This document shows positions 1 to 64,000 of a stretch of 64,000 nucleotides of DNA, piece by piece. The DNA lies in assembly GCA_003223215.1 (NCBI GenBank), contig QHYH01000137.1, forward strand, positions 36,959-100,958. The letters are read 5' to 3'. A program made the translations under genes and the position numbers. This DNA comes from Acidobacteriota bacterium. Its GTDB lineage: Bacteria > Acidobacteriota > Terriglobia > Acidiferrales > UBA7541. How positions within the stretch are numbered: position 1 is the first letter of the stretch; the number at the start of each line of letters is the position of its first letter. The notes under the pieces were generated by a model. The model saw only the letters and a program-made list of their open reading frames with translations, ran no database searches and had not been told where the DNA came from.

Positions 1-1
1 C

Positions 2-2665
2 AGTCAAGATGGCAATGCCTGGGACTATTTCAGTCACGACCAGGCACGATCGCGCGCGTATCGCTGGGGCGAAGACGGGCTCGCGGGTATTTCCGACGAT
101 CAACAATATCTATGCTTTGCCCTCGCGTTGTGGAACGGCCAGGACCCCATCCTGAAAGAGCGTCTCTTCGGCCTGACGAACGGTGAAGGTAATCACGGCG
201 AAGATGTCAAGGAGTACTACTTCTATCTGGACAGCACGCCAACGCACTCCTACATGAAATATCTCTACAAATATCCGCAGCGAGCATTCCCATACGACGA
301 CCTGGTAAAAAACAACCGGAAAAGAACGCGGAACGAGCTTGAGTACGAGCTGATCGATACTGGCATCTTTGAAGATGATCGCTATTTCGATGTGTTTGTG
401 GAATACGCCAAGGAGAAACCGGAAAACATCCTGGTTAGAATAACGATTTTCAATCGCGGGTCCGAGCCGGCTACGCTCGATCTGCTTCCGACGCTTTGGT
501 TTCGAAATGTTTGGTCCAGGAGACAAGGTGTCCCTCGGCCCGTGCTGCAAAAGGTACCAACCGGGGCAGGCAACAGTGTGATCTCCGCCTCTCACCCTGA
601 ATTAGGTGATCGTTTCTTGTACTGTGACGGCGCGGCTCGATTGCTTTTCACCGAGAATGAAACGAATAAGCAGCGTCTCTTTCAAGCGCCTAACCCGACG
701 CCCTATGTCAAGGACGGTATCAACGACTACATCGTCGATCGCCGCGAAGGGGCGGTAAACCCGCAAAACATTGGGACCAAAGCGGCTGCCCATTATCGGT
801 TGACCTTCGGACCGGGACAATTTCAAACCGTTCGCTTGCGTCTCAGCGACGTGGCGCCCCCATTACCGCCGCAACAAGACAGCCAATTCGCTTCTTTTGC
901 GACAAGCTTCGACGTAGTCATGCAGATGCGCGAGCGGGAAGCGGACACGTTCTATGCAGCGGTCATCCCGTCGTCGTTGACCGCCGACGAGGCGAATGTC
1001 ATGCGCCAAGCGCTTGCCGGGATGTTGTGGTCCAAGCAGTTTTACTACTACGACGTCGACCGGTGGCTCGAGGAGCATGACGTCGATCCTTTCAAAACGA
1101 ATCGGCGTGCAGCCCCGCGCAACGAGCACTGGCATCACATGTACAACGCGGACATCATCTCGATGCCGGACAAATGGGAATACCCTTGGTACGCCGCTTG
1201 GGACTTGGCCTTTCATGTTTTGGCTCTGCGTCTGGTTGACGAAGACTTTAGCAAGCAGCAGTTGGACCTCATGTTGCGCGACCATTATTTGCACCCCAAC
1301 GGCCAGCTACCTGCGTATGAGTGGAACTTCAGCGACGTCAATCCTCCGGTGCATGCCTGGTCCACGATCTTTGCTTACCGTGTCGAGAAAGCCCGGCAAG
1401 GCAAGGGTGACGTGGACTGGCTCGAGCGCAGCTTCCAGAAACTACTGCTAAACTTCACCTGGTGGGTGAACCGTAAGGACCGCACCGGTAGGAGCGCTTA
1501 CGAGGGCGGTTTCCTGGGGCTTGACAACGTCGGTGTGTTCGACCGCAGTGCGCCGCTTCCCACCGGGGGATACCTTGAACAAGCAGACGGTACGGCTTGG
1601 ATGGCGCTGTACTGCCAGAACATGCTAGAGATCGCCCTACAGTTGGCCCTGGAGAGACCAGCTTATACCGAGATGTGCATCAAGCTCGTCGAGCACTTCT
1701 TGTGGATTGCCGCGGCGCTGGTACATGGAGGCGAGAATGTTGGAATGTGGGATGAGGAGGACGGTTTTTTCTACGACATCCTGCGGCTGCCCGATGGCAG
1801 CGCTCAGCGCCTGAAAGTGCGTTCCATGGTGGGACTGCTTCCGCTGTGCGCCGTCACCGTGCTTGAGGGAGAACCTGTTGAGAAGTACCCGCGGCTCGGC
1901 AATGAATTTCGAAGATTTCTATCGAAGCGGCCCGAACTCACAGCTTTCATCCACGATCCAACGAAAACAGGTTGTATTGGCCGGCGGCTGGCCTCTATCT
2001 TGAACGAGAGCAAGCTTCGCAAGGTTCTCTCGAAGATGCTGGATGAGAATGAGTTTCTAAGTCCCTACGGCATTCGTGCTCTGTCCCGTTACCATGCCGA
2101 GCATCCTTACATTTTTCGTTCGGGTGATCAGGAGTACCGCGTGTCGTACTTGCCGGCAGAATCCGATAGTGCCATGTTCGGGGGCAATTCCAACTGGCGC
2201 GGTCCGATTTGGATGCCCGTCAACGCTCTGCTCATCCGCGCCCTGTTGCAGTATTACATGTACTACGGGAATGGTTTTATTGTAGAGTGCCCGACCGGGT
2301 CGGGGCGGCAGATGACGTTGTATCAGATCGCGCAAGAGTTGGCGCGCCGTCTCGCCAACATTTTCTTGCTAGACCAAGACGGTCGCAGGCCGGTGTACGG
2401 ACGAACCAAAAAGTTTCAAGAAGATCCCCACTGGCGAAATTGCGTCTCGTTCTACGAGTACTTCCACGGCGACAACGGCGCCGGCCTGGGAGCGAGCCAC
2501 CAGACCGGGTGGACGGGTCTGATTGCCGGCATCATGCATCTGTTTGCGACGACTACGCCCGAACAGGCTCTTGAGCTTGGCAAGGTCGCCGCAGTCACCA
2601 GCGCTTTGGAGGCGGCCCTAGCAGCGGCGCATGCCAAGGCTGGCGCCGCTTCCGGTCGCGGTTGA
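2..2665 (+). CDS. MGH1-like / GH63-related glycosidase, N-terminus cut by the window edge
   Basis: Frame 2 is open from base 2 (SQDGNAWDYFSHDQARSRAYRWGEDGLAGISDDQQYLCFALALWNGQ...) into the 128..2665 ORF, so the listed TTG start at 128 is internal. Motifs FGLTNGEGNHGEDVKEYYFYLDSTPTHSYMKYLYKYPQ and FGGNSNWRGPIWMPVN are typical of MGH1-like/GH63 family proteins. Confidence 0.85.
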   Translation, partial: SQDGNAWDYFSHDQARSRAYRWGEDGLAGISDDQQYLCFALALWNGQDPILKERLFGLTNGEGNHGEDVKEYYFYLDSTPTHSYMKYLYKYPQRAFPYDDLVKNNRKRTRNELEYELIDTGIFEDDRYFDVFVEYAKEKPENILVRITIFNRGSEPATLDLLPTLWFRNVWSRRQGVPRPVLQKVPTGAGNSVISASHPELGDRFLYCDGAARLLFTENETNKQRLFQAPNPTPYVKDGINDYIVDRREGAVNPQNIGTKAAAHYRLTFGPGQFQTVRLRLSDVAPPLPPQQDSQFASFATSFDVVMQMREREADTFYAAVIPSSLTADEANVMRQALAGMLWSKQFYYYDVDRWLEEHDVDPFKTNRRAAPRNEHWHHMYNADIISMPDKWEYPWYAAWDLAFHVLALRLVDEDFSKQQLDLMLRDHYLHPNGQLPAYEWNFSDVNPPVHAWSTIFAYRVEKARQGKGDVDWLERSFQKLLLNFTWWVNRKDRTGRSAYEGGFLGLDNVGVFDRSAPLPTGGYLEQADGTAWMALYCQNMLEIALQLALERPAYTEMCIKLVEHFLWIAAALVHGGENVGMWDEEDGFFYDILRLPDGSAQRLKVRSMVGLLPLCAVTVLEGEPVEKYPRLGNEFRRFLSKRPELTAFIHDPTKTGCIGRRLASILNESKLRKVLSKMLDENEFLSPYGIRALSRYHAEHPYIFRSGDQEYRVSYLPAESDSAMFGGNSNWRGPIWMPVNALLIRALLQYYMYYGNGFIVECPTGSGRQMTLYQIAQELARRLANIFLLDQDGRRPVYGRTKKFQEDPHWRNCVSFYEYFHGDNGAGLGASHQTGWTGLIAGIMHLFATTTPEQALELGKVAAVTSALEAALAAAHAKAGAASGRG

Positions 2666-2806
2666 CCCGCCAATAGGACGTAGTTGAAAAGCCCCGGTCT
2701 TTGAGGCTGCCGACACTGGCAAGAATGCCTCGGCGACAGCTAGACTTTACCTCATGATGCAACGGCGCGCCTAGGGACACTGGGCGTCAGGAGAAGAGGG
2801 GAGACC

Positions 2807-3217
2807 ATGAAAGCAGTCATTGTATTAATCACGGCAGTTCTCATCGCGGCGTGGGGGTGCGGAAAAATCTCATCTTCGGTTGAGGCGCAGAATCCGCCGC
2901 AGTTCAGCGGAACTTTCGCCTTTGGGAACGGACCGCTCGTTGGAGCCACCACCGCCACTAACGGTAGTCTCACCGGCAACATGGTCTTTGCAGGTTCCTG
3001 TCTTGCTCAAATCACGGGCACATATCAAGAAACGGGGCCGACCGCCTTTGGACAACTGACCGCCACACCTCTGACAGCCACGCCTCCAGCCACAACGACG
3101 TGCCCAGGCACGCCTGTTGTGTTTAGCTTTTTCGTGGCATTAAGCTCTAGCAAAGCGTATTTCAGCTTCAGCGTCGCGGGCACGAACAATCAATTTTCAG
3201 AAGAAGGATTCAAGTAA
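2807..3217 (+). CDS. small secreted hypothetical protein
   Basis: ATG with upstream AGGAGAAGAGGGGAG; hydrophobic signal-like N-terminus (MKAVIVLITAVLIAAWGCGK), Thr/Ala/Gly-rich body. Confidence 0.6.
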   Translation: MKAVIVLITAVLIAAWGCGKISSSVEAQNPPQFSGTFAFGNGPLVGATTATNGSLTGNMVFAGSCLAQITGTYQETGPTAFGQLTATPLTATPPATTTCPGTPVVFSFFVALSSSKAYFSFSVAGTNNQFSEEGFK

Positions 3218-3301
3218 TGGTACGAAGCAGATGCTCGTCAAGGAGAAAGTGGGCCGAAGGGAGGCACAACCTGCGCCCCGGCTACGCTGGCCCGCCAACA
3301 A

Positions 3302-4111
3302 CTAGAACTTCTCAGCGACAAAGTGTCTCGCCCTTAGCGGGGCCTGGTCGTCATAACTCTCTTTATCCTTACGCTTAGGCAACTTCACTGTTTCGCGGGG
3401 CACCTTACCGTAAGGGATCATGCTCAACAAATGTGAGATGCAGTTAAGCCGGGCTCTCCTCTTATCGTCCGAACGAACGATGTACCAGGGCGCATGCTTT
3501 GTATCAGTGGCTTTCAGCATCTCATCGCGCGCTCGCGAGTACTCATACCAGCGGCGAAATGATTCCAGGTCCATCGGACTTAGCTTCCATTGACGGACCG
3601 GATCGCTGATGCGGGCCTCAAATCGGCGCTGCTGCTCTTTCTTTCCAACCTCCATCCAGTATTTAATGAGAATAACACCGCCATCCACGACGTAATTCTC
3701 GACTACGGGGCAGAGCTCCAAGAACCTGCTGTGTTCCTCCTTCGTGCAGAAACCCATCACATATTCCACGCCAGCACGGTTGTACCAGCTTCTATCGAAG
3801 ATTACGATCTCTCCCGCCGCAGGGAAATGCCTGATGTAGCGCTGGATGTATATTTGGCTCTTTTCCCGATCGGATGGAGCGGGCAGTGCTACAAGGCGGA
3901 ACACCCGTGGGCTGACCCGTTCGGTAATCGCACGAATGGTGCCGCCTTTGCCTGCGGCGTCACGACCTTCAAACACCACGACGACACGCAGACCCTTATA
4001 TTTGACCCAGTCCTGAAGCTTGCAAAGTTCAGCTTGAAGTCTGCTGAGCTCCTTTTCGTATTGTTTGCGCTTCAAACGGCCGTTAGCCTTGCCGTCATCC
4101 TTATTTCCCAT
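3302..4111 (-). CDS. ppk2: polyphosphate kinase 2 family protein
   Basis: GLRVVVVFEGRDAAGKGGTIRAITERVSPRVFRLVALPAPSDREKSQIYIQRYIRHFPAAGEIVIFDRSWYNRAGVE: PPK2 Walker A, Walker B and lid motifs. Confidence 0.95.
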   Translation of the reverse strand: MGNKDDGKANGRLKRKQYEKELSRLQAELCKLQDWVKYKGLRVVVVFEGRDAAGKGGTIRAITERVSPRVFRLVALPAPSDREKSQIYIQRYIRHFPAAGEIVIFDRSWYNRAGVEYVMGFCTKEEHSRFLELCPVVENYVVDGGVILIKYWMEVGKKEQQRRFEARISDPVRQWKLSPMDLESFRRWYEYSRARDEMLKATDTKHAPWYIVRSDDKRRARLNCISHLLSMIPYGKVPRETVKLPKRKDKESYDDQAPLRARHFVAEKF

Positions 4112-4137
4112 CGCGAATCACTCCTCCCGCAAAGCGA

Positions 4138-5892
4138 CTACCCGGGATAGGGGTATCCCTTGGCCAGTACCTTCTCAAGGGCGGCATCGTGGCCATAGAG
4201 ATCATCGAAGAAATGTACCCGTCCCTCTTCATCGACGACGGCCGTGCCGTAGAGGATGAGCACAGGGATCGGCTTGGTCAGGTTCACCTGGAAATTATCC
4301 TCTCCACCCTGCATCGCAGCGCGAACGCGCTCCAGACTCCACTCGGGCTTGTCTTTTAGAACCCAAGCAGCCAATTCGGCGGGCTTCTCCACGCGAATAC
4401 ATCCATGACTAAAATCCCGCCTGGCTCGTGCAAAGAGCTGCTGCGAAGGCGTGCTATGCAGGTAAACGTGGTACTCGTTCGGAAACATAAGTTTGACCAA
4501 ACCAAGGGCGTTCGTTGGCCCCGGCTTTTGTCGAATGGCCAGCTTGCCTGACTTGAGTTTCTGCAGAACGTCGTCGCTCGCCTGACCAGCGCTAACAAAG
4601 TGTCCATCCTGCGTGACAATTTCGTAGTTGTGCTTTGCGACGTAATTGACATCGCGCCGAATCGCGGGAACAAGTTCGGAGCGTTGGATACTTGGTGGCA
4701 CATTCCAGTACGGACGAAATACAACGAAACGCATGTCTTTCTCAAAGACAGGCGTCTCGTGCCGGAGTGCTTTGCCTACAACTACATTCATGGATAGAAC
4801 GCTTCGGCCAACATCGTCGTAAGTGCGCAGTCGAAATTCCGGAATATTTACCACTACCGGCGGCTGCGGGAACTCCTCAGGAACCCAGCGCCAACGCTCC
4901 AGCGTCAGCTGTAGTTGCCGTATCCGGAAACTCAAGGGCGTGTTGAGTTGCTTCAGAGTCTGTTCTCCGAGGAGCCCGTCTGGCGGAAGACCGTGGCGCT
5001 GCTGGAAGCGTTTCACCCCCTCCACGACCGCCCCATCGTAAAGAACGTCGGAGGGGACTGGTGTCTCTTTCGGCAGGTCCCCTAATAACTGAAGCAAACG
5101 TGTTAGGCGCACCACCCCGACGTACCGGTCTCCCGGTTCGAGCGTCTTGGAAGGAACGGGCAACTTCTCACTGTCATCTTGTTGGGCGATATCAAGGTAG
5201 TTGCGGAGCGCCGCCACGGTGCGCTTATACCCTGGAAAAGGCGGCTCGACCTCGGCCAGTGCTTCCTTGATATCTTGGCCAGTCACGAGACGATCACGAA
5301 TGAATCGCGGCAGGTCATACTTTTTGCTTTCGACGCTGAGGCCAAAACTGAAATGTCTGGGATTGACCTTCCCAATGTGCAGGTCAGAAACATAGCGCAT
5401 GACGCAAACCGAAAGAGCCGCATCGAAGCGCGCATCATTGCCTGCTTGGAACTCTCGTGCCAGCCGCTCCTTCCAGCGAGACCCGTCATAATCTTCCGTG
5501 TCCAATCCATTCCGGTCCGCCTGTTCGAAGACTTCGATGATGGCTAACGCTTGTGGCGTAGGCCGTCCTTGGTGAATCCACAACAAGCTAAAGGCGTTCG
5601 GCTCGTAAAGGCTCCGAAGGTGGTCCCGGTAGTCGGAAAAGTCAGGCCAGCGCAGATCTGTAAGACGGCCCGAGGTGATGATCTCGCGAAGCAAGCTGCT
5701 GTCCGACGAAGCGGGACGAGCGTCGCTGAATGTTTGGCCAACCGAAACAAACCAGTGGCCACGAGTGCCGGAGGTAAGGAAGACGACCGTAAAAAGGAGC
5801 ACGCCAAGCACTCGCCCTGCGCGTGCTTCAGTGCCAAGACGTGGCTTTCGGTGCTCTCCGGGCAAGGTCAAGTCCATTCGCGCCGCTTTCAT
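4138..5892 (-). CDS. L,D-transpeptidase (YcbB-like) with peptidoglycan-binding domain
   Basis: HSTPSQQLFARARRDFSHGCIRVEKPAELAAW (HXX14-17[S/T]HGChR catalytic motif); PG-binding GVKRFQQRHGLPPDGLLGEQTLKQLN. Confidence 0.92.
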   Translation of the reverse strand: MKAARMDLTLPGEHRKPRLGTEARAGRVLGVLLFTVVFLTSGTRGHWFVSVGQTFSDARPASSDSSLLREIITSGRLTDLRWPDFSDYRDHLRSLYEPNAFSLLWIHQGRPTPQALAIIEVFEQADRNGLDTEDYDGSRWKERLAREFQAGNDARFDAALSVCVMRYVSDLHIGKVNPRHFSFGLSVESKKYDLPRFIRDRLVTGQDIKEALAEVEPPFPGYKRTVAALRNYLDIAQQDDSEKLPVPSKTLEPGDRYVGVVRLTRLLQLLGDLPKETPVPSDVLYDGAVVEGVKRFQQRHGLPPDGLLGEQTLKQLNTPLSFRIRQLQLTLERWRWVPEEFPQPPVVVNIPEFRLRTYDDVGRSVLSMNVVVGKALRHETPVFEKDMRFVVFRPYWNVPPSIQRSELVPAIRRDVNYVAKHNYEIVTQDGHFVSAGQASDDVLQKLKSGKLAIRQKPGPTNALGLVKLMFPNEYHVYLHSTPSQQLFARARRDFSHGCIRVEKPAELAAWVLKDKPEWSLERVRAAMQGGEDNFQVNLTKPIPVLILYGTAVVDEEGRVHFFDDLYGHDAALEKVLAKGYPYPG

Positions 5893-7622
5893 GGAGACTC
5901 GCTCCGGAGAGCTTGCATGCTCTGATAGGCCGTGATCACCTCACCGAATGTGGGGTAGAAAGGTATCTTGCGATCACCAGGGGCACGTCTCCGGGATTCC
6001 ACCCAGAGGCGCCATTCCGTCTGCCGGCCCGCGGCGGCCAGAAGCACGCCCCGCTCCCGCAAAGCGTCCGCAACTTCGTCTGCGGTGTAAAGTCCGCTGG
6101 CATCGACGAGCGTAATCGGGAGCATATCGAGCACGAGCCACTTCAGGGAAGGGCCCGCAGCGTCCGCAGCTGCCATCACTCCACGCTTAAAATAGGGGGC
6201 GTTGAAAAACACCAGTGGCGCATTGAAACGCAAAAGGGTCAGACCCGGTATGGTCGCGGCCTGGGGGTGACGCTCAATCGAATGAAAGCCTGGCAGGCCC
6301 TGCACTTCTCCGAGGATCTCGATCTTTGGGTGTGATACGAGTCTTATGAAACGTAGGATCGCCAAAACCACCGCAACGAGAATGGCCTGAATCGCGCCAA
6401 CTGCCACCACACCCAACGTGGCAAGGACCGATAATGCGAACTCCCGGTTGTCAATCCTATAGATTGTGCGTAGCGAGGGAACATCGATCAAAGACAGCGC
6501 GGCCTTGACGAGTACCGCACCGAGAGCCGCAACCGGGACATACCGTAGAGGGTCGGTAAAAAACAGCAGCACAACTGCGATGGTTGCGGCCGCGACAAGT
6601 CCGGTAAGCTGCGTTCGCCCGCCAGTCGAATCGCTAGTGGCGGTTCGAGAATCCGCACCACTGACGGCAAAACCTTGAGAAAGTCCGGAGGCAATATTGG
6701 CCACACCGAGGGCCGCGAATTCCCGGTCCGCGTCGATGTCGTATTTGTTTTTGGAGGCGAAGCTGCGCGAGGTCAGCATCATGCTCGAGAAGGTGACGAG
6801 CGCCAAACCTGCAGCATCTCCGAGAAGGCTGGGAAGCAAAGCCAGGGGAACCTGTGGAACTCGGACATGAGGAAGCCCGGCCGGCACGTCACCGACGGTC
6901 TTAACGCCCTGCCCTTCCAGACCCAGCACGCGAACGGCTATCGCCGCGACGATAATGGCCACGAGCGCTGCAGGAATCCCGCGAAACAGCCGTGGCGCGG
7001 CCAGCAAGACCAGAAATGTGCCCAAACCCACGGCGAGCGTAGGCCAATGCGTAAGCCCGAGCTTCTCAATGAATTCCGTCAGTCGCGGTACGATTCCTCC
7101 CATCGTTATGGAATAACCAAAGATCTTGCCAATCTGACCGAGAATGATGCTTAACGCGATTCCATTCAGGAACCCGACCAGGATTGGCTTCGACAAGAAA
7201 TCCGCCAGTGCGCCCAATTTCAAGAAGCTGGCTCCGATGCACAAGATGCCTGCCAGGACAGCCAGTGTTACGGATAAAGATTCGTAGAGCTGCTGATCGC
7301 CGGAGGCCAGAGGAGCCACCGCTGCCGTTACCAGGGCGCAGGTGGCTGCATCGGGGCCAATGATGAGTTGGCGAGAGGTTCCGAAGATCGCGTATGCGAG
7401 AAGGGGAAGGATGCTTGAATATAGCCCCACAGCAGGGTTGAATCCGGCGAGTTGTGCATAGGCCACACCCACCGGGAGCGCTACTGCGGCAACCGACAAT
7501 CCAGCGCGCAGATCCCAAGGGAGGTCCAATCGCTGATATTTCAGCAGGCTCGTCAAACCGGGAGCGATTCTCCCTAAATGCGGAGCCCGAATCATGCGAG
7601 ACGGACGCGTATCGCTGGTCAT
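5889..7622 (-). CDS. SulP-family anion/sulfate permease with C-terminal STAS domain
   Basis: LRAGLSVAAVALPVGVAYAQLAGFNPAVGLYSSILPLLAYAIFGTSRQLIIGPDAATCAL; multi-TM; STAS-like LKWLVLDMLPITLVDASG. Overlaps the next gene by 4 nt. Confidence 0.93.
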   Translation of the reverse strand: MTSDTRPSRMIRAPHLGRIAPGLTSLLKYQRLDLPWDLRAGLSVAAVALPVGVAYAQLAGFNPAVGLYSSILPLLAYAIFGTSRQLIIGPDAATCALVTAAVAPLASGDQQLYESLSVTLAVLAGILCIGASFLKLGALADFLSKPILVGFLNGIALSIILGQIGKIFGYSITMGGIVPRLTEFIEKLGLTHWPTLAVGLGTFLVLLAAPRLFRGIPAALVAIIVAAIAVRVLGLEGQGVKTVGDVPAGLPHVRVPQVPLALLPSLLGDAAGLALVTFSSMMLTSRSFASKNKYDIDADREFAALGVANIASGLSQGFAVSGADSRTATSDSTGGRTQLTGLVAAATIAVVLLFFTDPLRYVPVAALGAVLVKAALSLIDVPSLRTIYRIDNREFALSVLATLGVVAVGAIQAILVAVVLAILRFIRLVSHPKIEILGEVQGLPGFHSIERHPQAATIPGLTLLRFNAPLVFFNAPYFKRGVMAAADAAGPSLKWLVLDMLPITLVDASGLYTADEVADALRERGVLLAAAGRQTEWRLWVESRRRAPGDRKIPFYPTFGEVITAYQSMQALRSESP

Positions 7623-7662
7623 TTGAGCGGTCTCAAGAGGGTCTTTGCCTCACAAGTGAACC

Positions 7663-7678
7663 TGAGCCGCAAGGCTCA
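7663..7678. other. short hairpin TGAGCC-GCAA-GGCTCA between porin and SulP genes
   Basis: Perfect 6-bp inverted repeat with GCAA loop in the 70-nt gap. Confidence 0.4.
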
Positions 7679-7692
7679 CGGCGCAGAAACCT

Positions 7693-9168
7693 CTACCGGT
7701 CTGCGTCCACCTTCACGAAGCTGTACTTTGCGCTGAATTGAATGCGTGGCGCATTTGCCTTTAGGCCGCTTTGCTCCATTGCCCAGCCGTAGAGAAACTC
7801 CACGCCGACATTAAGCGACCCATACGGATTCCAAATCAAGTTGGAGCCCATGTAAGTGGCATGGTTATATGTGGCCGGGGCCGCTGAGGCGAGGAAGGCC
7901 GTATTGTTCACTGCGGCGTAGGAGTAGATGGCGCTAGACCGCAGCGTCTTCAGCCAATAATGCTGATAAGCTGCCTCAACTCCCACCGCGGGAGTAGCTT
8001 TCAGGCCCGTGGAGGATTTTGGTTCTGCGTCAATCCCCAGTCCGGAGGTGTCCTGGAGATACCGAGAGATTCCGTGCCCGAAGGCCAGGGCAAAGATTAC
8101 TTCGTCCTTGCCGAATGTCTCTAGCCCAGTGGAGACATTCACTCCCCATCCAAAAACAGAATCCGTTTTCGGCGTCGGTGTGGTTGGAACAAAAGCAGCG
8201 ATGGAACGAAATACTGCGGCGACCTGGAAATGTCCCCGTTCGAATTCCTGACGCAACCGGATCGCGCCATCCGGGCCAGGAGCATTGGGCTGGTTTGAGA
8301 ATTGCGGAGTCTTAAAGATTACGTCAGAACTGGGCTTCTCCACGGAGATGTACAGAGTCGTACTCGGTGTCAGCGCGAGTCCATAGCGCAGCTGCGGATT
8401 TCGCACGCTCACCATGCCGTTGGGTCCCTGGAAGTCCAGAGTGTCAGGGAATCCGTCCGGGTCCATGAAATTTGAAAAGGTTTGGCCAATCAGGACGTTC
8501 CTTGCCTGAGCGTAGGCATGACGTAAGCGGGGTGTAGTTGCATTAGTTCCAAAGAGATCGCCCTCGACGTAGAAGCGCACATCTCCAATGTTCGTGGTGG
8601 GAACTCTAAAGTCAAGACTCAGGCGTGTCGGACGGATCGAAACGGTCGTATTGTTCACGCCGACCACCGTCGGGATGGGAATCGAAGATGGGACGAACGC
8701 GTCCGTGTTTCCGGCTGGTTTGAGATCGTAGATGAAATCCGTTTTGAAGTAGCCACCAATCTTCAGGAGCGTCTCCGTACCCGGTAAGCGAAAAAAACCG
8801 TGGTATTTGGGATCAAGAGGAACGTTATTAAAACGCGCAGCAGCAACACTGTCCTCGGAGAAGGTAGTGTAGGTTGCCGTCGCCTCTCCCACTTGCTTGG
8901 AAGGGGCAGCTTGCGCCGGGGGCAGCGTTGCTTGGATGGTACCTTCCTGCGCGGCCGGCGGGGCTGCCGTGGGGGCGGCAGCCTCCGTCGCCTTGCTTCG
9001 CAGTTCGCCGAGCTGCGCCTCGAGCTTGCTCATTTGTTTGCGCAGTTCGTCGAGTTGTTTTTGCAGTTCTTCCACCTTTTGATTGGAATCCGACTGAGCC
9101 ATGGCCTGCGCCGGAAAGGCGGTTCCGGCAAGCAAAGCTATCGATAATACCAGTGTGCGGCCCTTCAT
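7693..9168 (-). CDS. DcaP-like outer-membrane porin
   Basis: Signal peptide, coiled coil (NQKVEELQKQLDELRKQMSKLEAQL), then GFFRLPGTETLLKIGGYFKTDFIYDLKPAGNTDAFVPSSIP and terminal aromatic beta-strand. Confidence 0.85.
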   Translation of the reverse strand: MKGRTLVLSIALLAGTAFPAQAMAQSDSNQKVEELQKQLDELRKQMSKLEAQLGELRSKATEAAAPTAAPPAAQEGTIQATLPPAQAAPSKQVGEATATYTTFSEDSVAAARFNNVPLDPKYHGFFRLPGTETLLKIGGYFKTDFIYDLKPAGNTDAFVPSSIPIPTVVGVNNTTVSIRPTRLSLDFRVPTTNIGDVRFYVEGDLFGTNATTPRLRHAYAQARNVLIGQTFSNFMDPDGFPDTLDFQGPNGMVSVRNPQLRYGLALTPSTTLYISVEKPSSDVIFKTPQFSNQPNAPGPDGAIRLRQEFERGHFQVAAVFRSIAAFVPTTPTPKTDSVFGWGVNVSTGLETFGKDEVIFALAFGHGISRYLQDTSGLGIDAEPKSSTGLKATPAVGVEAAYQHYWLKTLRSSAIYSYAAVNNTAFLASAAPATYNHATYMGSNLIWNPYGSLNVGVEFLYGWAMEQSGLKANAPRIQFSAKYSFVKVDADR

Positions 9169-9337
9169 TTAGCACCTCTTCCCCGGAATTCTTGCTATCG
9201 AGTTCGCTCGCATTTGGAACGAGTTTCCTCGCTACGTTCCACTCTGCTTGGACCGACCGGCGGGCGGAGCAGAATTGCGGCCAACACCTGGACAATTTCC
9301 AGTTAAGAAGGTTGGAATACGTCGCCAGAAGGCTCAA

Positions 9338-9353
9338 CTGTCACTTCTTACAG
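9338..9353. promoter_or_regulatory. dyad CTGTCA-CTTC-TTACAG, no matched -10
   Basis: Between the porin (-) and REC (+) genes. Confidence 0.45.
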
Positions 9354-9520
9354 GGAAGATAGATTGGAAAGCCAGTCTGCTTTTGGGGTTACGACAACCT
9401 CGGCCAAACGGACACAACACGACCTAAGGTGATTCTCCTAGTCCAGCTTGCAGGCTCGTCCGGATTGTTGAGGGTCAAGCAAGATGCTATGGAAAAGGAA
9501 AACGGCCGAGGGCTAAAACC

Positions 9521-9997
9521 ATGCGAACAATGAACAGCGTCCTCCTCGTAGAAGACTTCGGGCCCTTCCGCGCGTTCGTGTCAACTTTGCTTCGGGAAAA
9601 GCCAGACGTCCAAGTCGTAAGTGAAGCCTCAGATGGGTTAGAGGCAGTTCGTCGCGCAAGAGAATTGCATCCCGATCTGATCCTCATGGACATTGGCCTG
9701 CCTGGACTGAACGGAATCGAGGCGGCACGCCGGATTCGAGAGCTAGCCCCCAGATCCAGAATCGTCTTCCTCACCCAGGAAGGCTCCTCCGAGGTAGTGG
9801 AAGAGGCGCTCAGCTCAGGTGCGCTAGGCTACTTCCACAAACCACGAGCTGCAAACGATCTATTCCCGGCCGTCGCCGCAGTCCTTGAAGGCAAACAATT
9901 TGTCAGTAACGGATTGATTGGCTCAAAAGAACCGATGATCACACTGCGCGCCCGAAATCACCGGCCATGCCTTCAGGAAACGCCGTGTCTCAGGTAG
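9521..9997 (+). CDS. single-domain response regulator (REC only)
   Basis: VLLVEDFGPFRAFVSTLLREKPDVQVVSEASDGLEAVRRARELHPDLILMDIGLPGLNGIEAARRIR; no output domain. Confidence 0.85.
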   Translation: MRTMNSVLLVEDFGPFRAFVSTLLREKPDVQVVSEASDGLEAVRRARELHPDLILMDIGLPGLNGIEAARRIRELAPRSRIVFLTQEGSSEVVEEALSSGALGYFHKPRAANDLFPAVAAVLEGKQFVSNGLIGSKEPMITLRARNHRPCLQETPCLR

Positions 9998-12900
9998 TCC
10001 CGGGGTGCGCGGCCCTAGCGCCAAGGTTCAGCGGAACAGTGGCGCGAATTACGGTGCCGCGCCCCGGTTGGGCATCTATGAAAAGTTGTCCATGGACCAG
10101 TTTCAGACGTTCCTTCATGCTAGTGAGGCCCAAGCCGCTGCCCGTAATTGCTTGTTCGGGGTCAAAGCCAACTCCCGAATCGCGCACCGTCAGCTTAACC
10201 TCATCCGGTGCACCGTTGAGGCAAACCTCGAAGTGCCGCGACGCGCTATGCTTAACGGCGTTCTGGAGCCCTTCCTGCAAGACGCGAAACAGGCAAAGCG
10301 CGATCTCCGGAGGCAGCTTCCTCGAGATCTGATCGGTGTGAACCTGAATCTCTACTCCGTGCTCCGCGGATAGCTCTTTACAGAAACTCGCGGTTGCTGC
10401 CGCGATGCCCAGGTATTCCAGCTTTGAGGAGTGCAGGTGATGCGACAAGGCTTGCACGTCGCTCCCGAGACCTGAAAGAAGTTCACGTATCTCTTCGAGG
10501 CGTTGACTGGTTGCCGCAGCTGCCAGAGAAGAAAAGTCCTTTTGTAAGCGCTCCAGATTAACCGTGACCAAAGCAATTCGCTGATTGATGTCGTCATGAA
10601 GCTCTCGGGCGATCCACGCGCGCTCCTCTTCCTGGGCTTGGATCAATCTACGGCTGATGTTCGAAAGAGACTCTTGCGCCAGTTTGCGATCGGTGACGTC
10701 GATGCACGAACCGATGTATCCGGAAAAGGAATTATCCGGGTCAAATCTCGGCACTCCTCGATCAAAAATCCATCGATACTCACCATCATGTCGCCGGAGG
10801 CGATACTCCACCTCGAAAGGTTCGCGTCTCTCGAACGCACTTGCATAGGTTTGCATGCAATGTTGCAAATCCTCGGGGTGCACGCCCCCCGCCCACCCGT
10901 CTCCCAGTTCTGAGTGCAGTGGGCGGCCGGTGAAATTCAGCCAGGACTGATTGAAATAGGTGCAGAGCTTTCTCGGGCCGGACATCCAGATCATGACCGG
11001 AGCAGCGTTGGCGACATGGCGAAAGCGCTCTTCGCTTTCGCGCAAAGCGGCTTCGGCCTGCTGCCGCTCAGTGACATCCACAAGCACGGTAGTCGAATAC
11101 CGGAGGTTTCCGTCGGCGTCTTTCACTGATCCCGCATTGAGGAGCACGGTTCGCTTTTGCCCTTCTTTCGTGACTATGATCATCTCCTCGTCGTGCAGTG
11201 TTTCTGTTCTCTGCCACTTTTCAAGCAAATCAACCATGTTAGTGACGGACCCAAGAGCATAAATCGTGGACAAAGATTTCCCTATCAGTTCTTCTCTTAG
11301 GTAACCGAGAGCCTTGCAGGCTGCGGGATTGGCGTCCAAGATTTCGCCATCCGCCGAAGTCATAAAGCAGTATTCCGGCAAGGTGTCAAAAAACTGCCGG
11401 AATCGATGCTCGGAAGCTCGCTCCGCGTCTTCAGCCTGGTTAAGATCGGTCACATCCGAGAAGACAGAAAGGACACAAGGCTCACCGTTGCAACCGATTA
11501 TCTCCGAGGACCCCAAGGTTGTTCGGATCTGACCGTCTTTCCTGCGAACCCGAACCTCGACATTTCGGGCCGCGCCTTCAGCCAGAAGACGCTTCACGAA
11601 TTCCTTTCTTTGAACAGGATCGACCCAGAGGCTAATGTCCAAGGGACTTCGGCCAATCACTTCGTCGTGGCGCCACCCGGTCAGGTGCTCGTACGTTTCG
11701 TTGACTTCGACATAGCGATGATCCTGCAGCCTCGTAATGGCGATGGCTAGGGGGCTTTGATGAAAGACACTCGAAAACTTCCGCTCCGAGTTCTCGAGCG
11801 CCTCTTCCGCCCGTTTGCGCTCGGTGATATCAACCGCCATGCCGACCATACGCTTGGGCTCGCGGTTCCTCGCGTCTTCCAGCGTACCTCTTGAGACAAT
11901 CCAACGGACCGTGCCGTCAGGCCAAAGAATCCGGAACTCCTGAGCAAAGGGCTTGTGAGCTTGCCTCGCTTCCGCCACGGCGTCCGAGATTCGCTTCCGA
12001 TCAGCAGGGTACACATACCTATAGAACTCCTCGATGTCCCCGGCGAAGGTTTCGGACTTGATCCCAAACATCGTAGGTAAATCGCCAAACCAAGCCACCC
12101 GACTGGTCTTGACATCTAGGTCCCAGCCAACCGTTTTGCCATGCTCCATGGCCAAACGAAGCTGCTCGTTCGAACGAACCAGCTCCGCCTCGGTCTTTCT
12201 TCTCTTGGCTCGTTGCCTGAGAAGCGCGAAAATAATCAGGGCCTGAGCGAAAACAAGTATGACACTGGCGACAATGTATCGTCTGTAGATTTCCCAGAAG
12301 CTGAGCTCTCGATGGAGCACGACGCTACCGGGCGGCAGGTCGCTAACTTTCATCCCCCAGCGCTTTAGGGCTCGCCAATCAAACATGTAGGCGTGGTTGC
12401 TAACCACGACGGGAATATCCTCGGGCTTCTCGCCGTTGAGGACCCGCACAGCCATCTCTGCGGCGGCATGACCATCGTCGGCCCAATTCACCAGGTCGCC
12501 GCCCACAGTTCCTGCCCTAAGATCCACATCGTCCATGACAAAAACCGGGGCATTCGCCGCTGCGGCCACTAAGGGCACCGATTGAGCCGAATCAATAAAT
12601 CGTTCTCCCGCGGCATCTTGTGAGATTGCAGTGTGATAGACAATCGTATTGCTTGGCAGATGCCCAAGGCGCTCAAGCAGGACAGGCATCGTCAAGCCCG
12701 TAAGATACGTGAAATCAAGCTTCGATTCGTAGTTTTGGAAAGCCTGTTTTGCTACGCCTTCCCACGTTTCGTCGAACTTGCCCGCGCCACCCACGACCAC
12801 GACGTGCTTTGTTCCAGGCAACAAGTGCAGCGCAGCATTCAAAGTCTCCGCCGGGTGTAGCCTGCCCAAAACACCCGTGTAGTGCCTGCCGGAATTTAGC

Positions 12901-13406
12901 TGGCTCGGAATTTCCCCTAAAACTATGCAGAAAATGATCGGCGTATGTCTGATGAAGCTTTCTTGCGACTCGGCGATGAACTTGAGGGATGCCGATCCGG
13001 CCGCAATAATCACGTCGGGCTTGCGATCTGAATACTTTTGTATAAGCGACTCGCGAAACAGGCGCTGGGAAGCTTCGTCTGGAAAATACGTCAGTTGCAG
13101 ACTCTCTTGATACAACTCAATCTGGTAAGCCGAATTCCGTAGACCGCTCAAGATTGCTTGATCCACTTCCGAGAAACCAGGTGATGAGACGGTCCCAAGA
13201 TCATTGACAATCAGTACTCTCCGGCTCTGCTTGAGCTGCGCTCCCAGGCTCGAGACGAACAAGAGGCAGCCGAGCAGCATCAGCAGCATGGGTGCCCATG
13301 GCCAACATCCCTCAGGTTGCGTGCTCGATCGCCCGCGGCTCTGGCCAACCCGCCAGGTCCTTGGCTTTAGCGACTGACCCCTCCGGCAAAAGAAGCGTGC
13401 GGTCAT
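9990..13406 (-). CDS. hybrid sensor: ABC-type substrate-binding-like N-terminus, TM, four PAS domains, HisKA_3/HATPase
   Basis: N-terminal VLIVNDLGTVSSPGFSEVDQ...DVIIAAGSASLKF...; TM SVILVFAQALIIFALL; repeated PAS/PAC (VGMAVDITERKRAEEAL etc.); QEEERAWIARELHDDINQRIAL dimerisation box; DSGVGFDPEQAITGSGLGLTSMKERL ATPase. Confidence 0.93.
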   Translation of the reverse strand: MTARFFCRRGQSLKPRTWRVGQSRGRSSTQPEGCWPWAPMLLMLLGCLLFVSSLGAQLKQSRRVLIVNDLGTVSSPGFSEVDQAILSGLRNSAYQIELYQESLQLTYFPDEASQRLFRESLIQKYSDRKPDVIIAAGSASLKFIAESQESFIRHTPIIFCIVLGEIPSQLNSGRHYTGVLGRLHPAETLNAALHLLPGTKHVVVVGGAGKFDETWEGVAKQAFQNYESKLDFTYLTGLTMPVLLERLGHLPSNTIVYHTAISQDAAGERFIDSAQSVPLVAAAANAPVFVMDDVDLRAGTVGGDLVNWADDGHAAAEMAVRVLNGEKPEDIPVVVSNHAYMFDWRALKRWGMKVSDLPPGSVVLHRELSFWEIYRRYIVASVILVFAQALIIFALLRQRAKRRKTEAELVRSNEQLRLAMEHGKTVGWDLDVKTSRVAWFGDLPTMFGIKSETFAGDIEEFYRYVYPADRKRISDAVAEARQAHKPFAQEFRILWPDGTVRWIVSRGTLEDARNREPKRMVGMAVDITERKRAEEALENSERKFSSVFHQSPLAIAITRLQDHRYVEVNETYEHLTGWRHDEVIGRSPLDISLWVDPVQRKEFVKRLLAEGAARNVEVRVRRKDGQIRTTLGSSEIIGCNGEPCVLSVFSDVTDLNQAEDAERASEHRFRQFFDTLPEYCFMTSADGEILDANPAACKALGYLREELIGKSLSTIYALGSVTNMVDLLEKWQRTETLHDEEMIIVTKEGQKRTVLLNAGSVKDADGNLRYSTTVLVDVTERQQAEAALRESEERFRHVANAAPVMIWMSGPRKLCTYFNQSWLNFTGRPLHSELGDGWAGGVHPEDLQHCMQTYASAFERREPFEVEYRLRRHDGEYRWIFDRGVPRFDPDNSFSGYIGSCIDVTDRKLAQESLSNISRRLIQAQEEERAWIARELHDDINQRIALVTVNLERLQKDFSSLAAAATSQRLEEIRELLSGLGSDVQALSHHLHSSKLEYLGIAAATASFCKELSAEHGVEIQVHTDQISRKLPPEIALCLFRVLQEGLQNAVKHSASRHFEVCLNGAPDEVKLTVRDSGVGFDPEQAITGSGLGLTSMKERLKLVHGQLFIDAQPGRGTVIRATVPLNLGARAAHPGTT

Positions 13407-13475
13407 TCTGGTGGATATCCCGTGTGCCCAGCCCGGGAAGGCAAAAACTTCATGCCGTCCTAGGCCTGGCAGAAC

Positions 13476-13491
13476 CTGTCAAACTTGACAG
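13476..13491 (+). promoter_or_regulatory. dyad CTGTCA-AACT-TGACAG; TAAAAT at N23
   Basis: Perfect palindrome (CC...GG flanks) upstream of the Oar-like gene; TAAAAT at 13515. Confidence 0.7.
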
Positions 13492-13618
13492 GTCCCCATT
13501 CTTTGACAAGAATCTAAAATCATGCCAATAAACGGAAGGTTATCATAACAGCTCAAGTAAAGGGCCGCCGTAGTGCCTCGTTCGATCGTGCCACGGCCTC
13601 TCTCAAGACTGGGGCCGG

Positions 13619-16600
13619 GTGCTCGCTGTGCTGAGCGTGTCCCCACGGCGATCTCCGCGCTGGTGGGTTGTGTTTGTCCTTAGCCTTGCATTGGCGGACG
13701 GCGTGTGCGCACAGACAGCCTCCACAGGCGCTGTGATTGGCGTCATCCTGGATCCTTCCGGGACTGTGGTTCCCGATGTGACCGCGAACCTGGTTGACCG
13801 TAAGACCGGTGAAGCGCTATCCGCGACTTCGGACGAGGATGGACGATTTGCATTCTTATTGCTGGCGCCAGGCAGATATGAGCTACGTGCGAGCAAGACT
13901 GACTTCCGGCCTCTGACCCTAAAGGACCTCCATGTCTACGTAACCGAGACGCTCCGGCTCGAGCTTCATCTGGAGCTGGCCACACGCTTCGAAAGCACCC
14001 AGGTGTCCTTGGATTCGCTTATGATTCGACTCGATTCATCTGCCTTAGGAAGAGTGTCGAACCAAGAGGCCGTTAGTAGTTTGCCCTTGGTCACGAGAAA
14101 TTTCACGCAGATCACCGGGCTATCTCCCGGTGTCAGCGTGGGTGTCTACAACGCCGGGGAATTGGGACTAGGCGGGATCGCTTTGTCGCAGATTGCCCCA
14201 TCGAACGACGGGGTCTACGTCCACGGAGCGCGCTCTTACGACAACAACTACCAATTGGACGGGATTAGTGTCAGTGACGTGCAGGGAAGTGCGGCGGGCA
14301 GCGGTGGTATCCCCATTCCGAACCCCGACAGTATTCAGGAGTTCAAGGTTCAGACGGCGCTATACGATGCCGGGTTTGGCCGCTACGGAGGTGCCCAGGT
14401 CAGCCTGATCACAAAAACGGGCGATAACGATTTTCACGGAACGGTTTTTGAGTTTCTGCGTAACGAGCTTCTCAACGCAAATGATTTCTTCTTGAAGCAA
14501 ACTAGCCAACCTCGTCCGATGCTCAAACAGAACCAGTTCGGATTTGCGCTCGGAGGGCCAATCCGTAAGGACAAATGGCTTTTTTTTGGGTCCTATCAGG
14601 GAACACGCCAGGTAAACGGTCTCGCTGCGGGTCAGTCCAGGACAGCTTGCACCGCAAGCTTGACCGAGCCCCCTCTGACCGATGATCGGTCGGCAAAGGC
14701 CCTCGGACGGCTTTTTGCCGGCATGAAAGGGGCCCTGGGAGGAGCCACCGTCGATCCAGATGGGTCAAACATCAACTCCTCGGCGCTGACTCTGTTGAAC
14801 CTGAAGCGACCCGACGGCACGTTTTTGATTCCTACTCCCCAAGCCGTGGATCCCTCAAAACCTTTTTTCAATCGAGGTTTCCTGGTTCTCTCCGATCCCT
14901 GCCATTTTGATGAAGACCAATTTTCAAGCAACCTTGACTACATCGTTCGCCCAAACAGCAAGCTCGCCGCCCGCTTCTTCTTCGCTGAGGACCAACAGAC
15001 TGTCACATTTCCCGGCAACGGGTTGAACCCGGCTGGCAATATCCCGGGGTTTTCGAGTCCCAGCGATTCTGGCTTTCGAGTTTTCTCGCTCGCCCACACA
15101 TACACGTTCCACAACGCTTGGCTTAATGAGGTACGCATCGGATACGTGCGCACGAGGACAGCAACTCAGGCGAACACCGCCTTCAGCTGGTCTGATATTG
15201 GCGTGGCGGAAGGCGAGATGAGCGGAAATAACCAATTGCCGAGCCTGGAGATCGTCGGTTCCGTTAGTATCGCTTCTGGATTTCCGCGATCCATCACGCA
15301 GAACAGTTTTGTTTTTGGCGACGATCTTAGCTTTGTTCGGGGAGGTCACACGCTTCGTTTCGGGGGTAGCATTACCAGATTGCAAGACAATGTCGATCTG
15401 GTCGGCTTGGGATCGCTTGTGCGGTTTCTCAGCTGGCCCGATTTTCTTTTGGGACTCAGCGCAGCCAGGAACGGCTCAGGCTTCAGCAATGTATTCGCTT
15501 CCTTCGATGACTTCGGCCTAACCACTCGGGAATACAGGGGCTGGGAGGGTACGGCGTTTGCACAAGACAACTATCGGGTCTCTAAATCCGTCACCTTAAA
15601 CATCGGCCTTCGTTACGAACGTCTGGGCCAGTTTGCCGACAAGCTCGGCAGAAATGCCAGTTTCGACATCGCCAAGGCTGATCCCAACCCTCCTCCAGCC
15701 GGCAGTGTTGCGGGGTATGTCGTTGCGTCGAACTTTTCGGGCGTCCTTCCCTCGGGCGTAACTGGCGTCAACAACAGGTTTGGCAATTATGCCAACGGAC
15801 AAAACACGCTTGCTCCGCGAGTTGGTTTTGCCTGGCAGATCTGGCCCAGTTCGGGTCGGTTGGTTCTTAGCGGCGGATACGGCACGTATTATTCTCGACC
15901 GACAGCACAAGCGTCTTACCAGAATGTCTTTGGCGCTCCGTTTTCCGAATTTCGTCTGATCGCCGGCGCGGCCAACGCCGACGCGACCTTTCAGGTTCCC
16001 TTCCAGCAACCTTTTCCAACTCCGGAGTCTTTCCCCTCGTTCCCTTCGTATTCTCCCACGACAAGCACGACGGTCTACAGTGTCGCTCCCGGCTTTCGGC
16101 CCTCGATGATTCAGCAATACTCATTCAATCTTCAAACCGAGTTACATCCCGGTTGGTTGTTGGAGGTCGGATACGTGGGAACTCGCGGCACCCATCTGCT
16201 TCGTCAGCGTTCCATGAATCAGGCGTTGCCGGCGTTAATGACGGATCCGATAAGGGGAGTAACAGCGGATACTGTCGCCAACATTCACCAGCGCGTCCCC
16301 ATTCTCGGTATCCCCCCAGATTCCCTTCTATTGATGGAAGCTGAGGGCAGCTCCTGGTACAACGGACTGGAGGCCAGCCTGACAAAGCGCTTAAGCCGCG
16401 GCTTACAGTTCTCAGCCGCGTATACTCTCTCCAAGACTTTGGACACCGATGGCGCGGATATCAATTCCACATCAACAGGAAATGCACTCACACTCGGTGA
16501 TCAAAACTCTCCGGGCCAACGCTGGGGACGAGCAAGCTTTGATCGCACCCACCGCTTCGTGTTCAGTGTACTCTGGAGACTCCCCAGTCCATCGAGCGGC

Positions 16601-17110
16601 TACAAACGTGCAGTTCTCGGTGCTTGGAACCTGGCCGCGGTAGCCACGGTTCAGTCTGGCAATGCACTCACCATCGCGTACACCAATCCAAACAACCTCT
16701 TTGGAATCAGCGAGGATCGCGCACAACTAACCGGCACGTGCACCAAGAGCCAATTGGTCTCCTCAGGACCGATGGGCGCGAAGCTGAACAGCTATTTTAA
16801 CAAGTCTTGCTTTACGACTCCGCCCATAATTGGCGCCGACGGCATCGGGACGGGCTTTGGCAATAGTGGGACCGGCATCGTGGACGGGCCAGGCCAGGCA
16901 AACTTCGATTTCGCCGTTACAAAAGCAATATTTGTGCCATGGCCCCGAGAAAAAAGCAGCGTTGAATTCCGTGCCGAGTTCTTCAACGCTTTCAACCACC
17001 CGCAGTTTGCGAATCCCGACACGAACTTCTCATCGGCGACCTTCGGCTTGATCAGCAGCACTTCTGTAAATCCTCGCGTCGGTCAGTTGGCTCTGCGCTT
17101 GAATTTCTAG
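13619..17110 (+). CDS. Oar-like TonB-dependent receptor with N-terminal carboxypeptidase-regulatory-like domain
   Basis: GAVIGVILDPSGTVVPDVTANLVDRKTGEALSATSDEDGRFAFLLLAPGRYELRASKTDF; plug-like GVYVHGARSYDNNYQLDGISV; C-terminal beta-barrel ending in F. Confidence 0.92.
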   Translation: MLAVLSVSPRRSPRWWVVFVLSLALADGVCAQTASTGAVIGVILDPSGTVVPDVTANLVDRKTGEALSATSDEDGRFAFLLLAPGRYELRASKTDFRPLTLKDLHVYVTETLRLELHLELATRFESTQVSLDSLMIRLDSSALGRVSNQEAVSSLPLVTRNFTQITGLSPGVSVGVYNAGELGLGGIALSQIAPSNDGVYVHGARSYDNNYQLDGISVSDVQGSAAGSGGIPIPNPDSIQEFKVQTALYDAGFGRYGGAQVSLITKTGDNDFHGTVFEFLRNELLNANDFFLKQTSQPRPMLKQNQFGFALGGPIRKDKWLFFGSYQGTRQVNGLAAGQSRTACTASLTEPPLTDDRSAKALGRLFAGMKGALGGATVDPDGSNINSSALTLLNLKRPDGTFLIPTPQAVDPSKPFFNRGFLVLSDPCHFDEDQFSSNLDYIVRPNSKLAARFFFAEDQQTVTFPGNGLNPAGNIPGFSSPSDSGFRVFSLAHTYTFHNAWLNEVRIGYVRTRTATQANTAFSWSDIGVAEGEMSGNNQLPSLEIVGSVSIASGFPRSITQNSFVFGDDLSFVRGGHTLRFGGSITRLQDNVDLVGLGSLVRFLSWPDFLLGLSAARNGSGFSNVFASFDDFGLTTREYRGWEGTAFAQDNYRVSKSVTLNIGLRYERLGQFADKLGRNASFDIAKADPNPPPAGSVAGYVVASNFSGVLPSGVTGVNNRFGNYANGQNTLAPRVGFAWQIWPSSGRLVLSGGYGTYYSRPTAQASYQNVFGAPFSEFRLIAGAANADATFQVPFQQPFPTPESFPSFPSYSPTTSTTVYSVAPGFRPSMIQQYSFNLQTELHPGWLLEVGYVGTRGTHLLRQRSMNQALPALMTDPIRGVTADTVANIHQRVPILGIPPDSLLLMEAEGSSWYNGLEASLTKRLSRGLQFSAAYTLSKTLDTDGADINSTSTGNALTLGDQNSPGQRWGRASFDRTHRFVFSVLWRLPSPSSGYKRAVLGAWNLAAVATVQSGNALTIAYTNPNNLFGISEDRAQLTGTCTKSQLVSSGPMGAKLNSYFNKSCFTTPPIIGADGIGTGFGNSGTGIVDGPGQANFDFAVTKAIFVPWPREKSSVEFRAEFFNAFNHPQFANPDTNFSSATFGLISSTSVNPRVGQLALRLNF

Positions 17111-17222
17111 AACGCAGTGCCCTTGTATCGTCAGTTTCGGAGCAGAGTTGCCGGTGCGCGACTCTTCTAACCGCAGCAGAAATGGCTCATGCCAGGCGAG
17201 CATAAACAGGCCACTAGCACCT

Positions 17223-17240
17223 CACCGGGCAGCCCCGGTG
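17223..17240. terminator. hairpin between convergent genes
   Basis: Perfect CACCGGG-CAGC-CCCGGTG; no strong T tract. Confidence 0.45.
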
Positions 17241-17280
17241 CTCTCGTGCAATCAGGAGCACGACCAGCTTGAAGTGCATA

Positions 17281-17850
17281 CTACTTTTTCACTTCTGGCG
17301 GATACTTTTTAAGAAGTTTCGCGACGGCTTTGGTGATGTTCTTCTGTTTCTTCTCCGGCTTGGCTTTGGGATCTAATGTTTTCGTTGCCACCCCCCTCCA
17401 AACCAGCTGTTTTGCCGCAGGGTCGTACATGCTCACATCTAGCTGTCCAACATAAACCGTGGACGTTGAACCATAGGTCGTCGTGGAGGACATTCCACCA
17501 CCATACCCATACCATCCTCCTCCCCAACCAGGACCGTAGCCCCAACCCGTGTTATACGAGGTGTACTCTTTCTCCTGACCAAGGGCAGTTTGATAGCCGA
17601 CCAACACATCGGCGTTGTCCGAGTCCGTTTTCGTCATTCCTTTGGCAGCGAGCTCAGTGTCAATAGCGCTCGTTAACGCCTTTTGAGTGAGCTCATCGGG
17701 CAGGTCAGCGCCCTTGATGGGCACCCACTTGTAAGTTTTATATTTCGAAAAGTCCTTATCCTTGTCAAAGTCGTAGCGAACATCCTGGGCAACAGCCGGG
17801 GTTACGCTCGACAAGAACAGAGCAACCGTTAGAAGTGTTAACTTTTTCAT
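17281..17850 (-). CDS. DUF4136-domain secreted protein
   Basis: Start at internal ATG 17850 with AAGGAGAAGGAGC upstream; signal peptide MKKLTLLTVALFLSSVTPAVAQ; VRYDFDKDKDFSKYKTYKWVP. Confidence 0.88.
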   Translation of the reverse strand: MKKLTLLTVALFLSSVTPAVAQDVRYDFDKDKDFSKYKTYKWVPIKGADLPDELTQKALTSAIDTELAAKGMTKTDSDNADVLVGYQTALGQEKEYTSYNTGWGYGPGWGGGWYGYGGGMSSTTTYGSTSTVYVGQLDVSMYDPAAKQLVWRGVATKTLDPKAKPEKKQKNITKAVAKLLKKYPPEVKK

Positions 17851-17863
17851 GCTCCTTCTCCTT

Positions 17864-17897
17864 ATGAGAGATGTTACGAAATGAGAGATGTTACGAA
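17864..17897. repeat. perfect tandem duplication of ATGAGAGATGTTACGAA (2 x 17 bp)
   Basis: Read directly, immediately upstream of the DUF4136 ribosome-binding site. Confidence 0.9.
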
Positions 17898-17933
17898 TCT
17901 CTTCTGTTTTGCCTACATACGGCGGGTAGCGCG

Positions 17934-18935
17934 TCACCAGTTGTCGCGGGTGGCGTGCCAGGTTTTGCCCGGGTCGTAGAGTTCCATATTCTTGAATAGG
18001 TTGAGAGTGTCCGGGCCCAGATCCTTCTCATAGACAATCCCCTCGTAGCTGACGATGAAGGTCTTCACTCCCGTTACGCGGTAGTCGGCCGGCGCGGCCG
18101 CTAGAGCAAAGCCTCCAATCATCGCGCCATTCACCACAAAGTCCATTCGGCCTAACGGCGCCGAGGGGCCCTGCCCTTTCAAAATCTTGAAATAGTAGCC
18201 GTGATAAGGATTGGCTTTGCTCGTGTAACCTTCCTCGAGCGCTTTGCCAACTTCCTCTCCAATGGGTCCACCTAAACTTCCATCTGCGTTTCGCCAAACC
18301 AGACCGTCCTGTTTTCCGGGAGAACTGATGATCCGCTGCGCGTACTGGTTCACCTCGCTACCATCATGCTTTTCGAGAGCGTAATCGTGTTGCGCTTCCA
18401 CGTAGCCGCGGCAGATCTGGATGGCATCCAGTTCGTTGGAGCCGATGCGCCGCAAAAGGATTTCCTCGCGGCCTTCATTGGTGTCGAAAAGCCACTTTCC
18501 GTTTCGCTTGACGATAGGAATGGGCAGCGGCCAATCGTCATTGCCAACCGAAACGGTGGCCCGTTTGGAATCTTGAGGGTCCGCACTAACCTCGGTCTTC
18601 TCGCGGGCCTTCGCCGCAAATGCGGCAGCCCTGTTTTTGTCTTGAACGGGGTCTTCTGACGACACCAGATCCTCGCCGTCTGCGCCGAGAATCTCTTTCA
18701 GAGCAGGCACGTCAAAGTTTCCGGCCGCCTGGATGAGAGCATCGGCAGCTTCTCTCGGCGTCGCGAACTGCTTTTGGGACGGCTGCGAGGATGGGGCCGG
18801 AGATTGTTTCGCTTGTGGCCGCGCTGCCGAAGGCGAAACCAGGAGGCCATAAGAGGCCGTGGCCATCATGGTGAGAAGCATGGCCCACGCGGTGCTTTTT
18901 GAACTTGGTCCGATCATGGGATTCCCTCCGCTCAT
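17934..18935 (-). CDS. DUF2950-family protein
   Basis: FATPREAADALIQAAGNFDVPALKEILGADGEDLVSSEDPVQDKNRAAAFAAKAREK; LVWRNADGSLGGPIGEEVG; YHGYYFKILKGQGPSAPLGRMDFVVNGAMIGGFALAAAPADY. Confidence 0.9.
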   Translation of the reverse strand: MSGGNPMIGPSSKSTAWAMLLTMMATASYGLLVSPSAARPQAKQSPAPSSQPSQKQFATPREAADALIQAAGNFDVPALKEILGADGEDLVSSEDPVQDKNRAAAFAAKAREKTEVSADPQDSKRATVSVGNDDWPLPIPIVKRNGKWLFDTNEGREEILLRRIGSNELDAIQICRGYVEAQHDYALEKHDGSEVNQYAQRIISSPGKQDGLVWRNADGSLGGPIGEEVGKALEEGYTSKANPYHGYYFKILKGQGPSAPLGRMDFVVNGAMIGGFALAAAPADYRVTGVKTFIVSYEGIVYEKDLGPDTLNLFKNMELYDPGKTWHATRDNW

Positions 18936-18942
18936 GGCTTCC

Positions 18943-20211
18943 TTACCTCCTCCTCCCGCCGCCTCCCCGACCGCCGCCGCCACCCATGCTGGACGAGCCG
19001 CGTGAGCTGCTGGCACGCGCGCTACTTCCGCTCGTCCCCCCAGAACCGCCACCAAAACCGCCTCCCCGCGTGCTAGCTCCGGAGCTTGGGGATACGCTTC
19101 GGTTGCCTACGCGATCGCCGCCCCCACCGGCTCGGTTTGCTCCCGAGCTGCTCGCGCCGCCCGTCGCGCGGTTGCCAGCACCAGGCTGCTGCCCGCCGCC
19201 CCGCTGCCCCCCGCCCCCCTGCCCTTGATTCTGGCGTGCGTTTGCCTGGCGGCTGCTCATGGAATCTCCTCGCGCCGTACCGCCGTACTTGTTTGCAGTG
19301 GCCTTGTTCGAGTAGGGGGTCCCGCCGCGGTGCTGCGAATTGTGTTGCCAGCTGTTGTTTCCGGTTCTATTGCCGCTCGTATTTGAAATGTTGTTCTGCC
19401 GATTGGAATTATTCACGAACGTGTTGTTGTTATTGATGTTGATGTTGTTGTTGCTTCCCCAACCGCTGTTACAGCACCAGCCGCCACCACCCCAAGCTGC
19501 TCCAATGGCCATCCCTACGCCGAACGAAATCGCCATGCCGGCGGCATAGTAGCCCGGAGGGGGATAAGCGACGGGTGGGTAGGGGTACACAGGAGGCCCG
19601 TACACTACCGTGGGGTTGTAGCTCGGAACGTAAACTACTTCGGGGTTGGATTGCTGTATTACAACGACGCTCTTGTTCTCGATAACCTGGGTTTCCACCT
19701 TCATCTGCTCGTTAGACTTGAGATTGCCAGTGTCCTTTGCTTTAGCACGCATGCGCTGCACGGCGTCCATCACGTCAGATTGCTGGGCAAGGACTGCATT
19801 CCCTAGGTCCGTCGTCCACTGAATGTCGTCCGCCAGTCGCTTGACCACATCAGGAAGTGCGGCCATCGCTTGAACGCTGGGGTCCCAGTTTTGCTTCATC
19901 ACCGCGTCGGTGAGCCCTTTATCCTTCAGGTCCTTGTGTTTAGCCAAAAACTGCTGGAGCTGCATGATTTCCAAAGGATAGGTTGATGCAGCAAGCACTT
20001 GAGCCAGAAGCTCGTCGGGGTAAAGGGCGATAGGCGCAACCAAAGAATCCAATTGATCATTTGGAATCTTGGGAGGCTGCGCGTCGGGGGCACTACTTTG
20101 CTGTGTGAGTATGTTCGGCGACGCAATCGTTTGGGGCGCTCCAAGAACTAAAAGTATGGAGCACACTACTGCCGTCCACTGCCTCCACAAGCTCCGGATG
20201 AGAGTTGGCAT
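18943..20211 (-). CDS. DUF3300-family secreted protein with Asn-rich and Gly/Ser/Arg-rich C-terminus
   Basis: LDSLVAPIALYPDELLAQVLAASTYPLEIMQLQQFL; VIQQSNPEVVYVPSYNPTVVYGP. Start at ATG 20211. Confidence 0.92.
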   Translation of the reverse strand: MPTLIRSLWRQWTAVVCSILLVLGAPQTIASPNILTQQSSAPDAQPPKIPNDQLDSLVAPIALYPDELLAQVLAASTYPLEIMQLQQFLAKHKDLKDKGLTDAVMKQNWDPSVQAMAALPDVVKRLADDIQWTTDLGNAVLAQQSDVMDAVQRMRAKAKDTGNLKSNEQMKVETQVIENKSVVVIQQSNPEVVYVPSYNPTVVYGPPVYPYPPVAYPPPGYYAAGMAISFGVGMAIGAAWGGGGWCCNSGWGSNNNININNNNTFVNNSNRQNNISNTSGNRTGNNSWQHNSQHRGGTPYSNKATANKYGGTARGDSMSSRQANARQNQGQGGGGQRGGGQQPGAGNRATGGASSSGANRAGGGGDRVGNRSVSPSSGASTRGGGFGGGSGGTSGSSARASSSRGSSSMGGGGGRGGGGRRR

Positions 20212-20270
20212 TTCGTCACCTTGATTTACTTGCTTTTGGAGTTTTATTACCAACCGTACCTATCGGAATA

Positions 20271-20286
20271 CTGGCAAAACTGACAG
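20271..20286 (-). promoter_or_regulatory. dyad, in gene direction CTGTCA-GTTT-TGCCAG
   Basis: Upstream of DUF3300; TAAAAC at N24 on the minus strand. Confidence 0.6.
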
Positions 20287-20317
20287 AGAGCTGGCGGAAG
20301 CAGGGGCGGGGCCGCGC

Positions 20318-20333
20318 CTGTAACTTTTGACAG
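20318..20333 (+). promoter_or_regulatory. dyad CTGTAA-CTTT-TGACAG; TAACGT at N23
   Basis: Upstream of the sortase operon. Confidence 0.65.
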
Positions 20334-20441
20334 TTTGCGACAGACAAAACATCTCCTAACGTACGAGTCGCAAAAACAGCCAGGCGTAACCCATGCCCAG
20401 CTCTCTGGCTGAATACTCGACTCACGCCCGAGAAGAAGAAA

Positions 20442-20672
20442 ATGAAGGAAACAAGCGATAGCACGCGGCCGGGCTGGATTTTCGCGCTGATGGTCGTCAC
20501 TCTAGGAGCAACATTTCTTGAAGTAGTGATCAACTGGGCCCTAGCTCCAATGAACGGGAATTGGCTCCTGATGGCAGCAAAAGCGTGCACCTATAGCGTT
20601 TATTTGCCGTTTGTTGGCGGTCGGCACGAGTTTTGTGAGGTATCGTTAAGGAATGACGGGAAAAGGCCGTGA
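20442..20672 (+). CDS. small membrane protein preceding sortase (uncertain)
   Basis: 76 aa, hydrophobic FALMVVTLGATFLEVVINWALAP; stop overlaps sortase GTG by 4 nt. Confidence 0.45.
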   Translation: MKETSDSTRPGWIFALMVVTLGATFLEVVINWALAPMNGNWLLMAAKACTYSVYLPFVGGRHEFCEVSLRNDGKRP

Positions 20673-21388
20673 AGTTTCAAAAAATCGAGCTCGTTCTTTT
20701 AGCTGTAGGCCTGTTACTCCTGGCCGTGTGGGGTGGTGCTCGCTTTCACGGCGCCGTCAGCGCCAAAACAGCAATTGCCGAATTTGAAGCCGCACGGGCA
20801 GAGAATCTCGCCGACAGTACGTCCCCATCGCTGGACCGTACACTGAGTTCGCCGGTTGATTTTCGCCTATGGTCGCCCAAGCGGATCGCTGCGTACAAGG
20901 TCAGCCTCGCCGAGAAGACCGATCTCCCTCTGGCCATTCTGCGTATTCCCAAGATCAACCTCGAAGTGCCGGTCTTCAACGATACCGATGACCTTACCCT
21001 GGATCGGGGGGTGGGCCGGATTCTCGGAACAGCCCGCGTCGGCGAGCCGGGCAACCTGGGAATCGCAGGGCATCGAGATGGCTTTTTCCGCGGTCTGCAG
21101 AGCATTGCCCAAGGCGATGTCGTTGAGCTGGTTCAGCCGCGGCACACAGACAAGTACGTTGTAGAAGATATTCGTATTGTTGCGCCGGAAGACACTTCCG
21201 TTCTGAATCCAAAAGAAGTACCGGCGGTGACGCTGGTCACCTGCTTCCCTTTCTATTTTGTTGGCCATGCCCCAAAGCGGTACATCGTGACGGCACTCCT
21301 TGAGAGCGCCCGCGAATCAGGCTTCGGTGCCGACAAGGACACCATTTCCACGGGTAAGAACATCACAGACAAGGAGAATAAGAAATGA
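20669..21388 (+). CDS. class D-like sortase
   Basis: N-terminal membrane anchor; LAILRIPKINLEVPVFNDTDDLTLDRGVGRILGTARVGEPGNLGIAGHRDGFFRGL; catalytic TLVTCFPF; downstream Arg (KRYIVTA). Confidence 0.92.
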   Translation: MKFQKIELVLLAVGLLLLAVWGGARFHGAVSAKTAIAEFEAARAENLADSTSPSLDRTLSSPVDFRLWSPKRIAAYKVSLAEKTDLPLAILRIPKINLEVPVFNDTDDLTLDRGVGRILGTARVGEPGNLGIAGHRDGFFRGLQSIAQGDVVELVQPRHTDKYVVEDIRIVAPEDTSVLNPKEVPAVTLVTCFPFYFVGHAPKRYIVTALLESARESGFGADKDTISTGKNITDKENKK

Positions 21389-22188
21389 TTTCAACCAGGT
21401 TATCAGAAACGATCTGGCGCGGCTTGCTGAGTGGAGGCGCTCTTTGCCTTGCCTTCTCTCTGCCATCCGCAGCACAAGTACAAAGTTCGAAGACGGAGTC
21501 CCACGGCGCAGCAACCAGACAGGTCAAAGTCGAGCGGGGAGAAATTGTCTACATCAACGGGAACAGTGTGATCGTCAAGATGGAAGACGGCAAACTCGAA
21601 CACTTTGATAACGTCCCGGATAGCCTCACGTTCATGGTCGACGGAAAATCCGTCAGCATACGCGACGCAAAAGTGGGGATGAAGCTTGAAAAACAAACGG
21701 TCACGACAACGACACCAAAAGTGGTCACAACCGTCGAAAACGTTACGGGCAAGGTATGGCACGTAACTCCGCCCAACACGGTCGTTCTGACTCTTGAGAA
21801 CGGTGAAAATCAGCAATTCAAGATTCCCCAAGGCCAGAAATTCATGATTGACGGACGAGAAACCGATGCTTGGGGCCTCAAGAAGGGCATGAAGGTCTCA
21901 GCCCAGAGGGTGACTGAGGTTCCAGAAACGGTCGTGGCGCAGGAAATCAAGAGAACCGGAACTGCCCCACCACCGCCGCCAGCACCGAGTCCTGACGTAC
22001 CAGTTTTGGTTGTCGTCACTCAACCGGTTCCGGTTCAAACTGCAGCTGCCGAACCCGAGCCGGCGCCTACCAAGCTTCCCAAGACAGCTAGCGATTTGCC
22101 GCTTGTCGCACTGCTTGGAACGCTTTTCTGCGGTCTTTCTTTGATGGCCATGACCATTCGGGTGATCTTTTCACGCATCGCCCGTTAG
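21385..22188 (+). CDS. LPKTA-tailed surface protein, candidate sortase substrate
   Basis: Signal peptide; two beta-repeat units (GEIVYINGNSVIVKMEDGK.., GKVWHVTPPNTVVLTLENGE..); Pro-rich linker; C-terminal KLPKTASDLPLVALLGTLFCGLSLMAMTIRVIFSRIAR (LPxTA, TM, basic tail). Confidence 0.85.
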   Translation: MISTRLSETIWRGLLSGGALCLAFSLPSAAQVQSSKTESHGAATRQVKVERGEIVYINGNSVIVKMEDGKLEHFDNVPDSLTFMVDGKSVSIRDAKVGMKLEKQTVTTTTPKVVTTVENVTGKVWHVTPPNTVVLTLENGENQQFKIPQGQKFMIDGRETDAWGLKKGMKVSAQRVTEVPETVVAQEIKRTGTAPPPPPAPSPDVPVLVVVTQPVPVQTAAAEPEPAPTKLPKTASDLPLVALLGTLFCGLSLMAMTIRVIFSRIAR

Positions 22189-22366
22189 CGAACTGTTACG
22201 AATCTCTCATTTTGCCCAAGCCCAACACAGGAGCGGGACGGGAAGAGCGCAGCCCACCTGTCCCGCGCCGGCAGTAAGCGCTCTTGGAGGGCAGGTCTGC
22301 AGTCATCGATGGCCTGAGGGCTTGCAAAAAGCGGCGGGGCGTGCGCCTCTGGAAGGACTTCGGTCG

Positions 22367-23089
22367 ATGTCCAAATGTCTCACAATTCTCAACTATGCGA
22401 GAGGACTGGACGGGGAGGGCGAGCCCCGAAGGCAGATTTGCAATGTTGGGCGCAGGATGTATGGACGCGGACTTGTCGTCGCGTGCGAAGGCAATGTATC
22501 AACACGTCTTGAACCGGACCGGATCCTTGTGACACCCGCAGGTGTATGCAAAGGACATCTTGCGCCCCAGGATCTTCTGGTGACTGACTCGAGCGGCGCG
22601 GTTATCTATGGAACTGGACGGCCATCATCCGAAATCTTGATGCACCTCCTTTTCTACAGCTTGCGACCTGACGTGCATGCGGTATGCCATGCCCATCCTC
22701 CCACAGCAACAGGATTTGCCGCAGCTCGTCGCGCCATGGAACAGGCTGTTCTTCCGGAAGTGATCATGGATCTGGGCAGCATTCCGTTGGCGCCTTACGG
22801 AATGCCGGGAACTTGGGATCTATGCAAAGGTCTTGAACCGCTTATACCGAAACACGATGCAATACTGCTCGAGAATCACGGCGTGGTCACATGCGGGCGA
22901 GACTTGACCACGGCCTATCAACGAATGGAAACAGTGGAGCAGTTCGCGCGAATCCTGCTCACGGCGGAGTGCCTTGGCGGACCGCACTTACTCTCTCGCG
23001 CGGAAGTGCAGAAGTTAATCGCGTCGCGGTCGCCCTCGAGAGCCTCGTCCCCGGAAAGCACCGTGGAGCTCACACTTGAACCGCGCTGA
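22367..23089 (+). CDS. class II aldolase/adducin family protein (fuculose-phosphate aldolase-like)
   Basis: CEGNVSTRLEPDRILVTPAGVCKGHLAPQDLLVTD; RPSSEILMHLLFYSLRPDVHAVCHAHPPTATGFA; LLENHGVVTCG. Confidence 0.92.
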   Translation: MSKCLTILNYARGLDGEGEPRRQICNVGRRMYGRGLVVACEGNVSTRLEPDRILVTPAGVCKGHLAPQDLLVTDSSGAVIYGTGRPSSEILMHLLFYSLRPDVHAVCHAHPPTATGFAAARRAMEQAVLPEVIMDLGSIPLAPYGMPGTWDLCKGLEPLIPKHDAILLENHGVVTCGRDLTTAYQRMETVEQFARILLTAECLGGPHLLSRAEVQKLIASRSPSRASSPESTVELTLEPR

Positions 23090-23192
23090 CGCGGGAACTC
23101 ACTTTTATGGCCTGAAAAACCGCTGTGGGTGAAACTGCCAAAAGGTGTCCTGCTTCACCTACAAACCACGCGTATTCGTTCGGTCCTTCCAG

Positions 23193-23831
23193 TCATCCCA
23201 CGACAATACGGCTCTTGATGGCATACTGGATGAGATCTGCGCTCGTCTTAAAGCCAAGATCCTGCATGACGCGGTATTTGTGAAAGGCTACCGTCCGCGG
23301 TGCTACGTTCAAAACAGTCGCCGCCTCTTTCATGGATTTGCCCTCTGCCAAGAGCTGTACAACTTCTCGTTGACGCGCAGTTAGGGATCTGGGGTGGCTC
23401 TTGCCCTGGGGATTGCGAATGAAGGACTCCTGCATTCCCCGAGCAATCTGGGGTGTTATGTAAGACTTGCCTCGAAGTGCCGCCTGCATGGCTTGGAGCA
23501 ATTCTGATGCCGCCGATTTCTTCAACACGTACCCGGACGCACCCGATTTCATGCCTTCGACAGCAAGTTCGGGGTCTTCGTTCATCGTCAGAAAAACAAG
23601 TTTGACGGCTGGCATTTTCTGCTTGAGTTGCCGGCAAGCTTCCAACCCATTCAGCAGAGGCATGGCAACGTCAACAACAATCACATCGGGCTTTAGGGCC
23701 AAGGCAGAAGCCAGCAGGGCATGTCCGTCAGCTACTGTCGCCACAACGTCGAACTGGGCTGCGATCAACCCGTGCAATGCCTCCGCTACCAGGGTGTGAT
23801 CGTCAGCTAGGATCGCGCGAGGCAGTCTCAT
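23193..23831 (-). CDS. NarL/FixJ-family response regulator (212 aa)
   Basis: REC AILADDHTLVAEAL...; HTH SLTARQREVVQLLAEGKSMKEAATVLNVAPRTVAFHKYRVMQDLG. Confidence 0.93.
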   Translation of the reverse strand: MRLPRAILADDHTLVAEALHGLIAAQFDVVATVADGHALLASALALKPDVIVVDVAMPLLNGLEACRQLKQKMPAVKLVFLTMNEDPELAVEGMKSGASGYVLKKSAASELLQAMQAALRGKSYITPQIARGMQESFIRNPQGKSHPRSLTARQREVVQLLAEGKSMKEAATVLNVAPRTVAFHKYRVMQDLGFKTSADLIQYAIKSRIVVG

Positions 23832-23965
23832 AATGTATTTCTCTCTTCAGCCGTAACGCAAACGTTGAACACTCGCAATGTGAATTGTACAAGAACCAGC
23901 ACGATACCACGACGCCATCAACTAGTAAAGGGCAGTGCCGATGCTTTTTACCGTATTTTTACAAT

Positions 23966-24478
23966 TCAGCCTGGGCGGCCGGCTGTTGCTTGCTGAGCCC
24001 GCCCACGGGCAATGCGATTCGTCAACGCCCTTGATAGCGAATACGGTACTGCGACCAGCACGGGACCCACCAGCAACGCAGCGCCTGGATGAACCTCCCG
24101 GAAAATGAGGAACTGGGAGATAACGTCCAGGATGATAGCGATCGCGACCAGATCACCTATTGACGTAAACGCGTTTCGCAAAAGGTTTAGTCTGCGGCCT
24201 TGATGGAATGCCAGAGCTAACAAGAAAGGGGGATGCCCATTACTTGCGTCTCTCTTGCCATCCCGGAGGCCTACCAGGAGCGCCGTGGCCGGCTGCAGAA
24301 TGAACCGCAAACGCCCGGGTCCTGAGAGACGCAACCACATGTCGTCAAAGAAATCCCGGGTGAACAAGTACGGATCACCAGTTCGCACAAGCCTTCGCAT
24401 CGCACCGGGGAGCCCGGCCAAGAGAATGGCCAACGCAAGCGAGATTAAGATCGAGCTCCGCGAGAGTGACAATTTCAT
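23966..24478 (-). CDS. hypothetical membrane protein
   Basis: Multiple hydrophobic helices; preceded by a dyad/-10 promoter element. Confidence 0.65.
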   Translation of the reverse strand: MKLSLSRSSILISLALAILLAGLPGAMRRLVRTGDPYLFTRDFFDDMWLRLSGPGRLRFILQPATALLVGLRDGKRDASNGHPPFLLALAFHQGRRLNLLRNAFTSIGDLVAIAIILDVISQFLIFREVHPGAALLVGPVLVAVPYSLSRALTNRIARGRAQQATAGRPG

Positions 24479-24545
24479 TTGTTGGCGCCGGCTGGAAATC
24501 GACTAGAACGAGCATCACCGTAGCCCACAGGCGGGCATTACGCAC

Positions 24546-24561
24546 CTGGCAAAACTTACAG
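24546..24561 (-). promoter_or_regulatory. dyad, in gene direction CTGTAA-GTTT-TGCCAG; TACGGT at N23
   Basis: Upstream of 23966..24478. Confidence 0.65.
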
Positions 24562-24730
24562 TAAGTGGAATGGAAAACGTGGCTTGAATACGCTCGAGCG
24601 TTGGCTCTGCGGAAATTCTCTTTGCCTGCAGCCATGCCGTTCGACTGGTGCGCAGCCGGAAAGTTTCAGCGAGCGCCCCCAGGACCGCACCTGAATCAAG
24701 CCCGAGTCGTCTCTACTTCGCTTCGGCGAA

Positions 24731-25148
24731 TTAGGTCACATCACCGAGACCCATTACGCTGCGACTCAGATACTGTCGCCTTGCAAGGGCGGCTTTCACG
24801 CCGGGCAACAGTTCCGTGAAAGCGTCATTACTTATGTACGTAAGCGCACCCGCCAGCTTCGAGAGCTCCTCGCACCATTTCGGGATAAGCATGTCCAGTC
24901 AGAAATAGGATCTGGCAATGAGGGTTAAACTTTCGGATTTGACGGGCAGTTTCGATGCCACTCAGCGTCGGAAGGCTGATGTCCAAAAGAACCAAATCAG
25001 GTTGTAGTTCTTGCGCTTTCTGAAGCGCTTCCAACCCATCTGATGCAAAACCAGCGATCTGCTAGTCGGGATGTCCCTCGAGATGTTTCTTAATGCAATC
25101 CTGCCAAAGTCGGAAATCGTCGACAACAAGCAAGCGAACTAATGCCAT
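24731..25148 (-). pseudogene. single-domain response regulator interrupted by TAG and a frameshift
   Basis: MALVRLLVVDDFRLWQDCIKKHLEGHPD*QIAGFASDGLEALQKAQELQPDLVLLDISLPTLSGIETARQIRKFNPHCQILFLTGHAYPEMVRGALEAGGCAYVHK / frameshift / SNDAFTELLPGVKAALARRQYLSRSVMGLGDVT*. TAG at 25062-25064; frame break near 24830. Confidence 0.85.
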
Positions 25149-25344
25149 GAGTATTTCCTGACCATACGTTTCATCTTCCCGAGCGGCCTCCTGTACGGCG
25201 TACTCGAGCCAGTATCCGAATAAAGACAATCACACAGCACGAGCTGCCCGGTCGTTGTCCGAGGGCATCCTGGCATTTGCGGAAGAGCATTTTGGAAGAA
25301 CCTGAGCAGAAGAGCTAAACCTGGAACCAAACCAGGTTTTGCAG

Positions 25345-26043
25345 CTAGCTGGTATGCAGAAAAAGACGTTCTGGAGAACGAAGCACAACTTTGCCGCGAC
25401 GCTTTAAGACCGCACCGTTTCTTTGCCACTCGCTCAACAGGCGGCTTGTGGTAAACGCGGTGACATTGGCGGCACTAGCCAGTTCCTCGTTTTTGGCATC
25501 GAACTCGAATCCGTCCGACACTCTTTTGCCAATCGTCCGGGCGAGACCGACCAAAACACTGGCAAGTCTCTGACGCGCGGTATGGCTAATCAAAGCAACA
25601 TGATCGGCGACATACCATGCCAAATAGTCGTAGGCGATTAGCAAGGCGTTTTCCAACAGCCGCGGATAATATCCCGCTAGGTTTCTGAGAGTGCCACGGT
25701 CCCACACCAACATCGTGCTATCTTTCAGGGTTTCCGCACTCACTAGATACCGGGAAGCGTTCGACAAAAGAGCCGACTCGCCGAATATTTCTCCGGGGGT
25801 GAGCCAAAGAAGATTGACCTTTTTGCCATCCGGTGTGTTGAAAAAAAACCTAGCACGCCCTTCGGTCAAAAGGTATAAGTGATCCGCCGGATTTCCTTGA
25901 TTTGCGACGACAGAATTGGAAACGTATTGCCGGCGCTTGCCTGCCGCCAGAATGACCTTGAGGTCAGGCGGAGCAATTCCGTCGAGAAGTCGAGACTCTG
26001 AGTTCTTTGCTGCGCCAACAAGTTGCGGTGCCGGCATCCTCAA
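25345..26043 (-). CDS. Crp/Fnr-family transcriptional regulator
   Basis: cNMP-like VANQGNPADHLYLLTEGRARFFFNTPDGKKVNLLWLTPGEIFGESALL; HTH NEELASAANVTAFTTSRLLSEWQRNGAVLKRRGKVVL. Confidence 0.9.
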   Translation of the reverse strand: MRMPAPQLVGAAKNSESRLLDGIAPPDLKVILAAGKRRQYVSNSVVANQGNPADHLYLLTEGRARFFFNTPDGKKVNLLWLTPGEIFGESALLSNASRYLVSAETLKDSTMLVWDRGTLRNLAGYYPRLLENALLIAYDYLAWYVADHVALISHTARQRLASVLVGLARTIGKRVSDGFEFDAKNEELASAANVTAFTTSRLLSEWQRNGAVLKRRGKVVLRSPERLFLHTS

Positions 26044-26102
26044 GGGGAAAACCCACAGAAACGCTTGACCATAAGCATCGCTTCACTCCCTCTGCCGTAT
26101 GC

Positions 26103-26122
26103 CTGCAACTGCCCGGTTGCAG
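26103..26122. terminator. hairpin CTGCAAC-TGCCCG-GTTGCAG
   Basis: 7-bp perfect stem, CTGTTTTC follows on + strand. Confidence 0.35.
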
Positions 26123-26152
26123 CTGTTTTCTTGTGCGGCGAAGACGCAGTCG

Positions 26153-27169
26153 TCACCCACCGGCGGGAACCCAAACGTTATTCGCCGACGCGATGTCGGC
26201 GTTCGCTACCTGCGTTGAGATGGTGACTCTTTGCAACCCCTCCTTCTTTCTCGGCACTGCCTGGAATACCAGGAAGTATTGATTGTTGAAAATCCTTTGT
26301 AAGCGATCGAGGTAAGGCTTGAAGCTGACCGGGCTTTGCGTACCGAGCGCGAAATACTCTCCGCCGGTCTCATCGGCAATCTTGGCCACGCCGGATTGGC
26401 CGAGCTGCGCTTCCCAGGCGTTCCGGCTAAGGCGCCCGACGCCGGGGGAGTAAATGGAGTGCACCGTGACACCATATCGCTGGCTCGCGTTGCTCGCGGT
26501 GTCCGCGTCCGAGCTAATCGTGGGCATGGTTCCAGGAGCAGGCGCGAGGGTTCGGCCAGGACGTCCAGGCGTCGGGAATGGGCTGGGCGACGTGCTTTCT
26601 CCGCGTAGCCGATCTATGCCGTCCGACACCATCAAAACCTGGCGCCTTACCTTCTGTTGAGGCCAGCTCTTCACCAAACTGATCAAGGATAGATAGGGAC
26701 TATCCATGGCTGACACCGTCCCCCGCGGAAGGCGAACCGCTTTGGCTGCGGCAGCATGATCGACGGTGAGATTCTGGGCGATCTGGACCGTCGCGTTGGA
26801 CATGTAAGCGACACCCACCATTGTGGATTGCGGCTGAGCATTGATGAAATCTCGAAGGTCATTGAGGTTGTTTCCAATGGGCGAATCGCAAGTATCGTCG
26901 ATCACCACAAAAAGCTGAAATGCGGCGTTGTCGTCACGGGCCGGGATGAGTTGCTCCACTTTCAGCACGTTCTTGCCCTGCTTCACTTGAATGTCTTCGG
27001 CCCGGAGCACGGGAATCTCGTTGGTATCATTGAGTCCCTGGTCGGTGACCACCAGGTGGACTTGGACCGTGCCTGGGGAAGCTTTCCCCTGCGAATGTAT
27101 AACCCTCACCCCCAATGCCAATGCGCAGGTTCCCGTAATTACCGCGATGGCAACCCCGTAGCTCTTCAT
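26153..27169 (-). CDS. VWFA-related secreted protein
   Basis: TVQVHLVVTDQGLNDTNEIPVLRAEDIQVKQGKNVLKVEQLIP; FQLFVVIDDTCDSPIGNNLNDLRDFI; VRRQVLMVSDGIDRLRG. Confidence 0.85.
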   Translation of the reverse strand: MKSYGVAIAVITGTCALALGVRVIHSQGKASPGTVQVHLVVTDQGLNDTNEIPVLRAEDIQVKQGKNVLKVEQLIPARDDNAAFQLFVVIDDTCDSPIGNNLNDLRDFINAQPQSTMVGVAYMSNATVQIAQNLTVDHAAAAKAVRLPRGTVSAMDSPYLSLISLVKSWPQQKVRRQVLMVSDGIDRLRGESTSPSPFPTPGRPGRTLAPAPGTMPTISSDADTASNASQRYGVTVHSIYSPGVGRLSRNAWEAQLGQSGVAKIADETGGEYFALGTQSPVSFKPYLDRLQRIFNNQYFLVFQAVPRKKEGLQRVTISTQVANADIASANNVWVPAGG

Positions 27170-27226
27170 CTTGAACTCCTCGAATCACGCGCGAGTCGAA
27201 TAGCATCCGTTGGACAAACCGCGGAA

Positions 27227-27242
27227 CTGTCAGTTCTACCAG
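27227..27242 (-). promoter_or_regulatory. dyad, in gene direction CTGGTA-GAAC-TGACAG; TATTCG at N24
   Basis: Upstream of the VWFA-related gene at 27169. Confidence 0.55.
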
Positions 27243-27268
27243 GGCTGGCAGGCGACAAAACCCCGACT

Positions 27269-27673
27269 TTACGTGTCTTTAGGATGTGGCAAGCGCTGGG
27301 AAACAAAGATGTTGCCTGCCAAGGCCTCTCGAATGGCCACGACAAGTTCACTGGCAATTCTAGATTTTACTACGTAACCGAAAGCCCCTGTCGAAAGGCA
27401 GCGGCGCACGAAATCGGGGTCGCTGTGAACCGTCAAAAACACGAACCGTGACTCACATCCTGATCCCATCAGCCGATCAACAGCCTCAATACCGTTAAGA
27501 ACGGGCATGGAGATGTCGGTGACGATGATGTCTGGCTTCAATCGCATGGCCTCCTCAAACAACGCTTGGCCATTGCTCACCTTGCCGACAACTTCGAACT
27601 CCGGCTCCAGCAGGCGCTCTTCCATTTCCGGAAAGCGCGGATGATCGTCCGCCAGAAGAATTCTCGCTTTCAT
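27269..27673 (-). CDS. single-domain response regulator (REC only)
   Basis: MKARILLADDHPRFPEMEERLLEPEFEVVGKVSNGQALFEEAMRLKPDIIVTDISMPVLNGIEAVDRL; ends without HTH. Confidence 0.88.
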   Translation of the reverse strand: MKARILLADDHPRFPEMEERLLEPEFEVVGKVSNGQALFEEAMRLKPDIIVTDISMPVLNGIEAVDRLMGSGCESRFVFLTVHSDPDFVRRCLSTGAFGYVVKSRIASELVVAIREALAGNIFVSQRLPHPKDT

Positions 27674-27821
27674 TAGTTGGCCCGCCCGATGACTGTGCGC
27701 CCACACTAGAATCGTGCTGGTCATGGAGCGCACTACTTGCCTCCCGCGCAAAAACAGGTCGTCTTTGCACGAACACGCCGAGCCCGGACATCAGCCTATC
27801 TGAGAGGCGATTGCCTGCATA

Positions 27822-27837
27822 CTGTAAACAGTGCCAG
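27822..27837 (-). promoter_or_regulatory. dyad, in gene direction CTGGCA-CTGT-TTACAG; TAGGCT at N23
   Basis: Upstream of the REC gene at 27673. Confidence 0.5.
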
Positions 27838-28031
27838 TTGGTGGAAAATCTCAAGAGCGGGACCGATTAAGCCATGTTCGGGATCTCGTGTAAGCGAGGG
27901 TTTGCGACAAGGTTTGCGACAAACTTCGATACCTAAATGAACACAAGCAATGTGTTAGAATTCAAATCCCGGCATCCAACCGCATTCGAAGGTAGCCACT
28001 GTGTGCGCTATCGGTGTGGGGCAAAAAAAAA

Positions 28032-28241
28032 ATGGCATGTAGGGTTTGCAAATCCGAGAACAACCAGAAGTTCGAAGGAGAGTTGACAGCTAGCTTGCCG
28101 GACCTAAAGGGATTGAAGGTGCCTCCCACCTACATTTGCCAGAGCGTATTGGTTTGCTTGGACTGTGGCTTCGCGGAACTTGTCATTCCCACAAACGAAC
28201 TCCAGGCACTCAAAAAGGCCAAGGCAGGATCCGCCTCCTAG
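28032..28241 (+). CDS. small zinc-ribbon-like protein
   Basis: MACRVCKSENNQKF...YICQSVLVCLDCGFAEL: paired CxxC motifs. Confidence 0.65.
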   Translation: MACRVCKSENNQKFEGELTASLPDLKGLKVPPTYICQSVLVCLDCGFAELVIPTNELQALKKAKAGSAS

Positions 28242-28288
28242 GTCATTTCGGTGAGTTAGCCGCTGCCTAACCGCAAGGCCTTGTGTTC

Positions 28289-28903
28289 CTACTTCTTGGT
28301 TTTTGGAGGAAAATTCTTAAAGGATTTATTGACAATCTGACTGATTTCCTTGTCCTCGTTCTTGCGCGCCTTTTGTGGGTCGTACCATTTCTTCGTGGCC
28401 GTGCCCTGCCAGATCACCACTTTGGATTTACAATCGACCGCGTAAAAGACGAACTTCCCTTGCACGGAATACCATACATTCGGCGCCAGCCCCGCACTTG
28501 ATCCCGCACCGACACTCCACGTATTACTTCCAGTGGGAGCCAGATCCGGTGGCTGGATGCTATCGAGACCCTCAGGAGGCGCAGCGGCCACCTGGAGGCC
28601 CTCATCCCCCGGACCGGCATGGTAGAAAAGATAGAAATCCGGGTTGGTCGAATCCTCGACGATGCCTTTGGAAGCCAATGCCTGCGTCACAACGTGCATA
28701 ATCTTCTGATCGAGAATTTTGCTACCTTCCGGGTTCCGCACCGTAACCAGGTTATTTTTTCTCCAGGCAAAGTATTTGAGCTCTCCAAAGTTGAAGCCTT
28801 TCGCCCACTCCGTCGTGACTTTCTGCGCGTGGGAAGAGTGGGCAAACAGGCCAACAAACAAAAGTGCTAAACCGAACCTTCGAAGTTTTTTCAAGATCAA
28901 CAT
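28289..28903 (-). CDS. DUF4136-domain secreted protein
   Basis: MLILKKLRRFGLALLFVGLFAHSSHAQKVTTEWAKGFNFGELKYFAWRKN; VIWQGTATKKW. Confidence 0.85.
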   Translation of the reverse strand: MLILKKLRRFGLALLFVGLFAHSSHAQKVTTEWAKGFNFGELKYFAWRKNNLVTVRNPEGSKILDQKIMHVVTQALASKGIVEDSTNPDFYLFYHAGPGDEGLQVAAAPPEGLDSIQPPDLAPTGSNTWSVGAGSSAGLAPNVWYSVQGKFVFYAVDCKSKVVIWQGTATKKWYDPQKARKNEDKEISQIVNKSFKNFPPKTKK

Positions 28904-29088
28904 TCTCCGTGTAATGCCGTCGATTGAACCAGAGTTAGGAAGAATTCCCAGATCATCCCGCTTCAGGGACAAAGGCCGTTCGTGATCGCGTATCTCCTGC
29001 CAGAGTCCGCCACAACACACGATTCGAAAATTTGAGTAGGATGATCGCCGTCTTTTTGGAAGGGAAGGCGGTGATTGAGGCCCCACAA

Positions 29089-29119
29089 ACCCCGCCGGAG
29101 TCTTTCCATCCGGCGGGGT
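29089..29119. other. 11-bp perfect hairpin (ACCCCGCCGGA / TCCGGCGGGGT), terminator-like
   Basis: Loop GTCTTTCCA, followed by ACTCTTTTGTTTGC on + strand. Confidence 0.7.
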
Positions 29120-29193
29120 ACTCTTTTGTTTGCTCCCTCATTGAGCCGGTTCGGCTTCTGAGCTGAAGTCCCTCGGAAAATAAACCCGACGTC

Positions 29194-29220
29194 CGCCGGC
29201 GTCTTTTGCCGGCGCTCCTT
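29194..29220 (+). terminator. hairpin CGCCGGC-GTCTTTT-GCCGGCG plus T tract
   Basis: 7-bp GC stem followed by CTCCTTTTTT on + strand. Confidence 0.6.
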
Positions 29221-29247
29221 TTTTCCCGTGCTCCATCAGACCACCGT

Positions 29248-29284
29248 CCTTCCCGTTCCCGCCCCATAGAGTAGAACGGGAAGG
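29248..29284. other. 11-bp perfect inverted repeat CCTTCCCGTTC / GAACGGGAAGG
   Basis: 15-nt loop; third hairpin within 200 nt. Confidence 0.7.
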
Positions 29285-29446
29285 GAAGGTTCAAAGATTC
29301 ATGCCCATCCCCCCGTTTGATTCGACCCTGGAGCAGCCTGCAGATGACCCCCTGCATCAGTCCACCGCGTAACACTCCGTAGAAGGCCTGATCCTATAAA
29401 TACCGGCGGCCCACTGAGGCCCTGGAAAACCGCCGCAACCGAGAGC

Positions 29447-30025
29447 TCAGCAAACGGCCCGAAGGTGTTCGCGCATGCGGCTGCGCGCCTCGAACATTCG
29501 AGATTTCAGAGCCGACATGGTAATTCCTATTTCGCTGGCCAACTCGCGATGACTCCACCCCCCAACCTTATTTCGAATGAACATGTCGATCAAGGACGGC
29601 GGCAATCCCAGAAATGCTCTTGCCGTCAGCTCCTTAGCCAGATATTGCCGCTCAGGATCGGGGCGGTCATCGCTGATATTGGAGACAAGGCTCTTCTCGT
29701 TTTCGGACGTCAACGCGTCCAGAGTAAGGTGAACAGGATGGACTCCGCGCATCCTCATCAAAGCCTCGTTGATCGCGATCCGAATGAGCCAGGTTGAGAA
29801 ACGCGACCGCCCCTCAAACCGGTTGATGCTCTCATACGCCTTCCAAAGAGCGTTTTGGACGTTGTCTTCAGCATCCGCATGATTCTGTAAGATTTTCAGG
29901 GATATGCTGTAGATCTGTGGAGAGTGTATAGTGACGAGCTCGGCAAATGCGTCTGAACTGCCGCTTCGCGCCCGCTCGATCAGGAGCTGCTCCGCAACCC
30001 CGTCGTGGTGGTTTGCTTTTTGCAC
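29447..30025 (-). CDS. ECF-type RNA polymerase sigma-70 factor
   Basis: IYSISLKILQNHADAEDNVQNALWKAYESINRFEGRSRFSTWLIRIAINEALMRMR; region 4 GWSHRELASEIGITMSALKSRMFEARSRMREHL. Confidence 0.92.
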   Translation of the reverse strand: MQKANHHDGVAEQLLIERARSGSSDAFAELVTIHSPQIYSISLKILQNHADAEDNVQNALWKAYESINRFEGRSRFSTWLIRIAINEALMRMRGVHPVHLTLDALTSENEKSLVSNISDDRPDPERQYLAKELTARAFLGLPPSLIDMFIRNKVGGWSHRELASEIGITMSALKSRMFEARSRMREHLRAVC

Positions 30026-30346
30026 CTTTCACCTATCGGCTTTTCGGTAATGGATTCCGTTAACATCGGACCTCAGCAGGGTGACATACGCGCGCAAATT
30101 CTGTTCGCGAGCATCAAAGCTCTCTTCCCGCGTGCGACAGATGCTGCTGCACCGGCACGGCCAACAAAACTGCGACCGCAAATCTCCTGGCTGATTCCTG
30201 TTACACCTCTCCTGCCCTTCCCCGTTTTGAGGACGTTCAGAACAGCGACTTGGAGTCTGCTGGACCCCTGTCATCGTTTGTTTGAAACTGCAAAGGATTG
30301 AACTCCGGGCGGGCTCACATTCGCACGAAGCCATGCGTTTCATTAA

Positions 30347-30362
30347 CTGTTAAAAGTGACAG
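30347..30362. promoter_or_regulatory. dyad CTGTTA-AAAG-TGACAG, no matched -10
   Basis: Between the sigma factor and MscS-like genes. Confidence 0.4.
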
Positions 30363-30838
30363 GGCGAGAAAAAAATGGAGTGTGGGAGAAATCAATCGGC
30401 AGCGGAAAACAAGAATGCCATAGCGACTAAAGTGAAGATGAGCTGGTCTTCCTGTCGTGGGCCACCTATTACAAAGCCCTTCAACAGCCTCCTGGACGCT
30501 GGAAAACAGGTTGGCAACGGCTCCCAGATTCTGGGCTACCTGCACTTCGCACCTGGTGGGCAAGGCACCGACAACGGCGATCTCGGAGGTTTGTCGCGAG
30601 CCGCATCCTGTGAGCCGTGACTCTAGATGCCAGTTCCTGCGTCCCTGGCGTATGCCCCGGTCACGGCAAGTGCATTGCTGCGAATTTTGTAGACTCGTTT
30701 CTCCACTAACTAAAATGTCTTCCGACCTGCACCTGCATGCCTATCAAAAAGTGGCTACTCGCTGGAGGTATGGCGGTTTCGATTTGGTGGCATATCTATC
30801 CCAAAGGCCTTCCCTCCATCGTCAGTCGGACAATTCCT

Positions 30839-30854
30839 CTGTCATTTCTGACAG
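30839..30854 (+). promoter_or_regulatory. dyad CTGTCA-TTTC-TGACAG; TAGCCT at N23
   Basis: Perfect palindrome 76 nt upstream of the MscS-like gene. Confidence 0.7.
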
Positions 30855-30929
30855 TATGCGGCACAAACCACAGGGCCTAGCCTTTCCGGAGAGCGCCCAG
30901 CCGATCAACATCACGAAGAGGGTTTAGCT

Positions 30930-33512
30930 TTGGCCCAACGAGGGTCTTCTCATCGCAAAGCCTCAAGAGCCTTCATTTGGAAGATTTGTGACAGGCTTCG
31001 ACCATACTTCGCTGCCGGCGCGCTGTTGTCCATCTTATTCGTAGGGTTCCTTCGCGGCATTCGGGCCCAGCAGCCGCCGGCACAACCCCCGCACACAGGC
31101 AGCACTACGCAGCTACCGGAGAGTGAAGTTCCGGAAGTTACTCCGGCTAAGCCAGTGGACCAAGCGATTCCTTTGCCACAGATCGCAGACCGCGCTGAGC
31201 AGTTAGACCACCTACTGAGAGAAATCAGCAGTCAATTGATGCCGAAACATGAACTGCTGGAGTCAGAACGAACCGCGGAAGTACAAGCAGCAGAGATCCA
31301 TCGACGAGCAACGGAAACGAGGGACCTTTTGGCTGGTACCCCCACACCGATGGAACTGGAAGACGAACAACGGTTCTGGCGCTCCCAGAGTCTCGAATTC
31401 GGGGCAGCGCGCCGGCTCTTGACGTCTCGTGCAGCAAAGCTGGAAGAGCAGATGCAAACACTGGAAGCCCAACAACCGGAGTGGCTGGCTACCTGGATTC
31501 AAATTCACGAATCCCCGGGGATCGAAGCGCTTGTCGACCGGATCAAACACCAATTGGACAAGATCCAGGGTGCAAAGTCGCAAGTTCAAGAGCAGTTAAA
31601 TATCGTGCTTACCCTTCAGACTCAGGTCTCCCAGCAGGACCAGCAAATTTCGGACGTATTGCTGCGGATTCGTCAGGCCCGAGAGCGGGAAGGCAGTCGC
31701 TTGTTGGAACTGGACAGCAGCCCACTCTGGGAAGGACTCGGCTCACAAGCCCTAGAGCCTTCTTTTCGACGGTCCTTTGGCCGGTCCTTTACAATGGCGA
31801 GCGCGTTTATAAGTACACACAAGCTCGCCTTGTTTAACCTCGCGATCGCTTACTTTCTGGCACTTTTCGGGGTTCTCAAAATCAGGCGTCATGTTGTGCG
31901 CCCGGGCCAGCCTGGTGTTCCAACCGAAGCCTCACAGGTATTTGGCCGCCCGTTCTCGGTAGCACTTTTGGTGACTCTGATCGGAACGGGAGAGTATATG
32001 GCTTCGGCACCCATCGGCATCGCATTTGTCCTTTACCTGCTTCTCTTGATTCCGGTGTTGCGAATACTTGCGCCGCTAACCGAACCTAGGATCCGCACAC
32101 TTCTTTATGTCTTATCGGTCTTCTACGCACTGGAGGGTCTGCACCTGCTAGTGCATCTCTCGCCGTTTTTCGGGCGCGCACTGTTTGCCCTGATTGTTCT
32201 GACAGCTTTAGTCATTTTGGGGCGGCTCGCGCGTCCCTCTCGGCTACGCTCCATGACGATGCAAGGTCGAAACCATCGCATCTTCGTCATTGGAATTCGA
32301 GCCTGCCTTGCATTACTCGCGGTATCTTTCGGGGCCAACATTATCGGATTTGTTTCTCTGGCTCAGGTTTTAGGACTGATCGCCTTGGTTGGCCCCCTGG
32401 TGGCAGCTGCTCTGTACAGCGGAGTGCGCGTCCTGGCCCTATTTTTGAGCGCGGTGCTCCACACTCCTTGGGCGCAAGCATTGCTGGGTTTGCGTGCCGA
32501 CAGCATAGAGCGGTTGGGCACCCGGGTCTTATCTCTGGGTGCTACATGGCTGTGGCTGAGATCCATCTTGCAACTATTCGGGATTTACGACAGCGTGATC
32601 GGCATCGCGTCGAATCTCCTTCTGCGTCACATCGGCATTGGACGGATTCATTTCACACTGGGGGACGCGATTGGCGTCGTGCTTGTACTGCTGATCGGAT
32701 ACGCTCTCGCGAATACTCTAACCTTCTTGCTGCAAAACCTGGTGCTGCCAAGATTGCGGCTCCAGCGCGGCCTGCCCTACGCCGTGTCAACCATCAGCTA
32801 CTATGTTCTCCTGCTGCTGGTTGCCCTCGCTGCTCTATCTTCAGCGGGTGTCGAGCTGAACAAATTTACGGTTCTCACCGGCGCCCTTGGCGTCGGTCTG
32901 GGCTTTGGCCTGCAGAATATCGTGAACAACTTTGTTTCCGGATTGATCCTGCTTTTTGAGCGTCCCATCCATGTTGGAGACACAGTGGAAGTAGGCGGAC
33001 TCGTGGGTATTGTTCGGCGAATCGGTGCTCGTTCCAGTACCATCGTAACGCTCCAAGGCGCAGAAGTGATCGTGCCCAATAGCAACCTGCTCTCGAACCA
33101 AGTTATAAATTGGACGCTGTCGTCGCAGTGGCGGCGCGTGGATGTGCCTATAAGAGTTGCTTACGGCAACGATCCGGAACGCGTGATCAAACTGCTCGCT
33201 GGCGTCGCGGAATCACATCCGGGAGTCTTGCTCGAGCGTCCCCCTGCGGCTTTCTTCATGGGATTTGGCGATTGCGCACTGAATTTCGAGCTGCGCTTCT
33301 GGTCTGCTTGGCAGGACACCTGGTTTCAGCTCCAGAGCGACGTAACCGTCGCCGTTGCTAAGGCCTTACGAGAAGCTGGCATCGAGATTCCGTTTCCTCA
33401 GCGAGATCTGCATATTCGCAGTATCGGTGCGTCCGCAGCAGAAAACCTGCCGAACAACGACGTTCGCATCGCGTCTCCGAGCGATCTAACGGCACGGGGT
33501 ACGGTGAGATAA
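30930..33512 (+). CDS. MscS-family mechanosensitive ion channel, large periplasmic N-terminus
   Basis: Coiled-coil N-domain, many TMs, MscS core GALGVGLGFGLQNIVNNFVSGLILLFERPIHVGDTVEVGGLVGIVRRIGARSSTIVTLQGAEVIVPNSNLLSNQVINW. Confidence 0.93.
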   Translation: MAQRGSSHRKASRAFIWKICDRLRPYFAAGALLSILFVGFLRGIRAQQPPAQPPHTGSTTQLPESEVPEVTPAKPVDQAIPLPQIADRAEQLDHLLREISSQLMPKHELLESERTAEVQAAEIHRRATETRDLLAGTPTPMELEDEQRFWRSQSLEFGAARRLLTSRAAKLEEQMQTLEAQQPEWLATWIQIHESPGIEALVDRIKHQLDKIQGAKSQVQEQLNIVLTLQTQVSQQDQQISDVLLRIRQAREREGSRLLELDSSPLWEGLGSQALEPSFRRSFGRSFTMASAFISTHKLALFNLAIAYFLALFGVLKIRRHVVRPGQPGVPTEASQVFGRPFSVALLVTLIGTGEYMASAPIGIAFVLYLLLLIPVLRILAPLTEPRIRTLLYVLSVFYALEGLHLLVHLSPFFGRALFALIVLTALVILGRLARPSRLRSMTMQGRNHRIFVIGIRACLALLAVSFGANIIGFVSLAQVLGLIALVGPLVAAALYSGVRVLALFLSAVLHTPWAQALLGLRADSIERLGTRVLSLGATWLWLRSILQLFGIYDSVIGIASNLLLRHIGIGRIHFTLGDAIGVVLVLLIGYALANTLTFLLQNLVLPRLRLQRGLPYAVSTISYYVLLLLVALAALSSAGVELNKFTVLTGALGVGLGFGLQNIVNNFVSGLILLFERPIHVGDTVEVGGLVGIVRRIGARSSTIVTLQGAEVIVPNSNLLSNQVINWTLSSQWRRVDVPIRVAYGNDPERVIKLLAGVAESHPGVLLERPPAAFFMGFGDCALNFELRFWSAWQDTWFQLQSDVTVAVAKALREAGIEIPFPQRDLHIRSIGASAAENLPNNDVRIASPSDLTARGTVR

Positions 33513-33583
33513 CCCGTTTCAGGCGGCTCGTTCGGAATAGCGCAGTATTCGCGCCATTTCCCAAAAGAGGCCGCGCGTGGCTT

Positions 33584-33880
33584 TTATTTGGAGTTCAGTG
33601 GCGTAGGAGGGAGATGATGCACTGCCTTTTCGGAGCCAACCGGGTCCTCTCTTGCGCCGGTACCCCACCGACCAATGGCCTTCAGCAAAAACAACGCGAA
33701 ACACGCTCCGTGCCACAACAAGACAAAGGTGACAAGAATGACCCATATGAAAGTAAGTACGGCGGCAAGAACCAGTAAAAAGCTAAAGGCCTCCTCTAAT
33801 AGATACTCGCTAACCCGTGACTGGCTCACAAGGAGGGCTGCCGCGGCAAGAAAGATCGTCAGACCGACCTTCGAGTTCAT
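33584..33880 (-). CDS. small membrane protein
   Basis: MNSKVGLTIFLAAAALLVSQ...FSFLLVLAAVLTFIWVILVTFVLLWHG; hydrophobic helices. Confidence 0.6.
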   Translation of the reverse strand: MNSKVGLTIFLAAAALLVSQSRVSEYLLEEAFSFLLVLAAVLTFIWVILVTFVLLWHGACFALFLLKAIGRWGTGAREDPVGSEKAVHHLPPTPLNSK

Positions 33881-33949
33881 GCGTAACTCTCGGAATACTT
33901 GAAGTGCACCCCAGTTCCTGGGGCCAGCAGCTCCCAGGCACCACTTGGA

Positions 33950-34515
33950 TTAACTCGCGAGGACGCCTCTGTAATAGCGGATCCGCTTGCTCTCTGCGGA
34001 TTCATCGTGACGTTCTCCAGTCCATTCGAGCTCCTCGCTCACATTCCTAAGGCCGTGTTCTCGACAGTTGGACTTCGGATTCTCTTTTGCCGTCGACAGG
34101 CGAATAATCCCCGCGGACGCGGCGCATCTCGCCACTTGATTTTTGTCGGACAAATGGGGCATCAGCCCGTCCAGCAAACCACTGTGATCCTTTGACAAGA
34201 CTTCAAAGGTCGCCCACCCGTGACCTGCATAAGGAGCAAATCCCATTGCCACTCCAAGCATCATCAGCGTCATCGCCTTGGGATCTTTTACCAGCTTTTT
34301 TCATCTTCAACGGGCCCTTCCCCGCTTTTGCGCTGGCCCACTAGCCCTTCGCTATAGATGACATATCCACTAGAATTTCCACGCCAAAGCAATCCGCTTG
34401 AGGCAGCAAAAGCCACTTTGACCAGCGACGCAACAACCAGAAATCCCGCAAAATACGCATCGTCGGTTGCCCCGTTTAAGCCGACCGATCCCCAGGAATC
34501 TAGGTCACTCGCCAA
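33950..34515 (-). pseudogene. membrane protein split by a -1 frameshift at a 6-A run (tentative)
   Basis: ...GEGPVEDEK (34288..34515) continues as KLVKDPKAMTLMMLGVAMGFAPYAGHGWATFE in the frame of 33950..34273 if one A is re-read at GATGAAAAAAGCTGG. Confidence 0.4.
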
Positions 34516-34543
34516 TCGTACGGAAACAGAGGTAAGCTATGGA

Positions 34544-34559
34544 CTGTCAGTATTGACAG
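34544..34559 (+). promoter_or_regulatory. dyad CTGTCA-GTAT-TGACAG
   Basis: Perfect palindrome upstream of the NarL-type regulator; weak TTTTAA at N23. Confidence 0.6.
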
Positions 34560-34686
34560 ATCCGATGGGAGAATGCCCTGTGTTTTAATGAATCAGTAAA
34601 ATGGCTATGGAAAGCCGTGGCCTGTTAGTAGTAACAGTGTGCACAATACGCCCCGTCCGCTAGGATTGCGAGCCTGTGAGGAATTT

Positions 34687-35325
34687 ATGCCACCTCCGCG
34701 AGTTATGCTAGCCGATGACCACACCATCCTTGTCGAGGCATTTCGCAAACTCTTGGAACCGCAATACGAAGTAGTGGGCACAGTGGCCGACGGGCGTGCC
34801 TTGGTGGAAACTGCTCCCGAGCTCAAACCCGACGTGATCATAGTGGACATTGCCATGCCACTCATGAATGGCTTGGAAGCGGGATTGCGATTGAAAGAAT
34901 TGATGCCCTCGGTAAAACTTATCTTCCTGACAATGAATGAGGATCCCGATTTGGCCGTAGATGCGATTCACAGCGGCGCATCGGGATATCTGTTGAAGAG
35001 CTCCGCAGCGTCGGAATTGATGCAGGCAATCCAGCTGGCACTTAAAGGAAAATCGTACGTTACTCCGCAGATAGCACGTGGACTGCACAAATCGTTTATC
35101 AAAGGGCCGCGACCCAAAACGCGCGCCAAGAGTCTGACTCCCCGCCAGAGGGAAGTCGTACAGCTGTTGGCCGAGGGGAAGTCTATGAAAGAAGTGGCCG
35201 ACGTCTTAAAAGTGACCCCAAGAACCGTAGCCTTTCACAAATATCAGATCATGGAAGAATTAAGCCTCAGGACGACCGCTGACCTAATTCAATTCGCAAT
35301 CAAATCAAAGATTCTCGTGCCCTGA
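34687..35325 (+). CDS. NarL/FixJ-family response regulator (212 aa, paralog of 23193..23831)
   Basis: MPPPRVMLADDHTILVEAFRKLLEPQYEVVGTVADG...; SLTPRQREVVQLLAEGKSMKEVADVLKVTPRTVAFHKYQIMEEL. Confidence 0.93.
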   Translation: MPPPRVMLADDHTILVEAFRKLLEPQYEVVGTVADGRALVETAPELKPDVIIVDIAMPLMNGLEAGLRLKELMPSVKLIFLTMNEDPDLAVDAIHSGASGYLLKSSAASELMQAIQLALKGKSYVTPQIARGLHKSFIKGPRPKTRAKSLTPRQREVVQLLAEGKSMKEVADVLKVTPRTVAFHKYQIMEELSLRTTADLIQFAIKSKILVP

Positions 35326-35486
35326 CAACGGGATTTTTGCAGCCCTGATGACTTGCCTGTTCCGGGTTCCCTCCAGATCGCTGGCACTCGTACGCGTTCC
35401 CGCAAATCCAAACGGAGCCTAATGTTACAAGCAGCCCTGCGTCTCACTCGCGAGCTCATTCTGCAACTTCAACTCCCCACTAAGGG

Positions 35487-35502
35487 CTGTCATTTTTGAC
35501 AG
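35487..35502 (+). promoter_or_regulatory. dyad CTGTCA-TTTT-TGACAG; TAAGTT at N23
   Basis: Perfect palindrome upstream of the outer-membrane barrel gene. Confidence 0.7.
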
Positions 35503-35589
35503 TTTCTGCCGAGCGGCATCCCGCCTAAGTTAGCGTGCGTCGAGGACGCAAGCGTTCTGAGAGTTAATCTGAAGGTGAGGAGAAACGAA

Positions 35590-36228
35590 ATGAAGATGAA
35601 AAGTGTAATTGTCTTAGGAATTGTTCTGTTGTTTGGAACCGTAGCCTTTGCTCAGGATTATGCCAAAGTGGAAGTTCCCATGTATTACTCCTTCATGCGG
35701 TTCAATCCCGAGAACAGCAACGTCGTTAGCGGCTTTTCTCTGAACGGCGGGGGCGGCGGCGTCACGGTTTATGTCAATCACGTGTTGGGGTTCACCGGTG
35801 AATTTAATGGCTATGCCAGCACCACCAAAACCTTCAGATTTCCTGCAACCGCAAATAGTCCTTGCCCAGCAGGTTGCACCGTTACGGGGAGCGGCGATAT
35901 GTTCTCCTACAACGTGGGGCCTGTTCTCAAATACCGCGGTGAGCGTTGGGAACCCTTTGTTGAAGTGCTCTTTGGCGGCGTCCATTCTAATACTTACAAC
36001 AATCTCTTCAAGGCTTGCCAGGCCAATTGCACCACTACGCTAACCCCGAGCAACAATGCGTTCGATTTCGTAATTGGTGGAGGTCTCGATATTCCGGTGA
36101 GCCACAACGTCTCTATCCGGCCGGCGCAGTTTGATTTTGTGCTGACCCGGTTCGGCAATGACTTTACCAAGGGCAATCAAAACCAGAGTAACTTCCGCTA
36201 CAACGGGGGAATCGTTTTTAGGTGGTAG
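35590..36228 (+). CDS. outer-membrane beta-barrel protein
   Basis: Signal peptide MKMKSVIVLGIVLLFGTVAFAQ; alternating amphipathic strands ending in FRYNGGIVFRW. Confidence 0.8.
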   Translation: MKMKSVIVLGIVLLFGTVAFAQDYAKVEVPMYYSFMRFNPENSNVVSGFSLNGGGGGVTVYVNHVLGFTGEFNGYASTTKTFRFPATANSPCPAGCTVTGSGDMFSYNVGPVLKYRGERWEPFVEVLFGGVHSNTYNNLFKACQANCTTTLTPSNNAFDFVIGGGLDIPVSHNVSIRPAQFDFVLTRFGNDFTKGNQNQSNFRYNGGIVFRW

Positions 36229-36267
36229 TTGTGAGCGGCAATGAATCGATGTTGTTCAACACGCGTA

Positions 36268-36319
36268 GGAGGCTGCGGACGGAGCAGAGCGGAGCCCATC
36301 CGCAGTCTCCCGCTTTTTT
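36268..36319 (+). terminator. intrinsic terminator
   Basis: GGAGGCTGCGGA ... TCCGCAGTCTCC stem (one G-U) followed by CGCTTTTTT. Confidence 0.75.
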
Positions 36320-36406
36320 GGTTAAGGCCTAGGAGATTGCATCTCCTGAGAGAACCCGCACTGCGCGAGGCCACATCCCTTCCAAAACTGAGCTTTCCTC
36401 CGAGCC

Positions 36407-36422
36407 CTGGTATTTTTGACAG
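36407..36422 (+). promoter_or_regulatory. dyad CTGGTA-TTTT-TGACAG; TATCCT at N24
   Basis: Distal of two dyads before the OmpA-like gene. Confidence 0.55.
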
Positions 36423-36670
36423 GTCCCAACGGCTCTCAGGGAAAGCTATCCTCTGCCCACCGAACCTCAGGGGTTCGGCTTGCGGCACCTCTCCTACGAG
36501 GCGCGTCGGGCGATGTCAATCATTCCATCTCGGGCCGGACCCCCTGTAATCCGAGCAGCTCGCTGACGTAGGTACCATCGCTCGGAAAAATGCTCGCCCT
36601 GATCAAGGAAAAACTGCCCGATGCCTGCGTCCGCGAGGCCTGTGCCTTGAGGCCGAGGCGTCATTCGGAA

Positions 36671-36686
36671 CTGTCAGTTTTGCCAG
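36671..36686 (+). promoter_or_regulatory. dyad CTGTCA-GTTT-TGCCAG; TATGGT at N23
   Basis: Proximal of two dyads before the OmpA-like gene. Confidence 0.65.
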
Positions 36687-36764
36687 TTTCACAGTTTCAC
36701 CCTTGTCGGTATGGTCCGAGTGGTTTGATCCGCGTTGAGCGGTCGCCTGCGGGAGGTGGGTTCT

Positions 36765-38492
36765 ATGAGGCATCGATTGTTCAGAACATTTTGCAGCATC
36801 CTGGGCGGAGCATTTCTACTCAATGGAGCCGCCATTGCACAAGACACCAAGGCGGGGAAGCTGAAGATAGCGGTTTCCCCCAAGCAAGCGTACACATTCA
36901 TCGACGGCAAGGCGATTGGTCCGGGCGATCGGACCATCAAGCTAGACGTCGGAACGCACCATTTGGTTGTGGCCAACTATGGTTTCAAATTCGCTGAACA
37001 GGAGGTTTCCATCGATCCGGGTCATACTCTGCCGCTAGATATAAAATTGGAACGCGCTGGCGCAGAGGTACCTGGTCCGCATGGACGCATCCAGATTGAA
37101 GTCGGGATGAGACGTGCCGGCGATGCTGCCATTCTGCTGAACGGCAGTAAACCGCAGTACTTCGTGGGGCACGTCGACGAGTTCAACAACGACATAAGCA
37201 AGCACCAAGAGTTGGTCGTGCCGCCGGGCAGGCATGAGCTCACGGTCACAAGATACGGCAAGGAGCTGTGGGCCGGTGTGGTCACCGTTGGGGCCAATCA
37301 GCGTGTGATTGTCGACATCTCGAATGGAAAACAGGTCACCAAAGACTGGCCGCGTGGATCGCATGAGCTGAGCGCGGGGGTACAACGATTTAAAGCGGGA
37401 GTTGTAAGTGCCACGATTGCTGTTGCCCCGGTTAGCGGAACGGTTTCGGCCAATCCGCCAAATATCAAGTGTAACCAAAATACTCAGTTGGCGTGGACCT
37501 CGAGCGAAACTGTCGAGGCCGATATGAGTGGTTTTAGCCCGGTTCCGACGAGTGGCGAACGAACCGTTTCGCCTCGCCAAACCACCGTGTACGAACTTAC
37601 GGCTACCGGTCCGGGGGGAGTAACCAAACCGAACACTACGGTGGAAGTGAATACCGTCGTACAGTCGTCCCTGAGCGCCTCACCGACGGAGGTGAGTTAC
37701 CGCCGTATCGGCGACAAGGTTCTTCAACAGGGGAACACCACGCTGAACTGGTCGTCAAGCAACTCGGACGCAGCTTCTCTTGTTCCGCTCGGGTCCGTTG
37801 ACGGCAGCGGCAGCAAGTCCCTGACCGTCAGCCCAACTCAAACAGCCAATGGCCCGGTAGACGAAGAATTTAAATACACGCTGACTGCAACCAACGTGTG
37901 TGGCGGCTCTGACACTAAAACGGTGACGGTACGCTTGAAGGGTTCCATCGAGCCAGTTCCCGCTGTCCTGCTCCACAGCGTCTTCTTTCCAACCGACTAC
38001 CCCACAAAGCAACACCCAACACTCGGGCTTGTACGCAGTCAGCAGGGAACGCTCACAACCCTTGCCAATGGATTCAAACAGTATCTTGAGTACGACCCCG
38101 ACGCGAAACTCTCGCTCAGCTCCTTTGCTGATGAGCGTGGCCCGGGTAAATATAATCAAAGCTTGTCTGACCTTCGCGCTCAGCGTGTCAAAGATTTCCT
38201 GGTTTCCCAGGGCATCGCCGCGGAAAAGATAGACACATCGGCGCATGGCAAGGGGAACCAGCTCGACAAAGCCACCGTTATTGAACTGCAGGCTCGGGAT
38301 CCCAATCAACCTCCAGAAACACGGGTAAAGAATTTCAAAGCGACCTGGCTTGCCTACAATCGTCGGGTGGATATTCTCCTACTTCCCACGAACGCGGCAT
38401 CCGAGCGGTTCTATCCCCATAACGCTGCGGATTCACAAATCCTGTGGCAGAGGCCCAAACCCCCGCGCAGTGCGGTGGAGAGCAACAATTAG
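36765..38492 (+). CDS. secreted OmpA-family protein with PEGA-like N-terminal repeats
   Basis: Signal peptide; GKLKIAVSPKQAYTFIDGKAIGPGDRTIKLDVGTHHLVVANYGF; OmpA-like LSLSSFADERGPGKYNQSLSDLRAQRVKDFLVSQGIAAEKIDTSAHGK...NRRVDI. Confidence 0.82.
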   Translation: MRHRLFRTFCSILGGAFLLNGAAIAQDTKAGKLKIAVSPKQAYTFIDGKAIGPGDRTIKLDVGTHHLVVANYGFKFAEQEVSIDPGHTLPLDIKLERAGAEVPGPHGRIQIEVGMRRAGDAAILLNGSKPQYFVGHVDEFNNDISKHQELVVPPGRHELTVTRYGKELWAGVVTVGANQRVIVDISNGKQVTKDWPRGSHELSAGVQRFKAGVVSATIAVAPVSGTVSANPPNIKCNQNTQLAWTSSETVEADMSGFSPVPTSGERTVSPRQTTVYELTATGPGGVTKPNTTVEVNTVVQSSLSASPTEVSYRRIGDKVLQQGNTTLNWSSSNSDAASLVPLGSVDGSGSKSLTVSPTQTANGPVDEEFKYTLTATNVCGGSDTKTVTVRLKGSIEPVPAVLLHSVFFPTDYPTKQHPTLGLVRSQQGTLTTLANGFKQYLEYDPDAKLSLSSFADERGPGKYNQSLSDLRAQRVKDFLVSQGIAAEKIDTSAHGKGNQLDKATVIELQARDPNQPPETRVKNFKATWLAYNRRVDILLLPTNAASERFYPHNAADSQILWQRPKPPRSAVESNN

Positions 38493-38543
38493 GGTCTCAG
38501 GAAGAGACTGTTTTGATCCTCGGCTCATCCAGGTGCCCAGCCA

Positions 38544-38579
38544 CACGGCCCGCCCAGTAATTGAAAAGGGCGGGCCGTG
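38544..38579. terminator. 12-bp perfect GC-rich hairpin
   Basis: CACGGCCCGCCC-AGTAATTGAAAA-GGGCGGGCCGTG. Confidence 0.65.
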
Positions 38580-38612
38580 CTGTTGAAGTACGGTATGATG
38601 AGCGGTCCAACC

Positions 38613-39803
38613 ATGAACCGGCAAGGATCCAAGAGGATCTTCTCCTTTCTCCTCGTGAGCGGCTTGTTTTGGAGTCCCGCGACCAGATCCATAACCGCAC
38701 AAGAAGCCGAACCTAGAGACCAGCCGATTTCTCTTTCTCGGACGACCGCCGCTCAGGGTGCCGGCCCAAAGCCATCAGCTAAGGACAAAACATCAGGTGA
38801 AACCACTCCCCAAGCTGGGGCTTTTGTTATTGCACCTCTTCCTATTTCGAGCCCGGCGGTGGGATCAGGAATCGTGCCGATATTCGCCTATATTTTCCCT
38901 ACCGCCGACAAGTCCCCCGCCTCTGTGCTTGGAGGCGCAGGCCTGGTCACCGATAACGGGAGCCGGGCGATGGCCTTTGGCGGCGAGCTCTACCTTAAGC
39001 AGAACACCTATCGCACCACCGCGGTCTACGCTCGAGGGAATCTGAACTACGATTTGTACGGACTCGGCTCGGGCGATTCGCAGCCCAAATTGCCTCTCAA
39101 ACAGACTGGTCAACTGGTCCTCGGTGAGTTCCTGCGTCGTGCGTGGTGGAAATTCTTCCTGGGCCCAAGATTTTTTTGGGGAAGCTCGCTCATCACCGTT
39201 AGACCTAACAATCCTGGGGCAGCCCCATTGCCACCGGACCTCGGGCTCGATACAAAACTAGTCGCGCTGGGCTTCCGAGTAGACCGCGACACGCGCCCCA
39301 ACCGTTTTTATCCGACTGCCGGAACATTTCTGGATTTCACCGCGGACTTCTTCTCTGAGGACTTGGGAAGCAAATACTCGTTTCAGAGTTACAAACTTAC
39401 CTTCAACAAGTACTGGGGTTTGACGCAGAACCAGGTGCTTGCATCCGGCTCGTTCGCTTGCTTTACCGGGGGCCAGCCCCCCTTCTACGGAAACTGCATT
39501 TACGGCACAAATAACCAATTACGCGGGTACACTGGCGGTCGCTATCTCGATCGTTACATGTTTGGCACGCAGCTGGAATATCGGCTGGCCTTACCCAAGA
39601 GGTTCGGTCTTGTAGGGTTCGGCGGCTTGGGAGAAGTAGTACCCGGTGGCAATCAGCCGTTTAGGATCAACAACTTCCTGCCGAGCGGCGGCGGTGGCGT
39701 TAGGTTTGCACTAAGCAGCAAGTATCACGTAAATCTGCGGGTTGACTTCGCGCAAGGCAAGGACAGTCATACCTGGAGCGTCGGCGTCGGTGAGGCATTC
39801 TAA
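38613..39803 (+). CDS. BamA/Omp85-like outer-membrane protein (surface antigen-like)
   Basis: Signal peptide; LGFRVDRDTRPNRFYPTAGTFLDFTADFF; FGTNNQLRGYTGGRYLDRYMFGTQLEYRLALPKRFGLVGFGGLGEV; C-terminal F. Confidence 0.8.
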   Translation: MNRQGSKRIFSFLLVSGLFWSPATRSITAQEAEPRDQPISLSRTTAAQGAGPKPSAKDKTSGETTPQAGAFVIAPLPISSPAVGSGIVPIFAYIFPTADKSPASVLGGAGLVTDNGSRAMAFGGELYLKQNTYRTTAVYARGNLNYDLYGLGSGDSQPKLPLKQTGQLVLGEFLRRAWWKFFLGPRFFWGSSLITVRPNNPGAAPLPPDLGLDTKLVALGFRVDRDTRPNRFYPTAGTFLDFTADFFSEDLGSKYSFQSYKLTFNKYWGLTQNQVLASGSFACFTGGQPPFYGNCIYGTNNQLRGYTGGRYLDRYMFGTQLEYRLALPKRFGLVGFGGLGEVVPGGNQPFRINNFLPSGGGGVRFALSSKYHVNLRVDFAQGKDSHTWSVGVGEAF

Positions 39804-39844
39804 ATAGAATCTCCATTTCATATCACTTCTTGATTAGCTACTGC

Positions 39845-39860
39845 CTGTCAATTCTGACAG
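39845..39860 (+). promoter_or_regulatory. dyad CTGTCA-ATTC-TGACAG; TACAAA at N24
   Basis: First of two copies within the identical 21-mer CCTGTCAATTCTGACAGGCGC. Confidence 0.7.
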
Positions 39861-39971
39861 GCGCGACCAGTCTCCCCGCAGCGCTACAAATTCGCTTGTG
39901 CCCAGTCGGGTACCGGGACCCTCGGTTCCGGAAAGTCGTTTCGCGTACCCATTCCTGATGCGATCTTGGCC

Positions 39972-39987
39972 CTGTCAATTCTGACAG
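39972..39987 (+). promoter_or_regulatory. dyad CTGTCA-ATTC-TGACAG; TACAAA at N23
   Basis: Second copy, 127 bp downstream, 95 nt before the ATG at 40082. Confidence 0.75.
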
Positions 39988-40081
39988 GCGCTCGATTCTT
40001 GCCTGAGCGTTACAAACCCCTCTCGTACGCCCTCATGGCGGGGAATTCGAAACGAGAGGGCCTCGTCAACAGGAGAACAAG

Positions 40082-40864
40082 ATGCTGTCCTTCTACGGAG
40101 AATCCTGCACCTGGCGAATTCATGGCCGAGCGGCAGCCCTCTTGCTCGCCCTCTTCCCGGTGTTTCTGTTCACGACCTTGGCTCGGTCGCAAGAACACGA
40201 CATGAGCAGCATGCCAGGAATGAATATGAATGCCACGGCGGCCCCGGAAAACCCGGCGCAAGCGGCCAAGCATCTGGCCGACAAACAAGAAAGTGAATTC
40301 AATCATCGTCTGGCTGGATTCTTTGTTATCGTCGCAGGGATTTTCATCTTCTCGGAGAGCTACCTCGGGAAACGCTGGTCTCTGGTCCGCTATGTCTGGC
40401 CTGTCTGCTTCCTCGCTGCGGGCCTCTTTCTTCTGGTCTTTAGTGACACGGAGATTTGGCCCTTCGGTCCGCAAACTCCATGGTATGCGGTGACGCACAA
40501 CCCGGAGGATCTCCAGCACAAAATCTTCTCGATCATCCTTCTGGCAATCGGATACGTCGAGCTACAAAGAGCGCGAGGTAGATTGGTGGCGCCCTGGGCA
40601 ACCTGGTTCTTCCCGTTGGCAGGATTCACGGGCGCAATCCTGTTGCTGTTTCACGTTCATGGCGGAGACATGCACTCACCGCATGCCATGGAAACGATGG
40701 AGCACATTCAGAAACAGCATCGCTGGTTCGCCGCTACCGGGCTGGGAGTTGCATTAACAAATGGACTGGCCGGTACGCCTCAGAAGTGGCAACAACTCTT
40801 CAAGAAGACCTGGCCTGTACTTTTGATCTTCCTTGGCGTCCTACTGGCGCAGTACACCGAATAG
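40082..40864 (+). CDS. polytopic membrane protein with Met/His-rich segment, possibly copper-related
   Basis: Signal-like N-terminus, HDMSSMPGMNMNATAAPEN, several TMs, HVHGGDMHSPHAMETMEH. Confidence 0.75.
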   Translation: MLSFYGESCTWRIHGRAAALLLALFPVFLFTTLARSQEHDMSSMPGMNMNATAAPENPAQAAKHLADKQESEFNHRLAGFFVIVAGIFIFSESYLGKRWSLVRYVWPVCFLAAGLFLLVFSDTEIWPFGPQTPWYAVTHNPEDLQHKIFSIILLAIGYVELQRARGRLVAPWATWFFPLAGFTGAILLLFHVHGGDMHSPHAMETMEHIQKQHRWFAATGLGVALTNGLAGTPQKWQQLFKKTWPVLLIFLGVLLAQYTE

Positions 40865-41029
40865 CGTCATTCGGAGGAGCGCCGGTGTTGCCGAGCCGGC
40901 CGTCTCCTCGAACCGCGCTGCCATCGCGGTTTCGCCGCGGTTTCAATGATAACCAATGATCGCGCCCACAAATTTCCGGAAACCCGTCCTTCCGGTTCCC
41001 TTTCGCCCGAGAGTCTATCGAGGATTAGA

Positions 41030-41645
41030 ATGCGCCCCCTCTCTCTCGCATTGACCGTTCTCACTTTGCTTGCCACCCCGCTATCACGCTGGCACAAAAA
41101 TTATTCACCGTTGGGTTGTCACCGACCAGCCCATGCCAAAGCTCAGGAAAATCCTGGTCATCGCGGTTCTGGAAAACTAGCTCATACGACAGGAATTTGA
41201 GGATGAAATGGAAGAGCTCCTCGTCAAATCCGGTGTCCAGGGCATAAGGAGCCACATGGTTCTGCCGCCTCGAACTGAATTGATGGAAGGAGAGCTCAAA
41301 CAACGAATAAAGGAAGCGGACTACGACGCCGTTCTTGTAATCCGTCCCAAGGCTTTCCGCAAAGAAACCCAAGAGGTCGGCACTAAATCCGTCTATATGC
41401 CTCCGCCGTTCTACCAAAATCTTTGGCCATATTGGGACATGGCCTTCAAGCAGTTCTCCGCGAAGGGTTCTTATCTCAAGGAAAACACCATGGTCAGCGC
41501 CGAGTTTAATCTTTACCACACCAAGGATGAAACCCTTCTGTGGAGTGGAGAAACGGACACCGTTTATTCCGAAAACTTTGAGAAACTGGGCAAAGAGTAC
41601 GCCAGGGCACTCGTCAAACAACTGAGAAAAGACAAGGTCATCTAG
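41030..41645 (+). pseudogene. secreted protein gene interrupted by a frameshift and in-frame TAG
   Basis: Signal peptide MRPLSLALTVLTLLATP in frame 2; continues in frame 0 as GTKIIHRWVVTDQPMPKLRKILVIAVLEN*LIRQEFEDEMEELLVKSGVQGIRSHMVLPPRTE...; TAG at 41178-41180. Confidence 0.7.
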
Positions 41646-42012
41646 AGGCGTGGAATTCGCCGGATTGCTGCTGACCGTGCTAGCGAACTGGACCGATGCC
41701 TCTTGTTTCGCTGCTCAAACAAACTGGACAGCGGGCCCGACACACACAAGAAGACCAGCAGGCCCACAAGCACAGCAATTGCGAGTAACGGCATTGTGCC
41801 TTCGTTTGCAGAAGTAGGGGGCGTCTCATGGGGGAGTTGTTGTCTGGTTCGGTTCGGAGAGAGGCCGCCCCCTTTGCCCGTAACAGTAGGCTTCTCGACC
41901 CATGCCGCAATACTGTCAAAACAAACAGGTCACCATTCATCGACCGGTGCCCCAAAGCCGCGATGCCTGATGTCGATCTTGCGGAGCCAGTCATCCTCGC
42001 CCCCTCCCCCTC

Positions 42013-42028
42013 CTGCCAATTCTGACAG
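42013..42028 (+). promoter_or_regulatory. dyad CTGCCA-ATTC-TGACAG
   Basis: 67 nt upstream of the OmpA-family gene; weak -10. Confidence 0.55.
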
Positions 42029-42094
42029 TGGGAGCTTCTTTTGGGTCCCGGCAACATTACCTACCGGTGTTGCTAAGTCCGAACGGAGATTTTC

Positions 42095-43573
42095 ATGCGT
42101 GACAACAAAACGGTCACTCTTTCATTCTTGGTGCTGGGCTTGGCGGTTGGAACAGCCTCAGCACAAGTTCAACAGGATGTGCCCGAATCAAACCTCATCA
42201 GCAAGTCCGTTAAGGCAGTTGGCTACAGAGTTGGCGGGGGAAGCACGAAAGTTGATCTGAAGGGCACCGAGCTGATGTCTCTGGCCTCTGGCGAAGCAAA
42301 GGTTGACGCGCGACAGGGAAAAACAAATATAGAGGTGGCGGTTAAGAATTTGGAGCCACCATCAAAGTTTGGCGCGGAGTTTCTGACGTACGTGCTCTGG
42401 GTGGTTACGCCCGACGGGCGCTCCGGAAACACCGGCGAAATTCTCATCGACAAAGACGGCGAGGGTAAGCTCGGTGCTACCACTCCAGCGCAAACATTCT
42501 CGATGATTGTCACTGCCGAACCTTACTTCGCCGTGCGCGTGCCGAGCGAGGTGGTCATCCTGGAAAACGACACCCGGAAAAGTACGAAGGGCCAGATTTT
42601 CCCCATCAACGACTTCAAGTTGATGAAGCGCGCCCAGTACGAGAAACTCGGAAATCCCCTGGCCATGACGCCGGATCTCGAGCGTGTCCCGCTGCAGATG
42701 TATGAAGCGCGCAACGCCGTGGACATAGCCAAGTCACGCAGCGCAGATAAAGATGCACCGGAGATCTTTACTAAGGCTGCGTCTAGCCTGCAAATGGCCG
42801 AGAACGCCCTCAGTGCAAAGGCGGACAAGAAAGACATCATGTCTTATGCCCGGCAAACCGTACAATTCGCGGAGGACGCACGCGCGCTCGCGGCACAACG
42901 TCAGGACCAGGCACGTATCGAGGCAGAGAAAGAGGCGGCTGCCGCCAAAGCCAAGGCGGAGGCTGAAGCAAAGGCTCAAGAGGAGGCTAGGCGCCAAGCT
43001 GAACTGGCCGCAGCGAAGCAAGCCCAGATGAAGGCCGAGGCGGATGCCGCTGCGACTAAGGCCAAAGCAGAAGCGGATGCTTTGAAGGCGAAAGAAGAGG
43101 CCGCCCGCGCCGAGGCTGAGCGGGCGCAAAAAGCTGCCGCTGAATTGCGCGCCCAACTGCTCGACCAGTTCAATCGTGTTTTGGAAACCCGCGATACGCC
43201 CCGCGGGTTGGTGGTCAATATGGGAGACGTGCTCTTTGACTTTGGAAAGTACGATCTCCGCCCGGAAGCACGAGAGAAACTAGCGAAGCTATCCGGCATT
43301 ATCCTGGCACATCCTGGTTTGGACCTTGCTGTCGAGGGCCACACAGACAACGTCGGCAGCGACGAAGTAAACCAGAAATTGTCTGAGAAGCGCGCGGAAA
43401 CCGTGCGCGCCTATCTCATTCAGCAGGGGTTGGCTGATGGGAACGTGACCGCTCAAGGATTCGGCAAGACTAGCCCCGTAGTCGACAACTCTACTCCGGA
43501 GGGGAGACAGAAGAATCGCCGAGTCGAAATTGTCGTTTCTGGCGAAGTGATCGGCGTAAAGATTGGTAAATGA
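42095..43573 (+). CDS. OmpA-family protein with long Ala/Lys/Glu coiled coil
   Basis: Coiled coil EKEAAAAKAKAEAEAKAQEEARRQAELAAAK; OmpA MGDVLFDFGKYDLRPEAREKLAKLSGIILAHPGLDLAVEGHTDNVGSDEVNQKLSEKRAETVRAYL...NRRVEIVV. Confidence 0.93.
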   Translation: MRDNKTVTLSFLVLGLAVGTASAQVQQDVPESNLISKSVKAVGYRVGGGSTKVDLKGTELMSLASGEAKVDARQGKTNIEVAVKNLEPPSKFGAEFLTYVLWVVTPDGRSGNTGEILIDKDGEGKLGATTPAQTFSMIVTAEPYFAVRVPSEVVILENDTRKSTKGQIFPINDFKLMKRAQYEKLGNPLAMTPDLERVPLQMYEARNAVDIAKSRSADKDAPEIFTKAASSLQMAENALSAKADKKDIMSYARQTVQFAEDARALAAQRQDQARIEAEKEAAAAKAKAEAEAKAQEEARRQAELAAAKQAQMKAEADAAATKAKAEADALKAKEEAARAEAERAQKAAAELRAQLLDQFNRVLETRDTPRGLVVNMGDVLFDFGKYDLRPEAREKLAKLSGIILAHPGLDLAVEGHTDNVGSDEVNQKLSEKRAETVRAYLIQQGLADGNVTAQGFGKTSPVVDNSTPEGRQKNRRVEIVVSGEVIGVKIGK

Positions 43574-44355
43574 CCTCCCGATCCTAAGACAGAGAGGGTT
43601 GCCATTCAGGTCCGGCAGTAACGCGCTTTCTGTGCGCAGCGACTATGGAAGTGACAGCGATGAGTTGGCCAGCTTCAACAGCGGCGATGTAAGAAGAGTC
43701 GCTAGAATAACCATAACTACGACCGCGGGAAAAACGGAATCGTTGACCACTTCCAGAGCCCTTCCGCGACCTGCAGAAACCCTCTTCCCTTCTGGGCATA
43801 CGACGATTCTGCCAAAAGAAAATGAGCAGCGAGGAGCCCCAAAGCGAGGGTAAGATAACGCCAGTGACCACGACGCGGAGTGCGCTCCATGCCAACTCGC
43901 GTCTACACCAAGCTTGTCTTCTAGACCGGCGGGAAACAGCAAAATGATAATGGCTACATGTGATACGCTCTACGGAGCCATAGACATCCAGAACTCTCAA
44001 AGCGTTTGGACTCTGCAAAATTTCAGCAACTTGTTCCATGGGAGGCCCCCGGAGGCACAACCCTTCCTACAGTTTCGCCGATTGTGACTTTTTGCGGCAG
44101 CGCAGTCTGCACAATTGGGGAGACGCTGTCGCTTTAGCGGATGACGGTTATGGAGGGCGCACCGCGGAGAAAGCCCGGATTTCCAACCAAGACTCTTCCG
44201 CGCCTCCCACTTGGAACTTCTCAAACGAGGATCTCAGCAAACTTTCGAGAGCAGCATCTCCTTAAGTTCCAGGGCGCGTCTCTCAACCTCCCTGCTTTCA
44301 ATATCTTGGTCCGCTTGGAAAGCCTGCGTCATGGTCAGCTTAAGACCAAGGGCAG

Positions 44356-44371
44356 CTGGTAGTTTTGACAG
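44356..44371 (+). promoter_or_regulatory. dyad CTGGTA-GTTT-TGACAG; TACCAT at N23
   Basis: 138 nt upstream of the RND operon. Confidence 0.65.
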
Positions 44372-44508
44372 TTCCGCCCGCTTGGGCGAATCCCTACCAT
44401 GACGGCGGATGGGGCGCCACCACGCATGCGGCGCCAAGCGTCATGTTCTGGAGTTCGGGCCACCGAACTCTCTGAGCCCAACAGCGTGCGCCTCCCGGAG
44501 CGTGTACC

Positions 44509-45678
44509 ATGAAAAAGCAATCGACGACTGCGGTGGCGCTCCCGAGAACCGAACCGTGGCACCTTATAGCGGCGCTGATGGCGGCGCTCGCCATCAGTGC
44601 GGGGTGCTCGACGAGCGCCGAAAAACCAGCCCCTCCGCCTCCGGGAGTCACGGTTATACCGGTCCTCCAAAAAGACGTTCCCCTCCATCAAGAATGGGTC
44701 GGAACCATGGTCGGCAACGTGGACGCGGACATCCGGCCAAAAGTGGACGGTTTCTTGCTCAGCCGTCTTTACACGGAAGGCTCTTACGTGGAGAAGGGCC
44801 AGTCCTTGTTTCTGCTCGACCAACGGCAAGCCCAAGCCGCCGTGGAACAGGCCCAGGGAAGGCTAGAGCGCGCCCGCTCCGTGCTGGCCCAGGCACAAAT
44901 TGATGTGCGCCGTTACACTCCGTTGGTGGCGCAGAAAGCGGTGAGCCAAGCCGAACTCGACAAAGCCATGAGTTCGGAAAGGGCGGCCACGGCGGAGGTG
45001 GAAGCTGATCAAGCCACTTTGGACAACGCCAAGCTAAATCTCGACTGGACCACCGTGACTTCTCCGATTTCCGGAATTGCAGGCGTCGCCAAAGTTGGTA
45101 TCGGCGATTTGATGACCCCCGTTACGGTTATGACAACGATATCCAGCGTCGATCCGATTTATATTGATGTCAACATTGCCGAACAGAATTACTTGCGCTT
45201 CCGACGCGAAAAACCGGGCGAGGCGGGGGGCCAAAACCTGGAGCTCATCCTCGGAGACGGAACCGTCTTTCCGCGTCGCGGACGCACGATGTTTGTGAAC
45301 CGCGAGGTGGACTCTCGGACAGGCACAATTCAAGTCCGCTGCGAATTTCCTAATCCGGGCAACCTTTTGCGCCCGGGGCAGTATGCGCGTATTCGAGCAG
45401 TCACGGAATTGCGCAAAGGCGCGCTTCTGATCCCCCAGCAGTCGGTGTCCGAGTTGCAGGGCGTTTATCAAGTCGGAGTGGTGGCTCCCGATAACAAAGT
45501 TACGATAAAAACCATCAAGCTCGGCCCACAGACCGGAGATATGTGGGTGGTCGAATCGGGTCTCCAGGCCGGGGACAGTGTCGTCGTGGACGGTTTGCAG
45601 CGGATTAAAAGCGGCATGACGGTTGCCCCGTCGCCTTTCAAAGACACTCAAACCAACGCACTGACCGGTGGCAAGTAG
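44509..45678 (+). CDS. RND efflux periplasmic adaptor subunit
   Basis: VTVIPVLQKDVPLHQEWVGTMVGNVDADIRPKVDGFLLSRLYTEGSYVEKGQSLFLLDQR; LDWTTVTSPISGIAG. Confidence 0.95.
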   Translation: MKKQSTTAVALPRTEPWHLIAALMAALAISAGCSTSAEKPAPPPPGVTVIPVLQKDVPLHQEWVGTMVGNVDADIRPKVDGFLLSRLYTEGSYVEKGQSLFLLDQRQAQAAVEQAQGRLERARSVLAQAQIDVRRYTPLVAQKAVSQAELDKAMSSERAATAEVEADQATLDNAKLNLDWTTVTSPISGIAGVAKVGIGDLMTPVTVMTTISSVDPIYIDVNIAEQNYLRFRREKPGEAGGQNLELILGDGTVFPRRGRTMFVNREVDSRTGTIQVRCEFPNPGNLLRPGQYARIRAVTELRKGALLIPQQSVSELQGVYQVGVVAPDNKVTIKTIKLGPQTGDMWVVESGLQAGDSVVVDGLQRIKSGMTVAPSPFKDTQTNALTGGK

Positions 45679-45680
45679 CC

Positions 45681-48600
45681 ATGTCGAAATTCTTCATTGG
45701 TCGCCCCATCGTTGCGATTGTTATTTCCATTATCACGGTGATCGGCGGTGTGGTAGCGATGGCGAAGCTGCCGGTCGCTATGCTTCCTGACATCGTTCCG
45801 CCGCAGATCAGCGTATCTACTACCTACACCGGCGCGGATGCTCTGACGATTGAACAGTCTGTCGCCACACCGCTTGAGCAGCAAATGAATGGCGTGGACA
45901 ACATGCTGTACATGATGTCCACAAATGCCAATGATGGCACCATGAACCTCAAGGTCACCTTTGACGTCGGCACCAACGTGGACATTGACCAGGTAAACAC
46001 CCAGAACCGGGTATCCCAAGCCAGTCCGAACCTTCCCACTTCGGTCAACCAGTACGGGGTGACGGTTAAAAAACTAATGGGTCTTCCTCTTCTTGTCCTT
46101 TCCATCTATTCGCCAAACAGCACTTACAGCGGACAATTCCTGGGGAACTACGCCACGATCAACGTTAATGACGCGATTTTGCGTGTTCCCGGCGTGGGAC
46201 AAGTCACGAACTTTGGTGCTGCCGACTATGCCATGCGCATCTGGGTGAAGCCGGATCAACTGACGAAACTCGGCATGACCGTCACTGACCTGACAAACGC
46301 CGTCCAGCAGCAAAGCGCGGTCAACCCTGCAGGGCAGATTGGGGCGGAGCCAGCTCCCAAAGGCCAGCAGTTTACTTATGCTGTCCGTGCAGCGGGACGA
46401 CTCATCAACGCGGAAGAATTCGGCAACATCATCGTTCGTCAGAATCCCGACGGCTCAACGGTCAGGTTAAAAGACGTCTCCCGAATCGAACTGGGTTCCT
46501 TGGTCTATCAGCAAATCGGGAGGTACAACGCCAAGCCCGCAGTCGTCATTGCGGTGTATCAGGCCCCGGGGTCTAACGCTCTGGCTGTGGCCAAACAGGT
46601 AAAAGCACAAATGGAGGATCTGAAGTCCAGGTTCCCTCCGGATTTAGATTATGTCGTGGCGATGGACACCACTCTCCCCATCACCGAAGGGATGAAAGAG
46701 ATCGTCAAGACACTGCTAGAGGCGGTCGGCCTTGTAATTGTTGTTGTGTTCCTGTTCCTCCAGAACTGGCGCGCCACGCTTATCCCGCTGCTGGCTGTTC
46801 CTGTCTCGCTTATTGGAACGTTTGTCATCTTTCCAATACTGGGTTTTTCGATCAACACACTCTCTCTGTTTGGACTCATCCTGGCTATCGGCCTCGTGGT
46901 GGACGATGCCATTGTGGTCGTTGAGGCCGTGGAGCATCACATTGAGCATGGCCTAGCACCCAAAGAAGCCACGCTGAAGGCCATGGAAGAGGTATCCGGG
47001 CCGGTGGTGGGCATCGCCCTGGTGCTTTCAGCCGTGTTCGTCCCCATGGCGGCCATGGGCGGCATTAAAGGACTGCTGAACCAGCAGTTCGCAATTACCA
47101 TTGCCATCTCGGTGCTCATCTCGGCCTTCAACGCGTTGACGCTTTCGCCCGCGCTCACTGCTCTTCTGCTGCGTCCGCGCAAGAAGGGCGCAGGCCCTCT
47201 TGGAAAATTTTTCGAGTGGTTTAACCGCTGGTTCGGAAAGATGACGGGCGGCTACGTAACTTGGAGCCATGTCCTGATTCGCCGATGGGTTCTTGCCCTG
47301 CTGCTGCTGGTCGGTATTTCTGTCGTCGCTCTAGGTATGGGCAAGGGCCTTCCGTCCAGCTTTATCCCTGAAGAGGACCAGGGGTATGCATTCCTCCAGC
47401 TACAACTGCCCGACGCCGCGTCGCTCCAGCGCACCGACGCGGTGATGCGCAAGATGGATGACATGCTGGCGCACACTCACGGTGTTAAAAGTTTCAGCGG
47501 GATTTCTGGTTTCAGCCTGCTCTCCAACACTTCTGCGTCGTACACCGGGTTCTATTTCCTTCAGCTTGATCCCTGGGACGAGCGCGCCACTCCAGAACTT
47601 TCCGCCAATGGACTCATGCAGGCCCTGAACCAGAGAATGCGCAGGGAAATTCCGGAAGCCATTGCCTTCGCGTTCGGCCCGCCAGCCATTCCGGGCCTGG
47701 GCACGGCTGGCGGGTTCACATTCATGCTGCAGGACCGGAGCAGCGGAAGCGTTCAACAGCTCGCCGAAACTCTCGACAAGTTTACTGTGGCTGCGCGGAA
47801 GCGCTCAGAAATCGCTTCGCTGGTAACCACTTTCCGCTCCTCCGTGCCGCAGCTTTTTGTCGACGTTGACCAGGATCGTGTACTAAAGCAAGGGCTGCAG
47901 TTCGGGGAAGTCTACCAGACGCTTCAGGCCTTCCTGGGGGGCGCCTATGTAAACCAGTTCAACCGTTTTGGGCGCCAATGGAAAGTCTATCTGCAGGCGG
48001 AGCCGGAGTACCGCTCGAGCGTAGACCGAATCAACGATTTCTTTGTGCGAAACTCGAAGGGCGACATGACACCCCTGGCTTCCCTAGTCACAATGAAGCG
48101 TGTCTCAGGGCCTGAGTACACCAACCGTTTCAACATGTTCCGAAGTATCCAAATCAACGGCTCCCCTTCTCCCGGTTACAGTTCCGGTCAGGCCATGACC
48201 GCCATGGAAGAAGTGGCAAAGGAAGTTCTACCCTCGGGGTTCGGTTACGCATGGATGGACATGTCCTATCAGGAGGAGAAGGCCGCGGGCGGACAAGCAA
48301 TGGTATTCGGCATGTCTTTCCTGTTTGTCTTTCTCATCCTGGCCGCGCTATACGAGAGTTGGTCGTTGCCCTTCAGCGTTCTTCTTTCTGTTCCGGTGGC
48401 GGTTCTTGGATCCAATGGAGGACTGCTGTTGCGCAAGTTCGACAACAACGTCTTCGCCCAGATTGGGCTGATCATGCTGATCGGACTGACGGCCAAGAAC
48501 GCCATCCTAATCGTTGAGTTTGCCATATTGGAGCATGGGAAGGGGAAAGAACTCGTCGAAGCCGCTCTCGAAGGTGCCAGGTTGCGGTTGCGCCCCATCT

Positions 48601-48839
48601 TGATGACCTCGTTTGCATTCATTCTGGGGTGTGTCCCACTCTGGGCGGCGAAAGGCGCGGGTGCCATTGGCCGAAAGGTGCTCGGAACTTCGGTGATTAC
48701 CGGCATGACCGCAGCGAGCGTGCTGGGAGTATTTCTCATACCCGTTTTGTTCGTCGTGGTTGAGCGGATTGCCATCAAAAAGAAAAAGGAGACCGTGGAA
48801 CTACTCAGGCCCGCTGAAGCCGAGGGAGGACACGATTAA
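45681..48839 (+). CDS. RND efflux pump permease (HAE1/AcrB-like)
   Basis: MSKFFIGRPIVAIVISIITVIGGVVAMAKLPVAMLPDIVPPQISVSTTYTGADALTIEQSVATPLEQQMNGVDNMLYM; GLVVDDAIVVVEAVEHH. Confidence 0.97.
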   Translation: MSKFFIGRPIVAIVISIITVIGGVVAMAKLPVAMLPDIVPPQISVSTTYTGADALTIEQSVATPLEQQMNGVDNMLYMMSTNANDGTMNLKVTFDVGTNVDIDQVNTQNRVSQASPNLPTSVNQYGVTVKKLMGLPLLVLSIYSPNSTYSGQFLGNYATINVNDAILRVPGVGQVTNFGAADYAMRIWVKPDQLTKLGMTVTDLTNAVQQQSAVNPAGQIGAEPAPKGQQFTYAVRAAGRLINAEEFGNIIVRQNPDGSTVRLKDVSRIELGSLVYQQIGRYNAKPAVVIAVYQAPGSNALAVAKQVKAQMEDLKSRFPPDLDYVVAMDTTLPITEGMKEIVKTLLEAVGLVIVVVFLFLQNWRATLIPLLAVPVSLIGTFVIFPILGFSINTLSLFGLILAIGLVVDDAIVVVEAVEHHIEHGLAPKEATLKAMEEVSGPVVGIALVLSAVFVPMAAMGGIKGLLNQQFAITIAISVLISAFNALTLSPALTALLLRPRKKGAGPLGKFFEWFNRWFGKMTGGYVTWSHVLIRRWVLALLLLVGISVVALGMGKGLPSSFIPEEDQGYAFLQLQLPDAASLQRTDAVMRKMDDMLAHTHGVKSFSGISGFSLLSNTSASYTGFYFLQLDPWDERATPELSANGLMQALNQRMRREIPEAIAFAFGPPAIPGLGTAGGFTFMLQDRSSGSVQQLAETLDKFTVAARKRSEIASLVTTFRSSVPQLFVDVDQDRVLKQGLQFGEVYQTLQAFLGGAYVNQFNRFGRQWKVYLQAEPEYRSSVDRINDFFVRNSKGDMTPLASLVTMKRVSGPEYTNRFNMFRSIQINGSPSPGYSSGQAMTAMEEVAKEVLPSGFGYAWMDMSYQEEKAAGGQAMVFGMSFLFVFLILAALYESWSLPFSVLLSVPVAVLGSNGGLLLRKFDNNVFAQIGLIMLIGLTAKNAILIVEFAILEHGKGKELVEAALEGARLRLRPILMTSFAFILGCVPLWAAKGAGAIGRKVLGTSVITGMTAASVLGVFLIPVLFVVVERIAIKKKKETVELLRPAEAEGGHD

Positions 48840-50260
48840 TGCGAAAGCCTGCTGTGGTTGCGCTCCTTCCCCTTCTCTTTGCAGGTTGCACTTTCGGTCC
48901 GAAATACAAGCGCCCCCAGATTCAGCCGCCCGCCAGCTATTATGCAGAGCCGCAGACGAGGGAGAACTCAGTTGCCGACCTGGCCTGGTGGGACCTGTTC
49001 AAGGATCCCGTTCTGCAAGGCCTCATCCGCGAGGCCTTCAAGAGCAACTATGACTTACAGTTGGCCGTGGCTCGGGTCGAGCAGGAACGAGCCCTGCTTG
49101 GTGTCAGCCGCTCTCAGTATTATCCGCAAGTTGAATATGACGCGAGCATTTCAGGAGCGCAGTCCCAGCTCGTTCCCAATCACACTTATTACGGTTACAG
49201 CTTCAGCACCTTTTGGGAAATAGACCTGTTTGGGCGACTCCGCAAATTGAATGAAGCCCAGCGTGCCGTGTATTTTTCTAGCGAGGAAGCCAGGCGCGAC
49301 GTCCGCCTCTTGGTCCTGTCCGAAGTGGCTCAGGGATATTTTCAGCTGCGGGCGCTCGACGAGCAGCTGGCCATTGCCCATCGAACGGTCAACAGCTTTC
49401 AGGTCACTCTTGAGCTCTTTCAACACAAATTTGCAGGCGGGGCATCCTCGGGGCTTGAAGTTGCTCGCGCGCAAGCGGCGCTGTCGAACGTAGCGGCGGC
49501 AATCCCGGATTTCGAACGACAGATCGTGGCGCAAGAGAATGCCCTGGCCTTACTTCTTGGCCGCAATCCTGGGCCGATCGCGCGCGGGGCTGCGCTTGTC
49601 GATCAATATGATCCCCCGGACGTACCAGCAGGTTTGCCAGCAACGTTATTGGAGCGGCGGCCTGATCTGCGCGAAGCAGAGCAGAACCTGATCTCGGCCA
49701 ACGCTAATGTGGGGGTCGCCAAGGCGAACTTCTTTCCCACGATTTCCCTGACCGGTGCACTGGGGGGCATCAGCCCGCAGCTGTCCGAACTTACCGGATC
49801 CGGAAAGGCCTGGAGTCTTGCAGGCAACCTGGCGGGCCCCCTATTCACGGGCGGCCGCTTGAAGAACCAATACCGTGCCTCCCTGGCATCGCGCGACCAG
49901 GCCAGGATTTCCTTCGAAAAAGCGGTCACACAGGCCTTTGGTGAGGTTTCTACATCGCTCTCCGCGCATCAACAACTTGCCAAAGCTTACCTTGAGCAGC
50001 TGCACTCCGTCGAGGCCTACCGCGAGTCCGTCCAATTGTCTTCCATAAGGTACGACAGTGGACTTGCCAGTTATTTCGAGATTGTCGATGCTCAAATTCA
50101 GCTATATCCTGCGGAGGGCTCAGCGGTCACCTACGACCTTGGCCGCAAACTTGCGTTGGTCAGCCTCTATCGCGCGCTCGGCGGTGGGTGGAATCTGACT
50201 GATTCACAGTGGGCCAGTACGGTTGGAACGCCGAGCTCTACGCAGGCTCCCACTCCCTGA
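48839..50260 (+). CDS. RND efflux outer-membrane factor (NodT/OprM-like)
   Basis: Lipobox LLFAGC; FGPKYKRPQIQPPASYY; LLERRPDLREAEQNLISANANVGVAKANFFPTISLTG. TAATG overlap with the permease. Confidence 0.95.
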   Translation: MRKPAVVALLPLLFAGCTFGPKYKRPQIQPPASYYAEPQTRENSVADLAWWDLFKDPVLQGLIREAFKSNYDLQLAVARVEQERALLGVSRSQYYPQVEYDASISGAQSQLVPNHTYYGYSFSTFWEIDLFGRLRKLNEAQRAVYFSSEEARRDVRLLVLSEVAQGYFQLRALDEQLAIAHRTVNSFQVTLELFQHKFAGGASSGLEVARAQAALSNVAAAIPDFERQIVAQENALALLLGRNPGPIARGAALVDQYDPPDVPAGLPATLLERRPDLREAEQNLISANANVGVAKANFFPTISLTGALGGISPQLSELTGSGKAWSLAGNLAGPLFTGGRLKNQYRASLASRDQARISFEKAVTQAFGEVSTSLSAHQQLAKAYLEQLHSVEAYRESVQLSSIRYDSGLASYFEIVDAQIQLYPAEGSAVTYDLGRKLALVSLYRALGGGWNLTDSQWASTVGTPSSTQAPTP

Positions 50261-50385
50261 GAATCGCTGTTTATTGAAAGCTACTATAGCCGCGCTTGTA
50301 GTTCTGGTGAATTTCACGGCAAGCGGCCAGGAATATCTGAACGCGGCGTTCTCCCCTGGGCAAATACACAAGCCGAAACAGCCCT

Positions 50386-51474
50386 TCATTGAATACTGTG
50401 ATAGACGCGCTTGTAATAGGGAAGACTGTATCCTCGAAATTTTTCTTTCGGATAGAGTTGAACCACGACGTTGTGTTGACGGGAATCCGCGGCACTTTCC
50501 CCCGTCTTTGTGACTCTAGTCGAATGGACCGGCTTGTAAGTGAGAACATACCTATAGCGAACTGCTAGACCGATCGTCCGAACGATGCGTGGCAAGTCTT
50601 CCTCGTCCCGCGCGGTAAATACACCGCCGCCCGTCACTTCGGTTAAAGCCTTCATGTTATGAGGTCCGCGCCGTTCAGCAGGACCAATGTAGTCCTGGCC
50701 CGCACCCGAAATCGGCAGGTTAGGAAATTGCGTTTTAGACCCATCTGAAGGGAACGGGCTTCGCTTCTTCTGGTGGGGCTGAAAGATTTCGGGGAGTTCA
50801 AACCCAGGTCCGGCCATCACCGCAAAAACCGGTACATCAGCCTCCTCCAACAGCTCATGGGTCTCTCTCAGGTTGTAACGGCTATGATTATCGCCTCCAT
50901 CGGTGATGATGATCATGGCGCGATGTTGATTTGCCGCCTCGCGTCGGGCGGTACTCACTCCTAGCCAAATCCCGTCAAACAGAGAGGTACTCTCATTCGT
51001 AGCCGTCAGTAGCACCGGCAATCTCCGCTGAAGATCTCCCTCATCGCTGGTGAACGGCATAAGTAGTTTGGACCGCGTCCCAATGCTCAATACCGAGTAT
51101 TCGTCGCCGTGTTGGTCCAGTTCTTGCAATGAATCTAGAAGCGAAAGGGCCGCCTCCTGAACGAAGGGGATCTTCCTCGTCATGCTGGAACTCAAGTCCG
51201 CAAGAATCACAAAGGAAACCGGTACCCGCTCTCTTTCGAAGTAGAGGATGTCCTGTTCAACTCCGTCCTCGAAAAGCCGAAAGTCGCTCTTCTTGAGGCC
51301 AGTGGCAACGGCCCCCTTATCGTCAAAGATGGTTACGGGAATTTGCACCAGCTCAACGTTTGTAACGATCGGTGTCTGCGCGCGCACTTGAGCATCCGCA
51401 ACAGGACCGCCTTCTTCCGCCCACAGGTATACGAATAGAACTAGAAAGAACCGCACCACCCGGTTTCCCATCAA
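50386..51474 (-). CDS. VWFA-related secreted protein
   Basis: LVQIPVTIFDDKGAVATGLKKSDFRLFEDGVEQDILYFERERVPVSFVILADLSSSMTRKIPFVQEAAL; AMIIITDGGDNHSRY. Confidence 0.88.
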   Translation of the reverse strand: MMGNRVVRFFLVLFVYLWAEEGGPVADAQVRAQTPIVTNVELVQIPVTIFDDKGAVATGLKKSDFRLFEDGVEQDILYFERERVPVSFVILADLSSSMTRKIPFVQEAALSLLDSLQELDQHGDEYSVLSIGTRSKLLMPFTSDEGDLQRRLPVLLTATNESTSLFDGIWLGVSTARREAANQHRAMIIITDGGDNHSRYNLRETHELLEEADVPVFAVMAGPGFELPEIFQPHQKKRSPFPSDGSKTQFPNLPISGAGQDYIGPAERRGPHNMKALTEVTGGGVFTARDEEDLPRIVRTIGLAVRYRYVLTYKPVHSTRVTKTGESAADSRQHNVVVQLYPKEKFRGYSLPYYKRVYHSIQ

Positions 51475-51501
51475 GCCTCCGAACCTTGCACCTTTGCGTC
51501 A

Positions 51502-51530
51502 CCTATACCTCTCTGCTCGACTTCTGTCAA
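51502..51530 (-). promoter_or_regulatory. near-consensus sigma70 promoter TTGACA-N17-TATAGG
   Basis: Minus strand TTGACAGAAGTCGAGCAGAGAGGTATAGG, 28 nt upstream of the ATG at 51474. Confidence 0.6.
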
Positions 51531-51789
51531 TGCTATTGCGCAATCTGTGTCGCACCTTAAACGAGATGTCCCCTGCATCTACATGATTAGTCAACTTCAG
51601 AGGAGTCCCCTGGCATTTTTTGGCAGGGCCTGGGCAACGTGCCGGCCCGAAAATACGCTGCACATGCAATGGATCACTCCCGACCTGGCAGTTTTGTTAG
51701 TGTCTGACCCGAAGCGGGGTGTTCAACCTTCTGGTGAAAGGCTGAAGGTGATGACGAGGGGCGCTGCCTGGGTTTGGTTCAAGGAGGGC

Positions 51790-52479
51790 ATGGTGAAGCA
51801 CCGTATGGCAGTGCTCCTATTGCTTTGCCTGGTAGCTCTGCCCTGTTGTTCTTGGGCGCAAGACGAAAGCGGCGGAGAGGATGACCCAGCCATCACGTCG
51901 AGCTTGGGCATGCCTCTGAGCTTCCCACTAAACCCGACCCATCAATACGCTGGACTGGGTTTGGGAGTTAGTACCGGCGTTGGTTACAACCTCGACCGCC
52001 ATAACGCGTTCGTCGGCGAATTCATGTGGAATTGGCTGTTTGCCTCAGACAGAGCGCTCGAACCGTTTCGCGTCGCCTTACAATCCAACAACGTTAGCGG
52101 GCACGGCAACGTGTTTGCCTTTACCGCAAACTACCGATTGGAGTTGCGAGGCAGAACAGGCGGCATCTACTTCATCGGAGGTCCTGGTTGGATTTACCTC
52201 ACCGCCAGCCTCTCGAGGGCTATTCCTCAAGGAACGCCGGTCCCTTGTAGTCCGATTTATCTTTGGTGGGGATACAACTGCGCTGATGGTCCCGTAATCA
52301 CCAATTCGACATCGGTGCACTCCAGCGCGGGTGCTCCGGGCCTCAACGGAGGAATTGGGTTTACGGTGAGGACCGGGGAAGCGCCGTACAGGGCTTATGT
52401 CGAGTCGCGCTATTACTTCGCGCCGACAGGCAGCGTCAGTACGAAATTGCTTACATTCACGGTAGGCATCCGGTATTAG
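51790..52479 (+). CDS. outer-membrane beta-barrel hypothetical protein
   Basis: Internal ATG precedes signal peptide MVKHRMAVLLLLCLVALPCCSWAQ; barrel-like C-terminus ending in TVGIRY. Confidence 0.72.
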   Translation: MVKHRMAVLLLLCLVALPCCSWAQDESGGEDDPAITSSLGMPLSFPLNPTHQYAGLGLGVSTGVGYNLDRHNAFVGEFMWNWLFASDRALEPFRVALQSNNVSGHGNVFAFTANYRLELRGRTGGIYFIGGPGWIYLTASLSRAIPQGTPVPCSPIYLWWGYNCADGPVITNSTSVHSSAGAPGLNGGIGFTVRTGEAPYRAYVESRYYFAPTGSVSTKLLTFTVGIRY

Positions 52480-52965
52480 GCCCTATCCGCTCGTCTACGG
52501 AACGAGAACAGCAACGTTGTTAGCCCGCCGTTGCCAGCCGAATCCTTTCTGTCCAGCCGATTTCAAAAGAATTACGCCCCATCTTCATAGACTTGAAGTA
52601 GTTCAACTCATCCTACTGGCTAGGGCTGCTTCCATCCAAGCCCTATCTTCTGGAAACCAAACGAAACGGTTCGTCAGGGAGAAGCTCCAGGTATCGCCCG
52701 GACACGTGCTTTGAAGCGTACCGGGCGAAAGTTGCTTGCCCTAGGGCAACCTGCCTCCTCAAGATTGCGTGATCCTGGAACATCGGCCGATGTTGAATCC
52801 ACGCTACACCACGCATGCAGGATGTGTCCCGGATGTAGAACAAAAAATTCGAACCTGCCCTAGAGCATCGACGCGGACGCCGGATTGCCCTTATCGTTTG
52901 ACAGGCGCGGCTAATCCACGCGCTAAACCTCCGCGGTAGGGTTGAAGGAGCCAAGGGCAAGCGGA

Positions 52966-53211
52966 ATGTCGAAATTTGCGAATCAACAGCGATTCTTCCA
53001 TCGTCTGGGCACACGAGTCCGCACGTTGCGGAAAAAGCACGGCTATTCCCAGGAGGACATGATTTCTCACGGCTTCTCCGCACGGCATTGGCAACAAATC
53101 GAAGCCGGCCGGTCGATCACCGTTTCAACCCTACTGCGTATCTGCGCCGTATTCGAGACATCGGTTGAGCGCCTGGTTCGCGGACTGGATAGAGGGATCT
53201 ACGAAGACTAG
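52966..53211 (+). CDS. XRE-family helix-turn-helix protein
   Basis: LGTRVRTLRKKHGYSQEDMISHGFSARHWQQIEAGRSITVSTLLRICAVFETSVERLV. Confidence 0.85.
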   Translation: MSKFANQQRFFHRLGTRVRTLRKKHGYSQEDMISHGFSARHWQQIEAGRSITVSTLLRICAVFETSVERLVRGLDRGIYED

Positions 53212-53367
53212 CTCGGCCTGTCCCGCTAATCTGCTCGTGGTTCTTTTTGAACTTGGTGCCTTATAAGGCTTCCGGCTTAAAAAGGGGACCGTCCGTCGGT
53301 ATGATCTTGCGCCGCGGAAGCTCGTCCAGAGGTGTGGAGGCAAACGCGAAAGGCTGGAACCAGTAGC

Positions 53368-54369
53368 GTGAACATCCGTATTTTGGTGGTCGACGATTTT
53401 GCACCCTGGCGTCTTTTCGTCTCTTCGATGATTCTGCGGGAAGAGCCCGAATGGCACATTGTCAGTGAAGTCGAAGACGGGTTAGAAGCGGTTAACAAGG
53501 CCAAAGAACTCATGCCCGACGTGATTCTGCTGGACATTGGCCTTGACAAACTCAATGGTATTGAAGCCGCCCGACAAATCCGCGAAATTGCTCCCGACTT
53601 GAAACTGCTCTTCTTGAGCGCTTTTGACTCGATGGAAGTGGTGGAAGAAGCTTTAGATACCGGCGCGAGCGGTTACGTTGTCAAGTTGGACGCCGCAAGC
53701 GAGCTGATAGCGGCTGTGAAAGCCGTTCTTCAAGGCAGGCAGTTTGTCAGTAGCAGAATACGGAAACGCATTTCTGCCCGCGCTGCGAATGAGGTTCTCG
53801 CATCGCGATCGGCCCAGGCGCCAGAAACGGAGTTCGCTGGCTGCCACGAAGTTCAGTTCTATTCCGATGATGAGGTTTTTCTCGAGAGCATGACTCAGTT
53901 CATCGGGGCTGCACTAAAGTTCGGAAATGCCGCGATTGTCATCGCTACGAAACCGCACCGGGAAAAGCTGCTTGAGGGATTGAAAGCTCAAGGGGTGGAC
54001 GTTGACGCTCTGATTCAACAGGGGGCCTACCTCCCATTGGATGCCGCGGACTCGCTTTCCACGTTTATGATCAATGACTGGCCTGACGAGGATCGATTCC
54101 TTGAGAGCTTCAGCAAACTCATTGAGTCAACATCAAAAGCCGCGAAGGCTGAACATCCCCGGGTTGCGATCTGCGGCGAAAGAGTCGCTCTTTTGTGGGC
54201 GGAGGGTAAAAAGGAAGCTGCGATCCGGCTAGAGCAACTCTGCAACGATCTTGCCCAAACCCGCAAAGTGGACATCCTTTGCGCGTATCCGTCGAGCCTT
54301 CACATCCAAGAGGACCAACCTTCGTTCGAGGCCATCTGTCGAGAACACTCCGCTGTTCACGCGCGATGA
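53368..54369 (+). CDS. response regulator: REC plus MEDS-like domain
   Basis: GTG start; REC ILVVDDFAPWRLFVSSMI...; CHEVQFYSDDEVFLESMTQFIGAALKFGNAAIVIATKPHREKLLEGLKAQGVDVDALIQQGAYLPLDA. Confidence 0.88.
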   Translation: MNIRILVVDDFAPWRLFVSSMILREEPEWHIVSEVEDGLEAVNKAKELMPDVILLDIGLDKLNGIEAARQIREIAPDLKLLFLSAFDSMEVVEEALDTGASGYVVKLDAASELIAAVKAVLQGRQFVSSRIRKRISARAANEVLASRSAQAPETEFAGCHEVQFYSDDEVFLESMTQFIGAALKFGNAAIVIATKPHREKLLEGLKAQGVDVDALIQQGAYLPLDAADSLSTFMINDWPDEDRFLESFSKLIESTSKAAKAEHPRVAICGERVALLWAEGKKEAAIRLEQLCNDLAQTRKVDILCAYPSSLHIQEDQPSFEAICREHSAVHAR

Positions 54370-54393
54370 CCAGGCATTTTCACTCCGGCATAG

Positions 54394-54789
54394 TCACGAA
54401 CCGTACAAAATCACTCTTGGATTGTGCTCCCAAGCCTCCTTGTAATACCAGACCTCGACGCTTTCGACGACGCGACGTTCGCCGGAGAAGCCGATGATGT
54501 GGTTTCTCCCTTCCGGCCAAATCCGGCCTTGAACGGCCAGCGCTTCGGACGTGCCATCTCCGAAGTGGACGACGACACGGTCGAAGAAAATGGCATCGCC
54601 ACTGACCCGGAACTGAATGGCGTGAAAGACGCCATTACGTCGGGTGACCTCGATCTTCTCATGGTCCCGAGTGCCGTCAATCTCGGTAACGCCCAAGAAA
54701 TCCCATACCTGTCCTTGGGCCGGGAAAGAGATCGTCGAGGCAATAGCAAGAAAACAGGCCAAAGGCTGCGCAATACGTTTCCTTAGCAT
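54394..54789 (-). CDS. secreted hypothetical protein
   Basis: Signal peptide MLRKRIAQPLACFLAIASTISFPAQGQ; VWDFLGVTEIDGTRDHEKIEVTRRNGVFHAIQFRVSGDAIFFDRVVVHFGDG. Confidence 0.75.
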   Translation of the reverse strand: MLRKRIAQPLACFLAIASTISFPAQGQVWDFLGVTEIDGTRDHEKIEVTRRNGVFHAIQFRVSGDAIFFDRVVVHFGDGTSEALAVQGRIWPEGRNHIIGFSGERRVVESVEVWYYKEAWEHNPRVILYGS

Positions 54790-55311
54790 TGGTTCTCCGA
54801 ACCCAGAAATGAAGCCTTGAGCAGAGCCTATAATCATCTGCGTTGACTAACAACATGGTTTACCGCAGGCCTTGCGCAATGATTAACGATTAGCGCTGAC
54901 GCTGTCTTCGCCAGCGGGCAAGCACGCCCTTCGGGTTCCGGGATTGCTCGCAAAGGATGACTCGAAGCCCGAGTATCCCGAATCCACGAGCAAGCTGACA
55001 CCCATTCCGCAAAATTGCTCTAGCTCGTTAGGCGCTAAACCGTACGCCGGAATCACATTCGATTCACCCTATCGGAGATTGTCATTCCATGCGCGTCAGG
55101 AATCATCTCGTGGCGAGCCACGCATCCGGTTCAGGGCCAGGCGAACCGGGCGGTGACCCCTTGCTTCGGGCAAATCCCCTGACTGCTCTGGAGCAACGAC
55201 ACGGATTCGTCTGTTCCCAGAATATGTGCCTCGTCAGTGTCCGGCACTTCGCGGATACGAGTCATCGGCAATCGCGAATCGAATTGCTGGGATTCAGCAA
55301 GGGAGTAGGTC

Positions 55312-56376
55312 TTGGGAGCAGCAGTCCGGTTAGATCCCCTGAGGCAGGGAGAGGAGTCCCGCGAATTCGAGGGGCGTCTGCGCGAGAAGATTGTTGGGCA
55401 GGACGAAGCCGTGCAGGCGGTCGTTGACCTGTACCGCGTGTTTTGTGCCGGCCTGCAGGCAAGGGGGCGCCCAGTCGGTAATTTGCTCTTTCTTGGCCCA
55501 ACGGGCACGGGAAAGACGCGGATCGTCGAAGTAGCAGCGGAGGTGCTCTTCGGCGATCCGCGGGCGGTGATCAAGGTCGACTGCGCCGAATTCCAGCACT
55601 CGCACGAGATCGCAAAGCTTGTCGGTTCGCCGCCGGGATATTTGGGTCATCGCGAAACCCATCCGTTGATCACCCAGGAGGCGCTCGAGCAATACCACAC
55701 CGAGAAGCTGAGGATCAGCTTCTTGTTGTTTGATGAGATCGAGAAAGCGAGTGACGCGCTGTGGCGACTGCTGCTAGCAATCTTGGACAAAGCAACCTTG
55801 ATGCTAGGGGACAATCGGCGGGTGGACCTGTCGCAGGCCATGATTTTCATAACTTCGAACCTGGGTGCCAGCAAGATCACAGAGTTGATGACCGGCGGGA
55901 TGGGCTTTGCGGCAGCGGTCGGGCCGGACGTGAAACCGCGGCTGGATGAGAAAGTTGAGCGGATGGCGTCAGAAGCGGCGAGACGGAGGTTCGCTCCAGA
56001 GTTCATGAACCGAATCGACAAGATGGTCGTGTTTCACCCTTTGCGAAGGGAGCAGCTGGAGCGAATCTTGGAGATCGAACTGACCATGATACAGCAGCGG
56101 CTATTGGAAACGCCGAGGGGACATTTCGTATTCCGAGCAACGCAAGCTGCCAAGGATTTCTTGCTACGTGAAGGGACGGACCTAAAATACGGAGCCCGGC
56201 ACTTGAAGCGAGCGATCGAGCGACATTTGGTTTATCCGCTGGCAAGCCTGCTGGCGACCGACCAAGTGACCATGGGCGAAACGATCTCGGTTGATTGGAA
56301 TGGGATAGCAAGCGGACTAATGTTCCTGAAAAAAGGCATAAGGGGCGCTGCCTCCGGTCATCTGACAAATCGTTGA
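55312..56376 (+). CDS. stand-alone Clp/Hsp100-type AAA+ ATPase with one AAA module and D2-small domain
   Basis: IVGQDEAVQAVVDLYRVFCAGLQARGRPVGNLLFLGPTGTGKT; LLFDEIEKA; MIFITSNLGA; RRRFAPEFMNRIDKMVVFHPL; YGARHLKRAIERHLVYPLA. Confidence 0.88.
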   Translation: MGAAVRLDPLRQGEESREFEGRLREKIVGQDEAVQAVVDLYRVFCAGLQARGRPVGNLLFLGPTGTGKTRIVEVAAEVLFGDPRAVIKVDCAEFQHSHEIAKLVGSPPGYLGHRETHPLITQEALEQYHTEKLRISFLLFDEIEKASDALWRLLLAILDKATLMLGDNRRVDLSQAMIFITSNLGASKITELMTGGMGFAAAVGPDVKPRLDEKVERMASEAARRRFAPEFMNRIDKMVVFHPLRREQLERILEIELTMIQQRLLETPRGHFVFRATQAAKDFLLREGTDLKYGARHLKRAIERHLVYPLASLLATDQVTMGETISVDWNGIASGLMFLKKGIRGAASGHLTNR

Positions 56377-56541
56377 CCTATCTGCCTCAACTTTGTGCCC
56401 GAACCCACTTGTCCGCTAGGGGCGTTTGACCAGCACTGCCAACGCTTCCACATATTTCAAAAGGGCTACACCGTGACAACGGTCACCAGGGCTAAAGACG
56501 CGACATTTCTCTCTAGACACCGCCTTGCGAGCATGAAGGCA

Positions 56542-56557
56542 CTGTCATTTTTGCCAG
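56542..56557 (+). promoter_or_regulatory. dyad CTGTCA-TTTT-TGCCAG; TACGTT at N24
   Basis: 116 nt upstream of the BON-domain gene. Confidence 0.55.
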
Positions 56558-56672
56558 TATGACACGCAACCTGACCACGCTTACGTTCGATCTGATATCG
56601 AGACGAAGCGTGGTGTGAAATCGCACATACCAATCCGATTGTGTATGCCTAACAGCGGCGAAACGAGGTTGC

Positions 56673-57500
56673 GTGCGCAAGCCTAACCATCCTGCCATTT
56701 CCGTCATGCTCCTGACCGGGCTGATAGGTTTTCTTTCCGGGTGTTCGCACAGCGTGAGTGACGAGGCGATTGCCAGAGATATTCAGGGCAAGATTTCCTC
56801 CGATCCGGATACCAAGGACTCACAGGTTAGCGTGGCGGCCAAGGATGGAAAGGTTACATTGAGCGGCAGCGTTAAGTCTCCGGCAGCCCAGCAGAAGATT
56901 GACCAGATCGCTCACGAAGAAACTGGAGCTAGCGGTGTCGATGACCAGACCACGATTCAAGCCGAGCAACCCAAGCCTCAGCCGATTGTAATCCCGGCGG
57001 GAACGGTTCTTGTGGTAACGACCAGTCAAGCTTTGAGTTCCAAGACCAGCCAGGCGGGCCAAACCTTTCTCGGCACTCTCGCGCAACCAGTGAGTGGGGG
57101 CGGACGGACGGCCCTTCCGAAGGGAGCTACCGTAAGCGGCACCGTGATAGCAGCGAAAACAAAAGGCAAGATAAAAGGAGAAGGCGAGTTGGCACTCGCA
57201 CTGACCAGTGTTTCAACGAAAGGACATACCTATCCGATCCAGACCAATGTGCTGAGCAGCACGATTAAGGGCAAGGGTAAGCGTACTGCCGCTACCACTG
57301 GCGGAGGAGCGGCTGGAGGTGCGTTGATCGGTGGACTGGCAGGGGGAGGAAAGGGAGCAGGCATTGGTGCGCTTGTAGGTGCGACCGCAGGATTCGTGGG
57401 GGGAGCCTTTACCGGAAACAAGCAGATTGAAATTCCGGCGGAGTCACCGCTCAGCTTTACCTTGACCGCCCCGTTGACTCTCCCACCGCCAGCCAAATGA
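56673..57500 (+). CDS. BON-domain lipoprotein with glycine-zipper region
   Basis: Lipobox LSGC; BON SDEAIARDIQGKISSDPDTKDSQVSVAAKDGKVTLSGSV; GGGAAGGALIGGLAGGGKGAGIGALVGATAGFVGGAF. Confidence 0.85.
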   Translation: MRKPNHPAISVMLLTGLIGFLSGCSHSVSDEAIARDIQGKISSDPDTKDSQVSVAAKDGKVTLSGSVKSPAAQQKIDQIAHEETGASGVDDQTTIQAEQPKPQPIVIPAGTVLVVTTSQALSSKTSQAGQTFLGTLAQPVSGGGRTALPKGATVSGTVIAAKTKGKIKGEGELALALTSVSTKGHTYPIQTNVLSSTIKGKGKRTAATTGGGAAGGALIGGLAGGGKGAGIGALVGATAGFVGGAFTGNKQIEIPAESPLSFTLTAPLTLPPPAK

Positions 57501-57582
57501 CCGCTTTATCGACTGCGTTGATCGGACGTGCCCCGACCAAATGCGCGCGCTCTGATTTGCGGATCACGTTGCATTCCAGGAT

Positions 57583-58266
57583 ATGGCTACTTCCACGCCA
57601 ATTTCGACCGGGGCGGTCAAGTCTAAGCTGTTGCTAGGCTTGGACGATACCGCGCTCCGGCACGTCCGCGATGCGGCGCAAGTCCGGGGCATGGGACCCA
57701 ATGAGAATGTCACCGTCGCAGGAGAACGGCCGGACAATTTGTTTTTGCTGCAAGCGGGTCGGGCCCGGTCTTTTATTCACACCGAGTCCGGTTCCGAGAT
57801 TAACCTGTTGTGGCAAGTTCCAGGGGACGTCATCGGACTCGTGTCGCTGTTGGCCAACCCTCCAAACTACATGGCGAGCGCGACAACGGTCACCGAATGC
57901 GAATTCCTGGTCTGGGACCATCGAACAATCCGCAGGCTGGCAAAAGCATACCCCCAACTTACCGAGAATGCCTTCCGCTTGGCGGTGTACTATGTCGGAG
58001 CGTACATGAAGCGGCATGCCAACCTTATGACGAAGGGTCGAGCGTCAAGGCTCGCCCAAGTACTGCTCCAACTGGCCACCGATGCGGGCGAGGTGCAGCC
58101 GTCGGGGATAAGCATTGACATTACCAACGAGCACCTCAGTTCCCTTTCTGACATCAGCTCTTTCACCGCCAGCCGGCTTCTCTCTCGATGGCAGCGCGAT
58201 GGGAAGCTGGTAAAGGAGCGCGGCCGCGTGACACTGCTCGCCCCCGAGTCTCTCATGCTCGGTTAG
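57583..58266 (+). CDS. Crp/Fnr-family transcriptional regulator
   Basis: DNLFLLQAGRARSFIHTESGSEINLLWQVPGDVIGLVSLL; HTH NEHLSSLSDISSFTASRLLSRWQRDGKLVKERGRVTLLAPESL. Confidence 0.92.
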   Translation: MATSTPISTGAVKSKLLLGLDDTALRHVRDAAQVRGMGPNENVTVAGERPDNLFLLQAGRARSFIHTESGSEINLLWQVPGDVIGLVSLLANPPNYMASATTVTECEFLVWDHRTIRRLAKAYPQLTENAFRLAVYYVGAYMKRHANLMTKGRASRLAQVLLQLATDAGEVQPSGISIDITNEHLSSLSDISSFTASRLLSRWQRDGKLVKERGRVTLLAPESLMLG

Positions 58267-58754
58267 CGGCCGCCGAAGCGTTCAAAGTGCCTTGCAGCGC
58301 AGGCAATGGGCCAGTGCACGCAAATGGGGCGGACATCTTAATGTCACTGTGCACCTCGAAGGATATTCGTTGATGGAGGAGGGGCCAGCATGGATGGATG
58401 CATGCATTGCAAAAGGCAGGGTCACACGGATTGTACAAACGCACTCACCAAGATCAAGTCCAAGGGACACATTGCCATCACCAGTCCGCTCGGTTAAGAC
58501 GTCAGCTTCGCGCGAAAGATCGAGACGCGCGATGGCCGGAAAATTCGCGCCCTAACCAATCTCCTTTGGCGAAGCTTGGACTGATACCCGTTCGATGGAC
58601 TATCCGCCCGCTGCTCGAATTAGACCTAACAACCAGAAGGAGAAACCGAGCGGAGTCCTGTTGCCCTCCTGCTATTATAGTTCGCTATGGACAAGAAACA
58701 AAAGAATTGACCATCGAGGAGCTAAGATGCGGCGAGCCAACAGGGAGAAGGATC

Positions 58755-59248
58755 ATGAATCGGATTAGGGAGAATATAGTGTTCGATGTTATGCTTTCGC
58801 TCGTGCTGGTAGGTTGTGCTTCTACGCCGCCCGCCCGCGCACAAGCGCGTGCCTCAGCGACCGCCATCTTGAATCCCGAATCCGGAACGGATCGGTTCCT
58901 TTGCGCTGGAGCAAGCAACCGGCGGCGCCGGAGCGCTGTTTTGGGCTGGCCAAGTCGAAACTGAGCGTCGCGGATCTTAGCGAGGTGTCAAAAGTAGTGC
59001 GGGGAATGGACGCAATGTTAAAGGCGGCTCCGCAACCGAAAAGCACGTCGCCTCCGGATTCCCTGGCGTCCTCCTTGCCTGGAAGCACGGGTGGACTGGC
59101 GTCGGCGGCCAATGCGTTCAAATCGCTGGGGCTGTCCCCTGGGATGGCAGGTAAGTTCGTGCCCGTCCTGACGCGATAGGTGCAAGCAAAGGGCGGCCTG
59201 AGCGTGGCGTCCCTTCTTGCAGGGGTGCTGAAGGTAGGTCTGGAGTAG
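58755..59248 (+). pseudogene. DUF2780-like protein gene with two +1 shifts and an in-frame TAG
   Basis: MNRIRENIVFDVMLSLVLVGCAS...ESGTDR (frame 0), FALEQATGGAGALF (frame 1), GLAKSKLSVADLSEVSKVVRGMDAMLKAAP...AGKFVPVLTR*VQAKGGLSVASLLAGVLKVGLE (frame 2); TAG at 59177-59179. Confidence 0.7.
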
Positions 59249-59274
59249 CCCTAGCTACCTCGAAGGAGAGCAAA

Positions 59275-59970
59275 ATGAAAGGTTTTTTCATAGTCCTCTT
59301 ATTAGTCGCTGTGTTTCTAGCGTCCGCGGCTAATGCCAACGATAAAAAAGAACACGAACGGATGGAAAACGCCGGAAAAGTTATCACGGAGATTATAAAC
59401 ATTCCTGATAATATTCCCGAGGGACTTCTGGATAAGGCCAAGTGTGTCGTCGTGTTGCCGTCCGTGGTCAAAGGCGCTTTCATCGTGGGCGCCAATTACG
59501 GCCGCGGCGTGATGACCTGCCGTGGCGGCGCCAATTTCGACGGATCCTGGGGAGCGCCCACGATGATGGCGCTCGAGGGAGCAAGCTTTGGCTTTCAGAT
59601 TGGCGGACAAGCCACGGATTTCGTCTTGTTGCTCATGAATGAGCGGAGCGCCAAGGGCGTTCTGACCAGTAAGGTAAAACTCGGTGCCGACGCCTCTGCC
59701 GCTGCCGGCCCGAAAGGCCGGGATACTTCCGCAGAAACCGATGCCACCATGAGGGCCGAAATCCTCAGCTACTCTCGAGCGCGCGGTGCTTTTGCAGGAG
59801 TTTCTCTCGAGGGTTCCACGCTACGTCCCGACGGCAGTGCCAACAAGAATCTGTATGGCAAAGAGATCAGTGCCCAGGATATTGTGCTGAATGGCGCAGT
59901 TCCGGCGCCACCCAGCGCCAAAGAATTACTTGCGACTCTTAACGCCAAGTCTCCGAAGAACAAATCGTGA
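59275..59970 (+). CDS. SYLF/Ysc84-like lipid-binding domain protein
   Basis: IPEGLLDKAKCVVVLPSVVKGAFIVGANYGRGVMTCR...WGAPTMMALEGASFGFQIGGQATDFVLLLMNERS. Confidence 0.92.
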   Translation: MKGFFIVLLLVAVFLASAANANDKKEHERMENAGKVITEIINIPDNIPEGLLDKAKCVVVLPSVVKGAFIVGANYGRGVMTCRGGANFDGSWGAPTMMALEGASFGFQIGGQATDFVLLLMNERSAKGVLTSKVKLGADASAAAGPKGRDTSAETDATMRAEILSYSRARGAFAGVSLEGSTLRPDGSANKNLYGKEISAQDIVLNGAVPAPPSAKELLATLNAKSPKNKS

Positions 59971-59983
59971 CCGAAGGCCGCAC

Positions 59984-59999
59984 CTGTAAGTTCTTCCAG
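59984..59999 (+). promoter_or_regulatory. dyad CTGTAA-GTTC-TTCCAG; TAAGCT at N23
   Basis: Upstream of the M48 peptidase; degenerate half-site. Confidence 0.45.
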
Positions 60000-60282
60000 T
60001 AGCTCAACAACCGCACCAACCGTAAGCTCAAGTCGGCATTTTGAAATCCACGCGATTTCTTCATACCCGCTTGGTCAAGTGGGGAAGGCCGTGAAAAGAC
60101 TTTTTGTAGTTCTGGTGCGAGCCGGAGTGTGGCTGGTTTGCGAGAGTAGGGCAAACGCAGAGACACTCTTGCCTCAGCCGAGCGATCCACACGTGATTAG
60201 CATTAGCAAAGGGAATCAAGCGGCCCGACCGTAGTCTCTCGATCGTCTCCGTGATTGCCTGTTGCCACTCGATGAGTCTCGT

Positions 60283-61944
60283 ATGCGTGCTTTGAGAGCC
60301 TTGCCGGTCGCTTTGGCGTTCGTCGCCATGCCTGGAGCCCAGTGTGCGCCGCAATCCACCGACATGCTCGACAAAATTGTCGCGCAAGAGCAGGCGGAGA
60401 TAGAGTCCCTTCGTCAATACTCCCCGGTCGTCGAGACTTACATCCAGATTCGCCGCCCGGACAAACAGGTTGGCGTAGCGCCCGGAGGAGACAAGTATTT
60501 TCTCGGCCACGCGCTGCTGGCGAAAGGTGTGGAGCTCATACCGCTGGCTAAGGACACTAGAAGCAAACACAACAAGCTAGTGGGCAGCCTCGCGAACTTC
60601 TTTTCCATGGAGTTTGTTCCGAGGGGCTTTCTGCAAATGATTTACGTGGACATGAATGGGTTCGACCGCGAACATTATGAGTTTTCTTATATACGCCGCG
60701 AGTTCCTGGGCGAAGTTCGCTGTCTGGTCTTCGACGTGGGTCCTCGAGTGAAATCAGAAAAGGGACGCTTCGTAGGGCGCATCTGGGTCGAGGATCAGGA
60801 CTTCCACATTGTGCGTTTCAATGGCGTCTACAACGGCTCGGCAACGTTCAGCCACTACTTCAGCTTTGACAGCTGGCGCGAGAATGGAGGAAAAAACCAG
60901 TGGCTGCCTGCCGTCATCTTCTGTGAAGAAGGTAATGTCGAGTACCCCGTGACGAAGAAGCAGATATTTCCGGCCTTTCGGGCACAAACGCGGCTCTGGG
61001 GCTACGCGCTGAGCGGCGTTCCCAAAGAGCAAGAGTTGAGTAGAGTACTCGTCGAAGCTCCGGTAGCGGATCAAACGAAAGACGCCAACGACTATTCTCC
61101 GTTGCAGGCGGAACGCACCTGGGCTCGCCAAGCGGAAGATAACGTCATCGAAAGTTTGGAGAGGCTTGGTTTGATGACCCCGTCTGGGGAAGTCGACAAA
61201 ATTCTCGAAGGGGTGCTCAACAACCTGGAAGTCAGCAACGGCCTCGACATCCAGCCGCAGGTCCGCTGCCGAGTGCTGGTGACCTCCACCTTTGAGTCCT
61301 ATGCCATCGGCCACACCATTGTCCTGAGTCGTGGCTTACTGGACGTGCTTCCCGACGAGGCTAGTCTTGCCGCAATCTTGGCACACGAACTCGCTCATGT
61401 CGTGCTTGGACACCGTATGGACACCCAATTCGCATTCTTCGATCGCCTCCGCTTCGACGAGAAGGACGCGCTTCGTCACTTCGCCTTCTCACGGAGCCCC
61501 CAAGAGGAACTTGCGGCAAACCAGAAAGGCGCAGAGCTGTTGATGAGGTCCCCGTACAAGGACCAGTTGACCACCGCGGAGCGGTTTCTCCAGGACCTCC
61601 AGCGTCGCTCCAAAGAGATTCCGAACCTGATCAGCCCGCATCTAGGAGACAGCATCCTCGCGAATTGGACCATTGCCACAGGTGCGACATCCGCCCAGGA
61701 GTCGACGGGAAAAACTGCCAATGGTCTGACCGCCGCTTCGGTAGTCGCTTTGCCCCTCGGTGGCCGCATCAAGCTTGAGCCCTTTGACGGTCAGCTGCAT
61801 CTGCTCAAGTTCAGGGCGGCGGGCCCGGCGGCTGAATACGAGAAGATGCCATTCGAAGTCACTCCGGTGGTTCTCTATCTCACCCGCCAAGACGGAGCGC
61901 CAACTCAAAAAGCTGCCGAACAGCCAGCAAGGTCAGATCCGTAG
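60283..61944 (+). CDS. M48-family metallopeptidase
   Basis: LAAILAHELAHVVLGHRMDTQFAFFDR (HExxH); signal-like N-terminus from the ATG at 60283. Confidence 0.88.
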   Translation: MRALRALPVALAFVAMPGAQCAPQSTDMLDKIVAQEQAEIESLRQYSPVVETYIQIRRPDKQVGVAPGGDKYFLGHALLAKGVELIPLAKDTRSKHNKLVGSLANFFSMEFVPRGFLQMIYVDMNGFDREHYEFSYIRREFLGEVRCLVFDVGPRVKSEKGRFVGRIWVEDQDFHIVRFNGVYNGSATFSHYFSFDSWRENGGKNQWLPAVIFCEEGNVEYPVTKKQIFPAFRAQTRLWGYALSGVPKEQELSRVLVEAPVADQTKDANDYSPLQAERTWARQAEDNVIESLERLGLMTPSGEVDKILEGVLNNLEVSNGLDIQPQVRCRVLVTSTFESYAIGHTIVLSRGLLDVLPDEASLAAILAHELAHVVLGHRMDTQFAFFDRLRFDEKDALRHFAFSRSPQEELAANQKGAELLMRSPYKDQLTTAERFLQDLQRRSKEIPNLISPHLGDSILANWTIATGATSAQESTGKTANGLTAASVVALPLGGRIKLEPFDGQLHLLKFRAAGPAAEYEKMPFEVTPVVLYLTRQDGAPTQKAAEQPARSDP

Positions 61945-62068
61945 GTCCAAGCGCTTGAAATTCGATTGCTCGACAAACCCGATTGCGGGTTTGCATTGGG
62001 GGATCTTATATAGTAGGAGAAAAATGCCGGGTCCGGTGAGGCGTTTACCGGGACTTAAACCAAGGCTG

Positions 62069-62689
62069 TCACTTGATCGAGTATCCGCGAGCGTCCATGC
62101 ATGCAGAAAATGCTCGTTTGAAGGTGTCGATACCCTGTTGGTGCGTGGCTCTTGCTTGCGCTTCCTGTTGCTGCTGTTGTTGCGCAGTGGCCTGTGCTGC
62201 CTGCTGCTTGGCCGCTTTGTTAGCTTGCCTTTGCTTTGCTCCACCCACCATAGTCCCCGCAGCGGCTCCAGCCCCCGCTCCTTTGCCCGCTTCATCGTCA
62301 GCAATCGCCCCAATCGCGGCACCTCCGGCAGCGCCCCTGGCAGCACCTCTTACACGCCCTCCTTTTGCCTGCTTAGCATTGTCCGCGGCGGCCTGTTGCT
62401 CTGCTTTCTTCTGTTCCTCAGTCTTGGTTGCTGGGGGTGGAGCCTGGGGGTCGATTCCCGATTGTTGTTTGGCTGAAGCAAAGCACTCGTTCTCATCCTT
62501 CAGCTGCTGGTCTGCGGTCTGCTCCTTCTTCGGATAGGCAAACATGCCAATGCTCTGCGCCGGGGACGACGCGGCTTGGGATTGTTGTGTCGCGGGAGGC
62601 GCCGATGTTGCACCGCTCGCTGACGGGGATTGGGCAAGAAGTGGGCTTGCGAAACACAAAGTCATAATGGTTACCGCGTGTTTGACCAT
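62069..62689 (-). CDS. secreted glycine-zipper protein, Ala/Gln-rich
   Basis: Signal peptide MVKHAVTIMTLCFASPLLAQ; GAARGAAGGAAIGAIADDEAGKGAGAGAAAGTMVGGAKQRQANKAAKQQAAQ; RAFSACMDARGYSIK. Confidence 0.8.
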   Translation of the reverse strand: MVKHAVTIMTLCFASPLLAQSPSASGATSAPPATQQSQAASSPAQSIGMFAYPKKEQTADQQLKDENECFASAKQQSGIDPQAPPPATKTEEQKKAEQQAAADNAKQAKGGRVRGAARGAAGGAAIGAIADDEAGKGAGAGAAAGTMVGGAKQRQANKAAKQQAAQATAQQQQQQEAQARATHQQGIDTFKRAFSACMDARGYSIK

Positions 62690-62897
62690 GGAATGTCTCC
62701 TTCCAGTCCGTCGAAGATGATGTAAACCCGCTCAATCCAAGCTTTAGCAGGCAAATTGACCGCGTTGGCTCGGCTGCTAGCTTTCATCCCAGAGGGGCCC
62801 GGCTCAGTCCCCAACTCGACCTAAAATTGGGTCCTCCTGCGCCGGCCCCCAGTGCAGAGGCGTGCTGAAGGCTATGGCTTTGCTCTTGGCGAAAAAG

Positions 62898-62913
62898 CTG
62901 TCAAAACTACCAG
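62898..62913 (-). promoter_or_regulatory. dyad, in gene direction CTGGTA-GTTT-TGACAG; TAGCCT at N23
   Basis: Minus-strand orientation toward 62069..62689. Confidence 0.55.
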
Positions 62914-63040
62914 GGGCTTGCTTCGAATTCGACGTGACTTCTCCGGTAAGAACTCATGAAAAATAGCCTGGCCTCGTCCTAAGTCTTTGGTTTTCAATAC
63001 GTACTCTCGCCGTTTCTCATAACAGCGCATGAATCGGGCG

Positions 63041-63551
63041 CTAGAGCTGCACGTTCTTCAGCATCGCCTCGTAAGTTGACTGAAAGCGGTCGAACTGTGA
63101 CTGAGGGACCACAAAGACCATGAAGATGACGGAGCCGTCGCGCTGCGGGCCGGTCACCAGCCAGTCTCGCTCCTTCTGAGGTTGAACGTTGGAGGCAAGG
63201 AAGGAATCTCTAATTTCTTTCTCAATGGCCTGTTCGCAATGCCAGGATTAGGGTGGTCGCCGAGCCATTCCGGCGGCGCTTGGCCGCACTGTGATTCGAC
63301 GGTCTTGAAGAAATCGGCCTTTGGGTTGTAACCAGCCTTGTAGAGGGCCATGGCGCCGACCGCGTCGGCCTGCGATTCGTCGCGCGGGAGTACTTCAGCA
63401 TGAGCCCTTGGGTCCCCATTTGAATTCCGATCTGCGCAAGTTCTCCGATCGTTCCTCCCACCGTTGCGCCAAGAGCCCCTTCGGCGATTCCAGCGAGCAA
63501 GCCCGTGGTTTGCGCCTTGCTGGCCCGTTTCGCGGAGTGCTGCTACTCATG
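63041..63551 (-). pseudogene. M48-family metallopeptidase remnant (stop in HExxH and frameshifts)
   Basis: HE*QHSAKRASKAQTTGLLAGIAEGALGATVGGTIGELAQIGIQMGTQGLMLKYSR / MALYKAGYNPKADFFKTVESQCGQAPPEWLGDHPNPG / EQAIEKEIRDSFLASNVQPQKERDWLVTGPQRDGSVIFMVFVVPQSQFDRFQSTYEAMLKNVQL*, spread over frames. Confidence 0.85.
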
Positions 63552-63646
63552 AGGCGCGATGGAACGCTCTGGTCTGGCACCGGCGTAATTGCGCCTCAAG
63601 GACGGAGCAGGCCTATAGAATCTCGCATAATACAGTGACAATCGGG

Positions 63647-64000
63647 TCAAAAAGAAAGGCCCGCATATTTCAGAAAGGAAAACGGTAGTTCGGGTGAACG
63701 GCGCACGCGCGCCATGCCGCTACGGACTGCCGTGCCCGCCTCGGCAAGGTCGTCGGCGCAACGGTTGGCCAATTCTTGCCCTTTGAGGTTTCCCCAGAGC
63801 GGTTCCACAGGATTAAGATCGGGGGCGTAACCCGGTAGCTTTTCCACGCGGAGCCAACGGCGCTGCTGCCGTAGATAGGCCTGCATGCGCCGACTCTTGT
63901 GGGCGGGCAGCCCGTCCCATACCAGAACCGCTTTCCGGCCGCGCAGCTCTCGGCGAAGCTCCTTCAGAAAGATAATCAGACTCTCCGAGTTGTAACTGCC
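63647..64000 (-). mobile_element. IS630-type transposase (DDE domain), cut by the window edge
   Basis: Minus frame open to the edge: GSYNSESLIIFLKELRRELRGRKAVLVWDGLPAHKSRRMQAYLRQQRRWLRVEKLPGYAPDLNPVEPLWGNLKGQELANRCADDL. Confidence 0.9.

Follow-up and report, generated by a model that had tools for sequence, protein, structure and literature searches.

The window analysed here, a stretch of 64,000 nucleotides of DNA from a soil bacterium of the Acidobacteriota, carries two overlapping genes that encode a sortase and its apparent substrate (coordinates refer to the window and to its + strand, unless otherwise indicated). The first gene (20669–21388), which starts with a GTG codon, encodes a protein of 239 residues made of an N-terminal transmembrane (TM) helix and a class D-like catalytic domain. 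This protein scored 89.2 bits against Pfam PF04203 (Sortase, peptidase C60; cut-off 26.6), which places it within the superfamily, and its best sequence match in the PDB was 2ln7 (B. anthracis SrtD/SrtC, E 5e-20). Its AlphaFold2 model (mean pLDDT 88) consists of a long N-terminal helix and a sortase barrel and, when searched with Foldseek, all 50 matches listed were sortases. The catalytic residues His135 (in GHRDG, 21071–21073), Cys192 (in TLVTCFPF, 21242–21244) and Arg204 (21278–21280) were invariant in 71 homologues. Family match, triad and fold therefore confirmed the sortase that a preliminary description of this DNA had recognized by its GHRDG and TLVTCFPF motifs.

Directly N-terminal to the catalytic domain, the homologue alignment revealed a clade-specific juxtamembrane motif, D64-x3-W68-S-x2-R72 (20858–20884), with W68 present in 68, R72 in 69 and D64 in 56 of the 71 homologues. 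Neither the DUF2911-type nor the GN-type acidobacterial sortases described below showed this motif. In class C sortases the corresponding region bears a regulatory lid, and the sortase profile aligned to the class C pilus sortases 8t28 and 8gr6, N-terminal region included. By analogy, a gating role for this motif is thus a fair guess.

The second gene (21385–22188) overlaps the first by 4 nt (ATGA), as verified by a check of the coordinates, and encodes an exported protein of 267 residues, with homologous substrates in 48 loci according to neighbourhood clustering. It begins with a Sec signal peptide (21385–21474) that lacks a lipobox Cys and is likely cleaved after Ala30; A30 and Q31 are at least 90% conserved among the substrates, and the signal helix spans residues 3–24 in the AlphaFold2 model. 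The same model (mean pLDDT 85) also displays two tandem small β modules (residues ~34–193, 21484–21963, in pLDDT blocks of ~87–97) and a C-terminal TM helix, while a low-confidence stretch corresponds to a Pro/Ala-rich linker of 37 residues (~194–230, 21964–22074). The length of this linker ranges from 25 to 56 residues in orthologues (29% Pro, 26% Ala), and a Pro/Ala-rich spacer ahead of the sorting motif is kept in 45 out of 45 substrates. The overlap with the gene of a 267-residue secreted protein, as well as the two internal β-repeats and the Pro-rich linker, had all been anticipated in the preliminary description, and both the model and the sequence agree with it. The Pfam search yielded no family over its cut-off for the window substrate, and the comparison of its fold with PDB structures gave no match at E<0.001, the weak ones being OB/TOBE/eIF5A-like. 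As no convincing sequence match was found either, the assignment of a known fold was rejected.

The C-terminal region of the substrate (EPAPTKLPKTASDLPLVALLGTLFCGLSLMAMTIRVIFSRIAR) contains the motif LPKTA (22075–22089; family consensus LPxT[A/G]S in the orthologue alignment), followed by a TM helix and a basic tail (22096–22185; helix 238–266 in the model, P-L-x-G-L-L-G conserved). It therefore gathers the elements of an LPXTG-type sorting signal, namely LPxT[G/A], a hydrophobic segment and a basic C-terminal tail. The alignment of 45 orthologous substrates showed no variation at the L and P of the motif and a conservation of 90% or higher at T, S, P239, L240 and G242, so the initial reading of LPKTAS, TM helix and basic tail as a sorting signal held. 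In contrast, its description as a signal of LPxTA type proved too narrow: LPKTGS (18/45) is about as common among the orthologues as LPKTAS (16/45), and strict LPxTA specificity was rejected in favor of LPxT(A/G)S as the correct description. At E<=0.1, Pfam PF00746 matched 18 of the 45 members of the substrate family, and the window substrate itself was unmatched.

The preliminary description had considered the enzyme class D-like, and class D is indeed the nearest class. The class D models were the best of NCBIfam for the window sortase and also ranked first by E-value across the 71 homologues. However, the curated class D cut-offs were not reached: the window sortase scored 112.5 bits with NF033746 (cut-off 165) and 124.2 bits with NF058671, the SrtD model specific for LPxTATN (cut-off 140), a threshold narrowly attained by a clade member from Gammaproteobacteria (141.3). 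NF058670, the model for the LPxTATN signal, did not match the window substrate, whose tail reads LPKTASDLPL. The class C pilus model gave 76.9 bits (cut-off 160) and the class GN model, TIGR03784, gave 74.3 (cut-off 158.25). Membership in class GN was rejected by this score and also by the tree, in which the clade of the window sortase is distinct from the DUF2911-type and GN-type enzymes (support 100/99). Judging from these comparisons, the window sortase is best regarded as an enzyme working like those of class D, not as a certified member of the class.

The association between enzyme and substrate was evaluated across loci and genomes. Eighty loci encoding sortase relatives were fetched (two of them identical to contigs G004 and G006), of which 66 had an ORF with a sorting signal (LPxT(A/G), TM helix and basic tail) within ~0.75 kb of the sortase. 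In a separate count, such an ORF was located at 1 kb or less from the sortase in 53 of 63 loci, whereas among other ORFs the count was 0 of 302. These figures argue that the pair is not due to chance. They also provide, together with the 45 aligned substrates, a positive outcome for the check proposed in the preliminary description, that is, the conservation of LPKTA and the tail beside orthologous sortases. No neighbouring sorting-signal ORF was found in 14 of the 80 loci, in part because the substrate was cut by the contig end (L059, L075 and L102) or because these were Holophagae loci with L,D-transpeptidases.

At the genome level, 149 genomes of the phylum, at least 90% complete, were scanned for both the sortase and the sorting tail. 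Counting as a tail any match that extended to the C-terminus of the profile, a definition adopted after the search, it was present in 25 of the 28 genomes with a sortase match (the other 3 having a sortase without tail) and in none of the 121 without it (Fisher p 2e-25, uncorrected for phylogeny). In the genome from which the window derives (8.8 Mb, 97.65% complete), the scan with TIGR01167 missed the window substrate and was uninformative, and for this reason a custom tail profile was built. It retrieved one protein with an E of 1e-15, the next match being at 0.28, in keeping with the notion of a single dedicated substrate. The sortase profile, in turn, detected in this genome one intact enzyme and a second sortase-like piece, LVTCFPFNYVGAAPRRFIVRAL (C211:40620-40763, locus L051), corresponding to an 89-codon open frame that carries TCFPF. 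A second functional sortase was rejected, as the frame holds no sortase ORF started by ATG, GTG or TTG, and the piece is probably the pseudogene remnant of a decayed second sortase.

In the tree, the window sortase falls inside an Acidobacteriota group (support 100/96 to 100/98). The members of its clade are mostly Acidobacteriota, with the addition of a Gemmatimonadales MAG, a Myxococcaceae MAG and, with moderate support, a gammaproteobacterial group (Lysobacterales, Xanthomonadales, Chromatiales and Oceanospirillales). The taxon labels of single MAGs may be wrong, and cultured strains are safer in this regard: the pair is carried by Edaphobacter modestus, E. aggregans, Granulicella sp. L46 and Acidobacterium sp. 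S8. The gammaproteobacterial loci of the same sortase clade (L087, L095, L105, L108, L112, L118, L120, L126 and L127) have as neighbours exported proteins of ~200 residues with PEPEPEP-type linkers and LPxT(A/G)[S/T/G] tails, whose domain is unlike the acidobacterial one. In clade members from Holophagae/Thermoanaerobaculales (L101:5686-7151, L116:606-3186 and L121:3444-5950), the sortase is followed at close distance, in one operon, by YkuD and/or YkuD_2 L,D-transpeptidases, and LPxT(A/G)S proteins with a homologous two-repeat core are encoded elsewhere in the same genomes (L154–L156).

Within the same genus, the window sortase type was found in only 3 of 25 genomes. Other genomes of the genus combine a class D-like sortase and a DUF2911-like partner, or have a sortase of GHRTSWF type, the latter observed in L042, L043, L045, L048 and L049. 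The L043 enzyme exceeds the cut-off of class GN (166.7 against 158.25 bits) and belongs to a separate clade at 100/100. Class GN has been stated to be confined to halotolerant proteobacteria (PMC10581121), a restriction with which the L043 score is not compatible. In L033–L047 (for instance, L047:7677-8492 and L038:7676-8404, both on the − strand), a class D-like sortase lies within ~1.5 kb of the DUF2911-like protein, which is exported and ends in LPxT(A/G)S, a TM helix and a basic tail. The conserved GQEFVYPK of this protein resembles the pilin motif VYPK, a likeness that is probably a coincidence.

The cell envelope of the host is relevant to what the pair may do. The genome encodes LptD, and the window contains an Oar-type barrel, an OEP channel and an OmpA-domain protein. 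On this basis the organism is a diderm, as the non-Gram-positive context noted in the preliminary description already indicated. Braun's lipoprotein (Lpp) was not detected in this genome, E. coli being the only one of 14 controls with a match. Its MurE carries DNPR, the signature of MurE enzymes that add meso-DAP. The amine of meso-DAP is the group used by Bacillus sortases.

All these observations could be integrated in a model that we consider reasonably probable: the two genes would form a dedicated sortase–substrate pair of the diderm periplasm, in which the substrate is joined to the meso-DAP of peptidoglycan. In this model, the substrate would leave the cytoplasm through Sec and stay in the inner membrane by means of its C-terminal TM helix and basic tail, and the sortase, attached to the membrane through the helix at its N-terminus, would have its active site in the periplasm. 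Cys192 would attack LPKT|A, forming a thioester with the Thr of the substrate, and the acyl-enzyme would then transfer the substrate to an amine, which is most likely that of the meso-DAP side chain, within either a peptidoglycan stem or lipid II. The product would be a two-module β protein attached to the wall through a flexible Pro-rich spacer and oriented towards the periplasm or the outer membrane. It is very likely that the window sortase cleaves its partner, and the pair probably serves to anchor proteins within the two-membrane envelope. The identity of the acceptor as meso-DAP is likely, by analogy with class D precedent, from the chemistry of DAP and from the neighbours found in one sub-branch; the L,D-transpeptidase neighbours of Holophagae/Thermoanaerobaculales provide an independent pointer to peptidoglycan. 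As a precedent, the class D sortase of B. anthracis cleaves LPNTA (PMC3208642). Against the model, class D enzymes are also able to link proteins to pilus subunits, as reported for B. cereus SrtD (cited in PMC3617157), the curated class D cut-offs were not reached, 3 genomes of the phylum had a sortase match without a tail and 14 of the 80 loci lacked a neighbouring sorting-signal ORF. It is possible that the substrate acts as a tether or spacer between wall and outer membrane, a role that fits the flexible linker and the failure to detect Lpp in this genome. A broader notion, that a widespread diderm sortase pathway (in Acidobacteriota, some Gammaproteobacteria and perhaps Gemmatimonadota) fixes one periplasmic β-repeat protein by its C-terminus to peptidoglycan DAP, and that this protein tethers or spaces peptidoglycan and outer membrane where Braun's lipoprotein is lacking, is tentative and, at present, rather doubtful.

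A peptidoglycan-bound product would stay beneath the outer membrane, and a role at the cell surface would therefore need another acceptor. The substrate might be passed to a lipid, glycolipid or exopolysaccharide and end on the surface, as in PorU/type IX sorting or in the manner proposed for PEP-CTERM systems, and C-terminal sorting of such a kind is known in diderms (PMC5445135, PMC11980579, PMC1569441). This explanation is unlikely, given that the C60 domain and canonical triad mark the enzyme as a true sortase, that no glycolipid, T9SS or EPS family is prominent among the largest neighbour clusters and that the enzymes recurring as neighbours in one sub-branch are the peptidoglycan L,D-transpeptidases.

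The same co-operonic transpeptidases count against the idea that the sortase is mainly a protease, with water or a small amine taking the acyl group and the β protein being freed into the periplasm. Sortases hydrolyse their substrates slowly in vitro, and the window operon encodes no acceptor. However, the preservation of the Pro/Ala spacer in every aligned substrate is what would be expected of an attached protein, and this possibility is quite unlikely. A third option, a pilus-type (class C-like) polymerase linking substrate molecules through a lysine, draws on the alignment of the profile to 8t28 and 8gr6 and on the position of D-x3-W-S-x2-R where class C enzymes have their lid. Against it, the highest conservation of any Lys in the substrate core is 76% (45 substrates), when the acceptor Lys of a pilin should be near invariant, only one substrate exists in the genome and the scores with the class D models clearly exceed that with class C. 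The absence of a conserved Lys and the single substrate thus make polymerisation highly improbable. Finally, sortases are rare outside monoderms, but the notion of a misassembled or contaminating Gram-positive fragment is refuted by the flanks that the window shares on both sides with locus L052, by the position of the sortase in the tree and by the cultured Edaphobacter, Granulicella and Acidobacterium strains that carry the pair.

Periplasmic anchoring to peptidoglycan, the reading that we favor, can be compared with several known systems. The closest by sequence is class D of Bacillaceae (B. anthracis SrtC/SrtD with BasH/BasI, NF058671 plus NF058670, and B. cellulosilyticus), which shares an LPxTA-type motif and sortase genes that are often adjacent to the postulated substrate (PMC3617157). 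The Bacillaceae signal continues T-N, whereas that of the window continues S-x-P-L, with A and G interchangeable; the Bacillaceae substrates are carbohydrases and those of the window clade are small β-repeat proteins. The diderm host and the additional W68/R72 motif further set the window system apart. Class GN ("marine", TIGR03784), whose role was described as unknown in 2023 (PMC10581121), likewise occurs in Gram-negative hosts, but the window sortase belongs to another clade. The DUF2911-type acidobacterial system shares with the window pair the LPxT[AG]S-x-PL tail and the logic of neighbouring genes, although with another substrate family and another sortase sub-clade, devoid of W68/R72. 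Braun lipoprotein and outer membrane proteins anchored by L,D-transpeptidases are covalently bound to meso-DAP in diderms (PMC8263019). The likeness lies in a protein placed on the meso-DAP of peptidoglycan, by a covalent link shown for Lpp and presumed for the window substrate; the differences are the enzyme (a sortase), the expected attachment through a C-terminal Thr in place of L,D-transpeptidase chemistry, and a substrate that is not a lipoprotein.

Earlier counts already include sortases of Acidobacteriota ("Sortase 6" in Solibacter usitatus, PMC3174227). In the open-access literature searched, no account of the acidobacterial pair, the diderm clade or the substrate family was found, and within that literature both clade and family appear to be undescribed. 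The sortase process is known almost only from Gram-positives, and the pair recurs across Acidobacteriota and some Gammaproteobacteria. It frames the role of a Gram-negative sortase cleanly, with a single enzyme and a single substrate encoded side by side, a sorting signal that is conserved and hosts available in culture, and its interest resides in that the function of sortases in two-membrane cells becomes directly testable. If the product were bound to peptidoglycan, sortases would represent a second chemical route, beside L,D-transpeptidases, for the covalent attachment of proteins to the wall of diderms, and the LPxTG logic would extend beyond surface display. On the practical side, the motif and the family profile allow the annotation of substrates that TIGR01167 missed.

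As for the surroundings of the pair, an upstream ORF of 76 residues (20442–20672), an uncertain gene with which the interval given in the preliminary description begins, has a stop codon that overlaps the start of the sortase gene (GTGA). It had no Pfam match, its sole NCBIfam match was sub-threshold (12 bits) and a tblastn search against the other loci found none. A short ORF with the same GTGA overlap occupies a similar position in L052, the nearest relative (from an Acidobacteria gp2 MAG), in which the flanking genes on both sides are those of the window. Lacking any homologue beyond this positional counterpart, the ORF was not counted in the system. Genes for DUF4136, DUF2950 and DUF3300 proteins (17281–20253, − strand) are divergent from the sortase operon, and DUF3300 recurs near 7 other sortase loci. 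Between the DUF3300 gene and the operon there is a non-coding 18-mer, TTTTGACAGTTTGCGACA (20325–20342), for which chance would predict 0.10 matches in the window when up to 3 mismatches are allowed. The 15-mer core of this element recurs unchanged in L052 only, where the surrounding DNA is ~68% identical, and the element is possibly a promoter or operator. Plasmid carriage was rejected, with no match in PLSDB. Downstream, and convergent with the pair, lies a gene for a LuxR/NarL-type response regulator (23193–23831, − strand), homologues of which are found beside 12 other loci, typically ~1–1.8 kb away. Kinases of ABC_sub_bind-PAS-HisKA_3 architecture, such as that at 9990–13406 in the window, also recur near other loci, and the pair may possibly be regulated by the neighbouring LuxR/NarL regulator or by these kinases.
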